Position numbers and translations under genes: made by a program. A stretch of 56,215 bases of DNA from Anaerolineae bacterium (GTDB taxonomy: Bacteria; Chloroflexota; Anaerolineae; Aggregatilineales; Phototrophicaceae), in the NCBI GenBank assembly GCA_026645945.1, contig JAPKMO010000012.1, positions 1-56,215 of the forward strand, read 5' to 3'. Positions within the stretch are counted from its first letter, which is position 1. Each line of letters opens with the position of its first letter. Shown here piece by piece: positions 1 to 56,215 of the stretch. The notes under the pieces were generated by a model. It was not told the origin of the DNA. It did no database searches and was given only the letters and a program-made list of their open reading frames with translations.

Positions 1-34
1 AGACGTGGTGGACGCCGACTTCACCGAGGCGTAA
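1..34 (+). CDS. dnaK: DnaK chaperone, extreme C-terminus (partial)
   Basis: Only the last ten codons and the TAA stop lie in the window. They read DVVDADFTEA, which matches the acidic tail of DnaK (typically a DVVDAEFEEV-like ending). The Hsp70 gene would extend to the left of the window. The dnaJ gene about 145 bases downstream on the same strand supports the call, because dnaK and dnaJ are commonly adjacent. The identification rests on ten residues and gene order only. Confidence 0.7.
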   Translation, partial: DVVDADFTEA

Positions 35-68
35 AAACCGCCTGCTGACGCATAATGTGACCAACGAA

Positions 69-91
69 GGGACACGGCATCACCGTGTCCC
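69..91 (+). terminator. Hairpin after dnaK
   Basis: A perfect 9-bp stem (GGGACACGG pairing with CCGTGTCCC) closes a 5-base loop 35 bases past the dnaK stop. No T-run follows, so it is either a weak or factor-assisted terminator or a processing hairpin between dnaK and dnaJ. Confidence 0.5.
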
Positions 92-109
92 TGATTGGTT
101 GATAGATGT

Positions 110-141
110 TTATGCCAACCGGCATAAGAACGCGCTATACT
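110..141 (+). promoter_or_regulatory. Candidate dnaJ promoter with inverted repeat at -35
   Basis: A -10-like TATACT lies at 136-141, about 40 bases before the dnaJ start. Where a -35 would be expected there is instead a perfect 7-bp inverted repeat, TTATGCC-AACC-GGCATAA (110-127). This layout would suit an operator overlapping the -35 region. It is not the CIRCE element that HrcA binds, since the TTAGCACTC arm is absent. Inferred by eye. Confidence 0.35.
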
Positions 142-178
142 GTTATAAGACGTGTGGCCGGGGGACTCTGAGCAATCT

Positions 179-1310
179 ATGGCAAGAGATTATTATGATG
201 TTCTGGGCGTTCCACAGAACGCCAACAAGGACGATATTAAGCGGGCGTTCCGCAAGCTGGCCCGCGAATATCATCCAGACGTAAGCAAACATGCCGACGC
301 CGAGGCGCGCTTTAAGGAAATCAACGAAGCCTACGAAATCCTTTCGGATGATGACAAACGCGCGCGTTACGACCGTTTCGGTCATGCCGGCGTAACCGGC
401 AACGGCTTCGGCACGAGCGGTGGCTACAGCCCGTTTGAAGAAATCTTCGAGGAATTTTTCGGCGGGTTTGGGGTGGGGCGCGGCGGAACACGCCGTCGCG
501 GGCCGCAGCCCGGGGACGACCGCCGCGTGTCTGTCACCGTCACCTTTGAAGAGTCCATCTTCGGCGTGGAAAAAGAAATCGAGTTTGACCGGCTGGAAAC
601 CTGTGATGCCTGCCAGGGAAGCGGAGCCGAACCCGGCACGACGCCGATTCGCTGCCCGGATTGTAAAGGTACGGGCGAAATCCGCCAGGTTCAGCAGACT
701 TTTCTGGGGGCGATGGTGCGTACCAGCACCTGCCCGCGCTGTGGCGGGCGCGGCGAGGTTAACCCCAGCCCGTGCCACACGTGCAGTGGCAACGGTGTGG
801 CGCGCCGCCATGCCGTCCTGAATGTCCAGATTCCCCCCGGCGTGCGCGAAGGGCTGCAAATCCAGATTCGCGGCGAGGGCGACGCCGGCGAACGCGGCGC
901 ACCCAGTGGCAACCTGTATGTCGTTATTCAGGTTCAGGAACATACGGCGGGACAACGATATTATCCTGGACATCAATATCAATGTCGCTCAGGCCGCTTT
1001 GGGCGATAAAGTCACTATCCCGACGGTGGACGGTGATGTCGAACTGACTATCCCGGCAGGTACGCAGACCGGCAAGGTTTTCCGGCTGCGAGGTAAAGGC
1101 GTGCCGCGCCTCCGCAGCGATGGCACGACTTCGGGCAGGGGCGACCAACTGGTCTATATTCAGGTTGAAGTTCCTACCAGCCTGACGCCGGAGCAGCGCG
1201 AGCTGTTCGAACGACTGGCGAAAACCTTTGGGCGCAGCGTGCAGCCGCAGCAGAATGGACGCGGATTTTTTGACCGCGTGATGGACTTTTTCGCCGGCGA
1301 TCAGTCGTAA
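179..1310 (+). pseudogene. dnaJ: DnaJ co-chaperone, frame broken near position 945
   Basis: This is an Hsp40 co-chaperone that stimulates the ATPase of DnaK. The start chosen is ATG followed by ARDYYDVLGV, nine codons inside the longest open frame. The J domain spans residues 1-70 with HPD at 32-34, then a Gly/Phe-rich stretch, then four zinc motifs (CDACQGSG, CPDCKGTG, CPRCGGRG, CHTCSGNG). The frame runs correctly to QVQEH (base 943) and the conserved sequence resumes one frame over at RDNDIILDI (from 948). The usual short segment between EH and RD, normally containing a hydrophobic residue such as Phe, is missing, which suggests that roughly 8 or 11 bases were lost. The C-terminal substrate-binding half is otherwise intact. 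The cause could be a real mutation or an assembly error. A truncated protein would end at base 1009. Confidence 0.85.
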
Positions 1311-1325
1311 TTTTCTGGCTCAATC

Positions 1326-2237
1326 ATGGATTGGATTGAAGTTTCCCTCAGTGTGGACGGCGAGGCTGCCGAAGCCGTCGCCGAACTGCTCCAGCGTTAC
1401 GGCCACCAAGGCGTGGCCGTTGAGCAGGAAGGCATCCCGCCTGAACAATGGGATGACGGCGAAGCTGAAGCGCCGCGCCGATTAACCGTGCGCGCGTATT
1501 TCCGGGATGACGAACGCGCCGAGGCCGCGCGCCTGGAACTGGAAACCGCGCTCGGTCATCTGAATATGCTTTACCCCATGCCGACGCCGGCCTACAAAAT
1601 CATCCAAGAATCGGACTGGTCCGAAGCCTGGAAAGCCCATTATCATCCGGTACGCATCGGGCGAAAACTGCTCATTCGTCCGCTGTGGGCCGAAACCACC
1701 GCCGCCGGCCTGATCGAAATCGCGCTCGATCCGGGCATGGCGTTTGGAACCGGCACGCATCCCACCACGCAGCTTTGCCTGGAAGCCCTGGAAGATCGGC
1801 TGCCGCCCGGCGCGCGGGTGCTTGACCTGGGATGCGGATCGGGCATCCTGGCGATTGCCGCCGCCAAATTAGGCGCGGCTTCGGTGCTGGCGCTGGATAT
1901 TGACCCCATCGCCGTCGAAAGCGCCGAGGCGAATGTCGCGCAAAACGGCGTGGCGGACAAAATCATCGTTCAGTCCGGCAGCCTCGACAGCCTCATTACC
2001 TCGTCGCGCCGGTTCGATCTGATCGTCGTCAATATCCTGGCGAAAGTCATTATCGCCATGTGCGATCAACATCTCGGCCAGGTGGTGCGCCCCGGCGGCC
2101 TGGCGCTGTTCAGCGGCATCATCGAGGAGCAGGCCGACGATGTAGAAGCGGCGCTCCGCAGAACCGGCCTCCAGCCCACCGCCCGCCGCCAGCAGAGCGA
2201 CTGGGTGCTGATCGAGGCCGTCCGCCCGCAGCTTTAA
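1326..2237 (+). CDS. prmA: Ribosomal protein L11 methyltransferase PrmA
   Basis: PrmA trimethylates ribosomal protein L11 using S-adenosylmethionine. The 303-residue product has the family's usual length, with an N-terminal L11-recognition region (about residues 1-100), the conserved GTGTHPTT at 141-148, the SAM-binding loop VLDLGCGSG at about 165-173, and VVNILAKVI at the catalytic NxxA-type position. It begins 15 bases after the dnaJ stop, so the two are probably cotranscribed. A dnaK-dnaJ-prmA order is seen in many bacteria. High confidence. Confidence 0.95.
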   Translation: MDWIEVSLSVDGEAAEAVAELLQRYGHQGVAVEQEGIPPEQWDDGEAEAPRRLTVRAYFRDDERAEAARLELETALGHLNMLYPMPTPAYKIIQESDWSEAWKAHYHPVRIGRKLLIRPLWAETTAAGLIEIALDPGMAFGTGTHPTTQLCLEALEDRLPPGARVLDLGCGSGILAIAAAKLGAASVLALDIDPIAVESAEANVAQNGVADKIIVQSGSLDSLITSSRRFDLIVVNILAKVIIAMCDQHLGQVVRPGGLALFSGIIEEQADDVEAALRRTGLQPTARRQQSDWVLIEAVRPQL

Positions 2238-2258
2238 CCCCTCATCTGATTTACCGGC

Positions 2259-2287
2259 TTGACATCCCCTGCAAAATATCCTATAGT
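2259..2287 (+). promoter_or_regulatory. Sigma70-type promoter
   Basis: A consensus TTGACA is followed by exactly 17 bases and TATAGT. It drives the SRPBCC-PDZ-DinB gene with a leader of about 80 bases. This is one of the best-matching promoters in the window. Confidence 0.8.
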
Positions 2288-2290
2288 GGA

Positions 2291-2312
2291 TTTACCCGAC
2301 TAAGTGGGTAAA
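2291..2312 (+). promoter_or_regulatory. Palindromic operator candidate at the transcription start
   Basis: TTTACCC and GGGTAAA form a perfect 7-bp inverted repeat around the core GACTAAGT. It begins 3 bases after the -10 and so covers the expected +1. A repressor here would block initiation. The left half CCCGACT resembles half-sites of Rrf2/IscR-type regulators, but the centre is shorter than in known IscR boxes, so no regulator can be named. No regulator gene is adjacent. Confidence 0.5.
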
Positions 2313-2372
2313 CCGAAATAATCAATTAAAAGCCTTAAAAACTTATCATAAATAAAGTGGAGGATCAAGCCG

Positions 2373-3575
2373 ATGGTGGTCGCCCCGTTAATTGAGGAAC
2401 TGACCTTTACACGCACGATACATGCCCCCGTCGCAGAGATTTACCACGCTTTCACCGATAGCGACGCGCTGGATTACTGGCTGTCCGAAAATGCCCGTGT
2501 TCGGCACGCCGTCGGCGGGCATATACTGCTCACCTGGAATGACGGCTCACACGCTCAGGGGACATACCTGGAACTGGAAAAAGATCAAAAAATCACGATG
2601 AGCTGGCGCGCATCCGGCGAAAGCGAGGACTCGCGAGTGGTCGTGCGCCTCGAAACCACCGACAACTGCACACAGCTTACGCTGGCGCATGTGGGCCTGC
2701 AAAACTCTGAAGCCGCCGACGGATATTCGACCCGCTGGAATGCCGCGCTGGACAATCTGGTTTCGTTCCTGGAAACCGGCGCGGATTTACGCATCACCCG
2801 CCGGGTAATCCTCGGCATCTGGCCGGGTGAGTTTAACGAAGAAGTCGCCAAAAAACTGGGTGTCCCGGTCACCAACGGTGTGCGCGTGGGCGGAGTGATC
2901 CCCGGCATGGGCGCGGAGGCCGCCGGGCTGCAAGCCGATGATGTGGTTGTAGAGATGAACGGGAAAACCATCGGGCCGGAAATGCCGATCTACCGGACAG
3001 TGGAAAATAACCGGCCAGGCGACCCGTTGGCGGTCACGTTTTATCGCGGGGCGGAAAAACATACCGTTACGCTGCACCTGTCCGGTTATCCCGTGCCGGA
3101 AAAACCGCCGACCTTCGATGCGCTGGCCGACCTGGTGGCAGAAACTTATGCCGGCCTGGACGCCGAGCTATCCGCGCTGTACGAAGGCGTGAGCGAGACA
3201 CAAGCCGGCTGCAAACCCGCGCCCGGCGAGTGGAGCGCCAATGAAGTGATCGCGCACCTCATCCTGTCCGAACGCTGGCTGCAAAACTGGGTTGGCGGGC
3301 TGATGCAGGGGCCGGAAGTCGAAGGGTGGACGGCCAACGCCCCGGCGCGCATCGCCGGTGTCATGGCTACTTTCCCCACCACTTCCGCCTTGCTGGCGGA
3401 AATGCGGCGAAGTTGGGCGGAGACGGTTGCTATCATTCGCGCCGTTCCCGCCGAAATCGCCGAACGCAAAAGCAATCTCTGGTGGGTATCGTTCGAGGTT
3501 CAGGGATTCCCCAACCATACGCAGCAGCACTTCACGCAAATTCGTGAGGCGCTGGCGTCTGCCCGCGCCTCGTAA
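2373..3575 (+). CDS. SRPBCC (AHSA1-like) - PDZ - DinB three-domain protein
   Basis: The function is unknown, but three domains can be read. Residues about 5-135 look like an AHSA1/SRPBCC ligand-binding fold (start TFTRTIHAPVAEIYHAF, ending in the helix YSTRWNAALDNLVSFLE). Residues about 140-235 form a PDZ-like module (GVRVGGVIPGMGAEAAGL, DDVVVEMNGKTI). Residues about 250-400 form a DinB_2-like four-helix domain with EWSANEVIAHLILSE and a C-terminal HTQQH that could complete a metal site. No signal peptide is seen, so it should be cytoplasmic, which is unusual for a PDZ protein. A GTGGAGGAT ribosome site sits 7 bases before ATG. It has its own promoter and operator and ends at a shared terminator. 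Confidence 0.8.
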   Translation: MVVAPLIEELTFTRTIHAPVAEIYHAFTDSDALDYWLSENARVRHAVGGHILLTWNDGSHAQGTYLELEKDQKITMSWRASGESEDSRVVVRLETTDNCTQLTLAHVGLQNSEAADGYSTRWNAALDNLVSFLETGADLRITRRVILGIWPGEFNEEVAKKLGVPVTNGVRVGGVIPGMGAEAAGLQADDVVVEMNGKTIGPEMPIYRTVENNRPGDPLAVTFYRGAEKHTVTLHLSGYPVPEKPPTFDALADLVAETYAGLDAELSALYEGVSETQAGCKPAPGEWSANEVIAHLILSERWLQNWVGGLMQGPEVEGWTANAPARIAGVMATFPTTSALLAEMRRSWAETVAIIRAVPAEIAERKSNLWWVSFEVQGFPNHTQQHFTQIREALASARAS

Positions 3576-3599
3576 CCCCCACACTTTACTCCTTGAGCG

Positions 3600-3628
3600 G
3601 CGGGGCAGGTAAATCATACTTGCCCCGC
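3600..3628. terminator. Bidirectional hairpin between convergent genes
   Basis: GCGGGGCA pairs with TGCCCCGC. The stem can be lengthened inward through a G-T pair and GTA/TAC, leaving a 5-base loop. It sits between two convergent stop codons and could serve both genes. The T-runs on either side are poor. Confidence 0.55.
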
Positions 3629-3634
3629 TGTGAT

Positions 3635-4795
3635 TCAATTCATCCGTTCCAGGATGTGCGTGACGACCGTCGCGCCGGTGCCGCCGATATTCTGCGTCAT
3701 GCCGATGCGGGCATTTTTGACCTGGTTCGCTTCGGCTTCGCCGCGAAGCTGCGTCACCAGGTCTACCAGTTCGTAAACGCCGGTCGCGCCCACCGGATGC
3801 CCGCGCCCCTTCAAGCCGCCCATTGTGCTGATCGGAATCCGCCCGCCGATGGCGATCTCGCCGTCGCGCGCCGGCCACGTTCCCCGGCCACGCTCGGCAA
3901 AACCTGCCGCTTCCAAGCTGAGCGCCGCCATGATCGAAAAAGCGTCGTGGACTTCAAACACATCCACGTCAGCCGGCGTCAGGCCGGATTTTTCGTAGGC
4001 TTTGCGCGCGCTCAACTGCGCCGCTTCCAGCGCCAGCAGGTCGCGGCGGCTGGCGAGGTCAAGCGAGTCGGTGGCGGTGACGCTGGCCCGCACGCGCACC
4101 AGGGGCCTGTCAGTCAGGCTGCGCGCCATCTCCAGCGGGCAGACGATGATGGCCGCCGCGCCGTCGCAGATCGGCGAGCTGTCGTAAAGGTTGATCGGCT
4201 CGGAGATCATTGAGGCGCGTTGATAATCCTCCAGCGTGATAGGCCGCTGGAACATGGCGTTCGGGTTGTTCATGGCGTTTCGGTGGGCGTTGATGCTGAA
4301 CGGCGCGAACGCCTCATGCGGGACGCGATATTCGTGCATATAGCGGCGCATAATCAGCGCGTTGAGCGCCACGAACGATGCGCCGTGAACGCACTCGTAG
4401 TCGGCGTCCGCCGCCGTCGCCAGCGCCGACGTGACCAGTTCCGGGGTGTCGTCGGTCATTTTTTCCACGCCGCAGACTGCCGCCACGTCCACCGCGCCGC
4501 TGCCGACCGCCCGCACCGCCGCCTGGAAAGCCACCCCGCCGGAGGCGCAGGCCGCCTCAACGGTCGCCGCTTCGATGCCTCGCCAGCCGGCAAAATCGGC
4601 GACCAGTGCGCCCAGGTGCGCCTGATCGCTCAGGCGCGGGGCCAGCATATTGCCCACGAACAACGCTTCGGGGCGTTCGATTCCCGCTTCCCGCGCGGCT
4701 TGGTCAAGCGCCTGAAATGCCAGTTCGCGCAGGCTGTAGTCCCACAGTTCGCCAATCGGCGTCTGGCCGATGCCGATGATACACACATCTCGCAT
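3635..4795 (-). CDS. Thiolase family protein (SCP-x/archaeal-type acetyl-CoA acyltransferase)
   Basis: Thiolases cleave or form 3-ketoacyl-CoA. The 386-residue product belongs to the branch related to SCP-x and archaeal acetoacetyl-CoA thiolases: it starts VCIIGIGQTPIGE, has the nucleophilic cysteine in EAACASGG (C83), the base histidine in GHPVGATG, and NIGGTG near the end where classical thiolases carry CxGGG. The ATG is preceded by GAGGAAGC. In archaea such thiolases work with HMG-CoA synthase and a DUF35 acyl-CoA-binding OB-fold partner, but neither gene is here. A second cysteine at the classical C-terminal site is not obvious, so the exact reaction is uncertain. Confidence 0.85.
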   Translation of the reverse strand: MRDVCIIGIGQTPIGELWDYSLRELAFQALDQAAREAGIERPEALFVGNMLAPRLSDQAHLGALVADFAGWRGIEAATVEAACASGGVAFQAAVRAVGSGAVDVAAVCGVEKMTDDTPELVTSALATAADADYECVHGASFVALNALIMRRYMHEYRVPHEAFAPFSINAHRNAMNNPNAMFQRPITLEDYQRASMISEPINLYDSSPICDGAAAIIVCPLEMARSLTDRPLVRVRASVTATDSLDLASRRDLLALEAAQLSARKAYEKSGLTPADVDVFEVHDAFSIMAALSLEAAGFAERGRGTWPARDGEIAIGGRIPISTMGGLKGRGHPVGATGVYELVDLVTQLRGEAEANQVKNARIGMTQNIGGTGATVVTHILERMN

Positions 4796-4951
4796 GATGC
4801 TTCCTCGTTCGCTTTTTCACAATATATGGGCATTACTCTAACATGGAAAAACTGTCAAAACCTATTCGGTTTTTGCCTCTGCCCAAAGATTCATTCGCTG
4901 CTTAAAATAACATCACTGATCGCTGCCATCACGCTTAACGAACGAGGTTTT

Positions 4952-6040
4952 ATGACCGCCATGCAGATGACCAGCCGCGAGCGCGTCAAGCGTATGTTCG
5001 AGCGCCGTGACCATGATCGCATCCCCCGTTACGATTCGTACTGGGATGAAACCATCACGCGGTGGCAGGCCGAAGGGCTGGCAGGGGGCTTCGATGAGGC
5101 GCTTGAACTGCTCGGCGCGGATTTTAAGAGCATCGGCGTGATCTGGCCGTCACCTTTCCCCGGCCGGCGTATCGTCATTCAGGCGGATGCCGAAACGGAG
5201 GTCATTCAGGATCACTGGGGCGCGACCGGGCGCTTCTGGAAGTATAAATCCGGCACACCGGAACACATCGCTTTTGACTGCGACAGCCGCGAGAAATGGG
5301 AGGCCGTTTACAAACCAGCCTTCCTGCAATCCGACCTTCAGGCCGATTTAACCGCCCTCAAGGCGCAGTATGCCGCCGGGCGGCGGGCCGACCGCTGGTG
5401 TTTGTGGCACGCCGCCGAGTCGTTTGAAGTGACCCGTAAAATCGTCGGCGACGAAGTGGTGCTGATGGCGATGGTCACTGACCCGGAGTGGGTTCAGGAT
5501 ATGTCGCGGACGTATACCGACTGTTTGCTGCGCGAGTTCGACGCGGCCTACGAATCCGGGCTGCACGTGGACGGCGTGTTTATGTGGGGCGACATGGCCT
5601 ATAATCACAACACGTTCTGCTCGCCCCGCATGTACCGCGAACTGATCTGGCCGGATCATAAACGGCTGGCCGATTGGGCGCACGCGCGCGGCCTGAAGTT
5701 CATCTTTCACACCGACGGCAACGTGAACGGTGTTCTGGAACTGTACATTGAGGCTGGTTTCGACCTGCTGCAGCCCCTGGAAGCGAAAGCCCGGATGGAC
5801 ATCCGGCAGTTATGCCCGCAGTACGGCCATCGGATAGCCTTTCAGGGTAATATTAACGTGATGGTTATGATGAGCAACGATCTTGATAGAATTGAACCGG
5901 AGATTCGGGACAAATTCGCCGCCGGCATGGCGACACGCGGTTATTCGTACCACTCCGATCACTCGATTCCGCCGCAGGTCAGCCTGGAGACATACCGTCG
6001 CATCATTGACCTGATCGAACGTTATGGGAATTATGGTTGA
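4952..6040 (+). CDS. Uroporphyrinogen decarboxylase family protein (UroD/MtaA-like)
   Basis: This is a 362-residue member of the UroD superfamily, which holds heme-pathway decarboxylases and corrinoid-dependent methyltransferases of the MtaA/CmuA type. The start chosen is ATG before TAMQMTSRERVKRMFERR, preceded by GAGG; the longer upstream frame overlaps the divergent thiolase and is not coding-like. Family features include the N-terminal RERV helix, MWGDMAYNH, KFIFHTDGN and the C-terminal SDHSIPPQVSLETYRRIIDL. The zinc-binding HxCx(n)C of MtaA is not evident: FHTDGN occupies that place. It is therefore unlikely to be the housekeeping HemE and its substrate is unknown. An FmdE-like gene follows 27 bases later. 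Confidence 0.8.
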   Translation: MTAMQMTSRERVKRMFERRDHDRIPRYDSYWDETITRWQAEGLAGGFDEALELLGADFKSIGVIWPSPFPGRRIVIQADAETEVIQDHWGATGRFWKYKSGTPEHIAFDCDSREKWEAVYKPAFLQSDLQADLTALKAQYAAGRRADRWCLWHAAESFEVTRKIVGDEVVLMAMVTDPEWVQDMSRTYTDCLLREFDAAYESGLHVDGVFMWGDMAYNHNTFCSPRMYRELIWPDHKRLADWAHARGLKFIFHTDGNVNGVLELYIEAGFDLLQPLEAKARMDIRQLCPQYGHRIAFQGNINVMVMMSNDLDRIEPEIRDKFAAGMATRGYSYHSDHSIPPQVSLETYRRIIDLIERYGNYG

Positions 6041-6067
6041 TGAAAGCCGACATAAAGGCAGTGATGG

Positions 6068-6679
6068 ATGGCCGATTTAAAATCGCTGCTTGAACTATCT
6101 GCCGCTCTGCACCAGCATTTGTGTCCTCGGCAGGTATTGGGCGTGCGAATGGGGCTGTATGCGGGCCGGCTGCTTGACCTGGCCCTACCGCAGCAGGGCA
6201 AACGCCTGTGGGCTTTTGTCGAAACCGACGGCTGTTTTGTCGACGGCGTTTCGGTGGCGACCGGCTGCCGGCTTGGCCGCCGCACGCTGCGCCTGATGGA
6301 TTATGGCAAGGTAGCTGCGACCTTCGTGGATACGGAAACGGAGCGCGCCGTTCGCATCTGGCCGAATCCCGACGCCCGCGCCCGCGCCGTCCGTTACTTC
6401 CCGGATGCGCCCAGCGCATGGCAGGCGCAGTTGGAAGCCTACCAGATTATGCCGGACGCCGACCTGCTCAACGCTGCGAAAGTGGCTTTAAACTTCTCGC
6501 TGCGCGCGCTGATAAGCCGTCCGGGGGTGCGGGTGAACTGTGCTATTTGTGGCGAGGAAATCCTGAACGAGCGCGAAATTTGGGTTGATGGCCGCGTGTG
6601 CTGCCGGAGCTGTGCCGGAGAAAGCTACTGGCGGCCCCACGACCCGGCCTGGCAGCGGGAAAACAGCGCCGATTCGTAA
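6068..6679 (+). CDS. FmdE-family protein with C-terminal zinc finger
   Basis: The 203-residue product resembles FmdE, named from formylmethanofuran dehydrogenase operons but widespread in organisms without that pathway. The N-terminal half has the family's metal-ligand pattern: HxHLCP (H17, C19), then DGC (C56) and GCRLG (C67). The C-terminal 45 residues form a treble-clef or DksA-like finger, CAIC at 158-161 and CRSC at 179-182. AAAGGCAG precedes the ATG. Cotranscription with the UroD-family gene is likely from the spacing and the shared terminator downstream. Its role is not established in bacteria; a metal- or molybdenum-linked function is only a guess. Confidence 0.8.
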   Translation: MADLKSLLELSAALHQHLCPRQVLGVRMGLYAGRLLDLALPQQGKRLWAFVETDGCFVDGVSVATGCRLGRRTLRLMDYGKVAATFVDTETERAVRIWPNPDARARAVRYFPDAPSAWQAQLEAYQIMPDADLLNAAKVALNFSLRALISRPGVRVNCAICGEEILNEREIWVDGRVCCRSCAGESYWRPHDPAWQRENSADS

Positions 6680-6715
6680 ACAAAGCCGGAAAAACGGCTG
6701 TACCGCATAAAATAA

Positions 6716-6749
6716 AAACCCCCTCAGCCCGGTTTGCGCGAGGGGGTTT
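6716..6749. terminator. Strong bidirectional intrinsic terminator
   Basis: AAACCCCCTC pairs perfectly with GAGGGGGTTT across a 14-base loop. On the plus strand the stem ends in TTT; on the minus strand it ends in TTTTTATTTTAT. It lies between the convergent FmdE and gcvPB genes and serves both. A small AGCCG/CGGCT hairpin precedes it at 6684-6699. Confidence 0.85.
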
Positions 6750-6782
6750 CAGGATTTCAACAAGCTGCGGATGATCCGCCTC

Positions 6783-8248
6783 TTAGCCCGCCCATTCCGG
6801 GATGGGGCGGCAGCACAGAACGAGCTGTTTGGCGGCGCGCACTTCGTCCACGCGGGAAACCGGCGTGGTATGCGGCGCGCTTTTCAGCAGGTCGGGGTTT
6901 TCGCGCGCTTCGGCGGCGATCTTCTTCATAGCGTCCACGAAGGCATCGAGCGTCTGTTTGTCCTCGGTTTCGGTCGGTTCGATCATCAGGGCTTCCGGGA
7001 CGATGAGCGGGAAGTAGTTGGTGGGCGGGTGGATGCCGTAGTCCATCAGCCGTTTAGAGATGTCCAGGGCGTGAATATCCGGCGCATCGCCGAAATGCCC
7101 CTCCAGGACGAACTCGTGGCCGCAGTAGCGATTGTACGGGATGTGGTAGGTATCTTGCAGTTTGACGCGCAGATAGTTGGCATTCAGGACGGCATACCGA
7201 GTGATGTCTTTGATGCCCTCGTCGCCGTTGATGCGGATATAGGTGTAGGCGCGGACGTGCATCCCAAAATTGCCGTGAAATGCCTTCAGCCGCCCGATGG
7301 ATTTTTCCGGCATGTGCAGGCCGTAGAGCGGTGGTTCGTCGTCCGTGCCGTCTTCAACCATGACAACAACCGGGCCGGGCAGATAAGGCACCAGTTTTTC
7401 GCCCACACCGACTGGCCCGCTGCCGGGGCCGCCGCCGCCGTGCGGGGTGCTGAACGTCTTGTGCAGGTTGTAGTGCATCACATCGAAGCCGAGTTCGCCG
7501 GGTTTAACGACGCCCATCAGCGCGTTCATGTTCGCGCCGTCCATATACATCAGGCCGCCGCAGTCATGCACGGTTTTAACGACTTCCAGGATGTGGCTCT
7601 CGAACAGCCCCAGCGTATTGGGGACGGTAATCATCATGCCGGCCACCGTATCATCACAGACGGCTTTAAGCGCCTGCAAATCCACGTCGCCGTTTTCGTC
7701 GGACGGCAGTTCGACCGCCGTAAAGCCGGCCATCGTCACCGTCGCTGGGTTCGTGCCGTGCGCGCTGTTGGGGATCAGAATTTTCGTGCGCTGCGTATCG
7801 CCCCGGTCGAGGTGATACTTCCGAATCATGAGGATGCCGGCGAATTCGCCTTGCGCGCCCGCCGCCGGCGCTAGGCTAACGGCTTTAAAACCGGCGATTT
7901 CGGCCAGCCACGTCTGAAGTTGGAACATGAGGGCCAGCGCGCCCTGCGCGCCCTCGTCGTCTTGCAGCGGATGAAGATGGGCGAAGCCGGGCAGCCGCGC
8001 CATATCCTCATTGATTTTGGGGTTGTACTTCATGGTACACGACCCCAGCGGGTAAAAGCCCTTATCAATGCTGTGATTAAACTGGCTTAAATGCACGAAA
8101 TGGCGGATCACCTGCATTTCGCTGACTTCAGGCAGGTCGAGTTCTTTCCGCAGCAGTTCGGTGGGCAGGGGTGTTTCCGGCACGTCCACGCCGGGCAGCG
8201 AGACGCCGCAGCGCCCCGGCACGCTGATGTCGTAAATCAGAGGTTCAG

Positions 8249-8252
<4 letters not shown>
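6783..8252 (-). CDS. gcvPB: Glycine dehydrogenase (decarboxylating) subunit 2
   Basis: This is the C-terminal half of the P-protein, which decarboxylates glycine with PLP and passes the aminomethyl group to lipoyl-GcvH. The PLP lysine lies in YNLHKTFSTPHGGGGPG; GCVSLPG-like and SCTMKYNPK motifs are also present. At 489 residues it has the usual size for the split form. Its ATG overlaps the gcvPA stop by 4 bases, implying coupled translation. Last gene of the gcvH-gcvPA-gcvPB unit; the aminomethyltransferase gene gcvT and the lpd gene are not in the window. Confidence 0.95.
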
Positions 8253-9598
<1,346 letters not shown>

Positions 9599-9686
9599 AA
9601 GGTAGACCTCATCGCTCGCATGGAGCGTTTCACCCCCCGGCCCCTTCTCATGGAAGCGAGAAGGGGAGCGGGGGAGCGCAGAACGA

Positions 9687-10082
9687 TTACTCGCGGCTGT
9701 TGCAGTATTCGGCATAGGCTGCCGCGTCCAGCAGCTCGGCAGCCTCGCCGGGGTCGGCGATCTCGAATTTGACCACCCACCCCTTGCCGTAGGGGTCGCT
9801 GTTTATCAGTTCAGGCTCGTCCTCCAGCGCCTGGTTGACCTCGGTGATTTTGCCGCTGACCGGCGCGTAAATATCCGAGGCGGCCTTGACCGACTCTACC
9901 GCGCAAAAGCTGGTTCCTTTTTTCAGCGTGTCGCCTTTATCCGGCAGGTCTACATACACGATGTCATTAAGCTGGTCTTGCGCGTAATCGGTAAGGCCCA
10001 TCGTGCCAACATTACCTTCGATCCGAAGCCATTCATCGTTGCGGGTATATTTCAAATCTTCCGGCGTTTTCCAACTGCCCAT
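9687..10082 (-). CDS. gcvH: Glycine cleavage system H protein
   Basis: GcvH carries the lipoyl arm that shuttles the aminomethyl group between the P, T and L proteins. The 131-residue product starts at ATG before GSWKTPEDLKYTRNDEW, with AAGGAGAG seven bases upstream; a longer reading would run into the riboswitch. The lipoylation lysine is in VESVKAASDIYAP. It is the first gene after the riboswitch and terminator, so it is the most directly regulated. Confidence 0.95.
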   Translation of the reverse strand: MGSWKTPEDLKYTRNDEWLRIEGNVGTMGLTDYAQDQLNDIVYVDLPDKGDTLKKGTSFCAVESVKAASDIYAPVSGKITEVNQALEDEPELINSDPYGKGWVVKFEIADPGEAAELLDAAAYAEYCNSRE

Positions 10083-10122
10083 GTTGCTCTCCTTATAGGT
10101 TATCTGTTGATAAAAATGAAAA

Positions 10123-10151
10123 AGAGCGCACCAGCGAATGCTGTGCGCTCT
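10123..10151 (-). terminator. Riboswitch expression-platform terminator
   Basis: On the minus strand AGAGCGCAC pairs with GTGCGCTCT across an 11-base loop and is followed by TTTTTCATTTTTA. It lies between the glycine aptamer and gcvH, where an intrinsic terminator controlled by ligand binding belongs. In known glycine riboswitches of this layout, glycine turns expression on. Confidence 0.85.
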
Positions 10152-10182
10152 GTCAGCAATTCTCGCCTTCAGAGTGAGCAGC

Positions 10183-10277
10183 CTGCAAATCCTTGAACCT
10201 GAGAGTTTCACCACCCGGCCAGCGATACCGGACGGCTTGCCCCTTCGGCGTCTCGACGGCGAGAACTCTCTTTGCAG
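10183..10277 (-). ncRNA. Glycine riboswitch, single aptamer
   Basis: The minus strand carries the hallmarks of the gcvT-type aptamer. P1 is CTGCAAA with TTTGCAG. Next comes AGAGAG, then the conserved GCCGAAGGGGCAAGCC, and then GAAACTCTCAGGTTCAAGGA, corresponding to the consensus CUCUCAGGCAAAAGGAC. Only one aptamer is obvious; the 30 bases after it do not repeat these motifs. It precedes gcvH-gcvPA-gcvPB and should let glycine induce its own breakdown. Confidence 0.9.
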
Positions 10278-10295
10278 ACCGTTCGATTTGTCTTC

Positions 10296-10324
10296 ATTTT
10301 AACCGGTTTGCCGGTGGATGGCAA
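10296..10324 (-). promoter_or_regulatory. Promoter of the gcv operon
   Basis: On the minus strand TTGCCA is followed by exactly 17 bases and TAAAAT. Transcription would begin roughly 10 bases before the riboswitch P1 stem, which fits the aptamer boundary well. Confidence 0.7.
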
Positions 10325-10334
10325 CGATACAGCC

Positions 10335-10757
10335 TTAAGCTTCGGCGGTCTGCTCCGGCTGGACAGGCAGCCAATCGTACAGCGTCTTACGCACGCTGTC
10401 GCTTAAGGACAGGTTGAAGGCCATGTGGCCGGTTGCATCGGCGACGAGCGTCGGGCGCATGAGCAGCACGCCGTTCGGCTGGAGGCCGAGTGCCAGGAAA
10501 GCCTGCCCGGTGCCGACCTGCCGCGTGGTTTGCAGCCCTTCGACCGGCTGTAAGCGGGCCAGAACCCGCGTGAATTCCTCGAAACGCGGGCGCAGCGCGA
10601 TCTCCAGCGGGCCATAGCTGGCTGAAATGACGATATAACTGCCCTCGCGGCGCATAGCCACAACCGGGGTTGCTTCATCCTCCTGCCCGGCTTCCAGGTA
10701 AATCACGCCGATTTCGGTGTTCACCCTGGCCTGATTGAGTTGTTTGAAGTTTCTCAT
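10335..10757 (-). CDS. Unknown 140-residue protein
   Basis: No family is recognised. The product (MRNFKQLNQARVNTEIGV...) has no signal peptide or membrane segment. The pattern of alternating hydrophobic residues (VVAMRREGSYIVISASYG, GVLLMRPTLVADATGH) suggests a beta-rich N-terminal and central part, followed by a short helical C-terminus. A G-rich stretch GGGGGCACCC precedes ATG. Coding is supported by clean reading and a separate promoter. It sits between the gcv operon and murF-alr on the same strand without obvious functional link. Confidence 0.6.
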   Translation of the reverse strand: MRNFKQLNQARVNTEIGVIYLEAGQEDEATPVVAMRREGSYIVISASYGPLEIALRPRFEEFTRVLARLQPVEGLQTTRQVGTGQAFLALGLQPNGVLLMRPTLVADATGHMAFNLSLSDSVRKTLYDWLPVQPEQTAEA

Positions 10758-10800
10758 GGGTGCCCCCTCGCTCCAAAGTTCACAAAACGGCTGATGGGCG

Positions 10801-10809
10801 AGTATAACA
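10801..10809 (-). promoter_or_regulatory. Extended -10 promoter of the 140-residue protein gene
   Basis: The minus strand reads TGTTATACT: a TATACT -10 box with the TGn extension. No convincing -35 is present, as is common for extended -10 promoters. The leader would be about 40 bases. Confidence 0.5.
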
Positions 10810-10857
10810 CAAGAGTGCCAAGTGAAAAGTAAAAAGTTGGGAAATGAAAGGCAAAAA

Positions 10858-10903
10858 AGCGAAATCGGAAAACACGATCAGATAACCAGGTGCCGATTTC
10901 GCT
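10858..10903 (-). terminator. Intrinsic terminator of murF-alr
   Basis: A perfect 11-bp stem, AGCGAAATCGG with CCGATTTCGCT, closes a 24-base loop and is followed on the minus strand by TTTTTTGCC. It lies 23 bases after the stop of the fused gene. Confidence 0.85.
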
Positions 10904-10925
10904 GCGATTTTATGGCTTGTGGACT

Positions 10926-13481
10926 TCACCGCCGGGTCTGGATGCCCGTCAGCACTTCGTAGCTGATGGTGTTCAAGCGGCGGGCCAGGTCATCGGCGGT
11001 GATTGTCTCCTCGCCCTGCGCGCCGATCAGCACCGCTTCATCACCGACTGAAACGTCCGGGATGTGCGAAACGTTCACCACGATTTTTTCCATGCTCACA
11101 CGACCGATGACCGGCGCGCGGCGGCCATGAATCAGCACCTCGGCATTGCTGCTCAGGCCGCGCCGGTAGCCATCGGCATAACCCACCGGCAGCAGTGCGA
11201 TGCGCTCCTCCCCGTGTGTAAGGTAGGTGTTGCCGTAGCCGACCGGGTGGCCGGAGGGCAGGGTTTTGACCTGGCCGACGACCGTTTTCCAGGACAGCAC
11301 CGGGCGCACCCCGGCGGGCAGGGGCAGTTTTTCCGAGGGCGATAAGCCATACATCGCCAAGCCGATACGTACCATGTTAAAGTGATTGTCCGGCGAGGCC
11401 AGCGTCCCGGCGGAGTTGGCGGCATGGATGTAGGCGAAATTAAAATCGGAGGCGCGCAGCGGCCTGAGCAGGTCTTTAAAAATGCGTACCTGGCCGGCGG
11501 TATAGTCGGGGTCGCTGTCTGCCGAGGAAAAATGGGTGTAAATGCCCTCGATTTCCAGGTTTTCCAGATTAATCAGATGGCGGAAAAACGGAAGCGTCTC
11601 GCTTGCCAGCACACCCAGCCGCCCCATGCCCGTATCTACCTTGACGTGGACATGGAGCCTGCCGCCGATTTCCCGCGCGGCGCGGTTGTAGGCGCGCGCC
11701 AGATCGAGGTCGTAAAGCGTGAGCGTAACGCGCTGGCGCACCGCCTGGCGGACGAGGTGAATGGGCGTGTAGCTCATCACCAGAATCGGCGCGTCTATGC
11801 CTGCGTTACGCAGTTCCAGCGCTTCGGCCATCGAAGCCACCGCCAGGTATTCAGCGCCGTTAAACAGCGCCGTCCGGCTGACGGAAACCGCGCCGTGTCC
11901 GTAAGCATTGGCTTTGACGACCGCCATGATTGCCACCGTATCGCCGACAAAGGTTTTAAGGGCGCGCACGTTGCTGCCCAGCACATCTAGGTCTACTTCG
12001 ATCCAGCTTGGGCGGGCAGGCTGCGCCAGCGCCAGCATTTCCTGGGTGGTTTGCTGGCGCGGCAGGCCGGCGCGATCCTGGGCATCCCGCAGCAGGGCGC
12101 GCACGATCTGTTCCATTCGAGCGGAAGCGCCGCCGGTGACGATGATAATATCGTTCTGAGACGGCGTGAACTGCTCCTTGAGCGCCATAATGGCGTCCTG
12201 AATGCCGTAAGTTGTACACACGCGCCGCCGTTCCATGCCCTTGTCGAGCGCGGCGCGTCCGGCATGTGCGGCGTCGCTGCCTTCGGTGATGATGAGGTCG
12301 GCGACTTCGGCGGCGCGCTGGCCGACCAGCCGGTGCCCGTACTGGCTGTACGAGCCGAGGTTGTCCATGTCCCCCAGAACCAGGACAACGCGGCGGCGTT
12401 CGTTCGGCGGGCGCTCCTCGTTGACGGTCTGAATCCAGTTGAGCGCCGCCAGCGCGGACTGGGGGGTAGCGGTAAAGGTATCATCTATCAGCAGGCAGTC
12501 GTTTATGCCGGTGTAGGGGCGCATCCGCCCCGGTAGGCTGTCCATCTCAGTGAGGGCTTTAAGCGCGTCGTCGACCGGCGCATCGTAATACAGGCCGACG
12601 GACAGCCCAGCCAGCACGGCGTAAAGCTGGTGTTTGCCCAGCAGCGGAGTCCAGCGGCCAACGTAACGTTCGTTTTTAGAGCGCAGGTCGAAGCCGGTTT
12701 TGGTCAACCCGGTGACGATGTTATAGGCCATCATATCAGCGCCAAAATGCTCGATGCCAATGGTGGTTACGCGGGCGGGCGTGACGGCGGCCATCTGGCG
12801 CACCAGCTCGTCGTCGCCGTTGAGGACTGCCAGGCCGCTGGCGGGCAGGTGTTCAACCACAATGCGCGTCTCGCGGATGATTTCGTCCAGGCTGGCGAAC
12901 ATATCGGTATGCGCGTAGCCGATGTTAGTGATGATGCCGACATCTGGCTGGATGGTCTGGATCATCTCCAGCATCTCGCCAGGGTAATTGGGGGACAGTT
13001 CCAGCACCACGAAATCGTGTTCCGACGATAAACGCGCCAGCGAAAGCGGCAGGCTCAACCTGCCGGTGTGCAGGCCGTTGCTGCTGCAAACCTGATAGCG
13101 GGTCGCCAGCACTTGCCTGACGGCCTGTACCGTCACCGATTTACCGGACGTGCCGGCGACAGCGATAACCTGGATGCCGGTTTTGTTCAGCACATAACGT
13201 GCCCAGGCCATCAGCGCAGCCTCGGTATCCTTGACGATGATGACGGATAGCCCCTGGGTATCGAACTCTGGCGGGTTGGTGCATAAAATACCGATCACGC
13301 CGCCGTCTACCGCCTCGCGCATATACTGGTGGGTATCGCCCCGGTCGGTTTTGAGAGCAACGTAAAGCTGGCCTTCGGATGCCATCTGCGAATCGAGACA
13401 GAAGTCGGTGAAAACATGCGCCGCAGGCTCGCCAAAAAGCTGGCCGTTGGAGGCTTCGAGCAGGTCATACAGGCTAATCAT
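10926..13481 (-). CDS. Bifunctional MurF-type Mur ligase / alanine racemase fusion
   Basis: The 851-residue protein joins two steps of D-alanine use in peptidoglycan synthesis. Residues 1 to about 460 are a MurF-like ligase, which adds D-Ala-D-Ala to the UDP-MurNAc-tripeptide: the ATP loop is VAGTSGKSVT at 108-117, with TNIGYAH and DDTFTATPQSALAAL further on. Residues about 478-851 are an alanine racemase: PLP lysine in VVKANAYGHG, catalytic tyrosine region LLPVGYADGYRRG, and C-terminal RVSMEKIVVNV. MurF-Alr fusions are known, notably in Bacteroidetes. Two departures deserve note: the P-loop ends GKS rather than GKT, and the usual DDxYNANPxS is DDTFTATPQS. Both may be tolerated. It is divergent from tgt. 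Confidence 0.85.
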   Translation of the reverse strand: MISLYDLLEASNGQLFGEPAAHVFTDFCLDSQMASEGQLYVALKTDRGDTHQYMREAVDGGVIGILCTNPPEFDTQGLSVIIVKDTEAALMAWARYVLNKTGIQVIAVAGTSGKSVTVQAVRQVLATRYQVCSSNGLHTGRLSLPLSLARLSSEHDFVVLELSPNYPGEMLEMIQTIQPDVGIITNIGYAHTDMFASLDEIIRETRIVVEHLPASGLAVLNGDDELVRQMAAVTPARVTTIGIEHFGADMMAYNIVTGLTKTGFDLRSKNERYVGRWTPLLGKHQLYAVLAGLSVGLYYDAPVDDALKALTEMDSLPGRMRPYTGINDCLLIDDTFTATPQSALAALNWIQTVNEERPPNERRRVVLVLGDMDNLGSYSQYGHRLVGQRAAEVADLIITEGSDAAHAGRAALDKGMERRRVCTTYGIQDAIMALKEQFTPSQNDIIIVTGGASARMEQIVRALLRDAQDRAGLPRQQTTQEMLALAQPARPSWIEVDLDVLGSNVRALKTFVGDTVAIMAVVKANAYGHGAVSVSRTALFNGAEYLAVASMAEALELRNAGIDAPILVMSYTPIHLVRQAVRQRVTLTLYDLDLARAYNRAAREIGGRLHVHVKVDTGMGRLGVLASETLPFFRHLINLENLEIEGIYTHFSSADSDPDYTAGQVRIFKDLLRPLRASDFNFAYIHAANSAGTLASPDNHFNMVRIGLAMYGLSPSEKLPLPAGVRPVLSWKTVVGQVKTLPSGHPVGYGNTYLTHGEERIALLPVGYADGYRRGLSSNAEVLIHGRRAPVIGRVSMEKIVVNVSHIPDVSVGDEAVLIGAQGEETITADDLARRLNTISYEVLTGIQTRR

Positions 13482-13532
13482 GGCTTCCCTCTAAGACGGC
13501 GGAGGCGGCTGCCGCCGAAAGTTTTTATTATT

Positions 13533-13541
13533 TGTTATAAT
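13533..13541 (+). promoter_or_regulatory. Extended -10 promoter of tgt
   Basis: TGTTATAAT is a perfect TATAAT box with a TGn extension, 27 bases before the tgt start. The -35 position has no good match. The short leader leaves GTGAAGGG as the ribosome site. Confidence 0.6.
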
Positions 13542-13556
13542 GACGATGGTTTGTGA

Positions 13557-14678
<1,122 letters not shown>

Positions 14679-14770
14679 CCCAAAGGATACCACGCTCTTG
14701 ACCCCTCGTTTATCTGTTTTCCTTCCAGAATCCGGTTTGACGGCACGCCACCATCGAGTGTGAACCCGAT

Positions 14771-15580
14771 ATGCGGCAGACCAAACGCGCTCTGGCGATT
14801 CTGGCATTAACCCTGGCGAGCTGCAGCTCGCAGTTTGTGCCGGCCTCGACGCCGACCTCCGGCGTAGCGACCCTGCGCGTTTATGCCACCGGTGCGGCTC
14901 TGCCGCTGCTGAACGACCTGATCTTCTACTACAGCCGGGCGAATCCGACCATTACCTTTGATGTAGAATCCGGCAATTACCAGGTGATGCTGGAGCGGCT
15001 GATGCAGGGGGGCGCGCCGTTTTTGCTGACCAATCATCTTGCTTCGGAAAGCTTGTGGGCTGCCCCTCTGGGACAGGACGGCATCGCGGTTATTGTGCAT
15101 CCGTCCAACCCGATATCCGGCCTGACGACCGAACAACTGCGCCGCATTTATCAGGGGCATGTGGGCAACTGGCGGGACGTGGACGGCCCGGATATGGAAG
15201 TTGTCGTCGTCAGCCGGGAGGATGGCTCCGGCACGCGGGCGGAGTTTGAGCGGCTGGTGATGGGCGCGCGGCGGACAGCCCGTTCGGCGCAGATTGCCCC
15301 TTCTAGCGCGGCGATGGTCGCCAGCGTATCGCGCCAGCCCGGAAGCATCGGTTATGTTTCCATGAGTTATGTAGATGAAACGGTGCGGGCAGCATTGGTA
15401 GACGGCGTAGAGCTGACGCCGGACACCGTTTATCACAATATCTACCCGCTGCGCTCCACGCTGTACATTGCCGGGTTGAATGAGCCGCAGGATTATTACC
15501 TGAATTTTATCGCCTGGATACAAAGCCAAGAAGGGCAGATGGTGGTGGGGCAGCGTTATGCGCCGCTGCTGCGGCCATAA
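14771..15580 (+). CDS. PstS-like substrate-binding lipoprotein
   Basis: The 269-residue product resembles phosphate-type ABC binding proteins. It begins with a lipoprotein signal, LALTLAS-C18, so it should be anchored outside the membrane. Family segments include GIAVIVHPSNPISGL, LRRIYQGHVGNWRDV and SREDGSGTRAEFE, the last forming the oxyanion pocket in PstS. It is shorter than typical PstS (about 320-350 residues), and no pstCAB genes follow. It could bind phosphate, another oxyanion, or act as a sensor; the sequence does not decide. Confidence 0.8.
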   Translation: MRQTKRALAILALTLASCSSQFVPASTPTSGVATLRVYATGAALPLLNDLIFYYSRANPTITFDVESGNYQVMLERLMQGGAPFLLTNHLASESLWAAPLGQDGIAVIVHPSNPISGLTTEQLRRIYQGHVGNWRDVDGPDMEVVVVSREDGSGTRAEFERLVMGARRTARSAQIAPSSAAMVASVSRQPGSIGYVSMSYVDETVRAALVDGVELTPDTVYHNIYPLRSTLYIAGLNEPQDYYLNFIAWIQSQEGQMVVGQRYAPLLRP

Positions 15581-15586
15581 GTGGCC

Positions 15587-15961
15587 TCAGGCGGCGAAAC
15601 TGAACAGCATGGCATACAGTAGTCCGACGACTAGGGCCCACATGGCAGCCAGCGCCAAATCGCGGTAAAAACGCAGGCGCGCGCGCCGTTTTTCCAGCAG
15701 CATTTCCGGCCCGCGAATGCGGTAAAGCGCCCCGGCGGCCTCGCTGTTGCCGGGATTGACACGCAGCACGTTATCCAGACAGATCGAACTCTGGTCGAGC
15801 GAATCCACAGCCACGCTCATCCACAGCCAGGCAGCCTCAAAGTCATTGTCTTCCTGAATAAGCTGGCGCAGCAGGTAACGCGCCTCTGCCCGGCGCTCCT
15901 GTTTGACCAGATCAATCGCGTCTATCAGGCGGTCAATGCGTTCGGCCTGCGAATCGGCCAT
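15587..15961 (-). CDS. Small TPR-like protein with C-terminal membrane anchor
   Basis: The 124-residue product has an N-terminal helical part that reads like one or two tetratricopeptide repeats (EARYLLRQLIQEDNDFEAAWLWMS..., CLDNVLRVNPGNSEAAGALY) and a single membrane segment near the end (LALAAMWALVVGLLYAMLF). No catalytic motif is seen. It starts 9 bases after the PIG-L gene stop, so the two are likely cotranscribed. Similar small TPR membrane proteins of unknown role are common in Chloroflexota, to my knowledge. It ends tail to tail with the PstS-like gene, 6 bases apart. Confidence 0.65.
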   Translation of the reverse strand: MADSQAERIDRLIDAIDLVKQERRAEARYLLRQLIQEDNDFEAAWLWMSVAVDSLDQSSICLDNVLRVNPGNSEAAGALYRIRGPEMLLEKRRARLRFYRDLALAAMWALVVGLLYAMLFSFAA

Positions 15962-15970
15962 TCGGCAAAC

Positions 15971-16834
15971 TCACTCTTGGTCTACTTGTACCCCGGCGAA
16001 TAAATCGGTTTCGTCTATCTTATCATAATCGGGCGGGGGATAAATGCGCGTAAAACCCTGCGCGCCGCTGATTAATTGGCGCACAAACAGGGGCAGCCGG
16101 GGCAGGCCGCCGCCAAGCTGGCTGGCGTGGCAGGCATTGGCTTCGTCCCAGGCTTGCAGGTAAGCGCGAACATCTACTCGCGCGTGGGACGGCTCGACAT
16201 TTTCCAGCACCGCCACAAAATCCAGGTCGGCGTTTTTCCCGACGCGGCGTGGGTCGCGCCCGCGCAGGCGCATAAGCGTTACATAGAACCGCAGCAGCGC
16301 TGTGGGGAAGGCGGTGTAATACAGCTTGTACGGACGATAGGGCGGTTGGCCGGTTTCATAAGCGGCGTCCCCGGCCAGAAAGAACGCCTCGGTGGCGGCG
16401 CGCTGGATGGCAATATGGTCGGGATGGCCGTAACCGCCGTAGCGGTTGAAGGTGATGACCACCTGCGGTCGGGCCTCCCGAATAACCTCGACCACGCGCC
16501 GGGTGACTTCGGCCTGCGGCGCCTGCCACAGACAGGCCGGGTCGCGGCTGGTTTCGGAGTTCATCATACCGCTGTCTTTGTAGCCGAATTTATAGACCTT
16601 TTGAAAGCCCAGCTTGCTGGCCGCGCAGTCCAGCTCCGCCAGCCGCAGTTCGGCCACCGACTTGTAGCCGTTCAGCATCTCCGCCGAAACTGTCCCCACG
16701 TCTCCATTGGTGGCACAAATGAGATAAACTGCGGCTCCCTCGGCGACGTAGCGGGCAATCGTGCCGCCAGAGCCAAAACTTTCGTCGTCAGGATGCGCCA
16801 GCGCAAACAATAACCGCCGACCGGACACAATCAC
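15971..16834 (-). CDS. PIG-L (LmbE) family N-deacetylase
   Basis: PIG-L deacetylases remove acetyl groups from N-acetylglucosamine-containing substrates such as the precursors of mycothiol, bacillithiol or GPI anchors. The 287-residue product has the zinc motif AHPDDESFGSGG at residues about 13-24, ICATNGDVGT, and GYGHPDHIAIQRAA, which supplies the third zinc ligand. It begins at ATG before IVSGRRLLFA. Without MshC or BshC-type neighbours the substrate cannot be named; thiol-cofactor synthesis or general glycan deacetylation are both possible. Confidence 0.85.
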   Translation of the reverse strand: MIVSGRRLLFALAHPDDESFGSGGTIARYVAEGAAVYLICATNGDVGTVSAEMLNGYKSVAELRLAELDCAASKLGFQKVYKFGYKDSGMMNSETSRDPACLWQAPQAEVTRRVVEVIREARPQVVITFNRYGGYGHPDHIAIQRAATEAFFLAGDAAYETGQPPYRPYKLYYTAFPTALLRFYVTLMRLRGRDPRRVGKNADLDFVAVLENVEPSHARVDVRAYLQAWDEANACHASQLGGGLPRLPLFVRQLISGAQGFTRIYPPPDYDKIDETDLFAGVQVDQE

Positions 16835-16904
16835 TCTCTCCTGAAACCTACCCAGATACGAAGACGCTTATCTTAGCGTAAAATGAGCGATTTTTCCCGC
16901 TTCC

Positions 16905-16933
16905 TTGCAAAATATTCGCGCGTGGGTTATACT
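16905..16933 (+). promoter_or_regulatory. Promoter of the arsenic operon
   Basis: TTGCAA, exactly 17 bases, then TATACT. Transcription would begin around 16940, within the inverted-repeat region, leaving a 40-base leader to arsC. Confidence 0.75.
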
Positions 16934-16964
16934 TCAAGAAAAATTGTATCAATCTATTTTGAAG
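16932..16964 (+). promoter_or_regulatory. ArsR-type operator candidate
   Basis: Two nested inverted repeats cover the transcription start: CTTCAA with TTGAAG (perfect, 21 bases apart) and, inside, ATCAA-TCTATT-TTGAA, which resembles the ATCAA-N6-TTGAT core of known ArsR boxes with one mismatch. It would be the site for the ArsR-ArsC fusion encoded in the same operon. Confidence 0.55.
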
Positions 16965-16980
16965 CAAATGAGGTGGCGAG

Positions 16981-17406
16981 ATGGTTCAACAAAAGGTACT
17001 TTTTGTCTGCACCGGCAATTCGGCACGTTCGCAGATGGCGGAGGCTTTGCTGCGGAAGTATGCCGGCGACCGTTTTGAAGTTCACAGCGCCGGCTTAGAG
17101 CCGAGAGGTATTCATCCGCTAACGGTTCGCGTGCTGGAAGAAATCGGTCTGGATATCAGCAGCCAGCACTCGAAATCGCTCAAAACCTATATGGGGCGGG
17201 ATTTTTTCCGCTACGTCATCACCGTTTGCGGCCATGCCGACGCCAACTGTCCGCAGCCGCTGTGGGCGCAGGGCGGCATCAAGCTTCACTGGCCGTTTGA
17301 TGACCCCGCCGCCGTCGAAGGGGCGGAGGAAAGCCAACTGGCGAAATTCCGCGAGGTGCGCGATCAGATTGACCGGAAAATCCAGGACTGGCTGGCGACC
17401 GTTTAA
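16981..17406 (+). CDS. arsC: Thioredoxin-type arsenate reductase ArsC
   Basis: This is a low-molecular-weight phosphatase-fold arsenate reductase that turns As(V) into As(III). The P-loop is CTGNSARSQ with nucleophile C10, and two further cysteines, C83 and C90 (TVCGHADANCP), match the relay cysteines C82 and C89 of the Staphylococcus/Bacillus enzymes that hand the disulfide to thioredoxin. At 141 residues it has the family's length. GAGG precedes ATG. First gene of the operon arsC / arsR-arsC / metallophosphoesterase / aquaporin. Confidence 0.9.
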   Translation: MVQQKVLFVCTGNSARSQMAEALLRKYAGDRFEVHSAGLEPRGIHPLTVRVLEEIGLDISSQHSKSLKTYMGRDFFRYVITVCGHADANCPQPLWAQGGIKLHWPFDDPAAVEGAEESQLAKFREVRDQIDRKIQDWLATV

Positions 17407-17430
17407 CAGCCGGTTTTTCACCGGGAACTT

Positions 17431-18183
17431 ATGATTATGAACACTTCTCTACTTCAACCGCCGGGGTTCATCAAACTGCTGGCGAACGACCTGCGCTGGA
17501 CGCTGCTCAAGCTGTTGGTGGCAGGCGACCATCGCGTTCAGGAATTGGCCGAACTGATGGCTCAGCCGATGAACCTGGTTTCGTACCATTTAAAAAAGCT
17601 GCGCGATGAGGGCATGGTGCAGGTGCGCCGCAGCGAGGCCGATGCCCGCGATATCTACTACAGCCTGAATCTCGACCATCTGCGCGAACAGTATCAGGCG
17701 GCGGGGCGCGCGCTGCACCCGGCTTTTTTTACGGAAACCAGCGCGCCACCCATCACACCGGGCGGCCCTATTCGCGTGCTGTTCGTCTGCACGCACAACA
17801 GCGCCCGGTCGCAGATGGCCGAAGGGCTGATGTGCCGCCTGGCCGGAGGGCGGGTCGAAGCGCACAGCGCCGGCAGCCATCCGAGCGGCATTCACCCGGA
17901 CACCATCACGACGATGGCGCGTATGGGGATTGACATCGGCGGCCAGCGCGCCAAACACTTGAGCGCGTTCGAGGCGCAGCCCTTCGATTATGTCATCACG
18001 GTTTGCGACCGGGCGCGCGAGGTCTGCCCGACGTTTCCCGGAGAGGGGCAGCAGATTCACTGGGGTTTCCCCGACCCTACCGCGATTGACGACCCGGAAG
18101 AACGGCTGGCGGCGTTTGAGGACATCGCCCGGCGGCTGCGGTCGCGCATTGGCTATTTTTTGACGATGGTAACAACATCATAA
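17431..18183 (+). CDS. ArsR regulator - ArsC reductase fusion
   Basis: Residues about 10-95 form an ArsR winged helix (VQELAELMAQPMNLVSYHLKKL is the recognition helix pair); residues about 112-250 form a complete LMW-phosphatase/ArsC domain with P-loop CTHNSARSQ. Counting from the second ATG (17437), its cysteines are C118, C190 and C197, the same triad as in the stand-alone ArsC. Strikingly, the ArsR domain has no cysteine, so the usual As(III) site (ELCVCDL-type) is missing. Sensing may therefore run through the ArsC domain, or the protein may respond to something else. Either ATG (17431 or 17437) could start translation; GGGAA precedes both. Such fusions are known from databases but I recall no mechanism. 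Confidence 0.85.
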   Translation: MIMNTSLLQPPGFIKLLANDLRWTLLKLLVAGDHRVQELAELMAQPMNLVSYHLKKLRDEGMVQVRRSEADARDIYYSLNLDHLREQYQAAGRALHPAFFTETSAPPITPGGPIRVLFVCTHNSARSQMAEGLMCRLAGGRVEAHSAGSHPSGIHPDTITTMARMGIDIGGQRAKHLSAFEAQPFDYVITVCDRAREVCPTFPGEGQQIHWGFPDPTAIDDPEERLAAFEDIARRLRSRIGYFLTMVTTS

Positions 18184-18193
18184 GGAGCGAATC

Positions 18194-18919
18194 GTGAATC
18201 GTGTGGTTATTTTCGGCGACATTCATGCCAACCTGCCAGCATTGGAAGCGGTGATCGCTGATATGGACGCGCGCCGCCTGGCTGACCGTTACTGTTTGGG
18301 CGATCTGGTGGGGTATGGCACGTTTCCAAATGAGGTCGTCACCCGGATACGCGAGATGAATGTGCCGACGCTGATGGGCAATTATGACCAGGGCGTGGGC
18401 AATGACAGCGACGACTGCGGCTGCGCCTACACAAACCCGGTGTCAGAGGCGTTAGGGAAACGCTCAATTGCCTGGACGAACGCGCATACGTCCGCCGATC
18501 ATAAAGCCTATCTGCGTCAGCTTCCTGCTCATATCCCGCTGCAATTGGGTGATTTGCGGGTGCTGCTGGTGCATGGCAGCCCGCGCCGCGTCAACGAATA
18601 CCTGTTTGAAGATCGCCCGGACAGCAGTTTCGAGCGCCTGCTGGACGCCGTCGAGGCCGACGTGCTGGTGTGCGGCCATACGCATCTGCCGTACCACAAG
18701 GTTCTGCCCAGCGGGCGGCAGATCGTCAATGCCGGCAGCGTCGGCAAACCGAAAGATGGTGACCCGCGCGCCTGTTACGTCGTGCTGTCGGCGGAAAGCG
18801 CGCAGCTTGCGGTCGAGTTTATCCGTGTGCCGTATGACGTGGAAAAAACCGCCCGCGCCATTGAAGCCAGCGAGATGCCGCACGAATACGCCCAGATGCT
18901 CCGGGATGGCAAGGGTTAG
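18194..18919 (+). CDS. Metallophosphoesterase (YfcE/ApaH-like fold)
   Basis: The 241-residue product has the complete calcineurin-like metal set: GDIHAN, GDLVGYG, GNYD, GHTHLPY and NAGSVGKP, with two catalytic metals expected. It starts at GTG, preceded by AAGGAG at ideal spacing, 10 bases after the regulator stop. Substrate unknown: relatives act on phosphodiesters, dinucleotide polyphosphates or phosphoproteins. Its place in the arsenic operon, between regulator and aquaporin, suggests a role in arsenate or phosphate stress, for instance dealing with damaged phospho- or arseno-esters; this is inference. Confidence 0.85.
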   Translation: MNRVVIFGDIHANLPALEAVIADMDARRLADRYCLGDLVGYGTFPNEVVTRIREMNVPTLMGNYDQGVGNDSDDCGCAYTNPVSEALGKRSIAWTNAHTSADHKAYLRQLPAHIPLQLGDLRVLLVHGSPRRVNEYLFEDRPDSSFERLLDAVEADVLVCGHTHLPYHKVLPSGRQIVNAGSVGKPKDGDPRACYVVLSAESAQLAVEFIRVPYDVEKTARAIEASEMPHEYAQMLRDGKG

Positions 18920-18933
18920 AACGGGGGAAGCGG

Positions 18934-19596
18934 TTGGAAAACGGGCTTTTGCGGCGCACAGCCGCCGAACTGGTAGGCACATATGCGCTGGTGACGGCAG
19001 GCTGCGGCGCGGTGATGGTGAATGAACTTTCCGGCGCGCTCGGTCATGTTGGCGTGGCGCTCACCTTCGGGCTGGTCATCATGGTGATGATCGCGGCCAC
19101 CGGCCATCTCTCCGGCGCGCACTTTAACCCGGCGGTGACGCTGGCTTTCGCCCTGACGCGGCACTTCCCCCGGCGCGAAGTTGTGGCTTACGTGACTGGG
19201 CAGGCGTCCGGGGCGGTGCTGGGCGCGCTGACGCTGCGCGTTCTGGTGGGGGATGCAGCTCAACTAGGCGTTACGCTGCCGGCGGGTTCAGCGTGGCAGG
19301 CGTTCGGCCTGGAAGTGCTGCTGACGGCGGCTTTGATGTTCGTCATCATCTCGGTGGCGACCGACACCCGTGCTGTCGGCACCCCTGCCGCCGTTGCCAT
19401 CGGGTTCACGGTGGCGGCCAACGCGCTGTGGGGCGGGCCGATCAGCGGCGCTTCGATGAACCCGGCGCGTTCGTTCGGCCCGGCGCTGGTAGCCGGGGTC
19501 TGGGCCGACCAGTGGATTTACTGGATTGCCCCGGTTATCGGCGCGGCACTAGGCGCGCTGCTCTACCAGTTCGTGCGCCAGACAGATGCTGCCTAG
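18934..19596 (+). CDS. Aquaporin (AqpS-like candidate arsenite channel)
   Basis: This is a 220-residue MIP channel with both NPA boxes (HFNPAVT and SMNPARS) and six membrane segments. Alignment by eye to E. coli AqpZ keeps the selectivity-filter Phe43 (LTFGL) and Arg189 but replaces His174 by Ala and Thr183 by Ala. That is a wider pore than a water channel and suits small neutral solutes such as As(OH)3. In Sinorhizobium meliloti, AqpS replaces the ArsB pump in an arsR-aqpS-arsC operon, letting arsenite leave down its gradient. No ArsB or Acr3 gene is in this operon. It starts at TTG behind GGGGGAAG. Its stop overlaps the stop of the convergent LarA-like gene in a shared CTAG. Confidence 0.85.
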   Translation: MENGLLRRTAAELVGTYALVTAGCGAVMVNELSGALGHVGVALTFGLVIMVMIAATGHLSGAHFNPAVTLAFALTRHFPRREVVAYVTGQASGAVLGALTLRVLVGDAAQLGVTLPAGSAWQAFGLEVLLTAALMFVIISVATDTRAVGTPAAVAIGFTVAANALWGGPISGASMNPARSFGPALVAGVWADQWIYWIAPVIGAALGALLYQFVRQTDAA

Positions 19597-20855
19597 CGCA
19601 GCCGGTATAACATCTCGCCGGCCTTCGGCACGTACAGCAGCCCTTCGGCTTCGCGCCCCTGCCAGTCAGCCGGGTTGATGTCGTCCGGGTTCAGGTAATT
19701 CAGCCCCAGGCGGCGGCAGTCGTTCGGCGGGATGCGAGTCGCCAGCGTGACCTGGATGCGGGCGCGTTCGATGCCATTTTCATACAGGCCGCTGCCGCGC
19801 AGATGCGTGCCATGCGCCAGCACGCCAAGCGGGATGTGTTTGAAGCGATCCCACTGCTTCAGATAATAGTCGCGCACGTGGTAGCCGGCTTCGTAGATGT
19901 ATGCGCCGTGTACCCGGCTCACCGTGTCCAGATGTGGGGCGTAAACGATGACCTCGCCGCCGTCGGCGATGGCCGGTTCGAGTTTGTACATGGCTTTGGC
20001 CGCCGTCCACAGCTCGTCGTACATGGCCGGGGCGTGAGACAGCACCCGCCGGTAAGGCGTTTGTACCCAGCGGATATGGCGCTCGGCGGAAAGATCGGCG
20101 GCAGCTTCCCAGGCGTCCAGGTGATCGCCGACAAAGATACCGGCCAGATCGTTGCCAACCACCACCAGGCTGACCAGCGTCACCGGCGTGGGCAGGCAGG
20201 CGGCGGCAGCGTGAATCATGTCGCGCACCGGCGTGTGTTTGATGCCGATGGTGTTCGGGATGGTGATAAGCGCGCCCAGCCAGTGAGTCGTGTTAATCAT
20301 CTCCGCGCCGGAAATGCCGGGAAACAGGTACTTCGCCCCGCCGCTGAAGCCGACGACTTCGTGCGGGAAGGTCGGGCCGATGATGAGGATATGGTCGTAT
20401 TCCAGCGCGCGCCGGTTGATGCGGATGGGCGTATCGCCGCCGAGCGATGGATGCCAGTTTTCACCGGCGATCTGCTCAATCTGCGCTTGTTCCAGCACGC
20501 CGATCTCAACCAGCGCGCCGGGGTCGTCCCAGGCATGGTTGAGCAGGCCGATATGCCGGTAGGTTGTTTCATGCTCCGCGCGGGTGATGCCGACCAGCGC
20601 GCACAGCGCGTCCGGGTCGAGCGGCGGGTGTGTGCCGAGCGCAACCATAAAATCGAGCTGCTGTGCGTCGTGCAGCAGGGCGACCACCAGCCGGAACAGC
20701 AGGGGCAGGGGGGCAGTGCGGGTGTGGTCGGGGATGAGGGCGAGGATGCGGGAGCGGCCAAAGCGCCCGGCCAGCCCTGCCGCCAGGGTTTGCCGAACGC
20801 TATCGGCGTCCAGTTGCGCCCCTTCCGGCGCAGTTGCCTGGGCAAAAACGGGCAT
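19593..20855 (-). CDS. LarA-like nickel-dependent hydroxyacid racemase/epimerase
   Basis: LarA uses a nickel-pincer nucleotide bound to a lysine to racemise lactate; homologues act on other 2-hydroxyacids including aldonates. This 420-residue product keeps the key residues: DHTR (43-46), GTH (H76), then H165, K175 and H191 spaced exactly as His174, Lys184 and His200 of Lactiplantibacillus LarA (PHEVVGFSGGAKYLFPGI ... TTHWLG). The chosen ATG (before PVFAQATAPEG) has GGAGGG 8 bases upstream, inside the end of the SDR gene; a start 5 codons earlier would overlap that gene. The larB, larC and larE cofactor genes are not in the window. With the SDR upstream it may process a sugar acid. Confidence 0.85.
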   Translation of the reverse strand: MPVFAQATAPEGAQLDADSVRQTLAAGLAGRFGRSRILALIPDHTRTAPLPLLFRLVVALLHDAQQLDFMVALGTHPPLDPDALCALVGITRAEHETTYRHIGLLNHAWDDPGALVEIGVLEQAQIEQIAGENWHPSLGGDTPIRINRRALEYDHILIIGPTFPHEVVGFSGGAKYLFPGISGAEMINTTHWLGALITIPNTIGIKHTPVRDMIHAAAACLPTPVTLVSLVVVGNDLAGIFVGDHLDAWEAAADLSAERHIRWVQTPYRRVLSHAPAMYDELWTAAKAMYKLEPAIADGGEVIVYAPHLDTVSRVHGAYIYEAGYHVRDYYLKQWDRFKHIPLGVLAHGTHLRGSGLYENGIERARIQVTLATRIPPNDCRRLGLNYLNPDDINPADWQGREAEGLLYVPKAGEMLYRLR

Positions 20856-20856
20856 T

Positions 20857-21690
20857 CTATACCCCTCCATAGGCGCTAAAGCCGCCGTCCACCGGCACGA
20901 CGATGCCGGTCACAAACCGGCTGGCATCGCTGAGCAGCCACAGCACCGTACCCAACAGGTCTTCCGGTTCGCCGAAGCGTTTCATCGGCGTGTGGTCTAA
21001 AATCTGCTGGCCGCGCGGGGTCAGGCTGCCGGTTTGTTCGTCCATCAGCAGGTAGCGATTTTGCCTTCCGATGAAAAAGCCAGGCGCGACGGCATTTACG
21101 CGGATGGCTGGGTTGTATTCCAGCGCCATATGGACGGCCAGCCATTGGGTGAAGTTGGCAACGGCGGCTTTCGCGCCGGAATAAGCCGGCACGCGGGTGA
21201 GTGGGCGCAGCGCCGCCATAGACGACAGGTTTAAAATCACGCCGCTGCCGCGTTCGGCCATACCGCGCCCAAACACTTGGCAGGGAATGATCGTGCCGAG
21301 CATGTTCAGGTCGAGAATCTCACGCAGGGTTTGTTCCGGCAGATCAAAAAAAGGGCGTTCGGCGGACGTGGTGGCGGTGGGCTGGTTGCCGCCGGCTGCG
21401 TTGATGAGCGTATCCACTGGGCCGAATTCCTGCCGGATGAGCGCCTCGGCCTGAAGCAGCGTATCGCGTTCCAGGACGTTGGCGTAAAAAGCGGCGGCGC
21501 TGCCGGGGCCGCTGCCCAGGCGTTTTTGCAGCGGTTCGGCCAGTTCCGGGCTGCGGTCGAGGATCGCCACGTTCGCGCCCATCCCGACCAGCGCACAGGC
21601 GATTTCGCCGCCCAGGACGCCGGAACCGCCGGATACGGCGATTGTCCGCCCTTTGAAGTTGTACATTGCGGTCAGTTCTTCCAGATTCAT
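20857..21690 (-). CDS. SDR oxidoreductase, D-mannonate oxidoreductase-like
   Basis: This is a 277-residue short-chain dehydrogenase. The nucleotide loop is VSGGSGVLGGEIA (SGGSGVLG for TGxxxGxG), followed by AGGNQP at the NAG position, and the catalytic pair in YSGAK. The C-terminal stretch NRYLLMDEQTGSLTPRGQQ then DHTPMKRFGEPEDLLGTVLW closely recalls the Bacillus-type mannonate oxidoreductase (fructuronate reductase) group. The start ATG before NLEELTAMYNF has AGGGGGAA upstream. It overlaps nothing and is one base from the LarA-like start, so the two are translationally linked. It is likely to oxidise or reduce a sugar acid; the exact substrate is inferred from similarity only. Confidence 0.8.
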   Translation of the reverse strand: MNLEELTAMYNFKGRTIAVSGGSGVLGGEIACALVGMGANVAILDRSPELAEPLQKRLGSGPGSAAAFYANVLERDTLLQAEALIRQEFGPVDTLINAAGGNQPTATTSAERPFFDLPEQTLREILDLNMLGTIIPCQVFGRGMAERGSGVILNLSSMAALRPLTRVPAYSGAKAAVANFTQWLAVHMALEYNPAIRVNAVAPGFFIGRQNRYLLMDEQTGSLTPRGQQILDHTPMKRFGEPEDLLGTVLWLLSDASRFVTGIVVPVDGGFSAYGGV

Positions 21691-21717
21691 CGTTTTCCCC
21701 CTGCGGATGGTGGCCGG

Positions 21718-21723
21718 ATTATA
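21718..21723 (-). promoter_or_regulatory. -10 box for the SDR/LarA operon
   Basis: A perfect TATAAT lies 28 bases before the SDR start on the minus strand. The -35 position is weak. A short GCCT...AGGC inverted repeat directly upstream could bind a regulator. Confidence 0.4.
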
Positions 21724-21828
21724 GCCTAAAAAAGCAGGCAAGCGGGATGTATTTTCTTATGGATGCGGTACAATTTACAGCCATTCCGATCATAATCAAT
21801 GGAGAAAGCATTAAGGAGCTTTTGTGAT

Positions 21829-22791
21829 ATGCTGCCAATTTTAGCACTTCATATACCGGATGGATTCCTGTCGGTCCCGGTTGCGGCTGCCGGGTGGCTG
21901 ATGATGCTGGTGCTGGTGGGGGTGGCGCTGCGTCAGACGCGCGACCAGCTTGGCGAGCGGCAGATTCCACTGATGGGCATTCTGGCAGCGTTCGTGTTCG
22001 CGGCGCAGATGATTAATTTCCCGGTGGCGGGCGGCACGTCCGGCCACCTGATCGGCGGCGCGCTGGTGGCCGTGCTGCTTGGCCCCTGGGCTGCCGTGTT
22101 GGTGATGACCAGTGTGGTCGGGGTACAGGCGCTGCTGTTCCAGGATGGTGGGCTGCTGGCGTTGGGCTTTAATGTGGTCAACATGGGGATCATCAGCGCA
22201 TTTGTAGGGTATGCGGCCTACGCTTTCGCCCGCCGGATGATGGGCGAAACGTTCGCTGCGACGGCGGTCGGCGCGGCGGCGGGCGCGTGGCTGGGCGTGG
22301 AAGCGGCGGCCATCGCTACCGCGCTGCAGCTGGCGATTTCCGGCACGTCGCCGCTGGACGTAGCCCTGCCGGCGATGGCGGGCGTTCACGCGCTGATCGG
22401 CATCGGCGAGGCGCTGATTACGGTGGGCGCGCTGGCCTTCATCCGCCAGACACGGCCTGATTTGCTGGGGCAGCCGGGGCGCGCGGCCACGCGCGGCGCG
22501 GGTTGGGTCGCCGCCGGGCTGTTGATTGCGCTGGCCGTTACACTGGTTTCGCCGCTGGCCGACCCGAACCCGGACGGCTTGGAACGGGTGGCCGAAGATC
22601 ATGGATTCATTGAAGCGGCACAGCCGCCGGCCTATGAAATCCTGCCGGATTATACCATCCCGTTCATCGAGGATGCCGCGCTGACGACCATCGTTTCCGG
22701 CATTATTGGGGTGTTGATTGTGGGCGGCATTGGCTTTGGGCTGGCGCGGCTGGCCGTGTCGCGCCGGAAAGAAACCACCGGCGCCGGTTGA
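21829..22791 (+). CDS. cbiM: ECF-type Ni/Co transporter substrate component CbiM with PDGLE tail
   Basis: CbiM/NikM is the metal-recognition membrane protein of energy-coupling-factor cobalt or nickel uptake. The conserved HIPDGFLS lies at residues 8-15, preceded by a short LPILAL extension rather than the usual initiating Met-His; AAGGAG upstream supports this ATG over the longer frame. Several membrane segments follow. Residues about 240-320 carry PNPDGLERVAED, a PDGLE/CbiN-like domain with a final membrane segment, so M and N functions are fused. The N-terminal histidine is the metal ligand in NikM, so the six-residue extension is odd. The adjacent LarA-like enzyme makes nickel the more likely cargo. 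Confidence 0.9.
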   Translation: MLPILALHIPDGFLSVPVAAAGWLMMLVLVGVALRQTRDQLGERQIPLMGILAAFVFAAQMINFPVAGGTSGHLIGGALVAVLLGPWAAVLVMTSVVGVQALLFQDGGLLALGFNVVNMGIISAFVGYAAYAFARRMMGETFAATAVGAAAGAWLGVEAAAIATALQLAISGTSPLDVALPAMAGVHALIGIGEALITVGALAFIRQTRPDLLGQPGRAATRGAGWVAAGLLIALAVTLVSPLADPNPDGLERVAEDHGFIEAAQPPAYEILPDYTIPFIEDAALTTIVSGIIGVLIVGGIGFGLARLAVSRRKETTGAG

Positions 22792-23579
22792 TGAATTTTT
22801 CGCTTCAGGAACGGTATCGAGCCGGTGACAGCCTCCTGCACCGGCTCGACCCGCGTATCAAGGTAGTTGTGACGCTGGTTTTGATCGTCGGCATCGTGAT
22901 GACACCATCGGCGGCGTGGCCGGCTTATGCGCTGCTGTGGGTGCTGCTGGGCGGCCTGGCGCTGCTGGGCCGGCTGGGTTTCTGGCGGTTGGCGCGGACA
23001 GCGGGGCTGGCGCTGCCCTTCAGCCTGGCAGCCGCTACGCTGATGTTCACCACGCCCGGAAATGAAGTGCTGCGCGTGTTCGGCCTGGTGGTCAGCGACG
23101 CCGGCCTGGCGCGGTTTGCGGCCGTCCTGTTAAAAAGCTGGCTGGCTGTACAGGCCGCGCTGCTGCTGGCGATGACCACGCCCTTTACCGATCTTTTGTG
23201 GGCGCTGGCGAGCCTGCGTTTGCCCCAAACGCTGGTTGCCATTATCGGGTTGATGTACCGCTATCTGTTCACACTGCGCGACGAGGCCGAACGCCTGATG
23301 CGGGCGCGGGCGGCGCGCAGCGGCAGCGCGGCGAATCACCGGTCGGGGGGCAGCCTGGGGTGGCGGGCGCGAGTAGCGGGTGGGATGGTCGGCAGCCTGT
23401 TTTTACGCAGTTACGAACGCAGCGAGCGGGTTTACGCGGCCATGCTGGCGCGCGGTTATACGGGGCGGATGCGGGCGCTTGACCCGCCGCCGCTGAGATG
23501 GCAGGCGGTGGTATTGGGCGGCGTGCCGCTGGCCGCGCTGGCGATTATTCAACTGCTGGCCGCAAGATGGTGGGCCTGA
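22791..23579 (+). CDS. cbiQ: ECF transporter transmembrane coupling protein CbiQ
   Basis: CbiQ is the T component that couples the substrate protein CbiM to the ATPase. The 262-residue product begins SLQERYRAGDSLLHRLDPRIKVV, typical of the family, and carries the two coupling Ala-Arg-Gly-like motifs (MRARAARSGS and MLARGYTG) that touch the ATPase. Its ATG shares one base with the cbiM stop (TGATG), indicating coupled translation. Confidence 0.9.
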   Translation: MNFSLQERYRAGDSLLHRLDPRIKVVVTLVLIVGIVMTPSAAWPAYALLWVLLGGLALLGRLGFWRLARTAGLALPFSLAAATLMFTTPGNEVLRVFGLVVSDAGLARFAAVLLKSWLAVQAALLLAMTTPFTDLLWALASLRLPQTLVAIIGLMYRYLFTLRDEAERLMRARAARSGSAANHRSGGSLGWRARVAGGMVGSLFLRSYERSERVYAAMLARGYTGRMRALDPPPLRWQAVVLGGVPLAALAIIQLLAARWWA

Positions 23580-23590
23580 ACGAGCGGGTT

Positions 23591-24313
23591 ATGAGTCACC
23601 ATACTATCGAAGTCGAGAATCTGTCGTTCCGGTATCCTGATGGCCGTCTGGCGCTGGATGACGTTTCGCTGACGGTCGCGCCGGACGAAAAAGTGGCACT
23701 GGTCGGCCCGAACGGCAGCGGAAAATCCACGCTGCTGCTGCACCTTAACGGTGTGCTTCGCAGCCCGACCGGTACGATCCGGCTGGGCGGCCTGCCGCTG
23801 AACGACCGCAACCTGGGGCAGATTCGCGCCTGGGTGGGGCTGGTTTTTCAGAACCCGGACGACCAGCTTTTTTCGCCGCGCGTGTACCAGGATGTGGCTT
23901 TTGGCCCGCTGCATATGGGTCTGCCGGAGGCCGAGGTTCGGGCGCGGGTGGAGCGGGCGCTGGCGGTGGTGGGCATGGGCGATTATGCCGAGCGGGTGAG
24001 CTTTCATTTAAGCGTCGGCGAGAAAAAACGTATCGCCATCGCCACCGTGCTGAGCATGGAGCCAAAAATCCTGGTTCTGGACGAGCCTTCCGCCGGTTTA
24101 GACCCCCGCGCGCGCCGCCACCTGATCGCGCTGCTGCGCGATCTAAAGCAGCAGACCATGCTCATCAGCACCCACGATATGCGGCTGGCCGCCGAATTGT
24201 GCGCGCGGGCGGTCGTGCTGGACGGCGGGCGCGTGGTGGCGGAAGGCCCGACCGAACATATCTTGAACGATGCCGATCTGCTGGAACGTCACGGCCTGGA
24301 GAAACCCTTCTAA
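23591..24313 (+). CDS. cbiO: ECF transporter ATP-binding protein CbiO
   Basis: This is the ATPase of the metal uptake system. Walker A is GPNGSGKST, the Q-loop FQNPDDQLF is characteristic of ECF ATPases, the signature is LSVGEKKRIAIATVL, and Walker B is LVLDEPSAGLDP. Length is 240 residues from the ATG before SHHTIEVENLSFRYP; an upstream in-frame ATG at 23567 would overlap cbiQ. A single ATPase suggests a homodimer. The signature reads LSVGE rather than the more common LSGGQ, as in many CbiO proteins. Confidence 0.9.
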   Translation: MSHHTIEVENLSFRYPDGRLALDDVSLTVAPDEKVALVGPNGSGKSTLLLHLNGVLRSPTGTIRLGGLPLNDRNLGQIRAWVGLVFQNPDDQLFSPRVYQDVAFGPLHMGLPEAEVRARVERALAVVGMGDYAERVSFHLSVGEKKRIAIATVLSMEPKILVLDEPSAGLDPRARRHLIALLRDLKQQTMLISTHDMRLAAELCARAVVLDGGRVVAEGPTEHILNDADLLERHGLEKPF

Positions 24314-24350
24314 CGGGTGAATAAACCCATTAGACTGTCCCTGAGTGGAC

Positions 24351-24409
24351 AGCGGGCTGAAGCCTGCTGCCAGTGGGCTAAAGCCGACAGGGGGCTTAAG
24401 CCCCCTGTC
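24351..24409. repeat. Palindromic repeat, GGGCTTAAGCCC class (three units)
   Basis: Three tandem units share the core GGGCT-(n)-AAGCC: AGCGGGCTGAAGCCTGCT, CAGTGGGCTAAAGCC, then the perfect 24-bp palindrome at 24386-24409 (GACAGGGGGCTT followed by its complement). Flanking ATAAAC (left) and GTTTATCCGT (right) also occur inverted at the related copy near 56.0 kb. It lies between convergent cbiO and a kinase gene and could also terminate transcription, with CTTTTTCG beyond it. Confidence 0.7.
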
Positions 24410-24438
24410 TATCAGGCTGATTCTTTTTCGTTTATCCG

Positions 24439-25539
24439 TCAGACTACCGGCAGGCTGATGGTGATCTGCGTGCCTTTGCCGATCACCGAATCAAGCTGCA
24501 TCGTTCCCCGGTGCAGTTCGATGATACGGCGCGCCAGCGGCAGACCCAGGCCAAGCCCCTGCTGTTCGTGGTTTTCGCGGTTGATCTGCTGGAAGTCGCT
24601 CATCGCGTTTGCGATCTGGTCGGCGGGGATGCCTATGCCCTGATCGGTGATTGTAACCCACACCCGACCGTCGGCCCCCCACTGCGAAATAACGATGTTC
24701 CGATCATCTGGCGAGTAGTTCAGCGCGTTGGTGATGAGTTCCGCCAGGGCATGTTTGAGCGCATCCATCTGGCAGACGACCGTAGCAAGGCGGTCATGGT
24801 CGTGAAGTTCGATCTGACCGTCCCGGTTGCGGTAGGCGAAACCGCGCGCCAGGTTGATGGCAACGGCCATGATTTCCCACAACTGCACGCGGAATCCGGT
24901 TTCATTGATGGTCTGCCAGTTTAACACCCCGGTTTCCAACTGGGCCCAAAAGATGATTTGTTCAGTAATGTGCCGCAGGCGCTGGCTGTTGCCGCGCAGC
25001 GCGTCCAGCATCTCGTTCAACTCCTGCGCGGAAAGCTGCCCGACCTGCCGGGCGATTAAGTCCTGGGTGGTGATGAGCGAGGCCAGCGGCGTTCGTAATT
25101 CGTGAGTGATGAGCCGGATGAGACTGCGGCGGGCTTGTTCCAAATCCTGCGCACCTGCGTCCTTCATGAGCGCATGTCTGGTCAGCCGGGCGCGGGTCGC
25201 CGCCAGCAGTTCGGCTTCGGTGAACGGTTTGGTCAGGTAATCGTCGGCGCCCAGTTCCATGCCGTGCCGCATAAAAGTGCGGTCGGCGCGGGCCGTCAGA
25301 AAAATAAACGGCGTGGTCGCCAGGGCGGCGTCTTCCCGGATTTTAAGCAAAACGTCGTAGCCGCTTAGATGCGGCATGGCGATGTCGCAGATGACCAGAT
25401 CGGGCCGGTGCTGGCGAACCATTTCTACGCCAACCAGCCCATCCTGCGCTTCCAGTACGTCATAACCTTCCAGATTTAGGAATTCGACGATATTTTCCCG
25501 GATAGGCTGTTCATCCTCAATAACCAGAATGGTACTCAT
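24439..25539 (-). CDS. Receiver - histidine kinase hybrid (REC-HisKA-HATPase)
   Basis: The 366-residue protein starts with a receiver domain (acid pair E9/D10, phospho-acceptor D52 in VICDIAMP, K104 in LTKPF), then a HisKA helix with H146 in ITHELRTPLASL, then a HATPase domain (N-box NALNYSPDD, G1 DQGIGIP, G2 GLGLGLPLARR). No membrane segment and no DNA-binding output is present. The receiver at the front suggests that another kinase controls its autokinase activity. Its ATG overlaps the stop of the large sensor kinase upstream by 4 bases, making that kinase the natural phosphodonor. Confidence 0.9.
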   Translation of the reverse strand: MSTILVIEDEQPIRENIVEFLNLEGYDVLEAQDGLVGVEMVRQHRPDLVICDIAMPHLSGYDVLLKIREDAALATTPFIFLTARADRTFMRHGMELGADDYLTKPFTEAELLAATRARLTRHALMKDAGAQDLEQARRSLIRLITHELRTPLASLITTQDLIARQVGQLSAQELNEMLDALRGNSQRLRHITEQIIFWAQLETGVLNWQTINETGFRVQLWEIMAVAINLARGFAYRNRDGQIELHDHDRLATVVCQMDALKHALAELITNALNYSPDDRNIVISQWGADGRVWVTITDQGIGIPADQIANAMSDFQQINRENHEQQGLGLGLPLARRIIELHRGTMQLDSVIGKGTQITISLPVV

Positions 25540-28523
25540 GTGTCTGACTCCATTAGCTGCGTGTGCGGGATGGTTAAGGTAAAGGTTGTACCCTCCCCGA
25601 CACGGCTTTCAAAAGTAATGGCCCCGTGATGGGCTTCCACGCTCTGCTTGACGATTGCCAGCCCGATGCCGGTTCCGGGTATCGTGCCGACGTTGGTCGC
25701 GCGATGAAATACTTCAAAAAGATGCTGCTGGTCTCTTTCGGGAATGCCGATGCCGTAATCGCGTATCTGGACGGTGATATTATCGCCCTCAACGTGGACG
25801 TTCATTTCAATTGGGCTGCCGTCCGGGGAGTATTTGATGGCGTTCGACAGTAAATTGGTGATGGCCTGCCGCATCAGTTTGGGATCGGCAGTGACGGCGG
25901 GCAGCGGGTCGACGTTCAGGATGATCGTGCGGTTTCCGGCTATGGCCTGCATATCGGCGGCGATTTCCCGGCACAGAAGCTCAAAATCCAGCCAGGTGAG
26001 GTTGGGCTGCAAACCGACCGACTGCGCCTTGCTCAACGTCAGCACCTCGTCCAGCAGCTGCGTTAAACGTTTGATCTGCACATGAATTTTGGCGAGGTGA
26101 TCGTTCTGTTTTTGAATGTTTGGCGTGCCTAAATACCGCTTGAGCAGGTCGCTGGACGATTGAATGGCCGTGAGCGGCGTTCGGAACTCGTGGGAAACCA
26201 TCGAAACAAAGCGCGTTTTGAGTTCGCTCAATTCCTTTTCGCGTTCGAGCGCGCGGCGCAGCTCGGCTTCAACCCGCTTGCGCTGGGTGATGTCTCGCAG
26301 GCTGCAAACCAGACTGATGGTATAGTTCTCCTCGTTCCGAACCGGCGCGAGGGCTAGGTCGGCTTCAAAAAGGCTGCCGTCCCTGCGCCGGAACTGGATT
26401 TCGAGGCGCTCCGCCTGTCCTGTAAGCACCACCGTCTCAAGCGCCTGGGTCAGTTTAGAGATGTCGTCTGGGTGCGTTAACTCGCCGATGGAATGTCCAA
26501 AAACCTCGTCGGTGGTGTAACCCAGCAGGTCGAAAAAAGCCTGGTTGGTTTGTTGAATCGCGCCCTGTTCGTGCGCCAGGATGATGGCGTCGCTGCTGTT
26601 GTTGAAGATTGTTTCAATCCGTTCTTTGGCGCGATGCAGTTCGGCAGTGCGCTGAGAAACGCGCTGCTCTAACTCGCCGGCATAGTGGTTGATTTCTTCA
26701 TACAGCAGCATGTTTTCTACGGCACTGGCGGCACGTTCGGCGAAAGCGGCGATCACGCGGCGTTGGGCCAGGCTGTAGGCGTCCGGCTGGGGGCTTTGTA
26801 AATCCAGCACGCCCAGGATTTCTTTTCCGCTGTTCAAAGGAACGGCCAACTCTGAGCGCGTGGCCGGGATGGAGGCGACATAATGCGGCGAAGCCGTTAC
26901 GTCCGGTGCGTAAATGATTTGCCCGGTGCGAATGGCCTGGGGAACCAACCCCGGCCCGTCGAGGTAGAGTTCCGGCAGAGGGTCGGCACGGTAAGTGCCG
27001 GCGCGCGCCAGCCGCAGGATGGTCCTATGATGTTTATCCACCAGCATCAGGCTGCAATCGGCCTGCCCGAACTCTTTAATCACCGCCTGGACGATCTGGT
27101 GTCCCAGGTTGAGCAGGTTGTCTGACTTAAAGAGGTAGGATGTGGCGTTATAAAGCGCCGTCAGTTCCTGCTCGGTTTGTTTGTGTTCGGTGATGTCGCG
27201 GATGACGCCGATCAAACGAAGCGGCTGCCCGGATTCGTCGTAGATGACATCGGCCTGCTGGCGGACAAAACGCAAACCTCCACTGGCGTGCAGGATGCGG
27301 TGTTCGACAGCGTAAGGCAGCCCCAAAACCAGGGCGTTCTGGCTGGCGGTGCGCACGGTTTCGCGGTCGTCGGGATGCACGAGCGAGAGGAAAGTATCCC
27401 AACTGCCGTCAAAATCGGTTTCGTTCAGGCCGAAGATATTATAAATCTGCTTCGACCAGTTTATGCTGCCGTCCCGGTCGGCCACCCAACTGCCGATACG
27501 GGAGATTGCCTGTGCCTGTTCCAAGAATTTCTGGCTCTCGATCAAGGCACTTTGCACCCGGCGGTGTTCGGCCTGGGTTCGCAGCGCGGTCAGACCGTAG
27601 CCGAGGTTGTCGGCCAGTTCCTGGAGCAGTTCGATCTCGGTTTCGCCGAAAGCATCTGCTTCGGGCGTATTGACATACAAAATACCGAGGAGTTGTTGAT
27701 TCCGCTGAATCGGCAGAATGGCCGACGAATGCCGCCGGTTGAGCGGTGGGGTTTCATCGGTGTTCGGGGAAATTTGCCGGTTGATATGAGCCTGCCCGGT
27801 ATGGCGGGCGGTTTCGATGAGCGGCCTGTCGGCGGCTTGGATGTCGGCCAGATGAACGCCGGCCTGCGCGACCGGATTCAGCCCATCCGGTTCGTTTAAA
27901 CCGACCCAGGCGAAATGATAGTCTCCGACGGTGACGATGATTTGGCAGACCTGCTGGAGGAGATCGTACTCGTCGGTTGCCCGCATAAGCGCCTGATTGC
28001 AGTCGCTCAACATGCGGTAGGCCTGATTAAGTTTAAGTAGAACATCTTCAGTGTTTTTGTGCTGGGTGATGTCGCGGAAGTTAAGGGCGATAGTATCGGT
28101 TCCGGCGGCCAGGCTGGCGGCGATGGCTTCCATCCAGTGCCAGGAGCCGTCCTGATGGCGGAAACGATACCGGATGACGGCGCTGCCATGCGCCATCTGC
28201 GTCAGGTTTTGTAACTCGTGACGAAAAACGCCGACATCCTCCGGGGACAGGAGGTCGAAAAAGCTGCACCCGATCAGTTTTTCGCCATCATAGCCCGTGA
28301 TGGCGGCGGTTGAATCGCCGGTGTAGAGTATAATGCCGTCAGTATTGATGAAGGTGGTGCATTCATAAACATTTGCAGAGGGGATACGAACGCACTGATC
28401 GCCGATTTGTGACAAGCCCTCGGCATCCTCAAAGCACCTCTGTTTTTTTGACAGATGAGGCGGTAATCGGTCGAATTCCATGTGAATCGTCGCATCCATG
28501 ATCGTTAATAATGGCTCGGTCAT
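25536..28523 (-). CDS. Multi-PAS/GAF sensor histidine kinase
   Basis: The 995-residue soluble kinase has, in order, PAS (about 50-165), GAF (about 185-325), PAS (about 340-455), GAF (about 470-610), a short coiled segment, PAS (about 640-755), HisKA with MVSHEFRTPLTAIQ (about 790), and HATPase with NLLSNAIKYSPDGS, YGIGIPE and GTGIGLAIVKQ. No membrane segment is visible, so the signal is intracellular. No heme, flavin or bilin ligand can be assigned. The start has no Shine-Dalgarno sequence; GTATAAATG directly precedes it, so a second ATG nine codons in is possible. Forms a two-gene signalling unit with the hybrid downstream. Confidence 0.9.
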   Translation of the reverse strand: MTEPLLTIMDATIHMEFDRLPPHLSKKQRCFEDAEGLSQIGDQCVRIPSANVYECTTFINTDGIILYTGDSTAAITGYDGEKLIGCSFFDLLSPEDVGVFRHELQNLTQMAHGSAVIRYRFRHQDGSWHWMEAIAASLAAGTDTIALNFRDITQHKNTEDVLLKLNQAYRMLSDCNQALMRATDEYDLLQQVCQIIVTVGDYHFAWVGLNEPDGLNPVAQAGVHLADIQAADRPLIETARHTGQAHINRQISPNTDETPPLNRRHSSAILPIQRNQQLLGILYVNTPEADAFGETEIELLQELADNLGYGLTALRTQAEHRRVQSALIESQKFLEQAQAISRIGSWVADRDGSINWSKQIYNIFGLNETDFDGSWDTFLSLVHPDDRETVRTASQNALVLGLPYAVEHRILHASGGLRFVRQQADVIYDESGQPLRLIGVIRDITEHKQTEQELTALYNATSYLFKSDNLLNLGHQIVQAVIKEFGQADCSLMLVDKHHRTILRLARAGTYRADPLPELYLDGPGLVPQAIRTGQIIYAPDVTASPHYVASIPATRSELAVPLNSGKEILGVLDLQSPQPDAYSLAQRRVIAAFAERAASAVENMLLYEEINHYAGELEQRVSQRTAELHRAKERIETIFNNSSDAIILAHEQGAIQQTNQAFFDLLGYTTDEVFGHSIGELTHPDDISKLTQALETVVLTGQAERLEIQFRRRDGSLFEADLALAPVRNEENYTISLVCSLRDITQRKRVEAELRRALEREKELSELKTRFVSMVSHEFRTPLTAIQSSSDLLKRYLGTPNIQKQNDHLAKIHVQIKRLTQLLDEVLTLSKAQSVGLQPNLTWLDFELLCREIAADMQAIAGNRTIILNVDPLPAVTADPKLMRQAITNLLSNAIKYSPDGSPIEMNVHVEGDNITVQIRDYGIGIPERDQQHLFEVFHRATNVGTIPGTGIGLAIVKQSVEAHHGAITFESRVGEGTTFTLTIPHTQLMESDT

Positions 28524-28889
28524 TTATACTATCTTAATACTAGTTGAGTGAAATAAACTTGAGATTCGCGCTCTGGCCGAAGTTCAAACCGTATACTTAC
28601 CTCAAATTCACTTTTTAGCCGGATTATACGGCTGTGGCGTATCGGTTAAGCGGCGCCGCGCGGCTGCCAGGCGGTTTCTTCGAGGGCGAGTTCGATGAAC
28701 AGCACCACCGACCAGCCGAACATGGGGGACGCCGGCGGTAGTGGCCGACCCCAGCTTCCCACTTGACGCAGCGTTCGGCCAGGTGGATGGCGAAATGGTG
28801 CTGGTAGCAGAAAAACAGCAGATGCGAGCCGCGACCGGTGAAAGGGATGCCGATCAGGTTGATGCGATTGTGCAGTCGTTCCGCGCCGC
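28524..28889 (-). other. 366-base gene-free gap with a possible broken gene fragment
   Basis: No intact gene is present. On the minus strand, a stretch starting about 28875 reads LHNRINLIGIPFTGRGSHLL and then FFCYQHHFAIHLAERCVKWE in one frame; the frame breaks near 28725. A neighbouring frame continues with MFGWSVVLFIELALEETAWQ to a stop at 28646. The composition looks protein-like rather than random, so this may be the remnant of a gene following the GH13 enzyme. I do not recognise it. A small hairpin, AGCCG-GATTATA-CGGCT, lies at 28617-28633 and includes a minus-strand TATAAT that could serve the kinase gene. Confidence 0.25.
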
Positions 28890-30557
28890 TTATGTCCGCC
28901 CTCCAGGGACAAGCCAGGCCGCCTGATAGGGTTTTAAGGCGATCTGCTGGCGATGAGTCACGTTGGTGATGAGGTCTTGCCAGTGACCGGCGGCCAGATC
29001 AACCTGCACCATCGTGTTAGAAACATTGTGCAGCGCCAGCAGCGGGCCGCGTTCCAGCGCAAAAACCGCCGGATGCAGATTCAGCACTCTCTGCGGACTT
29101 CCAGGGTGGAAGCCCGAATGCGAACGCCGCGCCGCCAACAGGTCGCGGTAGCGCCGGAACACCCGCCCCTGGCGAGTCTGAGGGTCGTTTAATGCGATTT
29201 TTAGGGCTTCGATATTGAATTTTTCGCGGTTGATCGTGCGGGCGCGTCCGGTTTCCTCGACGCCTGCCTGCCAGTTGGGCGCGCCGAACAGGCTGGAAAA
29301 ATAAATCCCCGGCATACCTGCCAGCGCCAGCATGATCGCCTGCGAAGCCATAAAACGATCTACCGAGCGCGCCAGCGGCTCGTCCGGCACGGCCAGCGCA
29401 TCGAAGTAGGTGATGTTCATTTCGTAGGCGCTTTGTGTATTGTCGCTGTTGGTTTTATAGGAGATGCGCCCGCCGCGCTGCTGGACAGTATCCATAAGCA
29501 TGTGAACCGCGCCGTCCGGGATCAGCCCTGTCGCCGGGCGCAGGCCGATGCCATCGTGGGAGGCCGTGAAGTTAAAAAAGGTGGTCACATCGGACGGCGT
29601 TTGTAAGCCGGCAGCCCATTCTGAAAGCGTGCGCGCATCGCCCGTGTAAAACGTATGCAGCAGCAGCGGGGGCAGCGCGAACTGGTAAACCATCTGCGCT
29701 TCGTTATAACCGTCGCCGAAATAAGATAGATTTTCGGCGTGAGGCACATTAGTTTCGGTAATCAGCACCACCCAGGGGGCGGCGGCGTCCAGCACATCGC
29801 GCATTAGTTGGACGACGGCGTGTGTCTGAGGCAGATGGATACAGGGCGTTCCGATTTCTTTCCACAGGTAGGCGATAGCGTCCAGCCGGATGAAATCCGC
29901 CCCCTGCCGGACGTACAGCAGCAGTATCCGCAGCATGTCCAGCAGCAGCGCCGGGTTGGCGAAATTCAGATCTGCCTGATCGTCGCTGAAGGTTGTCCAG
30001 ACGTAGCGCGTGCCGGCTGCCGTCTGGAACGGCGTCAGCAGTGGATGAGTGCGCGGGCGCACAACCTGAGATAAGTCGTCATCCGGCGAGGCGGTGACGA
30101 AATAATCCCGATACGGCGCTTCGTCGCGCAGAAAAGCCTGGAACCAGGCGCTCGAAACCGAGGCATGGTTGAGTACCAGATCAAACATCAGCCGGAAATC
30201 TGAACCAAGCTGTTTCACCATCTCCCAATCACCCAGGGAGGGGTTTACCGCCTCATAATCCACCACCGAAAATCCATCGTCCGAGGTGTAGGGGAAAAAC
30301 GGCAGGATGTGGATGCCGCTGACGAGTTCGCCCAGATATTCCTGCGCGAAGGCGCGCAGCGCGGCCAGCGGTGGCCGGTCGTCGGCCAGGACGTGATCGC
30401 CATAAGCGATGACCAGCGCATCCCGTTCATCGAGCATTTTGGCGCGCGGCGGGATGGGGTGCGCAGCGATGATCTGCTTGAGAGGTTCTAACGCTTCGGT
30501 ATCTCCATATAAAAAACGCAGTTTGTCCGCGATACGGGCTTCAATTCGTGAATCCAT
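28890..30557 (-). CDS. GH13 sucrose-phosphorylase-like enzyme
   Basis: The 555-residue protein belongs to the GH13 subfamily of sucrose, glucosylglycerol and glucosylglycerate phosphorylases, which release glucose 1-phosphate from an alpha-glucoside. Seen are GIHILPFFPYTSDDGFSVVD near residue 85, DLVLNHAS, the nucleophile GADFIRLDAIAYLWKE, the acid/base ITETNVPH, and FTASHDGIG. The chosen ATG (before DSRIEARIADKLRF) is well inside the open frame, which extends into the neighbouring gene's end. Last gene of the sugar operon, 31 bases after the glycosidase. Substrate preference within the subfamily cannot be read reliably by eye. Confidence 0.85.
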   Translation of the reverse strand: MDSRIEARIADKLRFLYGDTEALEPLKQIIAAHPIPPRAKMLDERDALVIAYGDHVLADDRPPLAALRAFAQEYLGELVSGIHILPFFPYTSDDGFSVVDYEAVNPSLGDWEMVKQLGSDFRLMFDLVLNHASVSSAWFQAFLRDEAPYRDYFVTASPDDDLSQVVRPRTHPLLTPFQTAAGTRYVWTTFSDDQADLNFANPALLLDMLRILLLYVRQGADFIRLDAIAYLWKEIGTPCIHLPQTHAVVQLMRDVLDAAAPWVVLITETNVPHAENLSYFGDGYNEAQMVYQFALPPLLLHTFYTGDARTLSEWAAGLQTPSDVTTFFNFTASHDGIGLRPATGLIPDGAVHMLMDTVQQRGGRISYKTNSDNTQSAYEMNITYFDALAVPDEPLARSVDRFMASQAIMLALAGMPGIYFSSLFGAPNWQAGVEETGRARTINREKFNIEALKIALNDPQTRQGRVFRRYRDLLAARRSHSGFHPGSPQRVLNLHPAVFALERGPLLALHNVSNTMVQVDLAAGHWQDLITNVTHRQQIALKPYQAAWLVPGGRT

Positions 30558-30588
30558 GACAATCCTTAAATATCTGAACGATTTTTTC

Positions 30589-32340
30589 CTAAACGCCAAA
30601 AACGCCCAGGTCAACGCAGGCCAGCGCCGCGTTGGGCCAGGCGAACCAGTGGCGGGAAACGACCGCTCCGGTTTCGGCATCGGCGGCTTCGGGCAGCGCG
30701 CCGTCCCAGGCAGCGGCAGCACGCAGACGATCACGGGCGCGTATCTGGCGGCCAGAATCGCCCAGCGCGTGCGCAATAATCAAATCCTGTACGTCACCAA
30801 GCGGCCAGGGCGCGCGTGTATGCACCGACCCCAAACGCCCCTCGTAAAAACCGCCAACGTTAGCCGCTGAAAAAGCGAACGCCACCGTTACCCGCCATAC
30901 CGGGTCGTCAGCCGGGACGAACCCCCAGGCCGGGGCCAGCGCCAGCGGCAGGTCGTTGGCGTCGTGGTAAAAGTGGAACTGTCCCGCGCCGTCGGTCGCG
31001 TAAGCGTACAGGCGCTGGCCGTCCCGCTCCGCCACGAAAAAACGATTGATCGCCTGCCGCAGTTCCGCCGCGAGGTCTTCCCAACCGCCGACCAGTTTAT
31101 TCAATAATTCCAGCGTGCGCCAGAACAAAATATGGCTAGAAAGGTGATAGGGCAGGGCGATGGGGTCATCGGCGGGGGTTTCGTCGGTGGGGAAAAGCGG
31201 CAGGCCGCCCGCCGTGCGCGCGCGCAGGTTTTCGATCAGCGGCGGAATGAACGGCTGCAAACGCGCCAGCGTGTCCCGGTCGCCAGTTTCCAGCGTATAT
31301 TCGGCCAGTTCCAGCAGCGGGAAAAGCTGCTGGTCAAGCTGGAAAGCCGCGTCTTTGACCTGGCCGTTTGCCAGATAACAACGTCCCCACACGCCGCCGG
31401 GCCGTTCGGCGGCTTCAAACATCCACAGCAGATGGCGGCGTACCACGTCCCGCATTCCCCAGGCGAGCAGCGCCCGCGCTACGTAATAAGCGTCTCGATT
31501 CCATGACAGCGGCAGCAGCATGTGGTCGGTGAGCAGGCAGGTAGTTTCGCCTACCGGCACGGCCATCGCCAGCCCGTAGGCCAGCCCGCGCCGCACCAGC
31601 GGGTCGTCAGGGATGCCGCGCCAGTGGTCGCGCCAGGCTGAGAGTATTTCCTGAAGGCGGTGTTCGGCGTGGTTGTGCAGGCGGCGTGCGCGGGAGGCCG
31701 CTTCATCCGCCGTCTGTCCGAAGCCGTAAGCCAGCACGGCGCGCCCGGTATCCGTGACGGGCAGCGAAATTTCGACCGGAAGGCGGCTTTCGACAGCGGT
31801 TTGCCCACCGGTTTCGAGGCCGCAGAGCGCAACCGCCGCGCCGAGCGCCGGGTTTTCAAAAATCACCGCATCATCCACAAACGATAGATACAGTTCCAGG
31901 GGCGGCATGGGCAGCGGGCCGCCTTCGGTAAGCTGGGTATAGGCGCTCCGTTGTAAAGACAGCCGCCCCGACCAGCGCGGGATAACCCCGCGCCAGTTCC
32001 AGATTTGCGCCGCACCCTGGTCGTCGGCGAAGGTTGTCGCGTCCGCTGCGCCGCCGGCGAAAACCAGGCGAGTCTGCGGGATGGCGGATTCCAGCAGCAT
32101 CGTTTCGCGCCGGAGCGGCGGCTGGTCGAACTGAAGGCCAAACCCGCACAGTTCGGCCAGCCCAGCCCGGTAAGCGCGCACCGCTGCCGGGTTGTAGCGT
32201 TCGGTTTCCGGGAACGGGTCCGCCGCCGTCAGGGTGATGTACCCATGCCGAGGATGGTAGGCATTCAGCGCGATGGGCCGCCCTGCTTCGTCTAAACTGC
32301 CCGTCAAACCATCCGCGCCGAAATCTGCCGGTTTGGTCAC
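30589..32340 (-). CDS. Six-hairpin (alpha/alpha) glycosidase, amylo-1,6-glucosidase/GH125-like
   Basis: The 583-residue protein has an N-terminal beta-rich part (about 1-200) and a C-terminal helical toroid (about 230-583) with PLSWNRDAYYVARALL, VKDAAFQLDQQLFPLLEL and LPYHLSSHILFW. The pattern resembles glycogen-debranching GDE_C and GH125 enzymes. No signal peptide is seen, so it works in the cytoplasm on imported sugar. It starts at GTG, overlapping the ATPase stop by 4 bases (GTGA). Hydrolysis of an alpha-linked disaccharide or small glucoside is the likely job, alongside the phosphorylase-like enzyme. Confidence 0.65.
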   Translation of the reverse strand: MTKPADFGADGLTGSLDEAGRPIALNAYHPRHGYITLTAADPFPETERYNPAAVRAYRAGLAELCGFGLQFDQPPLRRETMLLESAIPQTRLVFAGGAADATTFADDQGAAQIWNWRGVIPRWSGRLSLQRSAYTQLTEGGPLPMPPLELYLSFVDDAVIFENPALGAAVALCGLETGGQTAVESRLPVEISLPVTDTGRAVLAYGFGQTADEAASRARRLHNHAEHRLQEILSAWRDHWRGIPDDPLVRRGLAYGLAMAVPVGETTCLLTDHMLLPLSWNRDAYYVARALLAWGMRDVVRRHLLWMFEAAERPGGVWGRCYLANGQVKDAAFQLDQQLFPLLELAEYTLETGDRDTLARLQPFIPPLIENLRARTAGGLPLFPTDETPADDPIALPYHLSSHILFWRTLELLNKLVGGWEDLAAELRQAINRFFVAERDGQRLYAYATDGAGQFHFYHDANDLPLALAPAWGFVPADDPVWRVTVAFAFSAANVGGFYEGRLGSVHTRAPWPLGDVQDLIIAHALGDSGRQIRARDRLRAAAAWDGALPEAADAETGAVVSRHWFAWPNAALACVDLGVFGV

Positions 32341-33449
32341 GCCAGAATCGTCTCCATGTCCGGGGTGATCGCCTCTCCGGTTTCCGGGTCTATCCAGCGG
32401 ATTTTGGAGATCGGAAAGCGCAGCCAGACCTGGCCGCCAACTTCGGCGGGGAAGTCAGGATGCGTCGAGATTTTAATCATATTGTCTTCAACATAGGTGG
32501 TCAGCAGGTTTTGCGAACCCAGCGGCTCGACCACCTCGACCTTGACCGGCAGCGTATCGTCCGCCGGACGGTCGAGCGTTTCCATGTTTTCGGCGCGGAT
32601 GCCGATATAGACATGGCGGCCTTCGTAACTGCCTAAAGCCGCCTGCATTTCCTCCGGCGGCGCGATCAGCAGCGTGCCGATTTTGACCTTTACTGTGCCA
32701 TTCTCGCGCCGCACCTGGCCGCGCAGGAAGTTCATGGGCGGGTTGCCGATGAAACTGCCGACGAACTGGTTGGTGGGCAGATCGTAAACCCGCGTGGGCG
32801 AATCGACCTGGAGGATTTTGCCATTTCGCATCACGGCGATGCGGTCGCCCATGCTCAGGGCTTCGATCTGGTCGTGGGTGACGTAGACGGTGGTCGCGCC
32901 CAGGCGGGCCAGCAGCGCCTTCAGTTCCGCCCGCATTTCCAGGCGCAGCAGCGCGTCCAGGTTGCTCAACGGCTCATCCATCAACAGCACTTTGGCGTCA
33001 TAAGCGATGGCGCGGGCGACGGCCACACGCTGGCGCTGCCCACCGCTCATCGCGCCAGGAAAACGCTCCAGCATGGTTTCAATGTGCAGCAGTTTGGCAG
33101 CGTGTTCTACGCGCTCCCGAATGGTTTCTTTGGGCAGCTTACGCATCTTCAAACCGAAGGCGATGTTGTCGAACACCGTCATATGCGGGAAGATGGCGTA
33201 ATTCTGAAACACCATCGAAATCTGGCGTTCTTTGGGGGGTAGGTAAGTCACGTCCTTGCCGCCGATGAGGACGCGCCCGGAGTCCACCATGCCTAACCCG
33301 GCCACGGCCCGCAGCAGCGTGGTTTTGCCGCAGCCGCTTGGCCCCAGCAGTACGACAAATTCCTGATCGTGGATGGTTAAACTGACATCATCAATGGCGA
33401 CAAACTTGCCAAAACGCTTGACGGCGTTTTCGATAACAATTTCTGCCAT
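32337..33449 (-). CDS. CUT1 sugar ABC transporter ATP-binding protein (MalK/UgpC-like)
   Basis: The 370-residue ATPase has Walker A GPSGCGKTT, Q-loop MVFQNYAIFPHMTV, signature MSGGQRQRVAVARAI, Walker B VLLMDEPLSNLDA and a C-terminal TOBE-type regulatory region (about 240-370) as in MalK. It powers the two permeases encoded just upstream, 17 bases away. MalK-like subunits often serve several importers, and the C-terminal domain could take part in catabolite control. Confidence 0.9.
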   Translation of the reverse strand: MAEIVIENAVKRFGKFVAIDDVSLTIHDQEFVVLLGPSGCGKTTLLRAVAGLGMVDSGRVLIGGKDVTYLPPKERQISMVFQNYAIFPHMTVFDNIAFGLKMRKLPKETIRERVEHAAKLLHIETMLERFPGAMSGGQRQRVAVARAIAYDAKVLLMDEPLSNLDALLRLEMRAELKALLARLGATTVYVTHDQIEALSMGDRIAVMRNGKILQVDSPTRVYDLPTNQFVGSFIGNPPMNFLRGQVRRENGTVKVKIGTLLIAPPEEMQAALGSYEGRHVYIGIRAENMETLDRPADDTLPVKVEVVEPLGSQNLLTTYVEDNMIKISTHPDFPAEVGGQVWLRFPISKIRWIDPETGEAITPDMETILA

Positions 33450-33466
33450 AGCTCAATCCAGTCTCC

Positions 33467-34363
33467 CTACTTGGTGATCTGCCCCCACATATTGAACAGA
33501 TAGCGGCGGATGAAAAAGATGAAAATGAGTGATGGCACCAGCATAAAAAAGCCGCCCGCGAACTTGAACGGGTCGCCGGATTTATCCAGGGTGTAGAGGA
33601 TTTGCGCCGGCAGCGTGCGGTTGGAAATGGTGAGCAGAATGGCGGCGAACACCTCGTTCCAGGACAGGACGAAGGTGAGGATAGCCGCCGCCGCGATGCC
33701 GGGGACGGCCAGCGGCAGCACTACCCGCCAGAAAGCCTGCATCCTGGTGCAGCCGAAAATCTGGGCGGCCTCCTCAAATTCGCGCGGGACGCTGGTAAAA
33801 ACGCTGGCGACCACCAGAATCGTGGTGGGCAGCGTCAGGGCGGCGTGCATCATCGCCAGGCTGTGAACTTTGTCGAACATGCCCAGGCGGATGAAAACGA
33901 CCGCCAGCGGCACGGCCAGCACAACAATCGGGAAGGCGCGCACCGACAGGATGCCGAGCCGGATGGCGTCGCGCCCCGGAAAGAGATAACGGGCGATGGC
34001 GTAACCGGCGGGGATAGCCAGCACCGTCGAAATCACCAGCGCCAGCAGGGCGACGACCAGACTGTTGAGCGTGGAGTTTAGGATACCCTGCGTGTTCAGG
34101 AAAAAGTCGAGTGTCTGGGTCGAAAACGGAATGGGGAAAAAGTGTTTGGGGAACGCCCGAACGTCCGTCGGTGTGCTGAAGGCCATCGTCGTAATCAACC
34201 AAATGGGCAGCAAAATCCAGATGGCGAGGAGAACTGCCAGCGCATAAATGCTGCCCCGCCGCAGGTTGTGGCCCAGCCTGGCGCGGCGGCGCTGGGCATC
34301 CAGCGCAGCGGTTTGCGCCGGGGTCATCAGTGGTTTGGATTGTTCATAGGTTCTGCCGGTCAT
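33467..34363 (-). CDS. CUT1 sugar ABC transporter permease (MalG-like)
   Basis: The 298-residue inner-membrane protein has about six membrane segments and the EAA coupling loop (EEAAQIFGCTRMQAFWRVVLP) that contacts the ATPase. Its N-terminal tail is cytoplasmic and charged. The ATG overlaps the upstream permease stop by 4 bases (ATGA). Forms the transport pore with the other permease. Confidence 0.9.
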   Translation of the reverse strand: MTGRTYEQSKPLMTPAQTAALDAQRRRARLGHNLRRGSIYALAVLLAIWILLPIWLITTMAFSTPTDVRAFPKHFFPIPFSTQTLDFFLNTQGILNSTLNSLVVALLALVISTVLAIPAGYAIARYLFPGRDAIRLGILSVRAFPIVVLAVPLAVVFIRLGMFDKVHSLAMMHAALTLPTTILVVASVFTSVPREFEEAAQIFGCTRMQAFWRVVLPLAVPGIAAAAILTFVLSWNEVFAAILLTISNRTLPAQILYTLDKSGDPFKFAGGFFMLVPSLIFIFFIRRYLFNMWGQITK

Positions 34364-35505
34364 AACGCCTTCTCCGCTTCCTCCTGAGACCGCACAGCGC
34401 GCAAATAAAACATCGAAATCCCCAATGACAGCAGCATGATGAAACCGGCATACGAGGCCGCCACGTTCGGATTGTTAAAACGCGCCGGGTCGTACCAGCG
34501 ATAGGTTTCGTTCGCCAGCACGGTTATCACGTTGCCGCCGGTGAGCGCCACGACGACGGCGAAAACCTGGAAGGCGAGGATGGTGCGTAAAATCAGCGCC
34601 ACCTGCAAGCTGGGTTTGAGCATGGGCAGGATGATATAACGCAGCCGCTGCCACAGGTTCGCGCCGAACACCTCGCCGGCTTCGATCACATCCCGCGAGA
34701 TAGCCTGCAAGCCGGAAACGACGATCACCATCACAATCGAGGTGGCGCGCCAGACTTCCGCCAGCACAATGGCCGCGATCATCCAGCCCTGGTTGCCAGC
34801 CTGGATGAAGATAAACGGCTGGTCGAGCAGGCCGGTAGAAACCAGAAAGGAGTTTAAAAAGCCGCGCTGGGTGAAGATGGAATACCACAAAATGCCGGAA
34901 GCGAGATCGGAAATACCCAGCGGCAGCGTAAAAATGTACAGGAAAATGGTGCTGCCGCGTATCTGGCTTTGCAGCACCAGCGCCATGATAATTGCCAGGA
35001 CAAATTGCAGCGGCAGGATGAGCGCGATCAGCAGAATAGTCGTACCCAGGGCGCTGCCGAAGCGGAAATCCGTGACCATACGCCGCAGAAAATCCAGCGT
35101 CCATTCCTGTGTGGTTTCCCCGCTCACCACCCGCGCGGTGGTTGATTCGGTGCGCGACTCGATAAAAACGTTGCTCTGGCTGACCCACCCCTGAATGGTG
35201 CTGCCGGCGGCGTCTTCGGCTTCCACCTGGAACCAGTAGATGGGGCGCGTGCGCCCGTTGGGCAGAACTTCTTCCGTCCGCAGCCGGTCAAGTACCCGGA
35301 CTTCGGTCTGCATCTCCAGCGTGCCAACCGGCGCGGCTTCCGGGGCCGGCTCAGCGCGCAGGTGCAAAAACTGGCCTTCGCGGCGCAGCGCCAACTGTAG
35401 GGACTGAACCATCGGGTAGGCAAAAAACAGCACCAGATAAATCATTGAGGGGAGGAGTAATAAATAAGGGGTTACGGGAAATTTTTTCAAAACCGCACTC
35501 CTCAT
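34360..35505 (-). CDS. CUT1 sugar ABC transporter permease (MalF-like) with SH3-like extracytoplasmic insert
   Basis: The 381-residue permease is about 80 residues longer than most CUT1 permeases. After the first membrane segment (about 13-33) comes an extra region, about residues 42-130, before the second segment at about 150. This insert contains VRVLDRLRTEEVLPNG, YWFQVEAED and GWVSQSNVF, which has the look of a bacterial SH3 domain (SH3b). The EAA loop is IEAGEVFGANLWQRLRYIILP. MalF of E. coli also has a large periplasmic loop, in a different place and of a different fold. Similar SH3b modules occur in exported proteins encoded 3-10 kb away. Confidence 0.85.
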   Translation of the reverse strand: MRSAVLKKFPVTPYLLLLPSMIYLVLFFAYPMVQSLQLALRREGQFLHLRAEPAPEAAPVGTLEMQTEVRVLDRLRTEEVLPNGRTRPIYWFQVEAEDAAGSTIQGWVSQSNVFIESRTESTTARVVSGETTQEWTLDFLRRMVTDFRFGSALGTTILLIALILPLQFVLAIIMALVLQSQIRGSTIFLYIFTLPLGISDLASGILWYSIFTQRGFLNSFLVSTGLLDQPFIFIQAGNQGWMIAAIVLAEVWRATSIVMVIVVSGLQAISRDVIEAGEVFGANLWQRLRYIILPMLKPSLQVALILRTILAFQVFAVVVALTGGNVITVLANETYRWYDPARFNNPNVAASYAGFIMLLSLGISMFYLRAVRSQEEAEKAL

Positions 35506-35512
35506 TAAAGGG

Positions 35513-35541
35513 GGGAGACAGGCCGCTGCGGCCTATCTCCC
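35513..35541 (-). other. Intercistronic stem-loop after the binding-protein gene
   Basis: GGGAGA, one mismatch, then AGGCCG pairs with CGGCCT and TCTCCC around a 3-base loop. It sits between the binding-protein stop and the first permease start, with no T-run. Such hairpins often protect the upstream message or allow partial termination, giving excess binding protein over permease. Confidence 0.6.
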
Positions 35542-35567
35542 GGTCTTTCATTCACTTACTTCAGAAG

Positions 35568-36857
35568 TTATTCGACCTGGCAAGCGCCTTCGCTGGGCGC
35601 ATCCGGGGGCCAGCAGGCCGCGCCGGTTTCGTCCAGCAGGGTTTGCAGGGTCGCCGCTTCTTCATTGAGGACGGTCTGAATGTCCTCACCCTTGTTTACC
35701 ACACGGTCGAAAGCGTTGCGGAAGATTTCGTTAATCTCGCCGCCGCGCGCGCCCAGGCCGACCGGCAGCAGCGCCGGGATGGCATCGGGCGAATTCGCCA
35801 GCGCCTCCACCGCGCCCAACTGGATGGCGACGCCTTCCGGCAGGTTGCTGGTGTCCACGCCGCTGACGACCGGATAGAAGCCCAGATCGCGCAGGACAGC
35901 ACCCTGGGTTTCGGGGCTGAGCATGAAGCGGATTAACGCCTCAGCACCTTCAGGATCGGGCGAGGTGAACGGAATACCCAGGCCGACCACCACCGGCATA
36001 AAACCGCGCCCTGCCGGGCCAGCCGGGGTGGGGAAGGCGATGAAGTCCTGAGGACGTTCGTCAAAGGCCGGTTTGAGGCGCGCCACATGATCGAACGCCA
36101 CCATCACTTCGCCGGACAGCAGCGGGCCGTTCATGAAGTCATAGTTGATGGATTCCGGGTTGACGTAAGGCCACAGGTCATCGCGCAGGAAGCGCATCAT
36201 CTCGACAGCGGCCTCGCTCTTAAATTTGGTGACCATGCCGCCGGTGAAGGATGGGAAGGCGTATCCTTGCAGGAAACGATTGAACAGACCCTTAACCGGG
36301 AAGCCCAACTGCGGCTCGCCGGTGGCTTCCTGCATGGCTTTGCCCCACTCAGCAAGCTGCGCCCAGGTCAGCGCGTTGATGTCCGCGCCTTCCGGCAGGT
36401 ATTGCAGCGCGTCCTTGTGGGCGGCCATCGTATAGGTGGCCTGCATCCAGGGGATGTAATACTGGTAGTCTTCGGTCCCCATCCTGCCCAGCTGGACAAA
36501 AGCATCGTTAACGTCCGTGCCTTCTTCGATGCTTGCCAGCAGCTCAGTCAGATCAAACATCAGGTCTTCATTAACCAGTGTGGGGAACGTGCCGTGCAGC
36601 GCGCCGATCACATCCACCGTGCCGGCGCCCGTCTGCGCTTCGGCCTTCAGCAGATCAATCATCGCCGCTTCTTCCGAACCGACAAACTCGACGGCGCCGC
36701 CTTCAAAAGCGGCCAGGATGGCGCGGGCTTTTTCGGCTTCCTCGACCACGTTGAACTGAGTCGAAAGGAAGGTAATGGTGTCGCCCTGGGCGAAAACCGT
36801 TCCGGCGATGAGCAGCACCGCCACGAACGCCAGCAGGAGAAAATGGCCTCTCTTCAT
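35568..36857 (-). CDS. CUT1 sugar ABC transporter substrate-binding protein
   Basis: The 429-residue protein has a type I signal peptide (KRGHFLLLAFVAVLLIAGTVFA-Q, cut after Ala) and no lipobox, so it is secreted or held by another element. The mature part reads like extracellular solute-binding family 1 (DTITFLSTQFNVVEEAEK, DVIGALHGTFPTL, MSGEVMVAFDHVAR-like sequence). The ATG before KRGHF has AAGGATG upstream; the longer frame adds 17 unlikely residues. First transport gene after the LacI regulator. Confidence 0.85.
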   Translation of the reverse strand: MKRGHFLLLAFVAVLLIAGTVFAQGDTITFLSTQFNVVEEAEKARAILAAFEGGAVEFVGSEEAAMIDLLKAEAQTGAGTVDVIGALHGTFPTLVNEDLMFDLTELLASIEEGTDVNDAFVQLGRMGTEDYQYYIPWMQATYTMAAHKDALQYLPEGADINALTWAQLAEWGKAMQEATGEPQLGFPVKGLFNRFLQGYAFPSFTGGMVTKFKSEAAVEMMRFLRDDLWPYVNPESINYDFMNGPLLSGEVMVAFDHVARLKPAFDERPQDFIAFPTPAGPAGRGFMPVVVGLGIPFTSPDPEGAEALIRFMLSPETQGAVLRDLGFYPVVSGVDTSNLPEGVAIQLGAVEALANSPDAIPALLPVGLGARGGEINEIFRNAFDRVVNKGEDIQTVLNEEAATLQTLLDETGAACWPPDAPSEGACQVE

Positions 36858-36907
36858 AAAACATACATCCTTTCTGAAACAAACTCGAACCTTAAACGGG
36901 ACATCCA

Positions 36908-37924
36908 TTAAAAACCGCTGGACTCGCGCACGATCAGTTTGCTGGGCAGCAGCAGGTGCGTGTCCTCCGGCGGATTCCCTGCGATGATCTTTATCAGCAT
37001 CTGAACCAGACGCTGACCGATCTCATGAAGCGGTTGGTGGATGGTGGTTAGCGGTGGTTGGGCATATTCGGCGGCGGGGATGTCGTCATAACCCGCGATG
37101 GCAAATGTTCGCCCTACCTGATGTCCGCGTTCCTGAACGGCCTTCATCGCGCCGAGCGCCATCAGGTCGTTGCAGGCGACGATGGCGGTTAATTCGGCCT
37201 GATGCTCCAGCAGCTGGCGCGCGCCCTGGTAGCCGCCCGCCCGGAGCAGATCGCCGTTGACGACATATTCCGGTCGGTAGGGAATCCCGGCCTGGGCGAG
37301 CGCCTGTTGGTAGCCGGTCAGGCGGTATTGGGTGAAGGCGATGTCCGGCGGGGGCAGAATGAGGCCGATGTGACGATGACCGCGTTCGATGATATGCTGC
37401 GTGACGACCTGAATGGCGGCCTGACCGTCCACGTCAATATACGGAAAATCCGAGTCTTCCCCAGGCGCGCCGCGCCCAAAAACCACAAATGGGTGGTCTC
37501 GACTCTTTAAGTAGCTGATGCGCGGGTCGTTGTAGCGGGTTCGCGCCAGGATCATGCCATCAACCCGGTTGCCGCCCGCAATACGGCGGTAGGCTTCCAT
37601 CTCCTCCTCGCCCGGTTTCTGGGCGCTCACCAGCAGATCGTAGTTTTCCAGAGCAGCGGCATCGCCGATGCCCAGTATAAGCTGGGTGAAAAAATCGTTG
37701 GAAAAACCGTTATCACGCGCCGGGATAATGAGGCCGATTGTCTGCGTGCGCTGGCTGCGGAGCTGTCTGGCAAGGAGATTGGGCTGATAACCGAGCGCGT
37801 TCGCGATCTCGATGATATGCTGGCGTGTTTGGGCATTCACGTCACTGTAGCCGGCCAGCGCCCTGGAGACGGTGGTGATGGAATAACCACTTTGTTGTGC
37901 AATATCTTTTAAAGTCACTTTCAC
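36908..37924 (-). CDS. LacI family transcriptional regulator
   Basis: The 338-residue repressor begins at GTG with VTLKDIAQQSGYSITTVSRALAG, a canonical LacI helix-turn-helix, then the hinge helix NLLARQLRSQ and a periplasmic-binding-like sensor domain (about 60-338). It is the first gene of the operon that also contains the CUT1 importer, the glycosidase and the GH13 enzyme, and its own promoter carries two LacI-type operators. It should therefore repress itself and the operon until the sugar or a breakdown product binds. Confidence 0.9.
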   Translation of the reverse strand: MKVTLKDIAQQSGYSITTVSRALAGYSDVNAQTRQHIIEIANALGYQPNLLARQLRSQRTQTIGLIIPARDNGFSNDFFTQLILGIGDAAALENYDLLVSAQKPGEEEMEAYRRIAGGNRVDGMILARTRYNDPRISYLKSRDHPFVVFGRGAPGEDSDFPYIDVDGQAAIQVVTQHIIERGHRHIGLILPPPDIAFTQYRLTGYQQALAQAGIPYRPEYVVNGDLLRAGGYQGARQLLEHQAELTAIVACNDLMALGAMKAVQERGHQVGRTFAIAGYDDIPAAEYAQPPLTTIHQPLHEIGQRLVQMLIKIIAGNPPEDTHLLLPSKLIVRESSGF

Positions 37925-37954
37925 CGAAACACTTTTAATAATAATTTCCGGCGT

Positions 37955-37974
37955 AATCCAAAACGTTTTGGATT
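37955..37974 (-). promoter_or_regulatory. LacI-family operator O1
   Basis: A perfect 20-bp palindrome, AATCCAAAAC followed by its complement, with the central CG typical of LacI/PurR-family sites. It starts at about +1 of the operon promoter. Its centre is 31 bp, three helical turns, from that of O2. Confidence 0.85.
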
Positions 37975-37980
37975 GTTTTT

Positions 37981-38009
37981 ATCATAGTCCAAAACGTTTC
38001 GGATGTCAA
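37981..38009 (-). promoter_or_regulatory. Promoter of the sugar operon
   Basis: On the minus strand TTGACA is followed by exactly 17 bases and TATGAT. The spacer holds operator O2, and operator O1 covers the start site, so repression should be tight. Confidence 0.85.
37988..38003 (-). promoter_or_regulatory. LacI-family operator O2
   Basis: TCCAAAACGTTTCGGA is the same operator with one mismatch. It lies between the -35 and -10 boxes, on the same helical face as O1, so two repressor dimers could bind side by side. Confidence 0.8.
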
Positions 38010-38146
38010 GAAATATAACCAAAGATGTTACCGGGTGATTCGAGCGGCTGCCTGCGCGCACTAAACGGCAGGCAAGCGTAGAGGATGCGCCGCCGTATCG
38101 GGCTATAATAAAAACGAACATAAGCACTGCTTTCCGGGGGAACCTT

Positions 38147-39127
38147 ATGAAGATCGTTTCAGGCATAATCGTGGTTTTTATGGGCCTACTGACGGTGCGG
38201 GCGCAAGCCTTACCCGAATACACGCTTCAGGTGGTGGTAGACAGCGCCTTCCTGCGCGCCGCGCCCGCCCAGGATGCGCTCGCCGTATCGTCGGTGTTTG
38301 AAAATGACAGCCTGGTGGCGGTTGGGCGCAATGTGGACGGTGAATGGCTTCAGGTCAAACGACCCGGCAGCCGCGATGCTGCCGGCTGGATTGCCCGGAA
38401 ACTGGTGTTGTTCACCTTCGAGGTAGGGCGGCTGCCGATTACCGATCTGGCAACCGGAGTCACCGGCCCGATGCCGGTCGTGGATACCGGCACAGCCGTC
38501 CTCACGGCGGGCGAAGTTATCCAGCACAGCGCCCCGGAACGCAGCGCCCCGCAGGTGGGCATCATCCCTATGCTGCGTACCGTACCTGTTGTGGAGCGCA
38601 CGCCGAATAACCAGTGGTTAAAGGTTAATTATCGCGGGACGGTGGGCTGGGTGGCGGTTTTCCTGGTCGTATCCAGCGCCGATCTCAACGCCGTTCCCAT
38701 CAGCCCGGAGTATGCCGCCGACCCGCAGTATGCCGCCTATGAGATCATCCCGCCTGAAGTACAGCTTGCCCAGGCCGACCGGCTGCTGGCGTATATTCAA
38801 TGGGTCGGCGAAACCGCCGCCGGGGTCGCCAATTACTGGCGGATGTTATCCAGGGGCGAGACGATGCCCTGCAATCCGCCGGGCGATGCCGCTTATTTTG
38901 TGATGACGGCGCGTGACCTGGTGGAACTGCCGGAGCTGCGCCGGCAGGAACGCAACTTGCAGCAGGCGGTAGACGACCTAAACGCCGCCATTGACGCGAT
39001 GCGGCGCTGCGGGGTGTACCGGCAGTTTGAAATCCGCGAGGCCTATTCAAAGGCGCTCAACGCGCAGGCGCTTTTGAGGGTTGTGGCGCAGCGCATGGAG
39101 AATGTGCGGAAACAGATCGGGAGGTGA
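38147..39127 (+). CDS. Exported double-SH3b protein with unnamed C-terminal helical domain
   Basis: The 326-residue protein has a signal peptide (cut near VRAQA), two SH3b-like modules (about 28-90, with DSAFLRAAPAQDA and GWIARKLVLF; about 118-178, with IQHSAPERSAPQVG and GWVAVFLVV), then a helical domain (about 200-326). The latter contains WRMLSRGETMPCN, a second cysteine 46 residues later (MRRCG), and long amphipathic helices. The same pattern (W-R-x-L-x2-G-x-T-x2-C-N) occurs in the SH3b protein at 45.4 kb, so the two are paralogues. SH3b domains usually bind cell-wall or surface polymers. Function unknown. Confidence 0.75.
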   Translation: MKIVSGIIVVFMGLLTVRAQALPEYTLQVVVDSAFLRAAPAQDALAVSSVFENDSLVAVGRNVDGEWLQVKRPGSRDAAGWIARKLVLFTFEVGRLPITDLATGVTGPMPVVDTGTAVLTAGEVIQHSAPERSAPQVGIIPMLRTVPVVERTPNNQWLKVNYRGTVGWVAVFLVVSSADLNAVPISPEYAADPQYAAYEIIPPEVQLAQADRLLAYIQWVGETAAGVANYWRMLSRGETMPCNPPGDAAYFVMTARDLVELPELRRQERNLQQAVDDLNAAIDAMRRCGVYRQFEIREAYSKALNAQALLRVVAQRMENVRKQIGR

Positions 39128-39149
39128 TGTAAATTTTCTGTATTCTGTA

Positions 39150-39174
39150 GAGGGCAGGTTTGAAACCCGCCCTC
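39150..39174. repeat. Palindromic repeat, GGGTTT-n-AAACCC class
   Basis: GAGGGCAGGTTT and AAACCCGCCCTC pair with one mismatch around a single base. It sits between convergent genes and may terminate both. The same design recurs at 55.95 kb (GGGGAGGGTTT-c-AAACTCTCCCC) and more loosely at 55.82 kb. Confidence 0.65.
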
Positions 39175-39177
39175 ACA

Positions 39178-39981
39178 TCACGGCACAAGCGGCGGCGGCG
39201 TGGAGGTGGGCTGCGGTGTCCAGTAGCCGCCATAGCGGTAGCGCGGCGGGCGCGCGGTGGGCGGGATGCCGGGGATTACAAATGTGCCGCCGGTTTGCAG
39301 CAGGCAGATCTGCTGCCAGTTGTAACGTTCCGGCCCGTTCGACCAGTAAGGGGCGACGCGCCAAGTGTACGTGCCGACCTCGCGGCCCAATTTCGCCCGT
39401 TCGATTTCGGCAGTGGTGGTGGTGCTGTCGAAGGCGGTGCGCTGCCCGGACGGCGAAATCACGATCACACTGTAGACGTTCGCGCCCGGCAGTTCAGGAT
39501 AGGTGACGGTCAGAATGCGGTCGCCCGCCGCAAAATCCCCGCTGCGGGTGAAAGCGCCCTTCCAGTTTGCGCACAGGTTTTCAGATAGGTCGAAAACCTC
39601 TGGCACACGCCCGTTACGGTTGCGCGGCAGCCGCCGCCCGGTGGGCGGGATGCTGTTGAAGGGGACGCTGGTGCGGATGAGGCGGGCATAAACCCAGCCG
39701 GTGCGCCCTTCATACTCAATTTCTAACCACTGGCTGCCTGTCCAGGCATAATAAAAATCTCCGCTGCGGCCCAGCACCCGCACCGAAGCGTTCAGGGCAA
39801 GCTGGCCGATTAAATCGTAAGCAAAATCCGGGCCAACATAAACACGCGCGCCGTTGAAGGCGACGATACCGGTGATAGTTTCGCCGGGGCGGGCCGCGTC
39901 CGGGTCGCCGGGCGGTTGGGCCAGCGCCGCCGATGCCGCCAGCAGCAGGATACCGATCAGGATGAGCCATAAGCTACGCAC
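39178..39981 (-). CDS. Exported SH3b protein with beta-sandwich C-terminal part
   Basis: The 267-residue protein has a signal peptide (LILIGILLLAASAALA-Q), an SH3b-like module at about 35-105 (ARVYVGPDFAYDLIGQLA, WLEIEYEGRTGWVYARLIR), and a beta-rich part at about 125-235 (ILTVTYPELPGANVYSVIV, GTYTWRVAPYW) that recalls a fibronectin-type or CARDB-like sandwich. Two cysteines (SENLC and QQICLL) bracket this part. It ends in a Pro/Thr-rich tail. It lies 51 bases after the Liv-type binding-protein gene on the same strand, so both are likely cotranscribed. Function unknown. Confidence 0.75.
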   Translation of the reverse strand: MRSLWLILIGILLLAASAALAQPPGDPDAARPGETITGIVAFNGARVYVGPDFAYDLIGQLALNASVRVLGRSGDFYYAWTGSQWLEIEYEGRTGWVYARLIRTSVPFNSIPPTGRRLPRNRNGRVPEVFDLSENLCANWKGAFTRSGDFAAGDRILTVTYPELPGANVYSVIVISPSGQRTAFDSTTTTAEIERAKLGREVGTYTWRVAPYWSNGPERYNWQQICLLQTGGTFVIPGIPPTARPPRYRYGGYWTPQPTSTPPPLVP

Positions 39982-40032
39982 GCTGGTTTCCCCCTGGAAG
40001 CTGAATTCCGAATAAAGACTGATAACTGGGCG

Positions 40033-41283
40033 TTAATTCTGGCATGTCGTCCGTTCCTCGATTAGGGCGCGTTCTCGCCAGGTCGGAAAGGGCAGCAAAC
40101 TATCCGGACAGGTGGCGAGCGCCGCCGGGTAAACGGTGCAGAACCGCCCGTTCTGGCGCTGTGTCACGATGATGGCGGCTTCAGTGTTCGCACCGGCGGC
40201 AAATGATAAACCTTCGCCTATCAGTCCGGCGGGCGCGGGCGCAGCGGCGGCGAGGATGGCGGCGCGAAAACCATCCGCCGAAAAATCTACCGCCGGCGCG
40301 GCATAGCGCAGCAGCAGGTATACCCCGGAAGCGCCCTGATTGGCGCGTTCGCCCGGCTCACGCTCGAAACGCTGCCGGTAGACCTGAAGGTACTGTTCGT
40401 AAAGCGCGCCCAGCGCGCCGTGCCGGTAGATTTCGCTGGCTGGGCCGGCGGCGCTGATGGCGATCAAACCGTCGGTGTTGCCCAGGCGGTCACAGGTATT
40501 ACGGCGGTACGTCTCGCCGCCGATGTGTATCCAGGCCCGGAGGTTGGCGTCGGCCTCGCGCATATCGTACCACAGGCCGTCGGCGTCATCTTCAAACCCG
40601 ACCACGATAACCGTATTAATGCCCCGCTCGCGCATCTGGACGGCCAGATCATACGTGTCGGTCAGCGTATTGTTGTAGCGGCGGGTGAAAAGCGGGTCTG
40701 CATTTAAGGCAACGATCAGCTCGGCGGCGGCGGCGCTGGCGCGGGGGCGGTTTTCGTAAATCACCGCCGGACGCAGCGGCTCACCTTCCGGCAGTTCCGC
40801 CGCGAAGTTATTCACGACAGCCGCCGACAGCCGCCCGAAAGCGGCGCTGGACGGGCGCGGCGAGAAAGCGTATTCGTGCGCGGCATCCAGCGGCTCGGTC
40901 ACTTCCCAATAAACGAACGCGCCATCCCGCGAGGCTTCCAGCAGCACGTCGCTGATGACCGGCGAACCACTGCCGATAACCAGCGGCACATCGTCGCGCA
41001 GGGTTTCGACGGCGGCGAGCGCCTGGTTATAGTTGGCGGCGGCGCGGTAGATCAGCTCCACCGGGCGGCCATTAACCCCGCCGCAGGTTTTGAGGGCTTC
41101 GACCATCGCGGCCACGCCCCGGTAAGAATCGGCGGCTTCGACGCTGAACAGCGATTCGGGCGGGAAAACCGCGCCGATACGCAGCGGCGAGCCGGCAGCC
41201 GGCGAACACTCGGCGGGCGAGTCCTGCGCGGCGGTAAACCCGAAAAATGCCAGAAACAGCATCAGCAGCCCGAAAATTTTCAT
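40033..41283 (-). CDS. Liv-type ABC substrate-binding-like protein (orphan)
   Basis: The 416-residue exported protein resembles the branched-chain amino acid/urea binding fold (peripla_BP_6): LRIGAVFPPESLF, YRGVAAMVEALKTCGGVNGRPVELIY, VPLVIGSGSPVISDVL, and RERGINTVIVVGFEDDADG. The signal peptide ends near FTAA-Q. No permease or ATPase genes accompany it; instead an SH3b gene follows and a propeller gene is divergent. Such orphans can act as sensors or deliver ligand to distant transporters. Ligand unknown. Confidence 0.75.
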   Translation of the reverse strand: MKIFGLLMLFLAFFGFTAAQDSPAECSPAAGSPLRIGAVFPPESLFSVEAADSYRGVAAMVEALKTCGGVNGRPVELIYRAAANYNQALAAVETLRDDVPLVIGSGSPVISDVLLEASRDGAFVYWEVTEPLDAAHEYAFSPRPSSAAFGRLSAAVVNNFAAELPEGEPLRPAVIYENRPRASAAAAELIVALNADPLFTRRYNNTLTDTYDLAVQMRERGINTVIVVGFEDDADGLWYDMREADANLRAWIHIGGETYRRNTCDRLGNTDGLIAISAAGPASEIYRHGALGALYEQYLQVYRQRFEREPGERANQGASGVYLLLRYAAPAVDFSADGFRAAILAAAAPAPAGLIGEGLSFAAGANTEAAIIVTQRQNGRFCTVYPAALATCPDSLLPFPTWRERALIEERTTCQN

Positions 41284-41446
41284 GACATTTATTCCTGAGC
41301 GGTGCGCGTGTTGAATCTACTATATAATACAATTGCCAGCCGGAAGCCAACCGTAGGCAACTCGTCAGGGAAACGATTGGCGCGGAAAAGCCAGGCACGT
41401 TTACTCTGAATGTAACACGACTCGCAGCTTCATTTAGGAAAACCTC

Positions 41447-44400
41447 ATGCAGCGAACACATGCCTTTGTGCTGGTATTGATGCTCCTGTTTACGTCCGGC
41501 GTCGTGCTGTCGCAGAGCGTCCCGGCGGGAACGCCGGAGGCGACCGCCGAACCGACGCCGGAAGTCGCCTTCAAGATCGAAAGCGAGATCGGACGCGCAC
41601 TGCCGCGCAAAATCGTTTACGACCCGCAGCGCGAACGCATGGCCGTTGCCGACGCTTACAACCGTCTGCTGCTGGTGAACGCGCTGGATTACGCCACTAT
41701 CGCCGTTTTGTACGAACGCGGCGAATACAACGACATCGCCTTCAGCCATGATGGGCGCTGGCTGGCGGTGGCTTATGGCGACCGGATGGATGTCTGGGAT
41801 ACCGATACGGGCCGGCTGTCGGTTTCGCTCGGTAATCTGAACGCCAAGCGGCTGATCGGCCCGATTCAGTTTTCCGCCCAGGACGAAATCCTGATTTTTT
41901 ACGGCATCTACCCCGCGCCGCGCGCGCTGCGCCAGTCCGAAACCGACACAATCACCTATCCCTGGGTGTGGCATCTGCCGGCTGCCCGGCAGGAAGCGCC
42001 GTCGAGCTTCCCGAACGGCGTCAACGCGGTGCAGATGTTTGATTACCCGTTCGGCTTCGTGCTGTCGCCGGATGATAAGGTGGTGGCGGCGCTGCCCGCC
42101 CGCCTGCGCGTGCTGGATGTGTATACGCTGGCGGTTGAACACGAGATTACCACCGACCGCTACGAGCAGGACCCGCTGCGAGTCTGGTTCAGCCTGCGGG
42201 ATAATACGATTTACACCCGCCCCCTGAGTGGCAATACGCTGCTCCAGGTGGATACACGCCGGGGCGTGCTGGTAGAAATCCCGATGAATGCTGAACTCAC
42301 GCTGGATGACCTGGGGCTGATCGGCGGGCTGGAAGTCGGCTCGATTGCGCGGGTGGTCGGCGGGCAGGCATCGCGGGTGACTGTTCCGCTGCTCCAGGTG
42401 TTCCTGGGATATTATTACCGAGATGAACAAATTTACGGCAATCGCGCGCTGACGGTCACGCTGGTTGATCTGGTTGTGCCGCCGACCGGCACGCAGGATA
42501 ACGTGCGCGCTCTGCTGTTCGTGTACGATGAGTTGAAACGCACCGGCGTGTTTCGCTTCAGCGAGTCCGGCGCGGCGCAGCAGATGGTTTTAAGTCCCGA
42601 TGGCAATCAAATCCTGGTGCGGCGCTATGATGGCGATGAATATATCATCACCTATGATCTGGACACCGGCCAGGAGTTCCGCCGCTTTTTACCGGCGCTG
42701 CGGGCTATCGGCAGCTACAGCCGGACTTCTAAAAACCGCGTGCTGGCTTATGATCTGTCCGGCCAGGTCATCATCAGCGACTTCCAGCGGTTGAAGGCCA
42801 ATACAAACGAAATATTGGCCGAAGACCTGCGCTACTCGCGCAGTTTTGACCGCTTTTTCTGGAGCGACGACAGCCAGAAAATCATTACGCTGGCCGGCAG
42901 CGAGTGGCGCGAATGGAGCGTGGCGACCGGCGAGGTGCTGCGCCGCGAGGTGGTTTACATGAGCGGTTCGATCATCGCCACTTCGCCGGACGGCTACCGC
43001 TATCTGGCACGCTTCGATACCCAGGGTGGCGGCGGCGGCGTGGAAGTTGTGGACATGAGCAGCGGCGAACGATATACCGTTTCCTTCGCGGCCATCCCCG
43101 GCAGCTACGTGGCGGAAGTTTACCCCAACGCTTCCTGGACACGCTTCCTGGTCGTTTACAGCGAAAACCGTTATGGGCCGTATACGCCCGGCAACCAGAT
43201 CGCGCTGTACCATTATCGGGACGGCCTGCGGGCTTTCTTGGCCGGCGACGACCTGCCGCCGGTCGGCCAGCGGTTGTACGGCTGGGTAGACGAAGATACT
43301 GCCTATGTGTACGGCCAGGGAGCGGCCAGCAGCCAGCCGGGGCGGGTTTACGGCGTGGAGTACGCGCCCAGCGGCCTGCCGGCCTGCCTGGAAGCGGCTT
43401 TCCCGCAGCAGGTTGATTCGTTCCTGAAGCTGTGGGAATGGCTGCTGCTGAACCTGCGCGCCGACCAGATGGACGACCTGGCACGGCAGCTTTGCGACAG
43501 CCTGCCGCAGACGGCGGCGGAGGCCGAACAGCGGCTGCTGCCCACGCCCGCGCCGACGGTTTTCGCCGTGACCGGCGTGCCGACGGGGGAGGTGCCGCAG
43601 TGCCTTAAAGACCGTTATCCCGCCGAGGCCGAGGCTTACAGCGATCTGTGGCGGGCGATCACAGCGGGGTCGTCGGAGGCGGAGCGGCAGCGGTTGGCGG
43701 TGCTGCTGTGCGAAGGCATCGGCGAAATCCGCCCACCGCAGGAGTTTGACCCATCGCTTGGCATCACCCTGTTCATCAACGGCGATACCGGCGAACGCGC
43801 CAGCGGCGATTTCCGGTCACCAGTGGTGGAACGCCGCCCGCTGGAGCCGGTTTATGCACTGTTTGAAAAAACCGAAAAACGTTCGCTGGGGACGGCCATC
43901 CTCAGCCGGGATAAACAACTGCTGGCGGCGTCCAGCCTGCCGGGGGAGCTGGTGATTTACCGGCTGATCGTGAGCTACGATACCATCATGGGTTGGGTGA
44001 CGGCCACCGCCGCCGCGCAGCTTGCCGAGGCCAACCTGATCGTCGCCATGCCGTCGCCGTCGCCGACCTACAACCCCATCGGCACGCCGCGCCCGACGCT
44101 GACGCCCACGCCCCGGCAGACGCTTGTGCCGCGCCCGACGGAGTACGTTTTCCCCGACGGCGTGAGGGACATAAGCCTGTGTCCCTCAGAGACGCTGTAC
44201 AGCATCAGCAGCCCTCCAGCGGAATATGACGCCACAGGACGGATGTATGCCGAGGTGTTTGGCGATTACCTGTGGGTGGTTGAGCCGGAGGACGGCACGC
44301 GCCGCGAAGACCCTGACCTGCTCCAGTGTGGACGCGGGGTGCGCTGCCAGTTTTCGCCGGATAAGGCCTGGATTCTGGCCGAAAGTTACGATTATATCTA

Positions 44401-45298
44401 TGTGGTGCGGCCTGATAACAGCGACCCGCGCGTGCTGTGGGACCTGCGAACGCCATACCCACCCACGCCCGTACCGTCTAACCTGTGGTGGTCGGGCGAC
44501 CGCACGCTGGAGTGGCAGGCGCGCATCCCGGTTACGGCAGCGCCGACCAGCGCTGTGTACTACGAACAGGCGTATATCCGCGACGTGATGAATGTTTATC
44601 CCGACCCGCCGCCCTGGATTCCGCGCATCACCATCAATCGGATACCGGCGCAGTTCATCAGCCGGCAGCCGGGCGGCCCCTGGGCGCTGGCTTCGACCAG
44701 CTACAGCACCGGCACGGGATTGGGATATAAATATTACCTGTACAACACCGAAACCGGCGCATACCTTCTGTTCGCGCAGAACGAATACAACGAAATCAAT
44801 TTGTACTGGCATCCATCGGGCGACCGGTTGTTTTACCGCTTCCCGACGAGGAACGGTTACACATCGGCCTATCAGGTGACGTTCCCGGAAAACTCGAATC
44901 GCTACCTAAACCTTGTCCCCGACGGAGTATGGTCGAACGATGGGCGCTACCTGGCGAACAGCACCCGTTCCCGGATACAGCAGATATCCGTGTGGGACAG
45001 CCAGACGGGGCTGTACCGGACCTACTGCCTGCCGGAAACTGGCGCGCGGTTGTATGACGGGCCGTTCGTCTGGTCGCCGGACAGCCGCTATCTGGCGCTG
45101 CTGACCCCGCTGCCGAAAGACGAAGCGCGGGAAGGCGTCGGCCAGCATACGCTGATTCTGAATATCGAAACCGGACAGGTGGTAGACCTGACGACCGGCG
45201 TAACCAATATTTTGATCTGGGCGCAGGAGCCGGGAACTTATGGTGATGGCCGGGTGATGACGCCCACGCCGACCGCCGGCCCAACTACGACGCCCTGA
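41447..45298 (+). CDS. Large exported two-propeller protein with duplicated Cys module
   Basis: The 1283-residue protein has a signal peptide (cut near VLSQS), then a Thr/Pro linker. About residues 45-630 contain WD40-like blades (FSHDGRWLAVAYGDRMDVWD, LSPDGNQILVRRYDGDEYIIT) and about 880-1270 more blades (FSPDKAWILAESYDYIYVV, WSPDSRYLALLTPLP). Between them lie two tandem copies of a 37-residue helical module, C647-C683 and C719-C755, exactly 36 residues apart in each copy and 72 residues in period (CLxxxFP ... LW ... LC). A Pro/Thr linker (PSPSPTYNPIGTPRPTLTPT) precedes the second propeller, and another PTPTAGPTTTP ends the protein. No enzyme motif is seen. Adhesion, scaffolding or a surface sensor are possible roles. 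TAGGAAAACC precedes ATG. Confidence 0.8.
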   Translation: MQRTHAFVLVLMLLFTSGVVLSQSVPAGTPEATAEPTPEVAFKIESEIGRALPRKIVYDPQRERMAVADAYNRLLLVNALDYATIAVLYERGEYNDIAFSHDGRWLAVAYGDRMDVWDTDTGRLSVSLGNLNAKRLIGPIQFSAQDEILIFYGIYPAPRALRQSETDTITYPWVWHLPAARQEAPSSFPNGVNAVQMFDYPFGFVLSPDDKVVAALPARLRVLDVYTLAVEHEITTDRYEQDPLRVWFSLRDNTIYTRPLSGNTLLQVDTRRGVLVEIPMNAELTLDDLGLIGGLEVGSIARVVGGQASRVTVPLLQVFLGYYYRDEQIYGNRALTVTLVDLVVPPTGTQDNVRALLFVYDELKRTGVFRFSESGAAQQMVLSPDGNQILVRRYDGDEYIITYDLDTGQEFRRFLPALRAIGSYSRTSKNRVLAYDLSGQVIISDFQRLKANTNEILAEDLRYSRSFDRFFWSDDSQKIITLAGSEWREWSVATGEVLRREVVYMSGSIIATSPDGYRYLARFDTQGGGGGVEVVDMSSGERYTVSFAAIPGSYVAEVYPNASWTRFLVVYSENRYGPYTPGNQIALYHYRDGLRAFLAGDDLPPVGQRLYGWVDEDTAYVYGQGAASSQPGRVYGVEYAPSGLPACLEAAFPQQVDSFLKLWEWLLLNLRADQMDDLARQLCDSLPQTAAEAEQRLLPTPAPTVFAVTGVPTGEVPQCLKDRYPAEAEAYSDLWRAITAGSSEAERQRLAVLLCEGIGEIRPPQEFDPSLGITLFINGDTGERASGDFRSPVVERRPLEPVYALFEKTEKRSLGTAILSRDKQLLAASSLPGELVIYRLIVSYDTIMGWVTATAAAQLAEANLIVAMPSPSPTYNPIGTPRPTLTPTPRQTLVPRPTEYVFPDGVRDISLCPSETLYSISSPPAEYDATGRMYAEVFGDYLWVVEPEDGTRREDPDLLQCGRGVRCQFSPDKAWILAESYDYIYVVRPDNSDPRVLWDLRTPYPPTPVPSNLWWSGDRTLEWQARIPVTAAPTSAVYYEQAYIRDVMNVYPDPPPWIPRITINRIPAQFISRQPGGPWALASTSYSTGTGLGYKYYLYNTETGAYLLFAQNEYNEINLYWHPSGDRLFYRFPTRNGYTSAYQVTFPENSNRYLNLVPDGVWSNDGRYLANSTRSRIQQISVWDSQTGLYRTYCLPETGARLYDGPFVWSPDSRYLALLTPLPKDEAREGVGQHTLILNIETGQVVDLTTGVTNILIWAQEPGTYGDGRVMTPTPTAGPTTTP

Positions 45299-45378
45299 GA
45301 GCGTTTTTTTCCGGCGGGCGCAGCGACGCGCCCCCTGCGTGCGTGAACGGCGAAGATGACAAACGGCGAGAAGAATCT

Positions 45379-46422
45379 ATGCTGAAACGAATATTGCTGC
45401 TTATGCTGGTCTGCGGCGGCCTGATCGCCGGGAAATCGGCGGCGCAAGAACAACCCGTCCAGCCGGAAACCCCACCGGTTTACGTAACTACCCAGGATTA
45501 CACCGCGCTGCGGGCCGGGCCGGGGCGGCACTGGCAGCGGTTGGCGGCGCTGCCCTACGGCGCGACCTACCGCGCCACCGCGCGCACCATTGACGCCGAG
45601 TGGATCCAGATCGCCTACGAGGGCGAACTTGACCCGGACGCGCCTAAACGGTACACCAGGGACGGCGTGACTTACGGCTGGGTGGTTTACTGGCTGCTGG
45701 TATGGTCGGGAGATATTCTGCAACTGCCGATTGACGGCCAGCAGTTCACGCCGACCGCCCGCGCTGCCGGGCCAACGATGGTGCTGTACCCCGATGAGTA
45801 TATGTATGAAGGTGGCGTAGATCCCTCGACGCGGGTGGACAACCCGATGGATACGCCGGTGACGGTAGAAGTTACCGGGCGGCTGGGGTCGCCGGAGAGT
45901 GGATATTTTCTGCTCCAGTTTAAGCTCAACAACCGTTATTACTGGACGGGAACGTGGGCGGTCGGTGTGCCAGGTGGTTACGCGCAGCTCCCGGATGCGG
46001 CCTACCTGTACCCATATGGCCGCTTGCTGCTGGAACTACGCAGCGAACTGAACCGCGCCGGGGGTGTTCTGAGCGACATCGGTGGGCGCTGGCGGGCGCT
46101 GGACGAAGGCCGGACGACCACCTGCAACGCTATCCCGGCGGATTTTGAACTGCGCGAAACCAGCTTTAGCGCGACCGATCTGAACATCGAGCCGATTTAC
46201 CGCCCGATGGCAGAGGCGTTACGCAGCGCCCAGGTCAGCATCAACGCGGCGCTGGCGCGTTTTCGGGATGTGTGCGCCCGGCCCGGCGACCGCCAGGTGC
46301 GCCCGGAGGACATCCACGAAGCCATGCTGGATGTCCGCGAAGCCGAGCGCAGTCTGACGATTGTCCGCACGCTGCTGGTCCCCTTGCAGCGCACCGACCC
46401 GGTGTTCAACCGGGGAGAGTAG
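45379..46422 (+). CDS. Exported SH3b protein, paralogue of the 38.1-kb protein
   Basis: The 347-residue protein starts at ATG before LKRILLLMLVCGG, giving a clean signal peptide (cut near SAAQ); GAGAAG lies upstream. One SH3b module spans about 30-110 (YTALRAGPGRHWQRLAALPYG, WIQIAYEG, YGWVVYWLLVW). A beta-rich middle (about 120-215) follows, and the C-terminal helical domain (about 225-345) has WRALDEGRTTTCN and a second cysteine 50 residues later (FRDVC). That domain is shared with the protein at 38.1 kb. The gene lies 80 bases after the propeller gene on the same strand, so they may act together. Function unknown. Confidence 0.75.
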   Translation: MLKRILLLMLVCGGLIAGKSAAQEQPVQPETPPVYVTTQDYTALRAGPGRHWQRLAALPYGATYRATARTIDAEWIQIAYEGELDPDAPKRYTRDGVTYGWVVYWLLVWSGDILQLPIDGQQFTPTARAAGPTMVLYPDEYMYEGGVDPSTRVDNPMDTPVTVEVTGRLGSPESGYFLLQFKLNNRYYWTGTWAVGVPGGYAQLPDAAYLYPYGRLLLELRSELNRAGGVLSDIGGRWRALDEGRTTTCNAIPADFELRETSFSATDLNIEPIYRPMAEALRSAQVSINAALARFRDVCARPGDRQVRPEDIHEAMLDVREAERSLTIVRTLLVPLQRTDPVFNRGE

Positions 46423-46425
46423 GGG

Positions 46426-47826
46426 TTACACAACCGCTGCGCGGATGCCGAGCATTTCGGCAAAAAGCGCCCAGCGCGCGGCATGGTGGCCTGGGTTCAT
46501 GCACAGGTGATGCGTGCCGCCGGCCTTTAGCCAGCCGTCCAGGCAAGCGCGCACGCCGCCGGTGGGGCGGAACTCGCCGTAAGGCATTTCCAGAATGGGC
46601 ATCACCGGCGAGTCCGGGATGATCTCGCCCTCCGCGATCACCAGATGGAACTGGTCGCGCCCGACCGGCGCCAACGAAACCAGCGTGGCCGGGCCGGGCT
46701 GCAAGCGGAATAACACCGTCGGCGGGTTGTCCATTTTACCGATGCCCAACGGACGGTCAATCAGCCGGGGTTTTTCATCTGCGCGTCCCAGTTTCCAGTT
46801 GCCTTCGCCCATGTGGCTGAGCAGTGTGGTATCGCGGTCGAAGTCCATAGCATACATTTCGGTGAAGTTGCCATTGCCGATGAGCGCGTGGCCGGCGGCC
46901 ACCGCCGCCGCGCTGCATACGTCGCCCTCGCCGCCGTAGCCGTAACCTTCGGCCATCAGGTTAGAGGCCGCCGCCAGCGGCAGAAACTTGAAGCGGCCAT
47001 CTTCTGCAATCGCGCCGAAGTGGGTTGAGTAGGCCGCGTAACCGCCTTCGGCTAGGATTTTCCGCAGCGCGACATGATAACGCGCCGACTCTTCGCGCTG
47101 TTCGGTACTCAGGCGAGGGTCAATCTCGAACCGGCTGTTTTCTTCCTGGATGGCCGCCTGGACTTCGGCAGGCGCGGCGGCCTGCATGGCGCGGTAGAGG
47201 TCGCCGGGCGCGAGGTACTGGATTTCCGGCCCCAGGTTACGAAGAAAGGAGTGTTCGTCTACCCGGATGTCGCCCATGCCTTCCATCGCGTAGCCAAAAA
47301 CGGCGATTTTCATTGTCCTCCAGGCGCTGATCGCTCGCGCTGCACAGGCCCAGTCGGCAAAACGCCGCTTAAATTCCGGCGCGCGCCAATCGTCGGTGAT
47401 GACGGCGAACCGTTTGCCCAGGCGAACCAGGGTATTGGCGGTGTCCTGCGCGCCGTGAATGCCCTGGTTATAGGTCATGTCGCCCATGTCCCAGCGGTCG
47501 GTGATGTTACGCTCCGGCTGGATGTTCGCCAGCAGCAGCGGCAGATCGGTTTTGTCGAACGCGCGGATGGTACGCATGGCCGGGCCGAAGGTGAGCATGA
47601 CGATCATCAGGCCGTCCACCCGCTGGCGTTCGTAATCGGCGATCACTTCCTCGATGTCGGCGCGTGATTTGATCGGTTTGCTGAAAATAATGTCGGCCAC
47701 ATCACCCAGGTGGGCGGCCACCTGGCGCGCATAACCCGCCTGGCGGTCGGTGATGCCGGGCAGCATATCGTCGTAAATGGCCTGCATGATGCCGACCAGT
47801 CCGATGCGGGGTTTTGAGTATTCCAT
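46426..47826 (-). CDS. L-arabinose/L-fucose isomerase superfamily sugar isomerase
   Basis: The 466-residue protein resembles L-arabinose isomerase, which interconverts an aldose and its ketose. Catalytic segments are visible: GYGYGGEGDVCSAAAV (first acid), TEMYAMDFDRDTTLLSHMGEG (second acid and a histidine) and GGTHHLCMNPGHH near the end. ATG before EYSKPRIG has GGAGGAG upstream; a GTG six codons earlier lacks a ribosome site. Last gene of a kinase-aldolase-isomerase unit. The substrate is not settled by sequence: L-arabinose itself would need ribulokinase and an epimerase rather than an FBA-type aldolase. Confidence 0.8.
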   Translation of the reverse strand: MEYSKPRIGLVGIMQAIYDDMLPGITDRQAGYARQVAAHLGDVADIIFSKPIKSRADIEEVIADYERQRVDGLMIVMLTFGPAMRTIRAFDKTDLPLLLANIQPERNITDRWDMGDMTYNQGIHGAQDTANTLVRLGKRFAVITDDWRAPEFKRRFADWACAARAISAWRTMKIAVFGYAMEGMGDIRVDEHSFLRNLGPEIQYLAPGDLYRAMQAAAPAEVQAAIQEENSRFEIDPRLSTEQREESARYHVALRKILAEGGYAAYSTHFGAIAEDGRFKFLPLAAASNLMAEGYGYGGEGDVCSAAAVAAGHALIGNGNFTEMYAMDFDRDTTLLSHMGEGNWKLGRADEKPRLIDRPLGIGKMDNPPTVLFRLQPGPATLVSLAPVGRDQFHLVIAEGEIIPDSPVMPILEMPYGEFRPTGGVRACLDGWLKAGGTHHLCMNPGHHAARWALFAEMLGIRAAVV

Positions 47827-47887
47827 AAACGTATTCTCCTCCACAAAAATTGTTGGTTGTATGGGGTGGATTTTAACCCGCCGTTCT

Positions 47888-48922
47888 TTAATCAGGACTC
47901 CAACGTCCGTAGTTGTACTGTTCCAGGAAAAACTTCATACGGGCGACGACCGCTGCCTGCCAGATGTCGCGGCGTTTTTCTTCGCGCAGGCTGTCCAGGC
48001 GGGGCGCTGCGCCTTCTTCCGCCGATTCAAGTATCTGCGGGCCGATGAGTCCCCGGTCATAGAGGACGCGCAGTTCATCGGCAGGCAGGATGTGGGCCAG
48101 CTCGCTGAGCATATAGCGGGCGACCGCCTGCCCGCCGACGCGCTCGAAAACCGTCCAGACGTTGATTTTAGCGATGCCGTCCGAGGCCAGACGGGGCAGA
48201 TCGCTGTCTGGCAGGCTGGATGAGCCGTGCAGCACGATGCGTTTGCCGATGCGGGCGGTGATGGCCCTGGCGCGTTCGCCGTCGTAGCGGGCAGCGGTGG
48301 CGGTGGCGCGGTGTTCCGTCCCCAGGTCAGGCACGATCAGAAACACGCCGGTCTCGCGGTAGAAGCGTTCGGCCTCCTCCGGCTCGGTCAGCGGCACGTC
48401 GGCATGTTCGACGGCCTGAGCGATTTCGGCCACCGCGCCTTCGACCAGGGTGCGCCCGCGCATTCGCTCGACGAAACGCCGCGTTTTTTCGATGTTTTCG
48501 GCCATCGGCCAGTCGGAGGCGTCGTACATAATGGTCGCGCAGTATTCCGCTGCCTGGTCAAAAAGGCTCTTGTCGGCTTCGGGCTGGCCGTGATCGAAGT
48601 GCAGCATCACCTGTAGATCGGCATACGGGCTGCCAGGCGAAACCATCAGGTTCACGTCATCCACCAGCGCCTTCAAACCCAGCGCGGCGTTTTTGAGGGG
48701 TGTATAGCTGACCAACTGCGGCTCAATGGGATAATTGGCCGTTGCCGAAACGACGATGGGGACGGCCTTTAAACCGTGCTGCTGGCCGAACTCGTGGGCA
48801 GCGTGCAAAATCGCTTCGGTGGTATAGGGGTTCGCGGTACAGAAGTTGGCAAGGCACAGGCCGCAGTCCGCCGCGCGGGCGTAAACGGCGGCCACCTGTT
48901 CGGGGTCGCTGATGAGGGGCAT
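47888..48922 (-). CDS. Class II fructose-bisphosphate-type aldolase
   Basis: This zinc-dependent aldolase of 344 residues has LHFDHG with D110/H111 at the positions of the catalytic Asp and zinc His, ADKSLFDQA, IMYDASDWPMAEN, a zinc region near DLGTEHRA, the phosphate loop LHGSSSLPDSDL and GIAKINVWT. It differs from core FbaA enzymes in the loop after the zinc site, so a ketose 1-phosphate or other bisphosphate is possible. It begins 3 bases after the kinase stop, so they are cotranscribed. Confidence 0.85.
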   Translation of the reverse strand: MPLISDPEQVAAVYARAADCGLCLANFCTANPYTTEAILHAAHEFGQQHGLKAVPIVVSATANYPIEPQLVSYTPLKNAALGLKALVDDVNLMVSPGSPYADLQVMLHFDHGQPEADKSLFDQAAEYCATIMYDASDWPMAENIEKTRRFVERMRGRTLVEGAVAEIAQAVEHADVPLTEPEEAERFYRETGVFLIVPDLGTEHRATATAARYDGERARAITARIGKRIVLHGSSSLPDSDLPRLASDGIAKINVWTVFERVGGQAVARYMLSELAHILPADELRVLYDRGLIGPQILESAEEGAAPRLDSLREEKRRDIWQAAVVARMKFFLEQYNYGRWSPD

Positions 48923-48925
48923 TGT

Positions 48926-50452
48926 TCACACACTTTCTTTGATTTGTTGTAGGGTTTGATGAAAAGGACGGAGCGCTGGATAAAGCGCCCTATACACCCG
49001 TTGGTAGATGGCGTCATAAACGCCGACCTGTTCGGCTGCCGGTTCCACCCGTGTGCTTTCCCGCCGCAGCAATTGCAGTGCCGCCGCCACATCTGGATAA
49101 ACGCCCGCGCCCAGCCCGCCCAGCATGGCCGCCCCCCGGCTGGCCGCCTCGCTGACCTGCGTTACGTTCAGCGCGCGGTTTAAAACCGAGGCTTTGATCT
49201 GCATCCACAGGGCGTTGCGGGTCGCGCCGCCGATGGCGTGAATAGCCTGGAGTTCCGGCACGCCCTCGTAAGCCAGCAGCGACTCCAACATCAAACGGGA
49301 GTCGTAAGCCGTGCCTTCCATGACGGCGCGAAACATGGCTGCCCGACTGGTTTCCGTACTGAGGCCGATGAATGCGCCGCGCGCCAGGGGGTCATCATAG
49401 GGTGGGCTGGCGAGTTGGAGCTGCGGCAGAAAACATAAGCCCTCGCTGCCGGGCGGTACAGCTTCGGCCTCGGCAATCAAAGCGGCGTAATCGCGGCTGT
49501 CGGCCAGCGCCGAGCGGAACCATTCGACGCAGGCCCCGGCGGTGTAGAGCGCGCCGAAAACGTAATATAACCCGGCCACCACATGCGCGCCCTGGGTGTA
49601 ACCCTGGCGTCCCAGGTTGGGAGCGGCCAGCGGTTTTTCCAGCGAGACGAACACCGTCTCCGATGTGCCGAGCGAGTTGAGCGCGACGCCCGGCTGCGTG
49701 ACGCCGGCGGCCAGCGCGCCGCATACGTGGTCATGCCCGCCGGCAGCCACCTGCGCGGTCTCCGGCAGCCCGGTAGCGGCGGCAGCTTCGGGCGTTACTA
49801 CGCCCAACGGCGTACCGCTGGGACAGAGCGGCGCGTACAGGTCGGCGCCGATTCCGGCCTGGGCGAGGATGTCCTGCGACCACTGCCGGCGGGTGATGTC
49901 CAGCGCCAGGGTGCGGGAGGCCAGTGAATAATCGGTGGCCTGCTGGCCGGACAGCCGGAAAGCGATGTAATCGGCTATGTTCAGCCAGCGGACGGCACGA
50001 GCGAAAATGTCCGCCTCGTTCTGTTTGAGCCACAGTAGTTTGCACAGGCCGAAAATCGGTTGCAGGGACAGGCCGGTGACGGCAAACAGGCGGTCTTTGC
50101 CGATGGTCTGGTCAAGCCAGGCGGCCTGGGGGTGGGTGCGCGCGTCGAACCAGGCGATAGCCGGGTAAAGCGGCTGGTTGGCGGCATCCAGCGGCACGCC
50201 CGCCTCGCCCATGCTGGCGACGGCGATGCTGACGATACGCCGGGCGTCCACCTGGGCGGTGGCCTGGCGCAGCGCGGCAGCCGTCGTTTGCCACAGTTCT
50301 TCGGGTTTGTAATATGCCCATCCAGGCTGCGGGCTGTGCGCGGGCGTGGGCAGGCTGGCCTGCGCTACCGGATGCCCATCGGGGGTGAAAATCAAGGCTT
50401 TGATGTTCGTCGTGCCGACATCCAGGCCGGTGAGCAGGGGGTCGCTGGTCAT
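48926..50452 (-). CDS. FGGY-family carbohydrate kinase
   Basis: The 508-residue kinase has the N-terminal nucleotide loop GLDVGTTNIKALIF, the catalytic aspartate region AAGGHDHVCGALAAG, GVALNSLGTSETVF, and the C-terminal ATPase motif AIGGATRNALWMQIKA. The ATG before TSDPLLTGLDVG is preceded by AGGA; the open frame extends 133 codons further without similarity. It phosphorylates a ketose or polyol; xylulokinase, fuculokinase and gluconokinase subtypes cannot be separated by eye. First gene of the sugar module. Confidence 0.9.
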   Translation of the reverse strand: MTSDPLLTGLDVGTTNIKALIFTPDGHPVAQASLPTPAHSPQPGWAYYKPEELWQTTAAALRQATAQVDARRIVSIAVASMGEAGVPLDAANQPLYPAIAWFDARTHPQAAWLDQTIGKDRLFAVTGLSLQPIFGLCKLLWLKQNEADIFARAVRWLNIADYIAFRLSGQQATDYSLASRTLALDITRRQWSQDILAQAGIGADLYAPLCPSGTPLGVVTPEAAAATGLPETAQVAAGGHDHVCGALAAGVTQPGVALNSLGTSETVFVSLEKPLAAPNLGRQGYTQGAHVVAGLYYVFGALYTAGACVEWFRSALADSRDYAALIAEAEAVPPGSEGLCFLPQLQLASPPYDDPLARGAFIGLSTETSRAAMFRAVMEGTAYDSRLMLESLLAYEGVPELQAIHAIGGATRNALWMQIKASVLNRALNVTQVSEAASRGAAMLGGLGAGVYPDVAAALQLLRRESTRVEPAAEQVGVYDAIYQRVYRALYPALRPFHQTLQQIKESV

Positions 50453-50555
50453 GTGGAAGTCCTGGTGGATGAAAATATTTTGACGGTTATTGTACCGCCG
50501 AGGGATGGTGCGGCCAACAGGAATGGTCGCATATGGAATACCCCGTCCAGCAAAA

Positions 50556-50590
50556 AGGCGGGACAGCCGCCTTAAGCGTCCGTCCCGCCT
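50556..50590 (-). terminator. Intrinsic terminator of the molybdenum hydroxylase operon
   Basis: On the minus strand AGGCGGGAC pairs perfectly with GTCCCGCCT across a 17-base loop and is followed by TTTTTG. It lies 29 bases after the stop of the large hydroxylase gene. Confidence 0.85.
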
Positions 50591-50618
50591 CAAACAAAAG
50601 CCGATGGGCTGTTGGCGA

Positions 50619-53426
50619 CTACCGGACATCCTGCCAGGCGGTGTATACCTCGCGCTGACCGGCGCGGATGGCGCGCAGCAGCGCGTCCTGGTCAACCGGC
50701 GTGGCATAAACGCGCACGCCGACGGCGTTGTAAATCGCGTTGCAGATGGCCGGAGCGGTGTTGATGCTGGGTATTTCGCCGACGCCCTTCGCACCATAGG
50801 GGCCGCTGCTGACGCGCTGTTCGACCAGATGCGACACGATTTCCGGCGCATGTTTGATGCTGGGCATTTTGTAACGGGAAAGCAGGCTCGTCCAGGGCTG
50901 GCCGTCCTCGATGATGAAGGCTTCGGTCAGGCAGTGACCGAGCGCCATAACAATGCCGCCTTCGATCTGCCCTTGCAGCATCAGCGGGTTGATAGCGCGC
51001 CCGATGTCGGTGCTGGATAAAATTTTCAACACGTGGATTTCACCCGTTTCGGTATCCACTTCGACCAGGGCAGCCTGGGTAGCGTAGCTGAAGCCGACGT
51101 GCATATCCCCGCCTGTACCTAACGGCTGCGTCTGGGGCGCCCAGTATTCGTGGCGGGCGCGCGGCGACAGGCCGCTGGCTTTCATCCACTTCACTACCTC
51201 GCCCAACCGCACTTGCTGGCCGTTGTAGCGCAGCAGCCCTTCTTCGTAACGAATCTGCTCCGGCGGCACGTCCATCATCTCGGCGGCGGATTGGGCGATG
51301 GCTTCGCGCAGGGCGGCAGCGGCCAGGCGCGCCGCGTTGCCGGTGACGAAAGTCTGGCGCGAGGCGGTAGTCGGGCCGCCGTTGGGTGTTAAATCGGTGT
51401 CGCACAGCAGCACCCGGACGTTAGAATAGGCGACATGCAGTTCCTCGGCAGCGACCTGGGCGACCACATGCGCGATGCCCTGGCCCATATCGGCGGCAGC
51501 GGTGCGAACCTCTACCGTGCCGTCCTCAAACGCTTCGACTTCCGCCTCGCTTTTGTCCGGCGCGCCGCCGCCCAGCCCGGTATTTTTGTAGGCGCAGGCG
51601 ATCCCCCATCCATAGGCTTTGTGGCCTTCGCGCCAGGCCCAGCGGAAACTGCCGTTGTGGTGCGCCAGCATATCGCGCCGCACATCGTCTATGGTTTCGA
51701 TCAAACCGACCGACTCGCGCAAAAGCTGGCCGGTGGCGGTGGTCACGCCGACTGTTTGCGCGTTGATGCGGCGTAGTTCCACCGGGTCTATGCCCAACTG
51801 CTCGGCCAGCAAATCCATATTCTGCTCGACGGCGAAAGCCGACTGGGTGACACCGAAGCCCCGGAACGCGCCGGACGGCACGTTGTTGGTATACATGGCG
51901 TAACAGTCAATTTGGGCATTCGGCACGTTGTAGGGGCCGGTGGCGTGAGTAGTGGCGCGGGTCATCACTTTGTCTGAAAGCGAAGCATAGGCGCCGCCGT
52001 CGCCGTATAGCTCGGCTTGGACGGCGGTCAGCCTGCCGTCGCGTTTTGCCCCGGTTTTGATGCGGATGATCGTCGCGTGACGTTTGGGATGGAAGATCAG
52101 CGATTCCTGACGGGTATAGAGCATCTTGACCGGACGCCCGGTGACGGTCGCCAGCAGGGCGCTGTGAATTTGCCCGGCAATGTCCTCCTTGCCGCCGAAG
52201 CCGCCGCCGATCAGCGTGCCGATGACGCGCACCTGCTCTTCCGGTAGGCCCATCGCCAGGGCGATCTGGTTGCGATCCTGATAAGGAATCTGCGAGCCGA
52301 CGTAAACCGTCAGTTTATCGTGGCCGGGATAACCCGCCGGCACGCCAATCGAACACTCCGGCTCCAGGAAGGCGTGTTCGGTGGTGGGCGTGTGGTATTC
52401 GCGTTCGACGATCACATCGGCTTCGGCAAAACCCTGTTCGATGTCGCCGTGCCGCACTTTGATATGTTTGAGCAGGTTGCCGGTGGGGTGGTCGGGGTGC
52501 AGCACCGGTGCTTCCGGCGAGTGGGCATATTTGGGGGCGGCCACTACCGGCAGAGGCTCGTAGATCACTTCGATCAGATTGAGCGCCTGGGCGGCGGTGT
52601 CGGCGTCGTCTGCCGCTACGATGGCGACCGCATCCCCCACGTAGCGCACGACCGAATCGCACAATACCGGCCAGTCGCGGTAAACCAGCCCGTGACGATT
52701 TTCTCCGGGGACATCCGCATAAGTCAAAACGGCGCGGACGCCGGGCAGAGCCTTTGCCTTGTCCACATTGATGCTGACGATTCGGGCGTGCGGATAGGGC
52801 GAACGCAGCGTGCGCCCGTAAAGTATATCCGGGAAAGTGTAATCGTCGGTGTAGCGGGCGCGCCCGGTCACTTTTTCGACCACTTCCTGCGGCGGGACGG
52901 AACGGCTGACGACGCGCATCGGCTCGCCCACTTCGGGGTCATTCACCGGCAGCGGGTCAAGGCCTCGTTTTTCCCGCGCCGCCGACTGGATAGCGCGAAT
53001 GACGCTGTTGTAACCGGTGCAGCGGCAGTAGGTATCCTTGAGGGCGACTTTGATGGCGTGTTCGTCGGGGTCGGGGTTTTCGTCCAGCAGGGCGGAGGCG
53101 GTCATAATCAGCCCCGGTGTGCAAAAGCCGCACTGCACCGCGCCGTGACGGATAAAACTGCTTTGTAAGGGGTGCAGCTTTTCGCCGTCGGCCAGCCCTT
53201 CAATCGTTGTAACATGACACCCGTAAGCTCTAAAAACCGGGTAGATGCACGAGTCCACCGGCACGCCGTCCACCAGCACGGTGCAGATGCCGCACTCGGC
53301 CTCCTCGCAGCCGATCTTCGTGCCGGTCAGCCCCAGGTCTTCCCGGAGGAACTGCGCCAGCGTGCGCGATTCGGGGATGTCCCGTTCATACAGTTGATGG
53401 TTAACGGTAATTCTCAGTTCGCTCAT
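50619..53426 (-). CDS. Xanthine dehydrogenase family protein, fused 2Fe-2S and molybdenum subunits
   Basis: The 935-residue protein joins the iron-sulfur and molybdopterin subunits of a molybdenum hydroxylase. Residues 1-160 hold the plant-type cluster (C40, C45, C48, C60) and the helical cluster (C99, C102, C134, C136). From about 170 onward comes the Mo domain: GRARYTDDYTFPDILYG, YVGDAVAIVAADD, GGGFGGKEDI, GAFRGFGVTQSAFA and the active-site glutamate in AKGVGEIPS. Fusion of small and large subunits without the FAD domain is a known but less common arrangement; the FAD subunit is encoded separately upstream. Likely substrates are purines or N-heterocycles; a nucleoside-type importer gene nearby favours purines. 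Confidence 0.9.
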   Translation of the reverse strand: MSELRITVNHQLYERDIPESRTLAQFLREDLGLTGTKIGCEEAECGICTVLVDGVPVDSCIYPVFRAYGCHVTTIEGLADGEKLHPLQSSFIRHGAVQCGFCTPGLIMTASALLDENPDPDEHAIKVALKDTYCRCTGYNSVIRAIQSAAREKRGLDPLPVNDPEVGEPMRVVSRSVPPQEVVEKVTGRARYTDDYTFPDILYGRTLRSPYPHARIVSINVDKAKALPGVRAVLTYADVPGENRHGLVYRDWPVLCDSVVRYVGDAVAIVAADDADTAAQALNLIEVIYEPLPVVAAPKYAHSPEAPVLHPDHPTGNLLKHIKVRHGDIEQGFAEADVIVEREYHTPTTEHAFLEPECSIGVPAGYPGHDKLTVYVGSQIPYQDRNQIALAMGLPEEQVRVIGTLIGGGFGGKEDIAGQIHSALLATVTGRPVKMLYTRQESLIFHPKRHATIIRIKTGAKRDGRLTAVQAELYGDGGAYASLSDKVMTRATTHATGPYNVPNAQIDCYAMYTNNVPSGAFRGFGVTQSAFAVEQNMDLLAEQLGIDPVELRRINAQTVGVTTATGQLLRESVGLIETIDDVRRDMLAHHNGSFRWAWREGHKAYGWGIACAYKNTGLGGGAPDKSEAEVEAFEDGTVEVRTAAADMGQGIAHVVAQVAAEELHVAYSNVRVLLCDTDLTPNGGPTTASRQTFVTGNAARLAAAALREAIAQSAAEMMDVPPEQIRYEEGLLRYNGQQVRLGEVVKWMKASGLSPRARHEYWAPQTQPLGTGGDMHVGFSYATQAALVEVDTETGEIHVLKILSSTDIGRAINPLMLQGQIEGGIVMALGHCLTEAFIIEDGQPWTSLLSRYKMPSIKHAPEIVSHLVEQRVSSGPYGAKGVGEIPSINTAPAICNAIYNAVGVRVYATPVDQDALLRAIRAGQREVYTAWQDVR

Positions 53427-53432
53427 CAGACA

Positions 53433-54842
53433 TTACTCCACATGCCATACGTGAACAACAGGTTTTGCGCCTTCAGCAAATAATTCCAGAACGTACAACA
53501 GGCCATGCTGCCGGTCGTAGCCGACTTCACCGATGCGGCTGCGGCGCTGATCGCCCGCGCCCAGGGCATCGAGATCAACACCATCGGGATTTAGAAAGAG
53601 GTGTTCATCAATATCCATGACGGCGTAAGGCTGCGGCTCCCAGGTTTGCATCTGGCCGGTCGCCACCCTGGCAAAATCAGCCGGGTCATACAGGATGAAC
53701 TGCGCGTCGAACCGGGTCGCCCACCAGCCTCGGCCAGAGGTATGCCCCTCGCATTCGACCAGATCGGCAGGCGGGCAGAGCGCGCCGTCCGCCAGGCGGC
53801 AGGTTGGAAACTGCCCGACCATCTCGCCTTCCACGCAGGGATATTCAACGCCCTGAGGATTGGTAAACCCATACCAGTATTTGTCGCCGGTGCTTTTTGT
53901 CCCGGCGAATAAAACGCCGGTTTTGCCCGTCGGCGTGGTGATCCAGGCCCCGCCTTCCCATTCGTCGGGATGCTGGTAGCCGGTGAGGGCGTGTTCAAAG
54001 GTTTCGGTCATGGTGGAATCTTCGTAAAGCAGCAGCGCGGATGCGGGCAGCCGGGCTGCGGGCGGTTCTGTTTGTGGGCAGCCGTTCGGGCAGGGATGGT
54101 AAACAATCAGCGACGGCCCCATCCCAGACCAACCACCATCGCGGAAGCGTCCGGTTGCGATCATTCGTCCCTGGGTATACTGCCCGGCCCAGTCGGCCGG
54201 GATTTCAAACAGATAGCCGGTGACGCTGTATAACGAATAATCTCCAACAAACCAGCCGCCCTGCATGTTCGGCGCGTCCAGGTTGGGATCAAACCAGGCG
54301 TGAGAGGGTGGTTGATAGGCGGGGTCGTCCTGAAAATGCTGCCCCCAGGTGATATGAATCCTGGGGCCAAGCAGCGGTATGTCCAGATACAGCAGCCCGA
54401 TGCGCGGAATTTCGTCCAGCATGGTGAAGCGGTTTTCATCAACCTCATGAAATCCTTGAAGAAATTCGGCCTGATTGAGGCTGTAGACATCGCTGGTTAT
54501 GAGCGGTGCCGGAATGTTCACCTCGGCGATCTGATCGCCATCGGAGAGTTCGCCGTAGGGCATCCGGTCGTGTCCCACGATAAACAGCGATCCCGGAAAG
54601 CCGTCATCAGCGCCATTGGGGTCACCCTGAGGATTAAAGGTCATGGCGCTGCCACCGTACTCGAAAGTCAGCGGACGTCCGCCGCCGTCGGGAAGGCGAA
54701 ACGCGCCAAGATACTGAAAATCTTCCGGTTCAAGTCGCCGGTTGGAAACCGTTTCGTCCTGGGCGGGAACGCTCGAAAACAGCAGCAAGGGCGGCAACAT
54801 GAGCAGGATGATGATGCCAAAAATGTAGTTTCGCACAAACAT
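53433..54842 (-). CDS. Exported propeller-like protein inside the hydroxylase operon
   Basis: The 469-residue product starts at ATG before FVRNYIFGIIILLM, with AGGATG upstream, and has a clear signal peptide (cut near VPAQD). An in-frame ATG three codons earlier is possible. The mature part reads as repeated beta strands with PEDFQYLGAFRLPDGG, LFIVGHDRMPYGELSDGDQI, YSVTGYLFEIPADW and GWWATRFDAQFILYDP, and several cysteines that could pair. No enzyme motif is recognised. It lies 40 bases after the FAD subunit gene and 6 bases before the Fe-S/Mo gene, all on one strand, so it is cotranscribed with a cytoplasmic enzyme although it is exported. Function unknown. Confidence 0.7.
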   Translation of the reverse strand: MFVRNYIFGIIILLMLPPLLLFSSVPAQDETVSNRRLEPEDFQYLGAFRLPDGGGRPLTFEYGGSAMTFNPQGDPNGADDGFPGSLFIVGHDRMPYGELSDGDQIAEVNIPAPLITSDVYSLNQAEFLQGFHEVDENRFTMLDEIPRIGLLYLDIPLLGPRIHITWGQHFQDDPAYQPPSHAWFDPNLDAPNMQGGWFVGDYSLYSVTGYLFEIPADWAGQYTQGRMIATGRFRDGGWSGMGPSLIVYHPCPNGCPQTEPPAARLPASALLLYEDSTMTETFEHALTGYQHPDEWEGGAWITTPTGKTGVLFAGTKSTGDKYWYGFTNPQGVEYPCVEGEMVGQFPTCRLADGALCPPADLVECEGHTSGRGWWATRFDAQFILYDPADFARVATGQMQTWEPQPYAVMDIDEHLFLNPDGVDLDALGAGDQRRSRIGEVGYDRQHGLLYVLELFAEGAKPVVHVWHVE

Positions 54843-54882
54843 GCGTTTCATCCTGGGTAAAAAGAAAATGAACAAGAATTGT

Positions 54883-55797
54883 TTACACGCCCACACCTTC
54901 GGGAACGATGTCGCCGGTTTGCGCGCGTTTGACGGCCAGCGCCAGGGTGCGCCGCACCAGCACGCCGATCATCTCGCGGCGGTAGTCGGCGGTGGCGCGG
55001 TATTTGCTGGTGCGCGGGTGCAGCATGGACTGCGCCAGCTCCGCGATTTGGGTGATTGTTTCGTCGGCAGCTGGCTGGCCGACAATGGCGCGTTCCACCT
55101 CGTCGGCACGTCCCGGTATCGGGCCGATGGGCGCGATGGTGATGCGCGCGGCCTCGAAGGCGGCCCGGTTTTCATCCAGGCGCACCCATACGGCGCAGCC
55201 GAGGATGGGCAGCGCCACGCCCTGTGGTCGCATGATGCGTTTAAACGCCGTTGCTTCGCGGTGATCGGCGCGGCGAAAACGAAAGCGCAGCAGCAGGTCG
55301 CGCGTTGGGTCTATAAGCGATTGGCCGGGACCGAGGAACATTTTCTGAATAGAGACACGACGCGGCTGGCCGTCCTTCACGATGTCAGCCTCGGCGTCCA
55401 GCGCCACCAGCGAGGTCGTGCCGTCCCCGGCGGGCAGCGCGTGGGCAACGTTGCCGCCCAGCGTGCCGACGTTCCGCACCTGCGGCCCGCCCACCACGCC
55501 GCAGCTTTCCACCAGACAGGTGGCATCCCGCGCCAACAGCGGTGAATTCACAATCTGCGTGTGGGTCACGCCGGCGCCGATGGTGATGAAATCGCCGTTT
55601 TCTTCGATTCTGCGTAATTCGGGGATGCGGGTGATGTCCACCAGCGCCGGATAGGGGTGAAACTCGCCTTCGGCGCGGGCGTCCACCAGCAAATCCGTGC
55701 CGCCGGCGATTACGCGCGCCTGCCCATCATACTGCGCCAGCAGCGCCAGGGCGTCATCAACGGTTGTTGGGGTGTGGTAACGCTCCCAGAGTTTCAT
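54883..55797 (-). CDS. Xanthine dehydrogenase family FAD-binding subunit
   Basis: The 304-residue protein is the medium (FAD) subunit of a molybdenum hydroxylase. Seen are the FAD-pyrophosphate loop AGGTDLLVDAR near residue 32, GAGVTHTQI, and GTLGGNVAHALPAGD near residue 112, followed by a C-terminal CO-dehydrogenase-flavoprotein-like domain (YRATADYRREMIGVLVRRTL). First gene of the operon; it passes electrons from the Fe-S centres to NAD or another acceptor. Its ATG lies next to a run of palindromic repeats. Confidence 0.9.
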   Translation of the reverse strand: MKLWERYHTPTTVDDALALLAQYDGQARVIAGGTDLLVDARAEGEFHPYPALVDITRIPELRRIEENGDFITIGAGVTHTQIVNSPLLARDATCLVESCGVVGGPQVRNVGTLGGNVAHALPAGDGTTSLVALDAEADIVKDGQPRRVSIQKMFLGPGQSLIDPTRDLLLRFRFRRADHREATAFKRIMRPQGVALPILGCAVWVRLDENRAAFEAARITIAPIGPIPGRADEVERAIVGQPAADETITQIAELAQSMLHPRTSKYRATADYRREMIGVLVRRTLALAVKRAQTGDIVPEGVGV

Positions 55798-55819
55798 AAG
55801 ATGGTTTACCTCGTGTGTT

Positions 55820-55868
55820 GTAGGGACGGGTTTTTAAACCTACCCCTACCGATAACCTGCCGGCAGGT
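55820..55868. repeat. Two palindromic elements upstream of the hydroxylase operon
   Basis: GTAGGGACGGGTTT and AAACCTACCCCTAC (55820-55849) form an imperfect hairpin of the GGGTTT-AAACCC class. ACCTGCCGGCAGGT (55855-55868) is a perfect 14-bp palindrome. Being 25-70 bases before the FAD subunit start, one of them could act as operator or attenuator; no clear promoter is seen between them and the gene. Confidence 0.5.
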
Positions 55869-55889
55869 AAACCACAAGGCACTTTTCGA

Positions 55890-55973
55890 GGGGACTCGCT
55901 CCCCACGCCGCCGGAAAAACCGGCGACCTGTGGCTGTGCGGTTTTGGGAAGGGGAGGGTTTCAAACTCTCCCC
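55890..55973. repeat. Three further hairpins in the 55.9-kb repeat run
   Basis: GGGGA-CTCGC-TCCCC (55890-55904), CGCCGG-AAAAA-CCGGCG (55909-55925) and GGGGAGGGTTT-C-AAACTCTCCCC (55951-55973, one mismatch). The last is the same class as the repeat at 39.15 kb. No open frame of note occurs here. Confidence 0.5.
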
Positions 55974-55985
55974 CTGCTTAGAACC

Positions 55986-56057
55986 TTATCCATAAACCGA
56001 TTGATCTGGTAGCAGAACAGTGGGCTTAAGCCCACTGTCTGGTGGGTTTACGGATAA
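55986..56057. repeat. Palindromic repeat, GGGCTTAAGCCC class, with terminal inverted repeats
   Basis: The core is a perfect 22-bp palindrome, ACAGTGGGCTT plus its complement (56017-56038). It is enclosed by a 13-bp inverted repeat with one mismatch, TTATCCATAAACC and GGTTTACGGATAA. The ACGGATAAAC edge is also present, inverted, at the end of the related copy at 24.4 kb. The size (about 72 bp) and terminal repeats suit a small non-coding mobile element or REP-like sequence. It ends 18 bases from the stop of the next gene and could help terminate it. Confidence 0.65.
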
Positions 56058-56074
56058 ACTCTTACTCTATTCTA

Positions 56075-56215
56075 CTATGCTTTTTCCTCCACCGAATCGA
56101 GTGTTGCCCCGGCCATCATTGCGCCCAGGCGGCGCACATCCACCTTGCCGCCGGGGACTTCGCCCACGATGCGGCCTTCGTACATCACCAGAATGCGGTC
56201 GGATAAAGCCATAAT
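56075..56215 (-). CDS. ABC transporter ATP-binding protein, C-terminus (partial)
   Basis: The last 46 codons read MALSDRILVMYEGRIVGEVP, a typical D-loop/H-loop follow-on from a sugar- or nucleoside-type ABC ATPase, then MMAGATLDSVEEKA before the TAG stop. The MMAG ending is characteristic of the duplicated ATPases (RbsA/YufO group) that serve BmpA-type nucleoside importers. The rest of the gene lies beyond the window. Same strand as the hydroxylase operon, 277 bases upstream of it. Confidence 0.75.
   Translation of the reverse strand: MMALSDRILVMYEGRIVGEVPGGKVDVRRLGAMMAGATLDSVEEKA

Follow-up and report, generated by a model that had tools for sequence, protein, structure and literature searches.

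The window, as we call the whole 56,215-nt stretch of Anaerolineae DNA analysed here, carries at positions 38147–46422 five genes, g1 to g5, and an array of tandem direct repeats (Table 1). The initial annotation had described the five as neighbouring genes for exported proteins without any enzyme motif. All five open reading frames were found in the ORF list at these positions. For g5, the ATG at 45379, immediately 5' of the signal peptide, is the best start, and a GTG at 45343 would give a longer ORF. g3 and g2 are read leftward and g4 and g5 rightward from a common 163-bp region, and g1 converges with g2. The genes are thus consecutive but lie on mixed strands, which rules out a single operon for all five. 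To the left, the block is flanked by a LacI-type regulator and a sugar ABC transporter, and to the right by sugar-isomerase, aldolase and kinase genes.

Table 1. Genes and repeat element of the locus, with positions in the window.
Feature	Position	Strand	Description
g1	38147..39127	+	predicted exported; two SH3b domains and C-terminal helical domain; g5 paralogue
g2	39178..39981	-	predicted exported; SH3b, conserved second domain and Pro/Thr-rich tail
g3	40033..41283	-	predicted exported Liv-type (Peripla_BP_6) binding protein; type I marker
Tandem 11-bp direct repeats, candidate operator	41341..41380	+	between divergent g3 and g4
g4	41447..45298	+	predicted exported 1283-aa multi-propeller protein
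g5	45379..46422	+	predicted exported; two SH3b domains and three-helix C-terminal domain

N-terminal sequence features predict that all five products are exported. A transmembrane anchor or lipobox is absent from most module proteins, which could therefore be freely secreted. As the initial annotation had proposed, no enzyme domain reached the cut-off in any of the five proteins in Pfam or NCBIfam, and the NCBIfam search gave no match of any kind above cut-off. PADLOC and PHROG likewise returned no matches for the module proteins, and on this basis we rejected a defence or phage origin of the module.

Domain architecture of the module proteins

Three of the proteins had been described as SH3b proteins, and this holds for each of them. 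g1 and g2 match Pfam SH3_3 directly, with E-values of 3.8e-14 and 4.5e-9, respectively. The window's own g5, which gave no Pfam match above cut-off (SH3_3 included), is assigned through an orthologue that passes SH3_3 at 1.2e-11 and through its AlphaFold model (mean pLDDT 86.8), which contains two SH3b-like units and three long helices. Using Foldseek, we found that the best PDB matches of this model are SH3b domains of wall hydrolases, followed by weaker matches to teichoic-acid-binding (wall-binding) domains of S-layer proteins. For the helical part, matches are spread over numerous helical bundles unrelated to one another, and it gives no clue to function. PDB sequence searches with g1/g5 and with g2 gave no significant match.

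In an alignment of 26 g5 and g1 sequences, the two proteins prove to be paralogues of like build, with two SH3b domains followed by a C-terminal helical domain, and the cysteines C249 and C299 are invariant throughout. The domain sharing between members noted in the initial annotation is borne out by this pair. Orthologues of g1 are present in at least 25 loci, and g5 adjoins g4 in every locus long enough to judge. g2 is the most conserved of the small module proteins, with 46–97% identity between the window's protein and its relatives in an alignment of 16 orthologues. By their SH3b domains, g1, g2 and g5 resemble the wall-binding parts of peptidoglycan hydrolases such as YrvJ, dipeptidyl-peptidase VI, LytB and endolysins. 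Unlike these enzymes, however, the module proteins contain no catalytic domain (NlpC/P60, amidase, glycosidase) at cut-off, and their paired SH3b domains are joined to a helical domain in which two cysteines are conserved as a pair.

The AlphaFold model of g4 residues 24–890 is mostly beta (mean pLDDT 80.9) and comprises one clear WD40-like propeller and a second propeller-like module, which is interrupted at about residues 640–780 by a helical insertion with paired cysteines. VIA-align superimposed model residues 27–430 on WD40-type propellers with Z-scores of up to 17.4 and an rmsd of 4.5 Å over 288 residues; matches to two-propeller proteins (EMC1, IFT proteins) reach further, with a large rmsd. 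WD40-type sequence matches are weak and fall below Pfam cut-offs. The modelled part is followed by a Pro/Thr linker and a C-terminal region of about 360 residues that, judged by sequence, looks like a further propeller. The earlier description of g4 as a two-propeller protein can consequently be kept as a minimum count, and the protein may have three propellers instead of two.

g3 matches Peripla_BP_6 at 5.9e-15 (56.2 bits against a cut-off of 31.7) and aligns with solved amino-acid-binding proteins in the PDB at 1.8e-11. An alignment of 12 sequences shows that g3 retains a Ser/Thr-containing segment where amino-acid-binding proteins have their binding cleft. g3 had been called an orphan Liv-type protein, and we agree with this view: the window's contig has no gene for a BPD_transp_2 (LivH/LivM-type) permease, and all 31 such permeases above cut-off in the genome are encoded on other contigs. 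g3 is similar to LivJ and LivK, the binding proteins of HAAT/Liv ABC transporters, but it differs from them in having additional conserved cysteines and a C-terminal motif peculiar to its family.

Two versions of the module in relatives

The initial annotation had suggested that the five genes form a co-evolved set, to be checked by a gene-neighbourhood survey in Chloroflexota. For this survey, we mapped the window genes onto the loci of relatives and annotated the divergent loci; in addition, GTDB species genomes were scanned with a g2 profile, which yielded 33 loci. All 33 belong to Chloroflexota-type MAGs, save two contigs of one Bacteroidetes-labelled MAG whose label is probably wrong. Other module genes lie within 10 kb of g2 in 30 of these 33 independently fetched loci. 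Thirteen loci are of type I, the version present in the window, and 17 are of a second version, type II. In the remaining three, g2 stands without the other module genes close by and can hence act on its own; in one genome (G025), g2 and g4 are about 50 kb from each other.

In type II, g4 and g5 are followed by genes for two TPR proteins, an OppA-type binding protein (SBP_bac_5) and g1, with g2 convergent and a gene for protein D, which has a weak SH3b domain, divergent from g4. In type I, g3 occupies the position of D, and the TPR and OppA-type genes are absent, with the exception of one type I locus that has a TPR gene (L118). In one locus, all seven type II genes lie on one strand (L106/L128), and some genomes (G001, G009, G018) carry both types. 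The adjacency of g4 and g5 and the convergence of g1 and g2 are kept from 97% down to about 30% protein identity; the flanking sugar genes are conserved in the closest relatives only. The second version, with its OppA-type protein, two TPR proteins and D, and the repeats described below are additions to what had been noted for this locus.

Joint inheritance was examined across 151 genomes of the order. Of these, 32 contain g2, with one further weak partial match (G344), and 32 contain g4. Both occur together in 31 of the 33 genomes having either (Fisher 6e-30), so a lack of co-occurrence in relatives, which the initial annotation had named as evidence against a co-evolved set, was not observed. 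The two exceptions are G030, which has g1, g2 and pieces of A, B, C and D without g4, and G036, in which g4 lies on a 3.4-kb contig fragment. When 298 genomes of the class were scanned, full matches to the g4 profile came only from the window's family; two weak partial matches lay outside the module holders.

The trees of g1, g4 and g5 each separate type I from type II with support of 0.98–1.0, whereas the g2 tree does not recover this split. All pairwise distance matrices correlate (r 0.57–0.84, Mantel p ≤ 0.0005). Compared with the nearest relative, dN/dS is 0.06 for g2, 0.09 for g4, 0.12 for g5, 0.14 for g1 and 0.21 for g3, indicating purifying selection on all five genes; for comparison, neighbouring metabolic genes range from 0.06 to 0.07. 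The mixed strands in the window might suggest unrelated exported genes lying side by side by chance. Conserved synteny, joint presence and concordant trees have already refuted this idea, and we grant it practically no probability. At the gene level, co-evolution is well supported by synteny at 30–97% protein identity, by phyletic profiles that match, by trees that agree and by the operator-like element that the loci share. The five genes are a real, jointly inherited module that exists in two versions, which differ mainly in their ligand-binding proteins.

A proposed ligand-binding assembly at the cell wall

Because it is inherited jointly and occurs in two versions with different ligand-binding proteins, the module probably encodes a cell-surface assembly that has not been described before, and a literature search of narrow scope found no mention of it. 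The use of two unrelated binding-protein families suggests that ligand binding matters. Our favoured reading, to which we give a little under an even chance, is that the products of the conserved module form an extracellular, ligand-binding assembly on the wall in Aggregatilineales, and that the window carries the type I version of this module.

For complex formation, wall binding and ligands we infer the following scheme. All module products would be exported and act outside the membrane, where the SH3b proteins g1, g2, g5 and D would hold the assembly on the cell wall and the multi-propeller protein g4 would serve as the scaffold. The exchangeable binding protein would capture a small ligand, amino-acid- or peptide-like. 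As the module encodes no permease, kinase or enzyme, the captured ligand would either be passed on to shared transporters or be sensed by an indirect route.

The binding proteins could also belong to a simple transport accessory, in which they supply ABC permeases from other loci with amino acids or peptides, the SH3b and propeller proteins serving only to enrich them at the wall. This would agree with the alignment of g3 with amino-acid-binding proteins and its Ser/Thr-containing segment at the cleft position, with the 31 permeases encoded off the contig and with the SBP_bac_5 assignment of the type II protein. However, a permease or ATPase is not part of the conserved module in either type, and the conserved propeller, the paired SH3b paralogues and the TPR proteins would be left unexplained; we consider a transport accessory rather unlikely. 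The module also differs from the LivJ/LivK systems in having no permease or ATPase and in the replacement of g3 by an OppA-type protein in type II.

The exported beta-propeller alongside TPR proteins in type II recalls TolB-Pal and the BAM complex with BamB and BamD. In the module, however, no OMP-assembly, TolQRA or Pal component was seen, and TolQRA and Pal partners did not appear among the recurrent neighbours recorded; the module has SH3b and binding proteins instead and is restricted to the order. Very little has been described of the surface biology of Aggregatilineales and other Anaerolineae, which are common in sludge, anammox reactors and mats. A jointly inherited module with swappable binding proteins offers a defined group of proteins whose association can be tested.

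Tandem 11-bp repeats upstream of g4

The array between g3 and g4 reads CGGAAGCCAAC CGTAGGCAACT CGTCAGGGAAA CGATTGG and ends at about 41380. The block CGTAGGnnAnnCGTCAGG was found in the alignment of type I loci, within the 163-bp g3–g4 region, and occurs exactly in one type II locus (L063/L090). CGTAGG-like hexamers in tandem, with 11-bp spacing and pointing to g4, are present in most of 31 loci. We scored the repeat as three hexamers with a maximum of 18. Regions upstream of g4 reach a mean of 13.67 compared to 10.22 ± 0.16 in dinucleotide shuffles, a contrast that overstates independence because the consensus was partly derived from the scored sites and the genomes are related. Scores of at least 13 were obtained for 19 of 25 g4 upstream regions but only 6 of 253 other genes, two of these six being ORFs mis-called at the same g4/D region. 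Upstream of g2, 8 of 30 regions reach this score, mostly where g2 has its own promoter, and none of the g5, A, B and C upstream regions does. In type I loci, g1 has its own promoter, with no strong repeat match.

An order-wide search allowing at most one mismatch is a stronger test than the shuffle contrast, and it found 49 sites compared to 2 for the reversed pattern. Signal-peptide-like proteins are encoded by 20 of 40 genes beside such sites as opposed to 35 of 344 in the background (p 8e-9, with orthologues counted repeatedly). Genes beside sites encode serpins, SH3b and PPC proteins, an exported propeller protein and ECF sigma factors; LysM-like exported proteins are also preceded by repeats, and weaker sites precede SIMPL proteins and a RodZ-like gene. 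Since the repeats precede g4 in both types and other exported genes across the order, the module appears to be part of an exoprotein/envelope regulon, and shared regulation of the module and other exported genes is strongly suggested. A DNA-binding regulator reading the repeats would switch the module together with other surface proteins, and the operator-like motif offers a route to this regulator and to the rest of the surface regulon.

The occurrence of the repeats before other SH3b, propeller, PPC and LysM-like exported proteins would also fit a structural or adhesive surface layer, i.e., a matrix, sheath or cell-cell contact into which binding-protein folds were recruited as structural parts. 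In line with this, all parts of the module are exported repeat or binding folds, extra conserved cysteines are present, and g5 matches SH3b domains of wall hydrolases and wall-binding S-layer domains. Two different ligand-binding families on the same core nevertheless favour a ligand function, and we consider a surface layer fairly unlikely. Sites beside serpins, SIMPL proteins, the RodZ-like gene and ECF sigma factor genes could instead point to an envelope or competitor-defence assembly that traps or blocks hostile secreted molecules or proteases within a stress regulon. With no match in PADLOC or PHROG, and with toxin, immunity and inhibitor domains absent from the module, such a role is very unlikely. 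Returning to the wall-bound ligand-binding assembly, its most far-reaching form would be a new type of extracellular receptor assembly in Chloroflexota, with a conserved propeller/SH3b core, an interchangeable Liv-type or OppA-type ligand-binding module and control by an envelope regulon that spans the order and uses tandem 11-bp CGTAGG operators; we put this forward as speculative and on the unlikely side.

OmpR/PhoB-type regulators typically read repeats spaced 11 bp apart, and the element shares with their operators the tandem direct repeats at this spacing upstream of genes. One site (L172) adjoins an OmpR-type gene, conserved in all but one of 41 genomes. We found no support for this gene as an autoregulated regulator: its scorable orthologues, a subset since many lacked a recognisable start motif, average 10.8 compared to 10.2 in shuffled sequences and are without the repeat. 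Direct repeats of 11 bp upstream of exported and envelope genes are also known from MtrA/WalR-type regulation, to which the module repeats are analogous although their consensus is CGTAGG. The repeat element was an unexpected result of the alignment of the g3–g4 region.

The SH3b-SH3b-helical core within and outside the module

The core shared by the paralogues g1 and g5, two SH3b domains followed by a helical domain, also forms the N-terminal part of predicted exported proteins of about 600 aa found across the order Aggregatilineales, and is therefore probably older than the module. In the window's own genome (G000, contig C8), a 596-aa protein with this core is encoded a few kb from a gene for a predicted exported protein that carries a dockerin-like repeat at its C-terminus and was assigned to a GH10-like family by eye. 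The module itself is also present on two contigs labelled Bacteroidetes (L087 and L096, records JAPUDW), which group with Aggregatilineales; JAPUDW is probably a mislabelled MAG.

Signal-peptide ends

Signal peptides of the module proteins, in the window and in relatives, end almost invariably in AxA followed by Gln. When the remaining signal-peptide-like ORFs at the module loci were scored with a crude heuristic, position +1 was again most often Gln. This ending resembles the 'Q-rule' described for Bacteroidetes in a text from which Chloroflexi are absent (PMC5837995).

Candidate regulatory features

Tandem CGTAGG hexamers spaced by 11 bp lie between the divergent g3 and g4 genes and recur order-wide, representing a candidate operator of an exoprotein/envelope regulon. 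An OmpR-type response regulator, possibly an essential one of the MtrA/WalR kind, is kept in 40 of 41 genomes from the order (72-93% identity).

Positions of the features discussed
Feature	Position	Further loci
CGTAGG repeats	window 41341-41380	L134-L180, L211-L226
OmpR-type regulator	L172:660-1343	L181-L210 (orthologues)
~600-aa core protein	L114:6340-8130	L115, L116
GH10-like gene	L114:1855-3846
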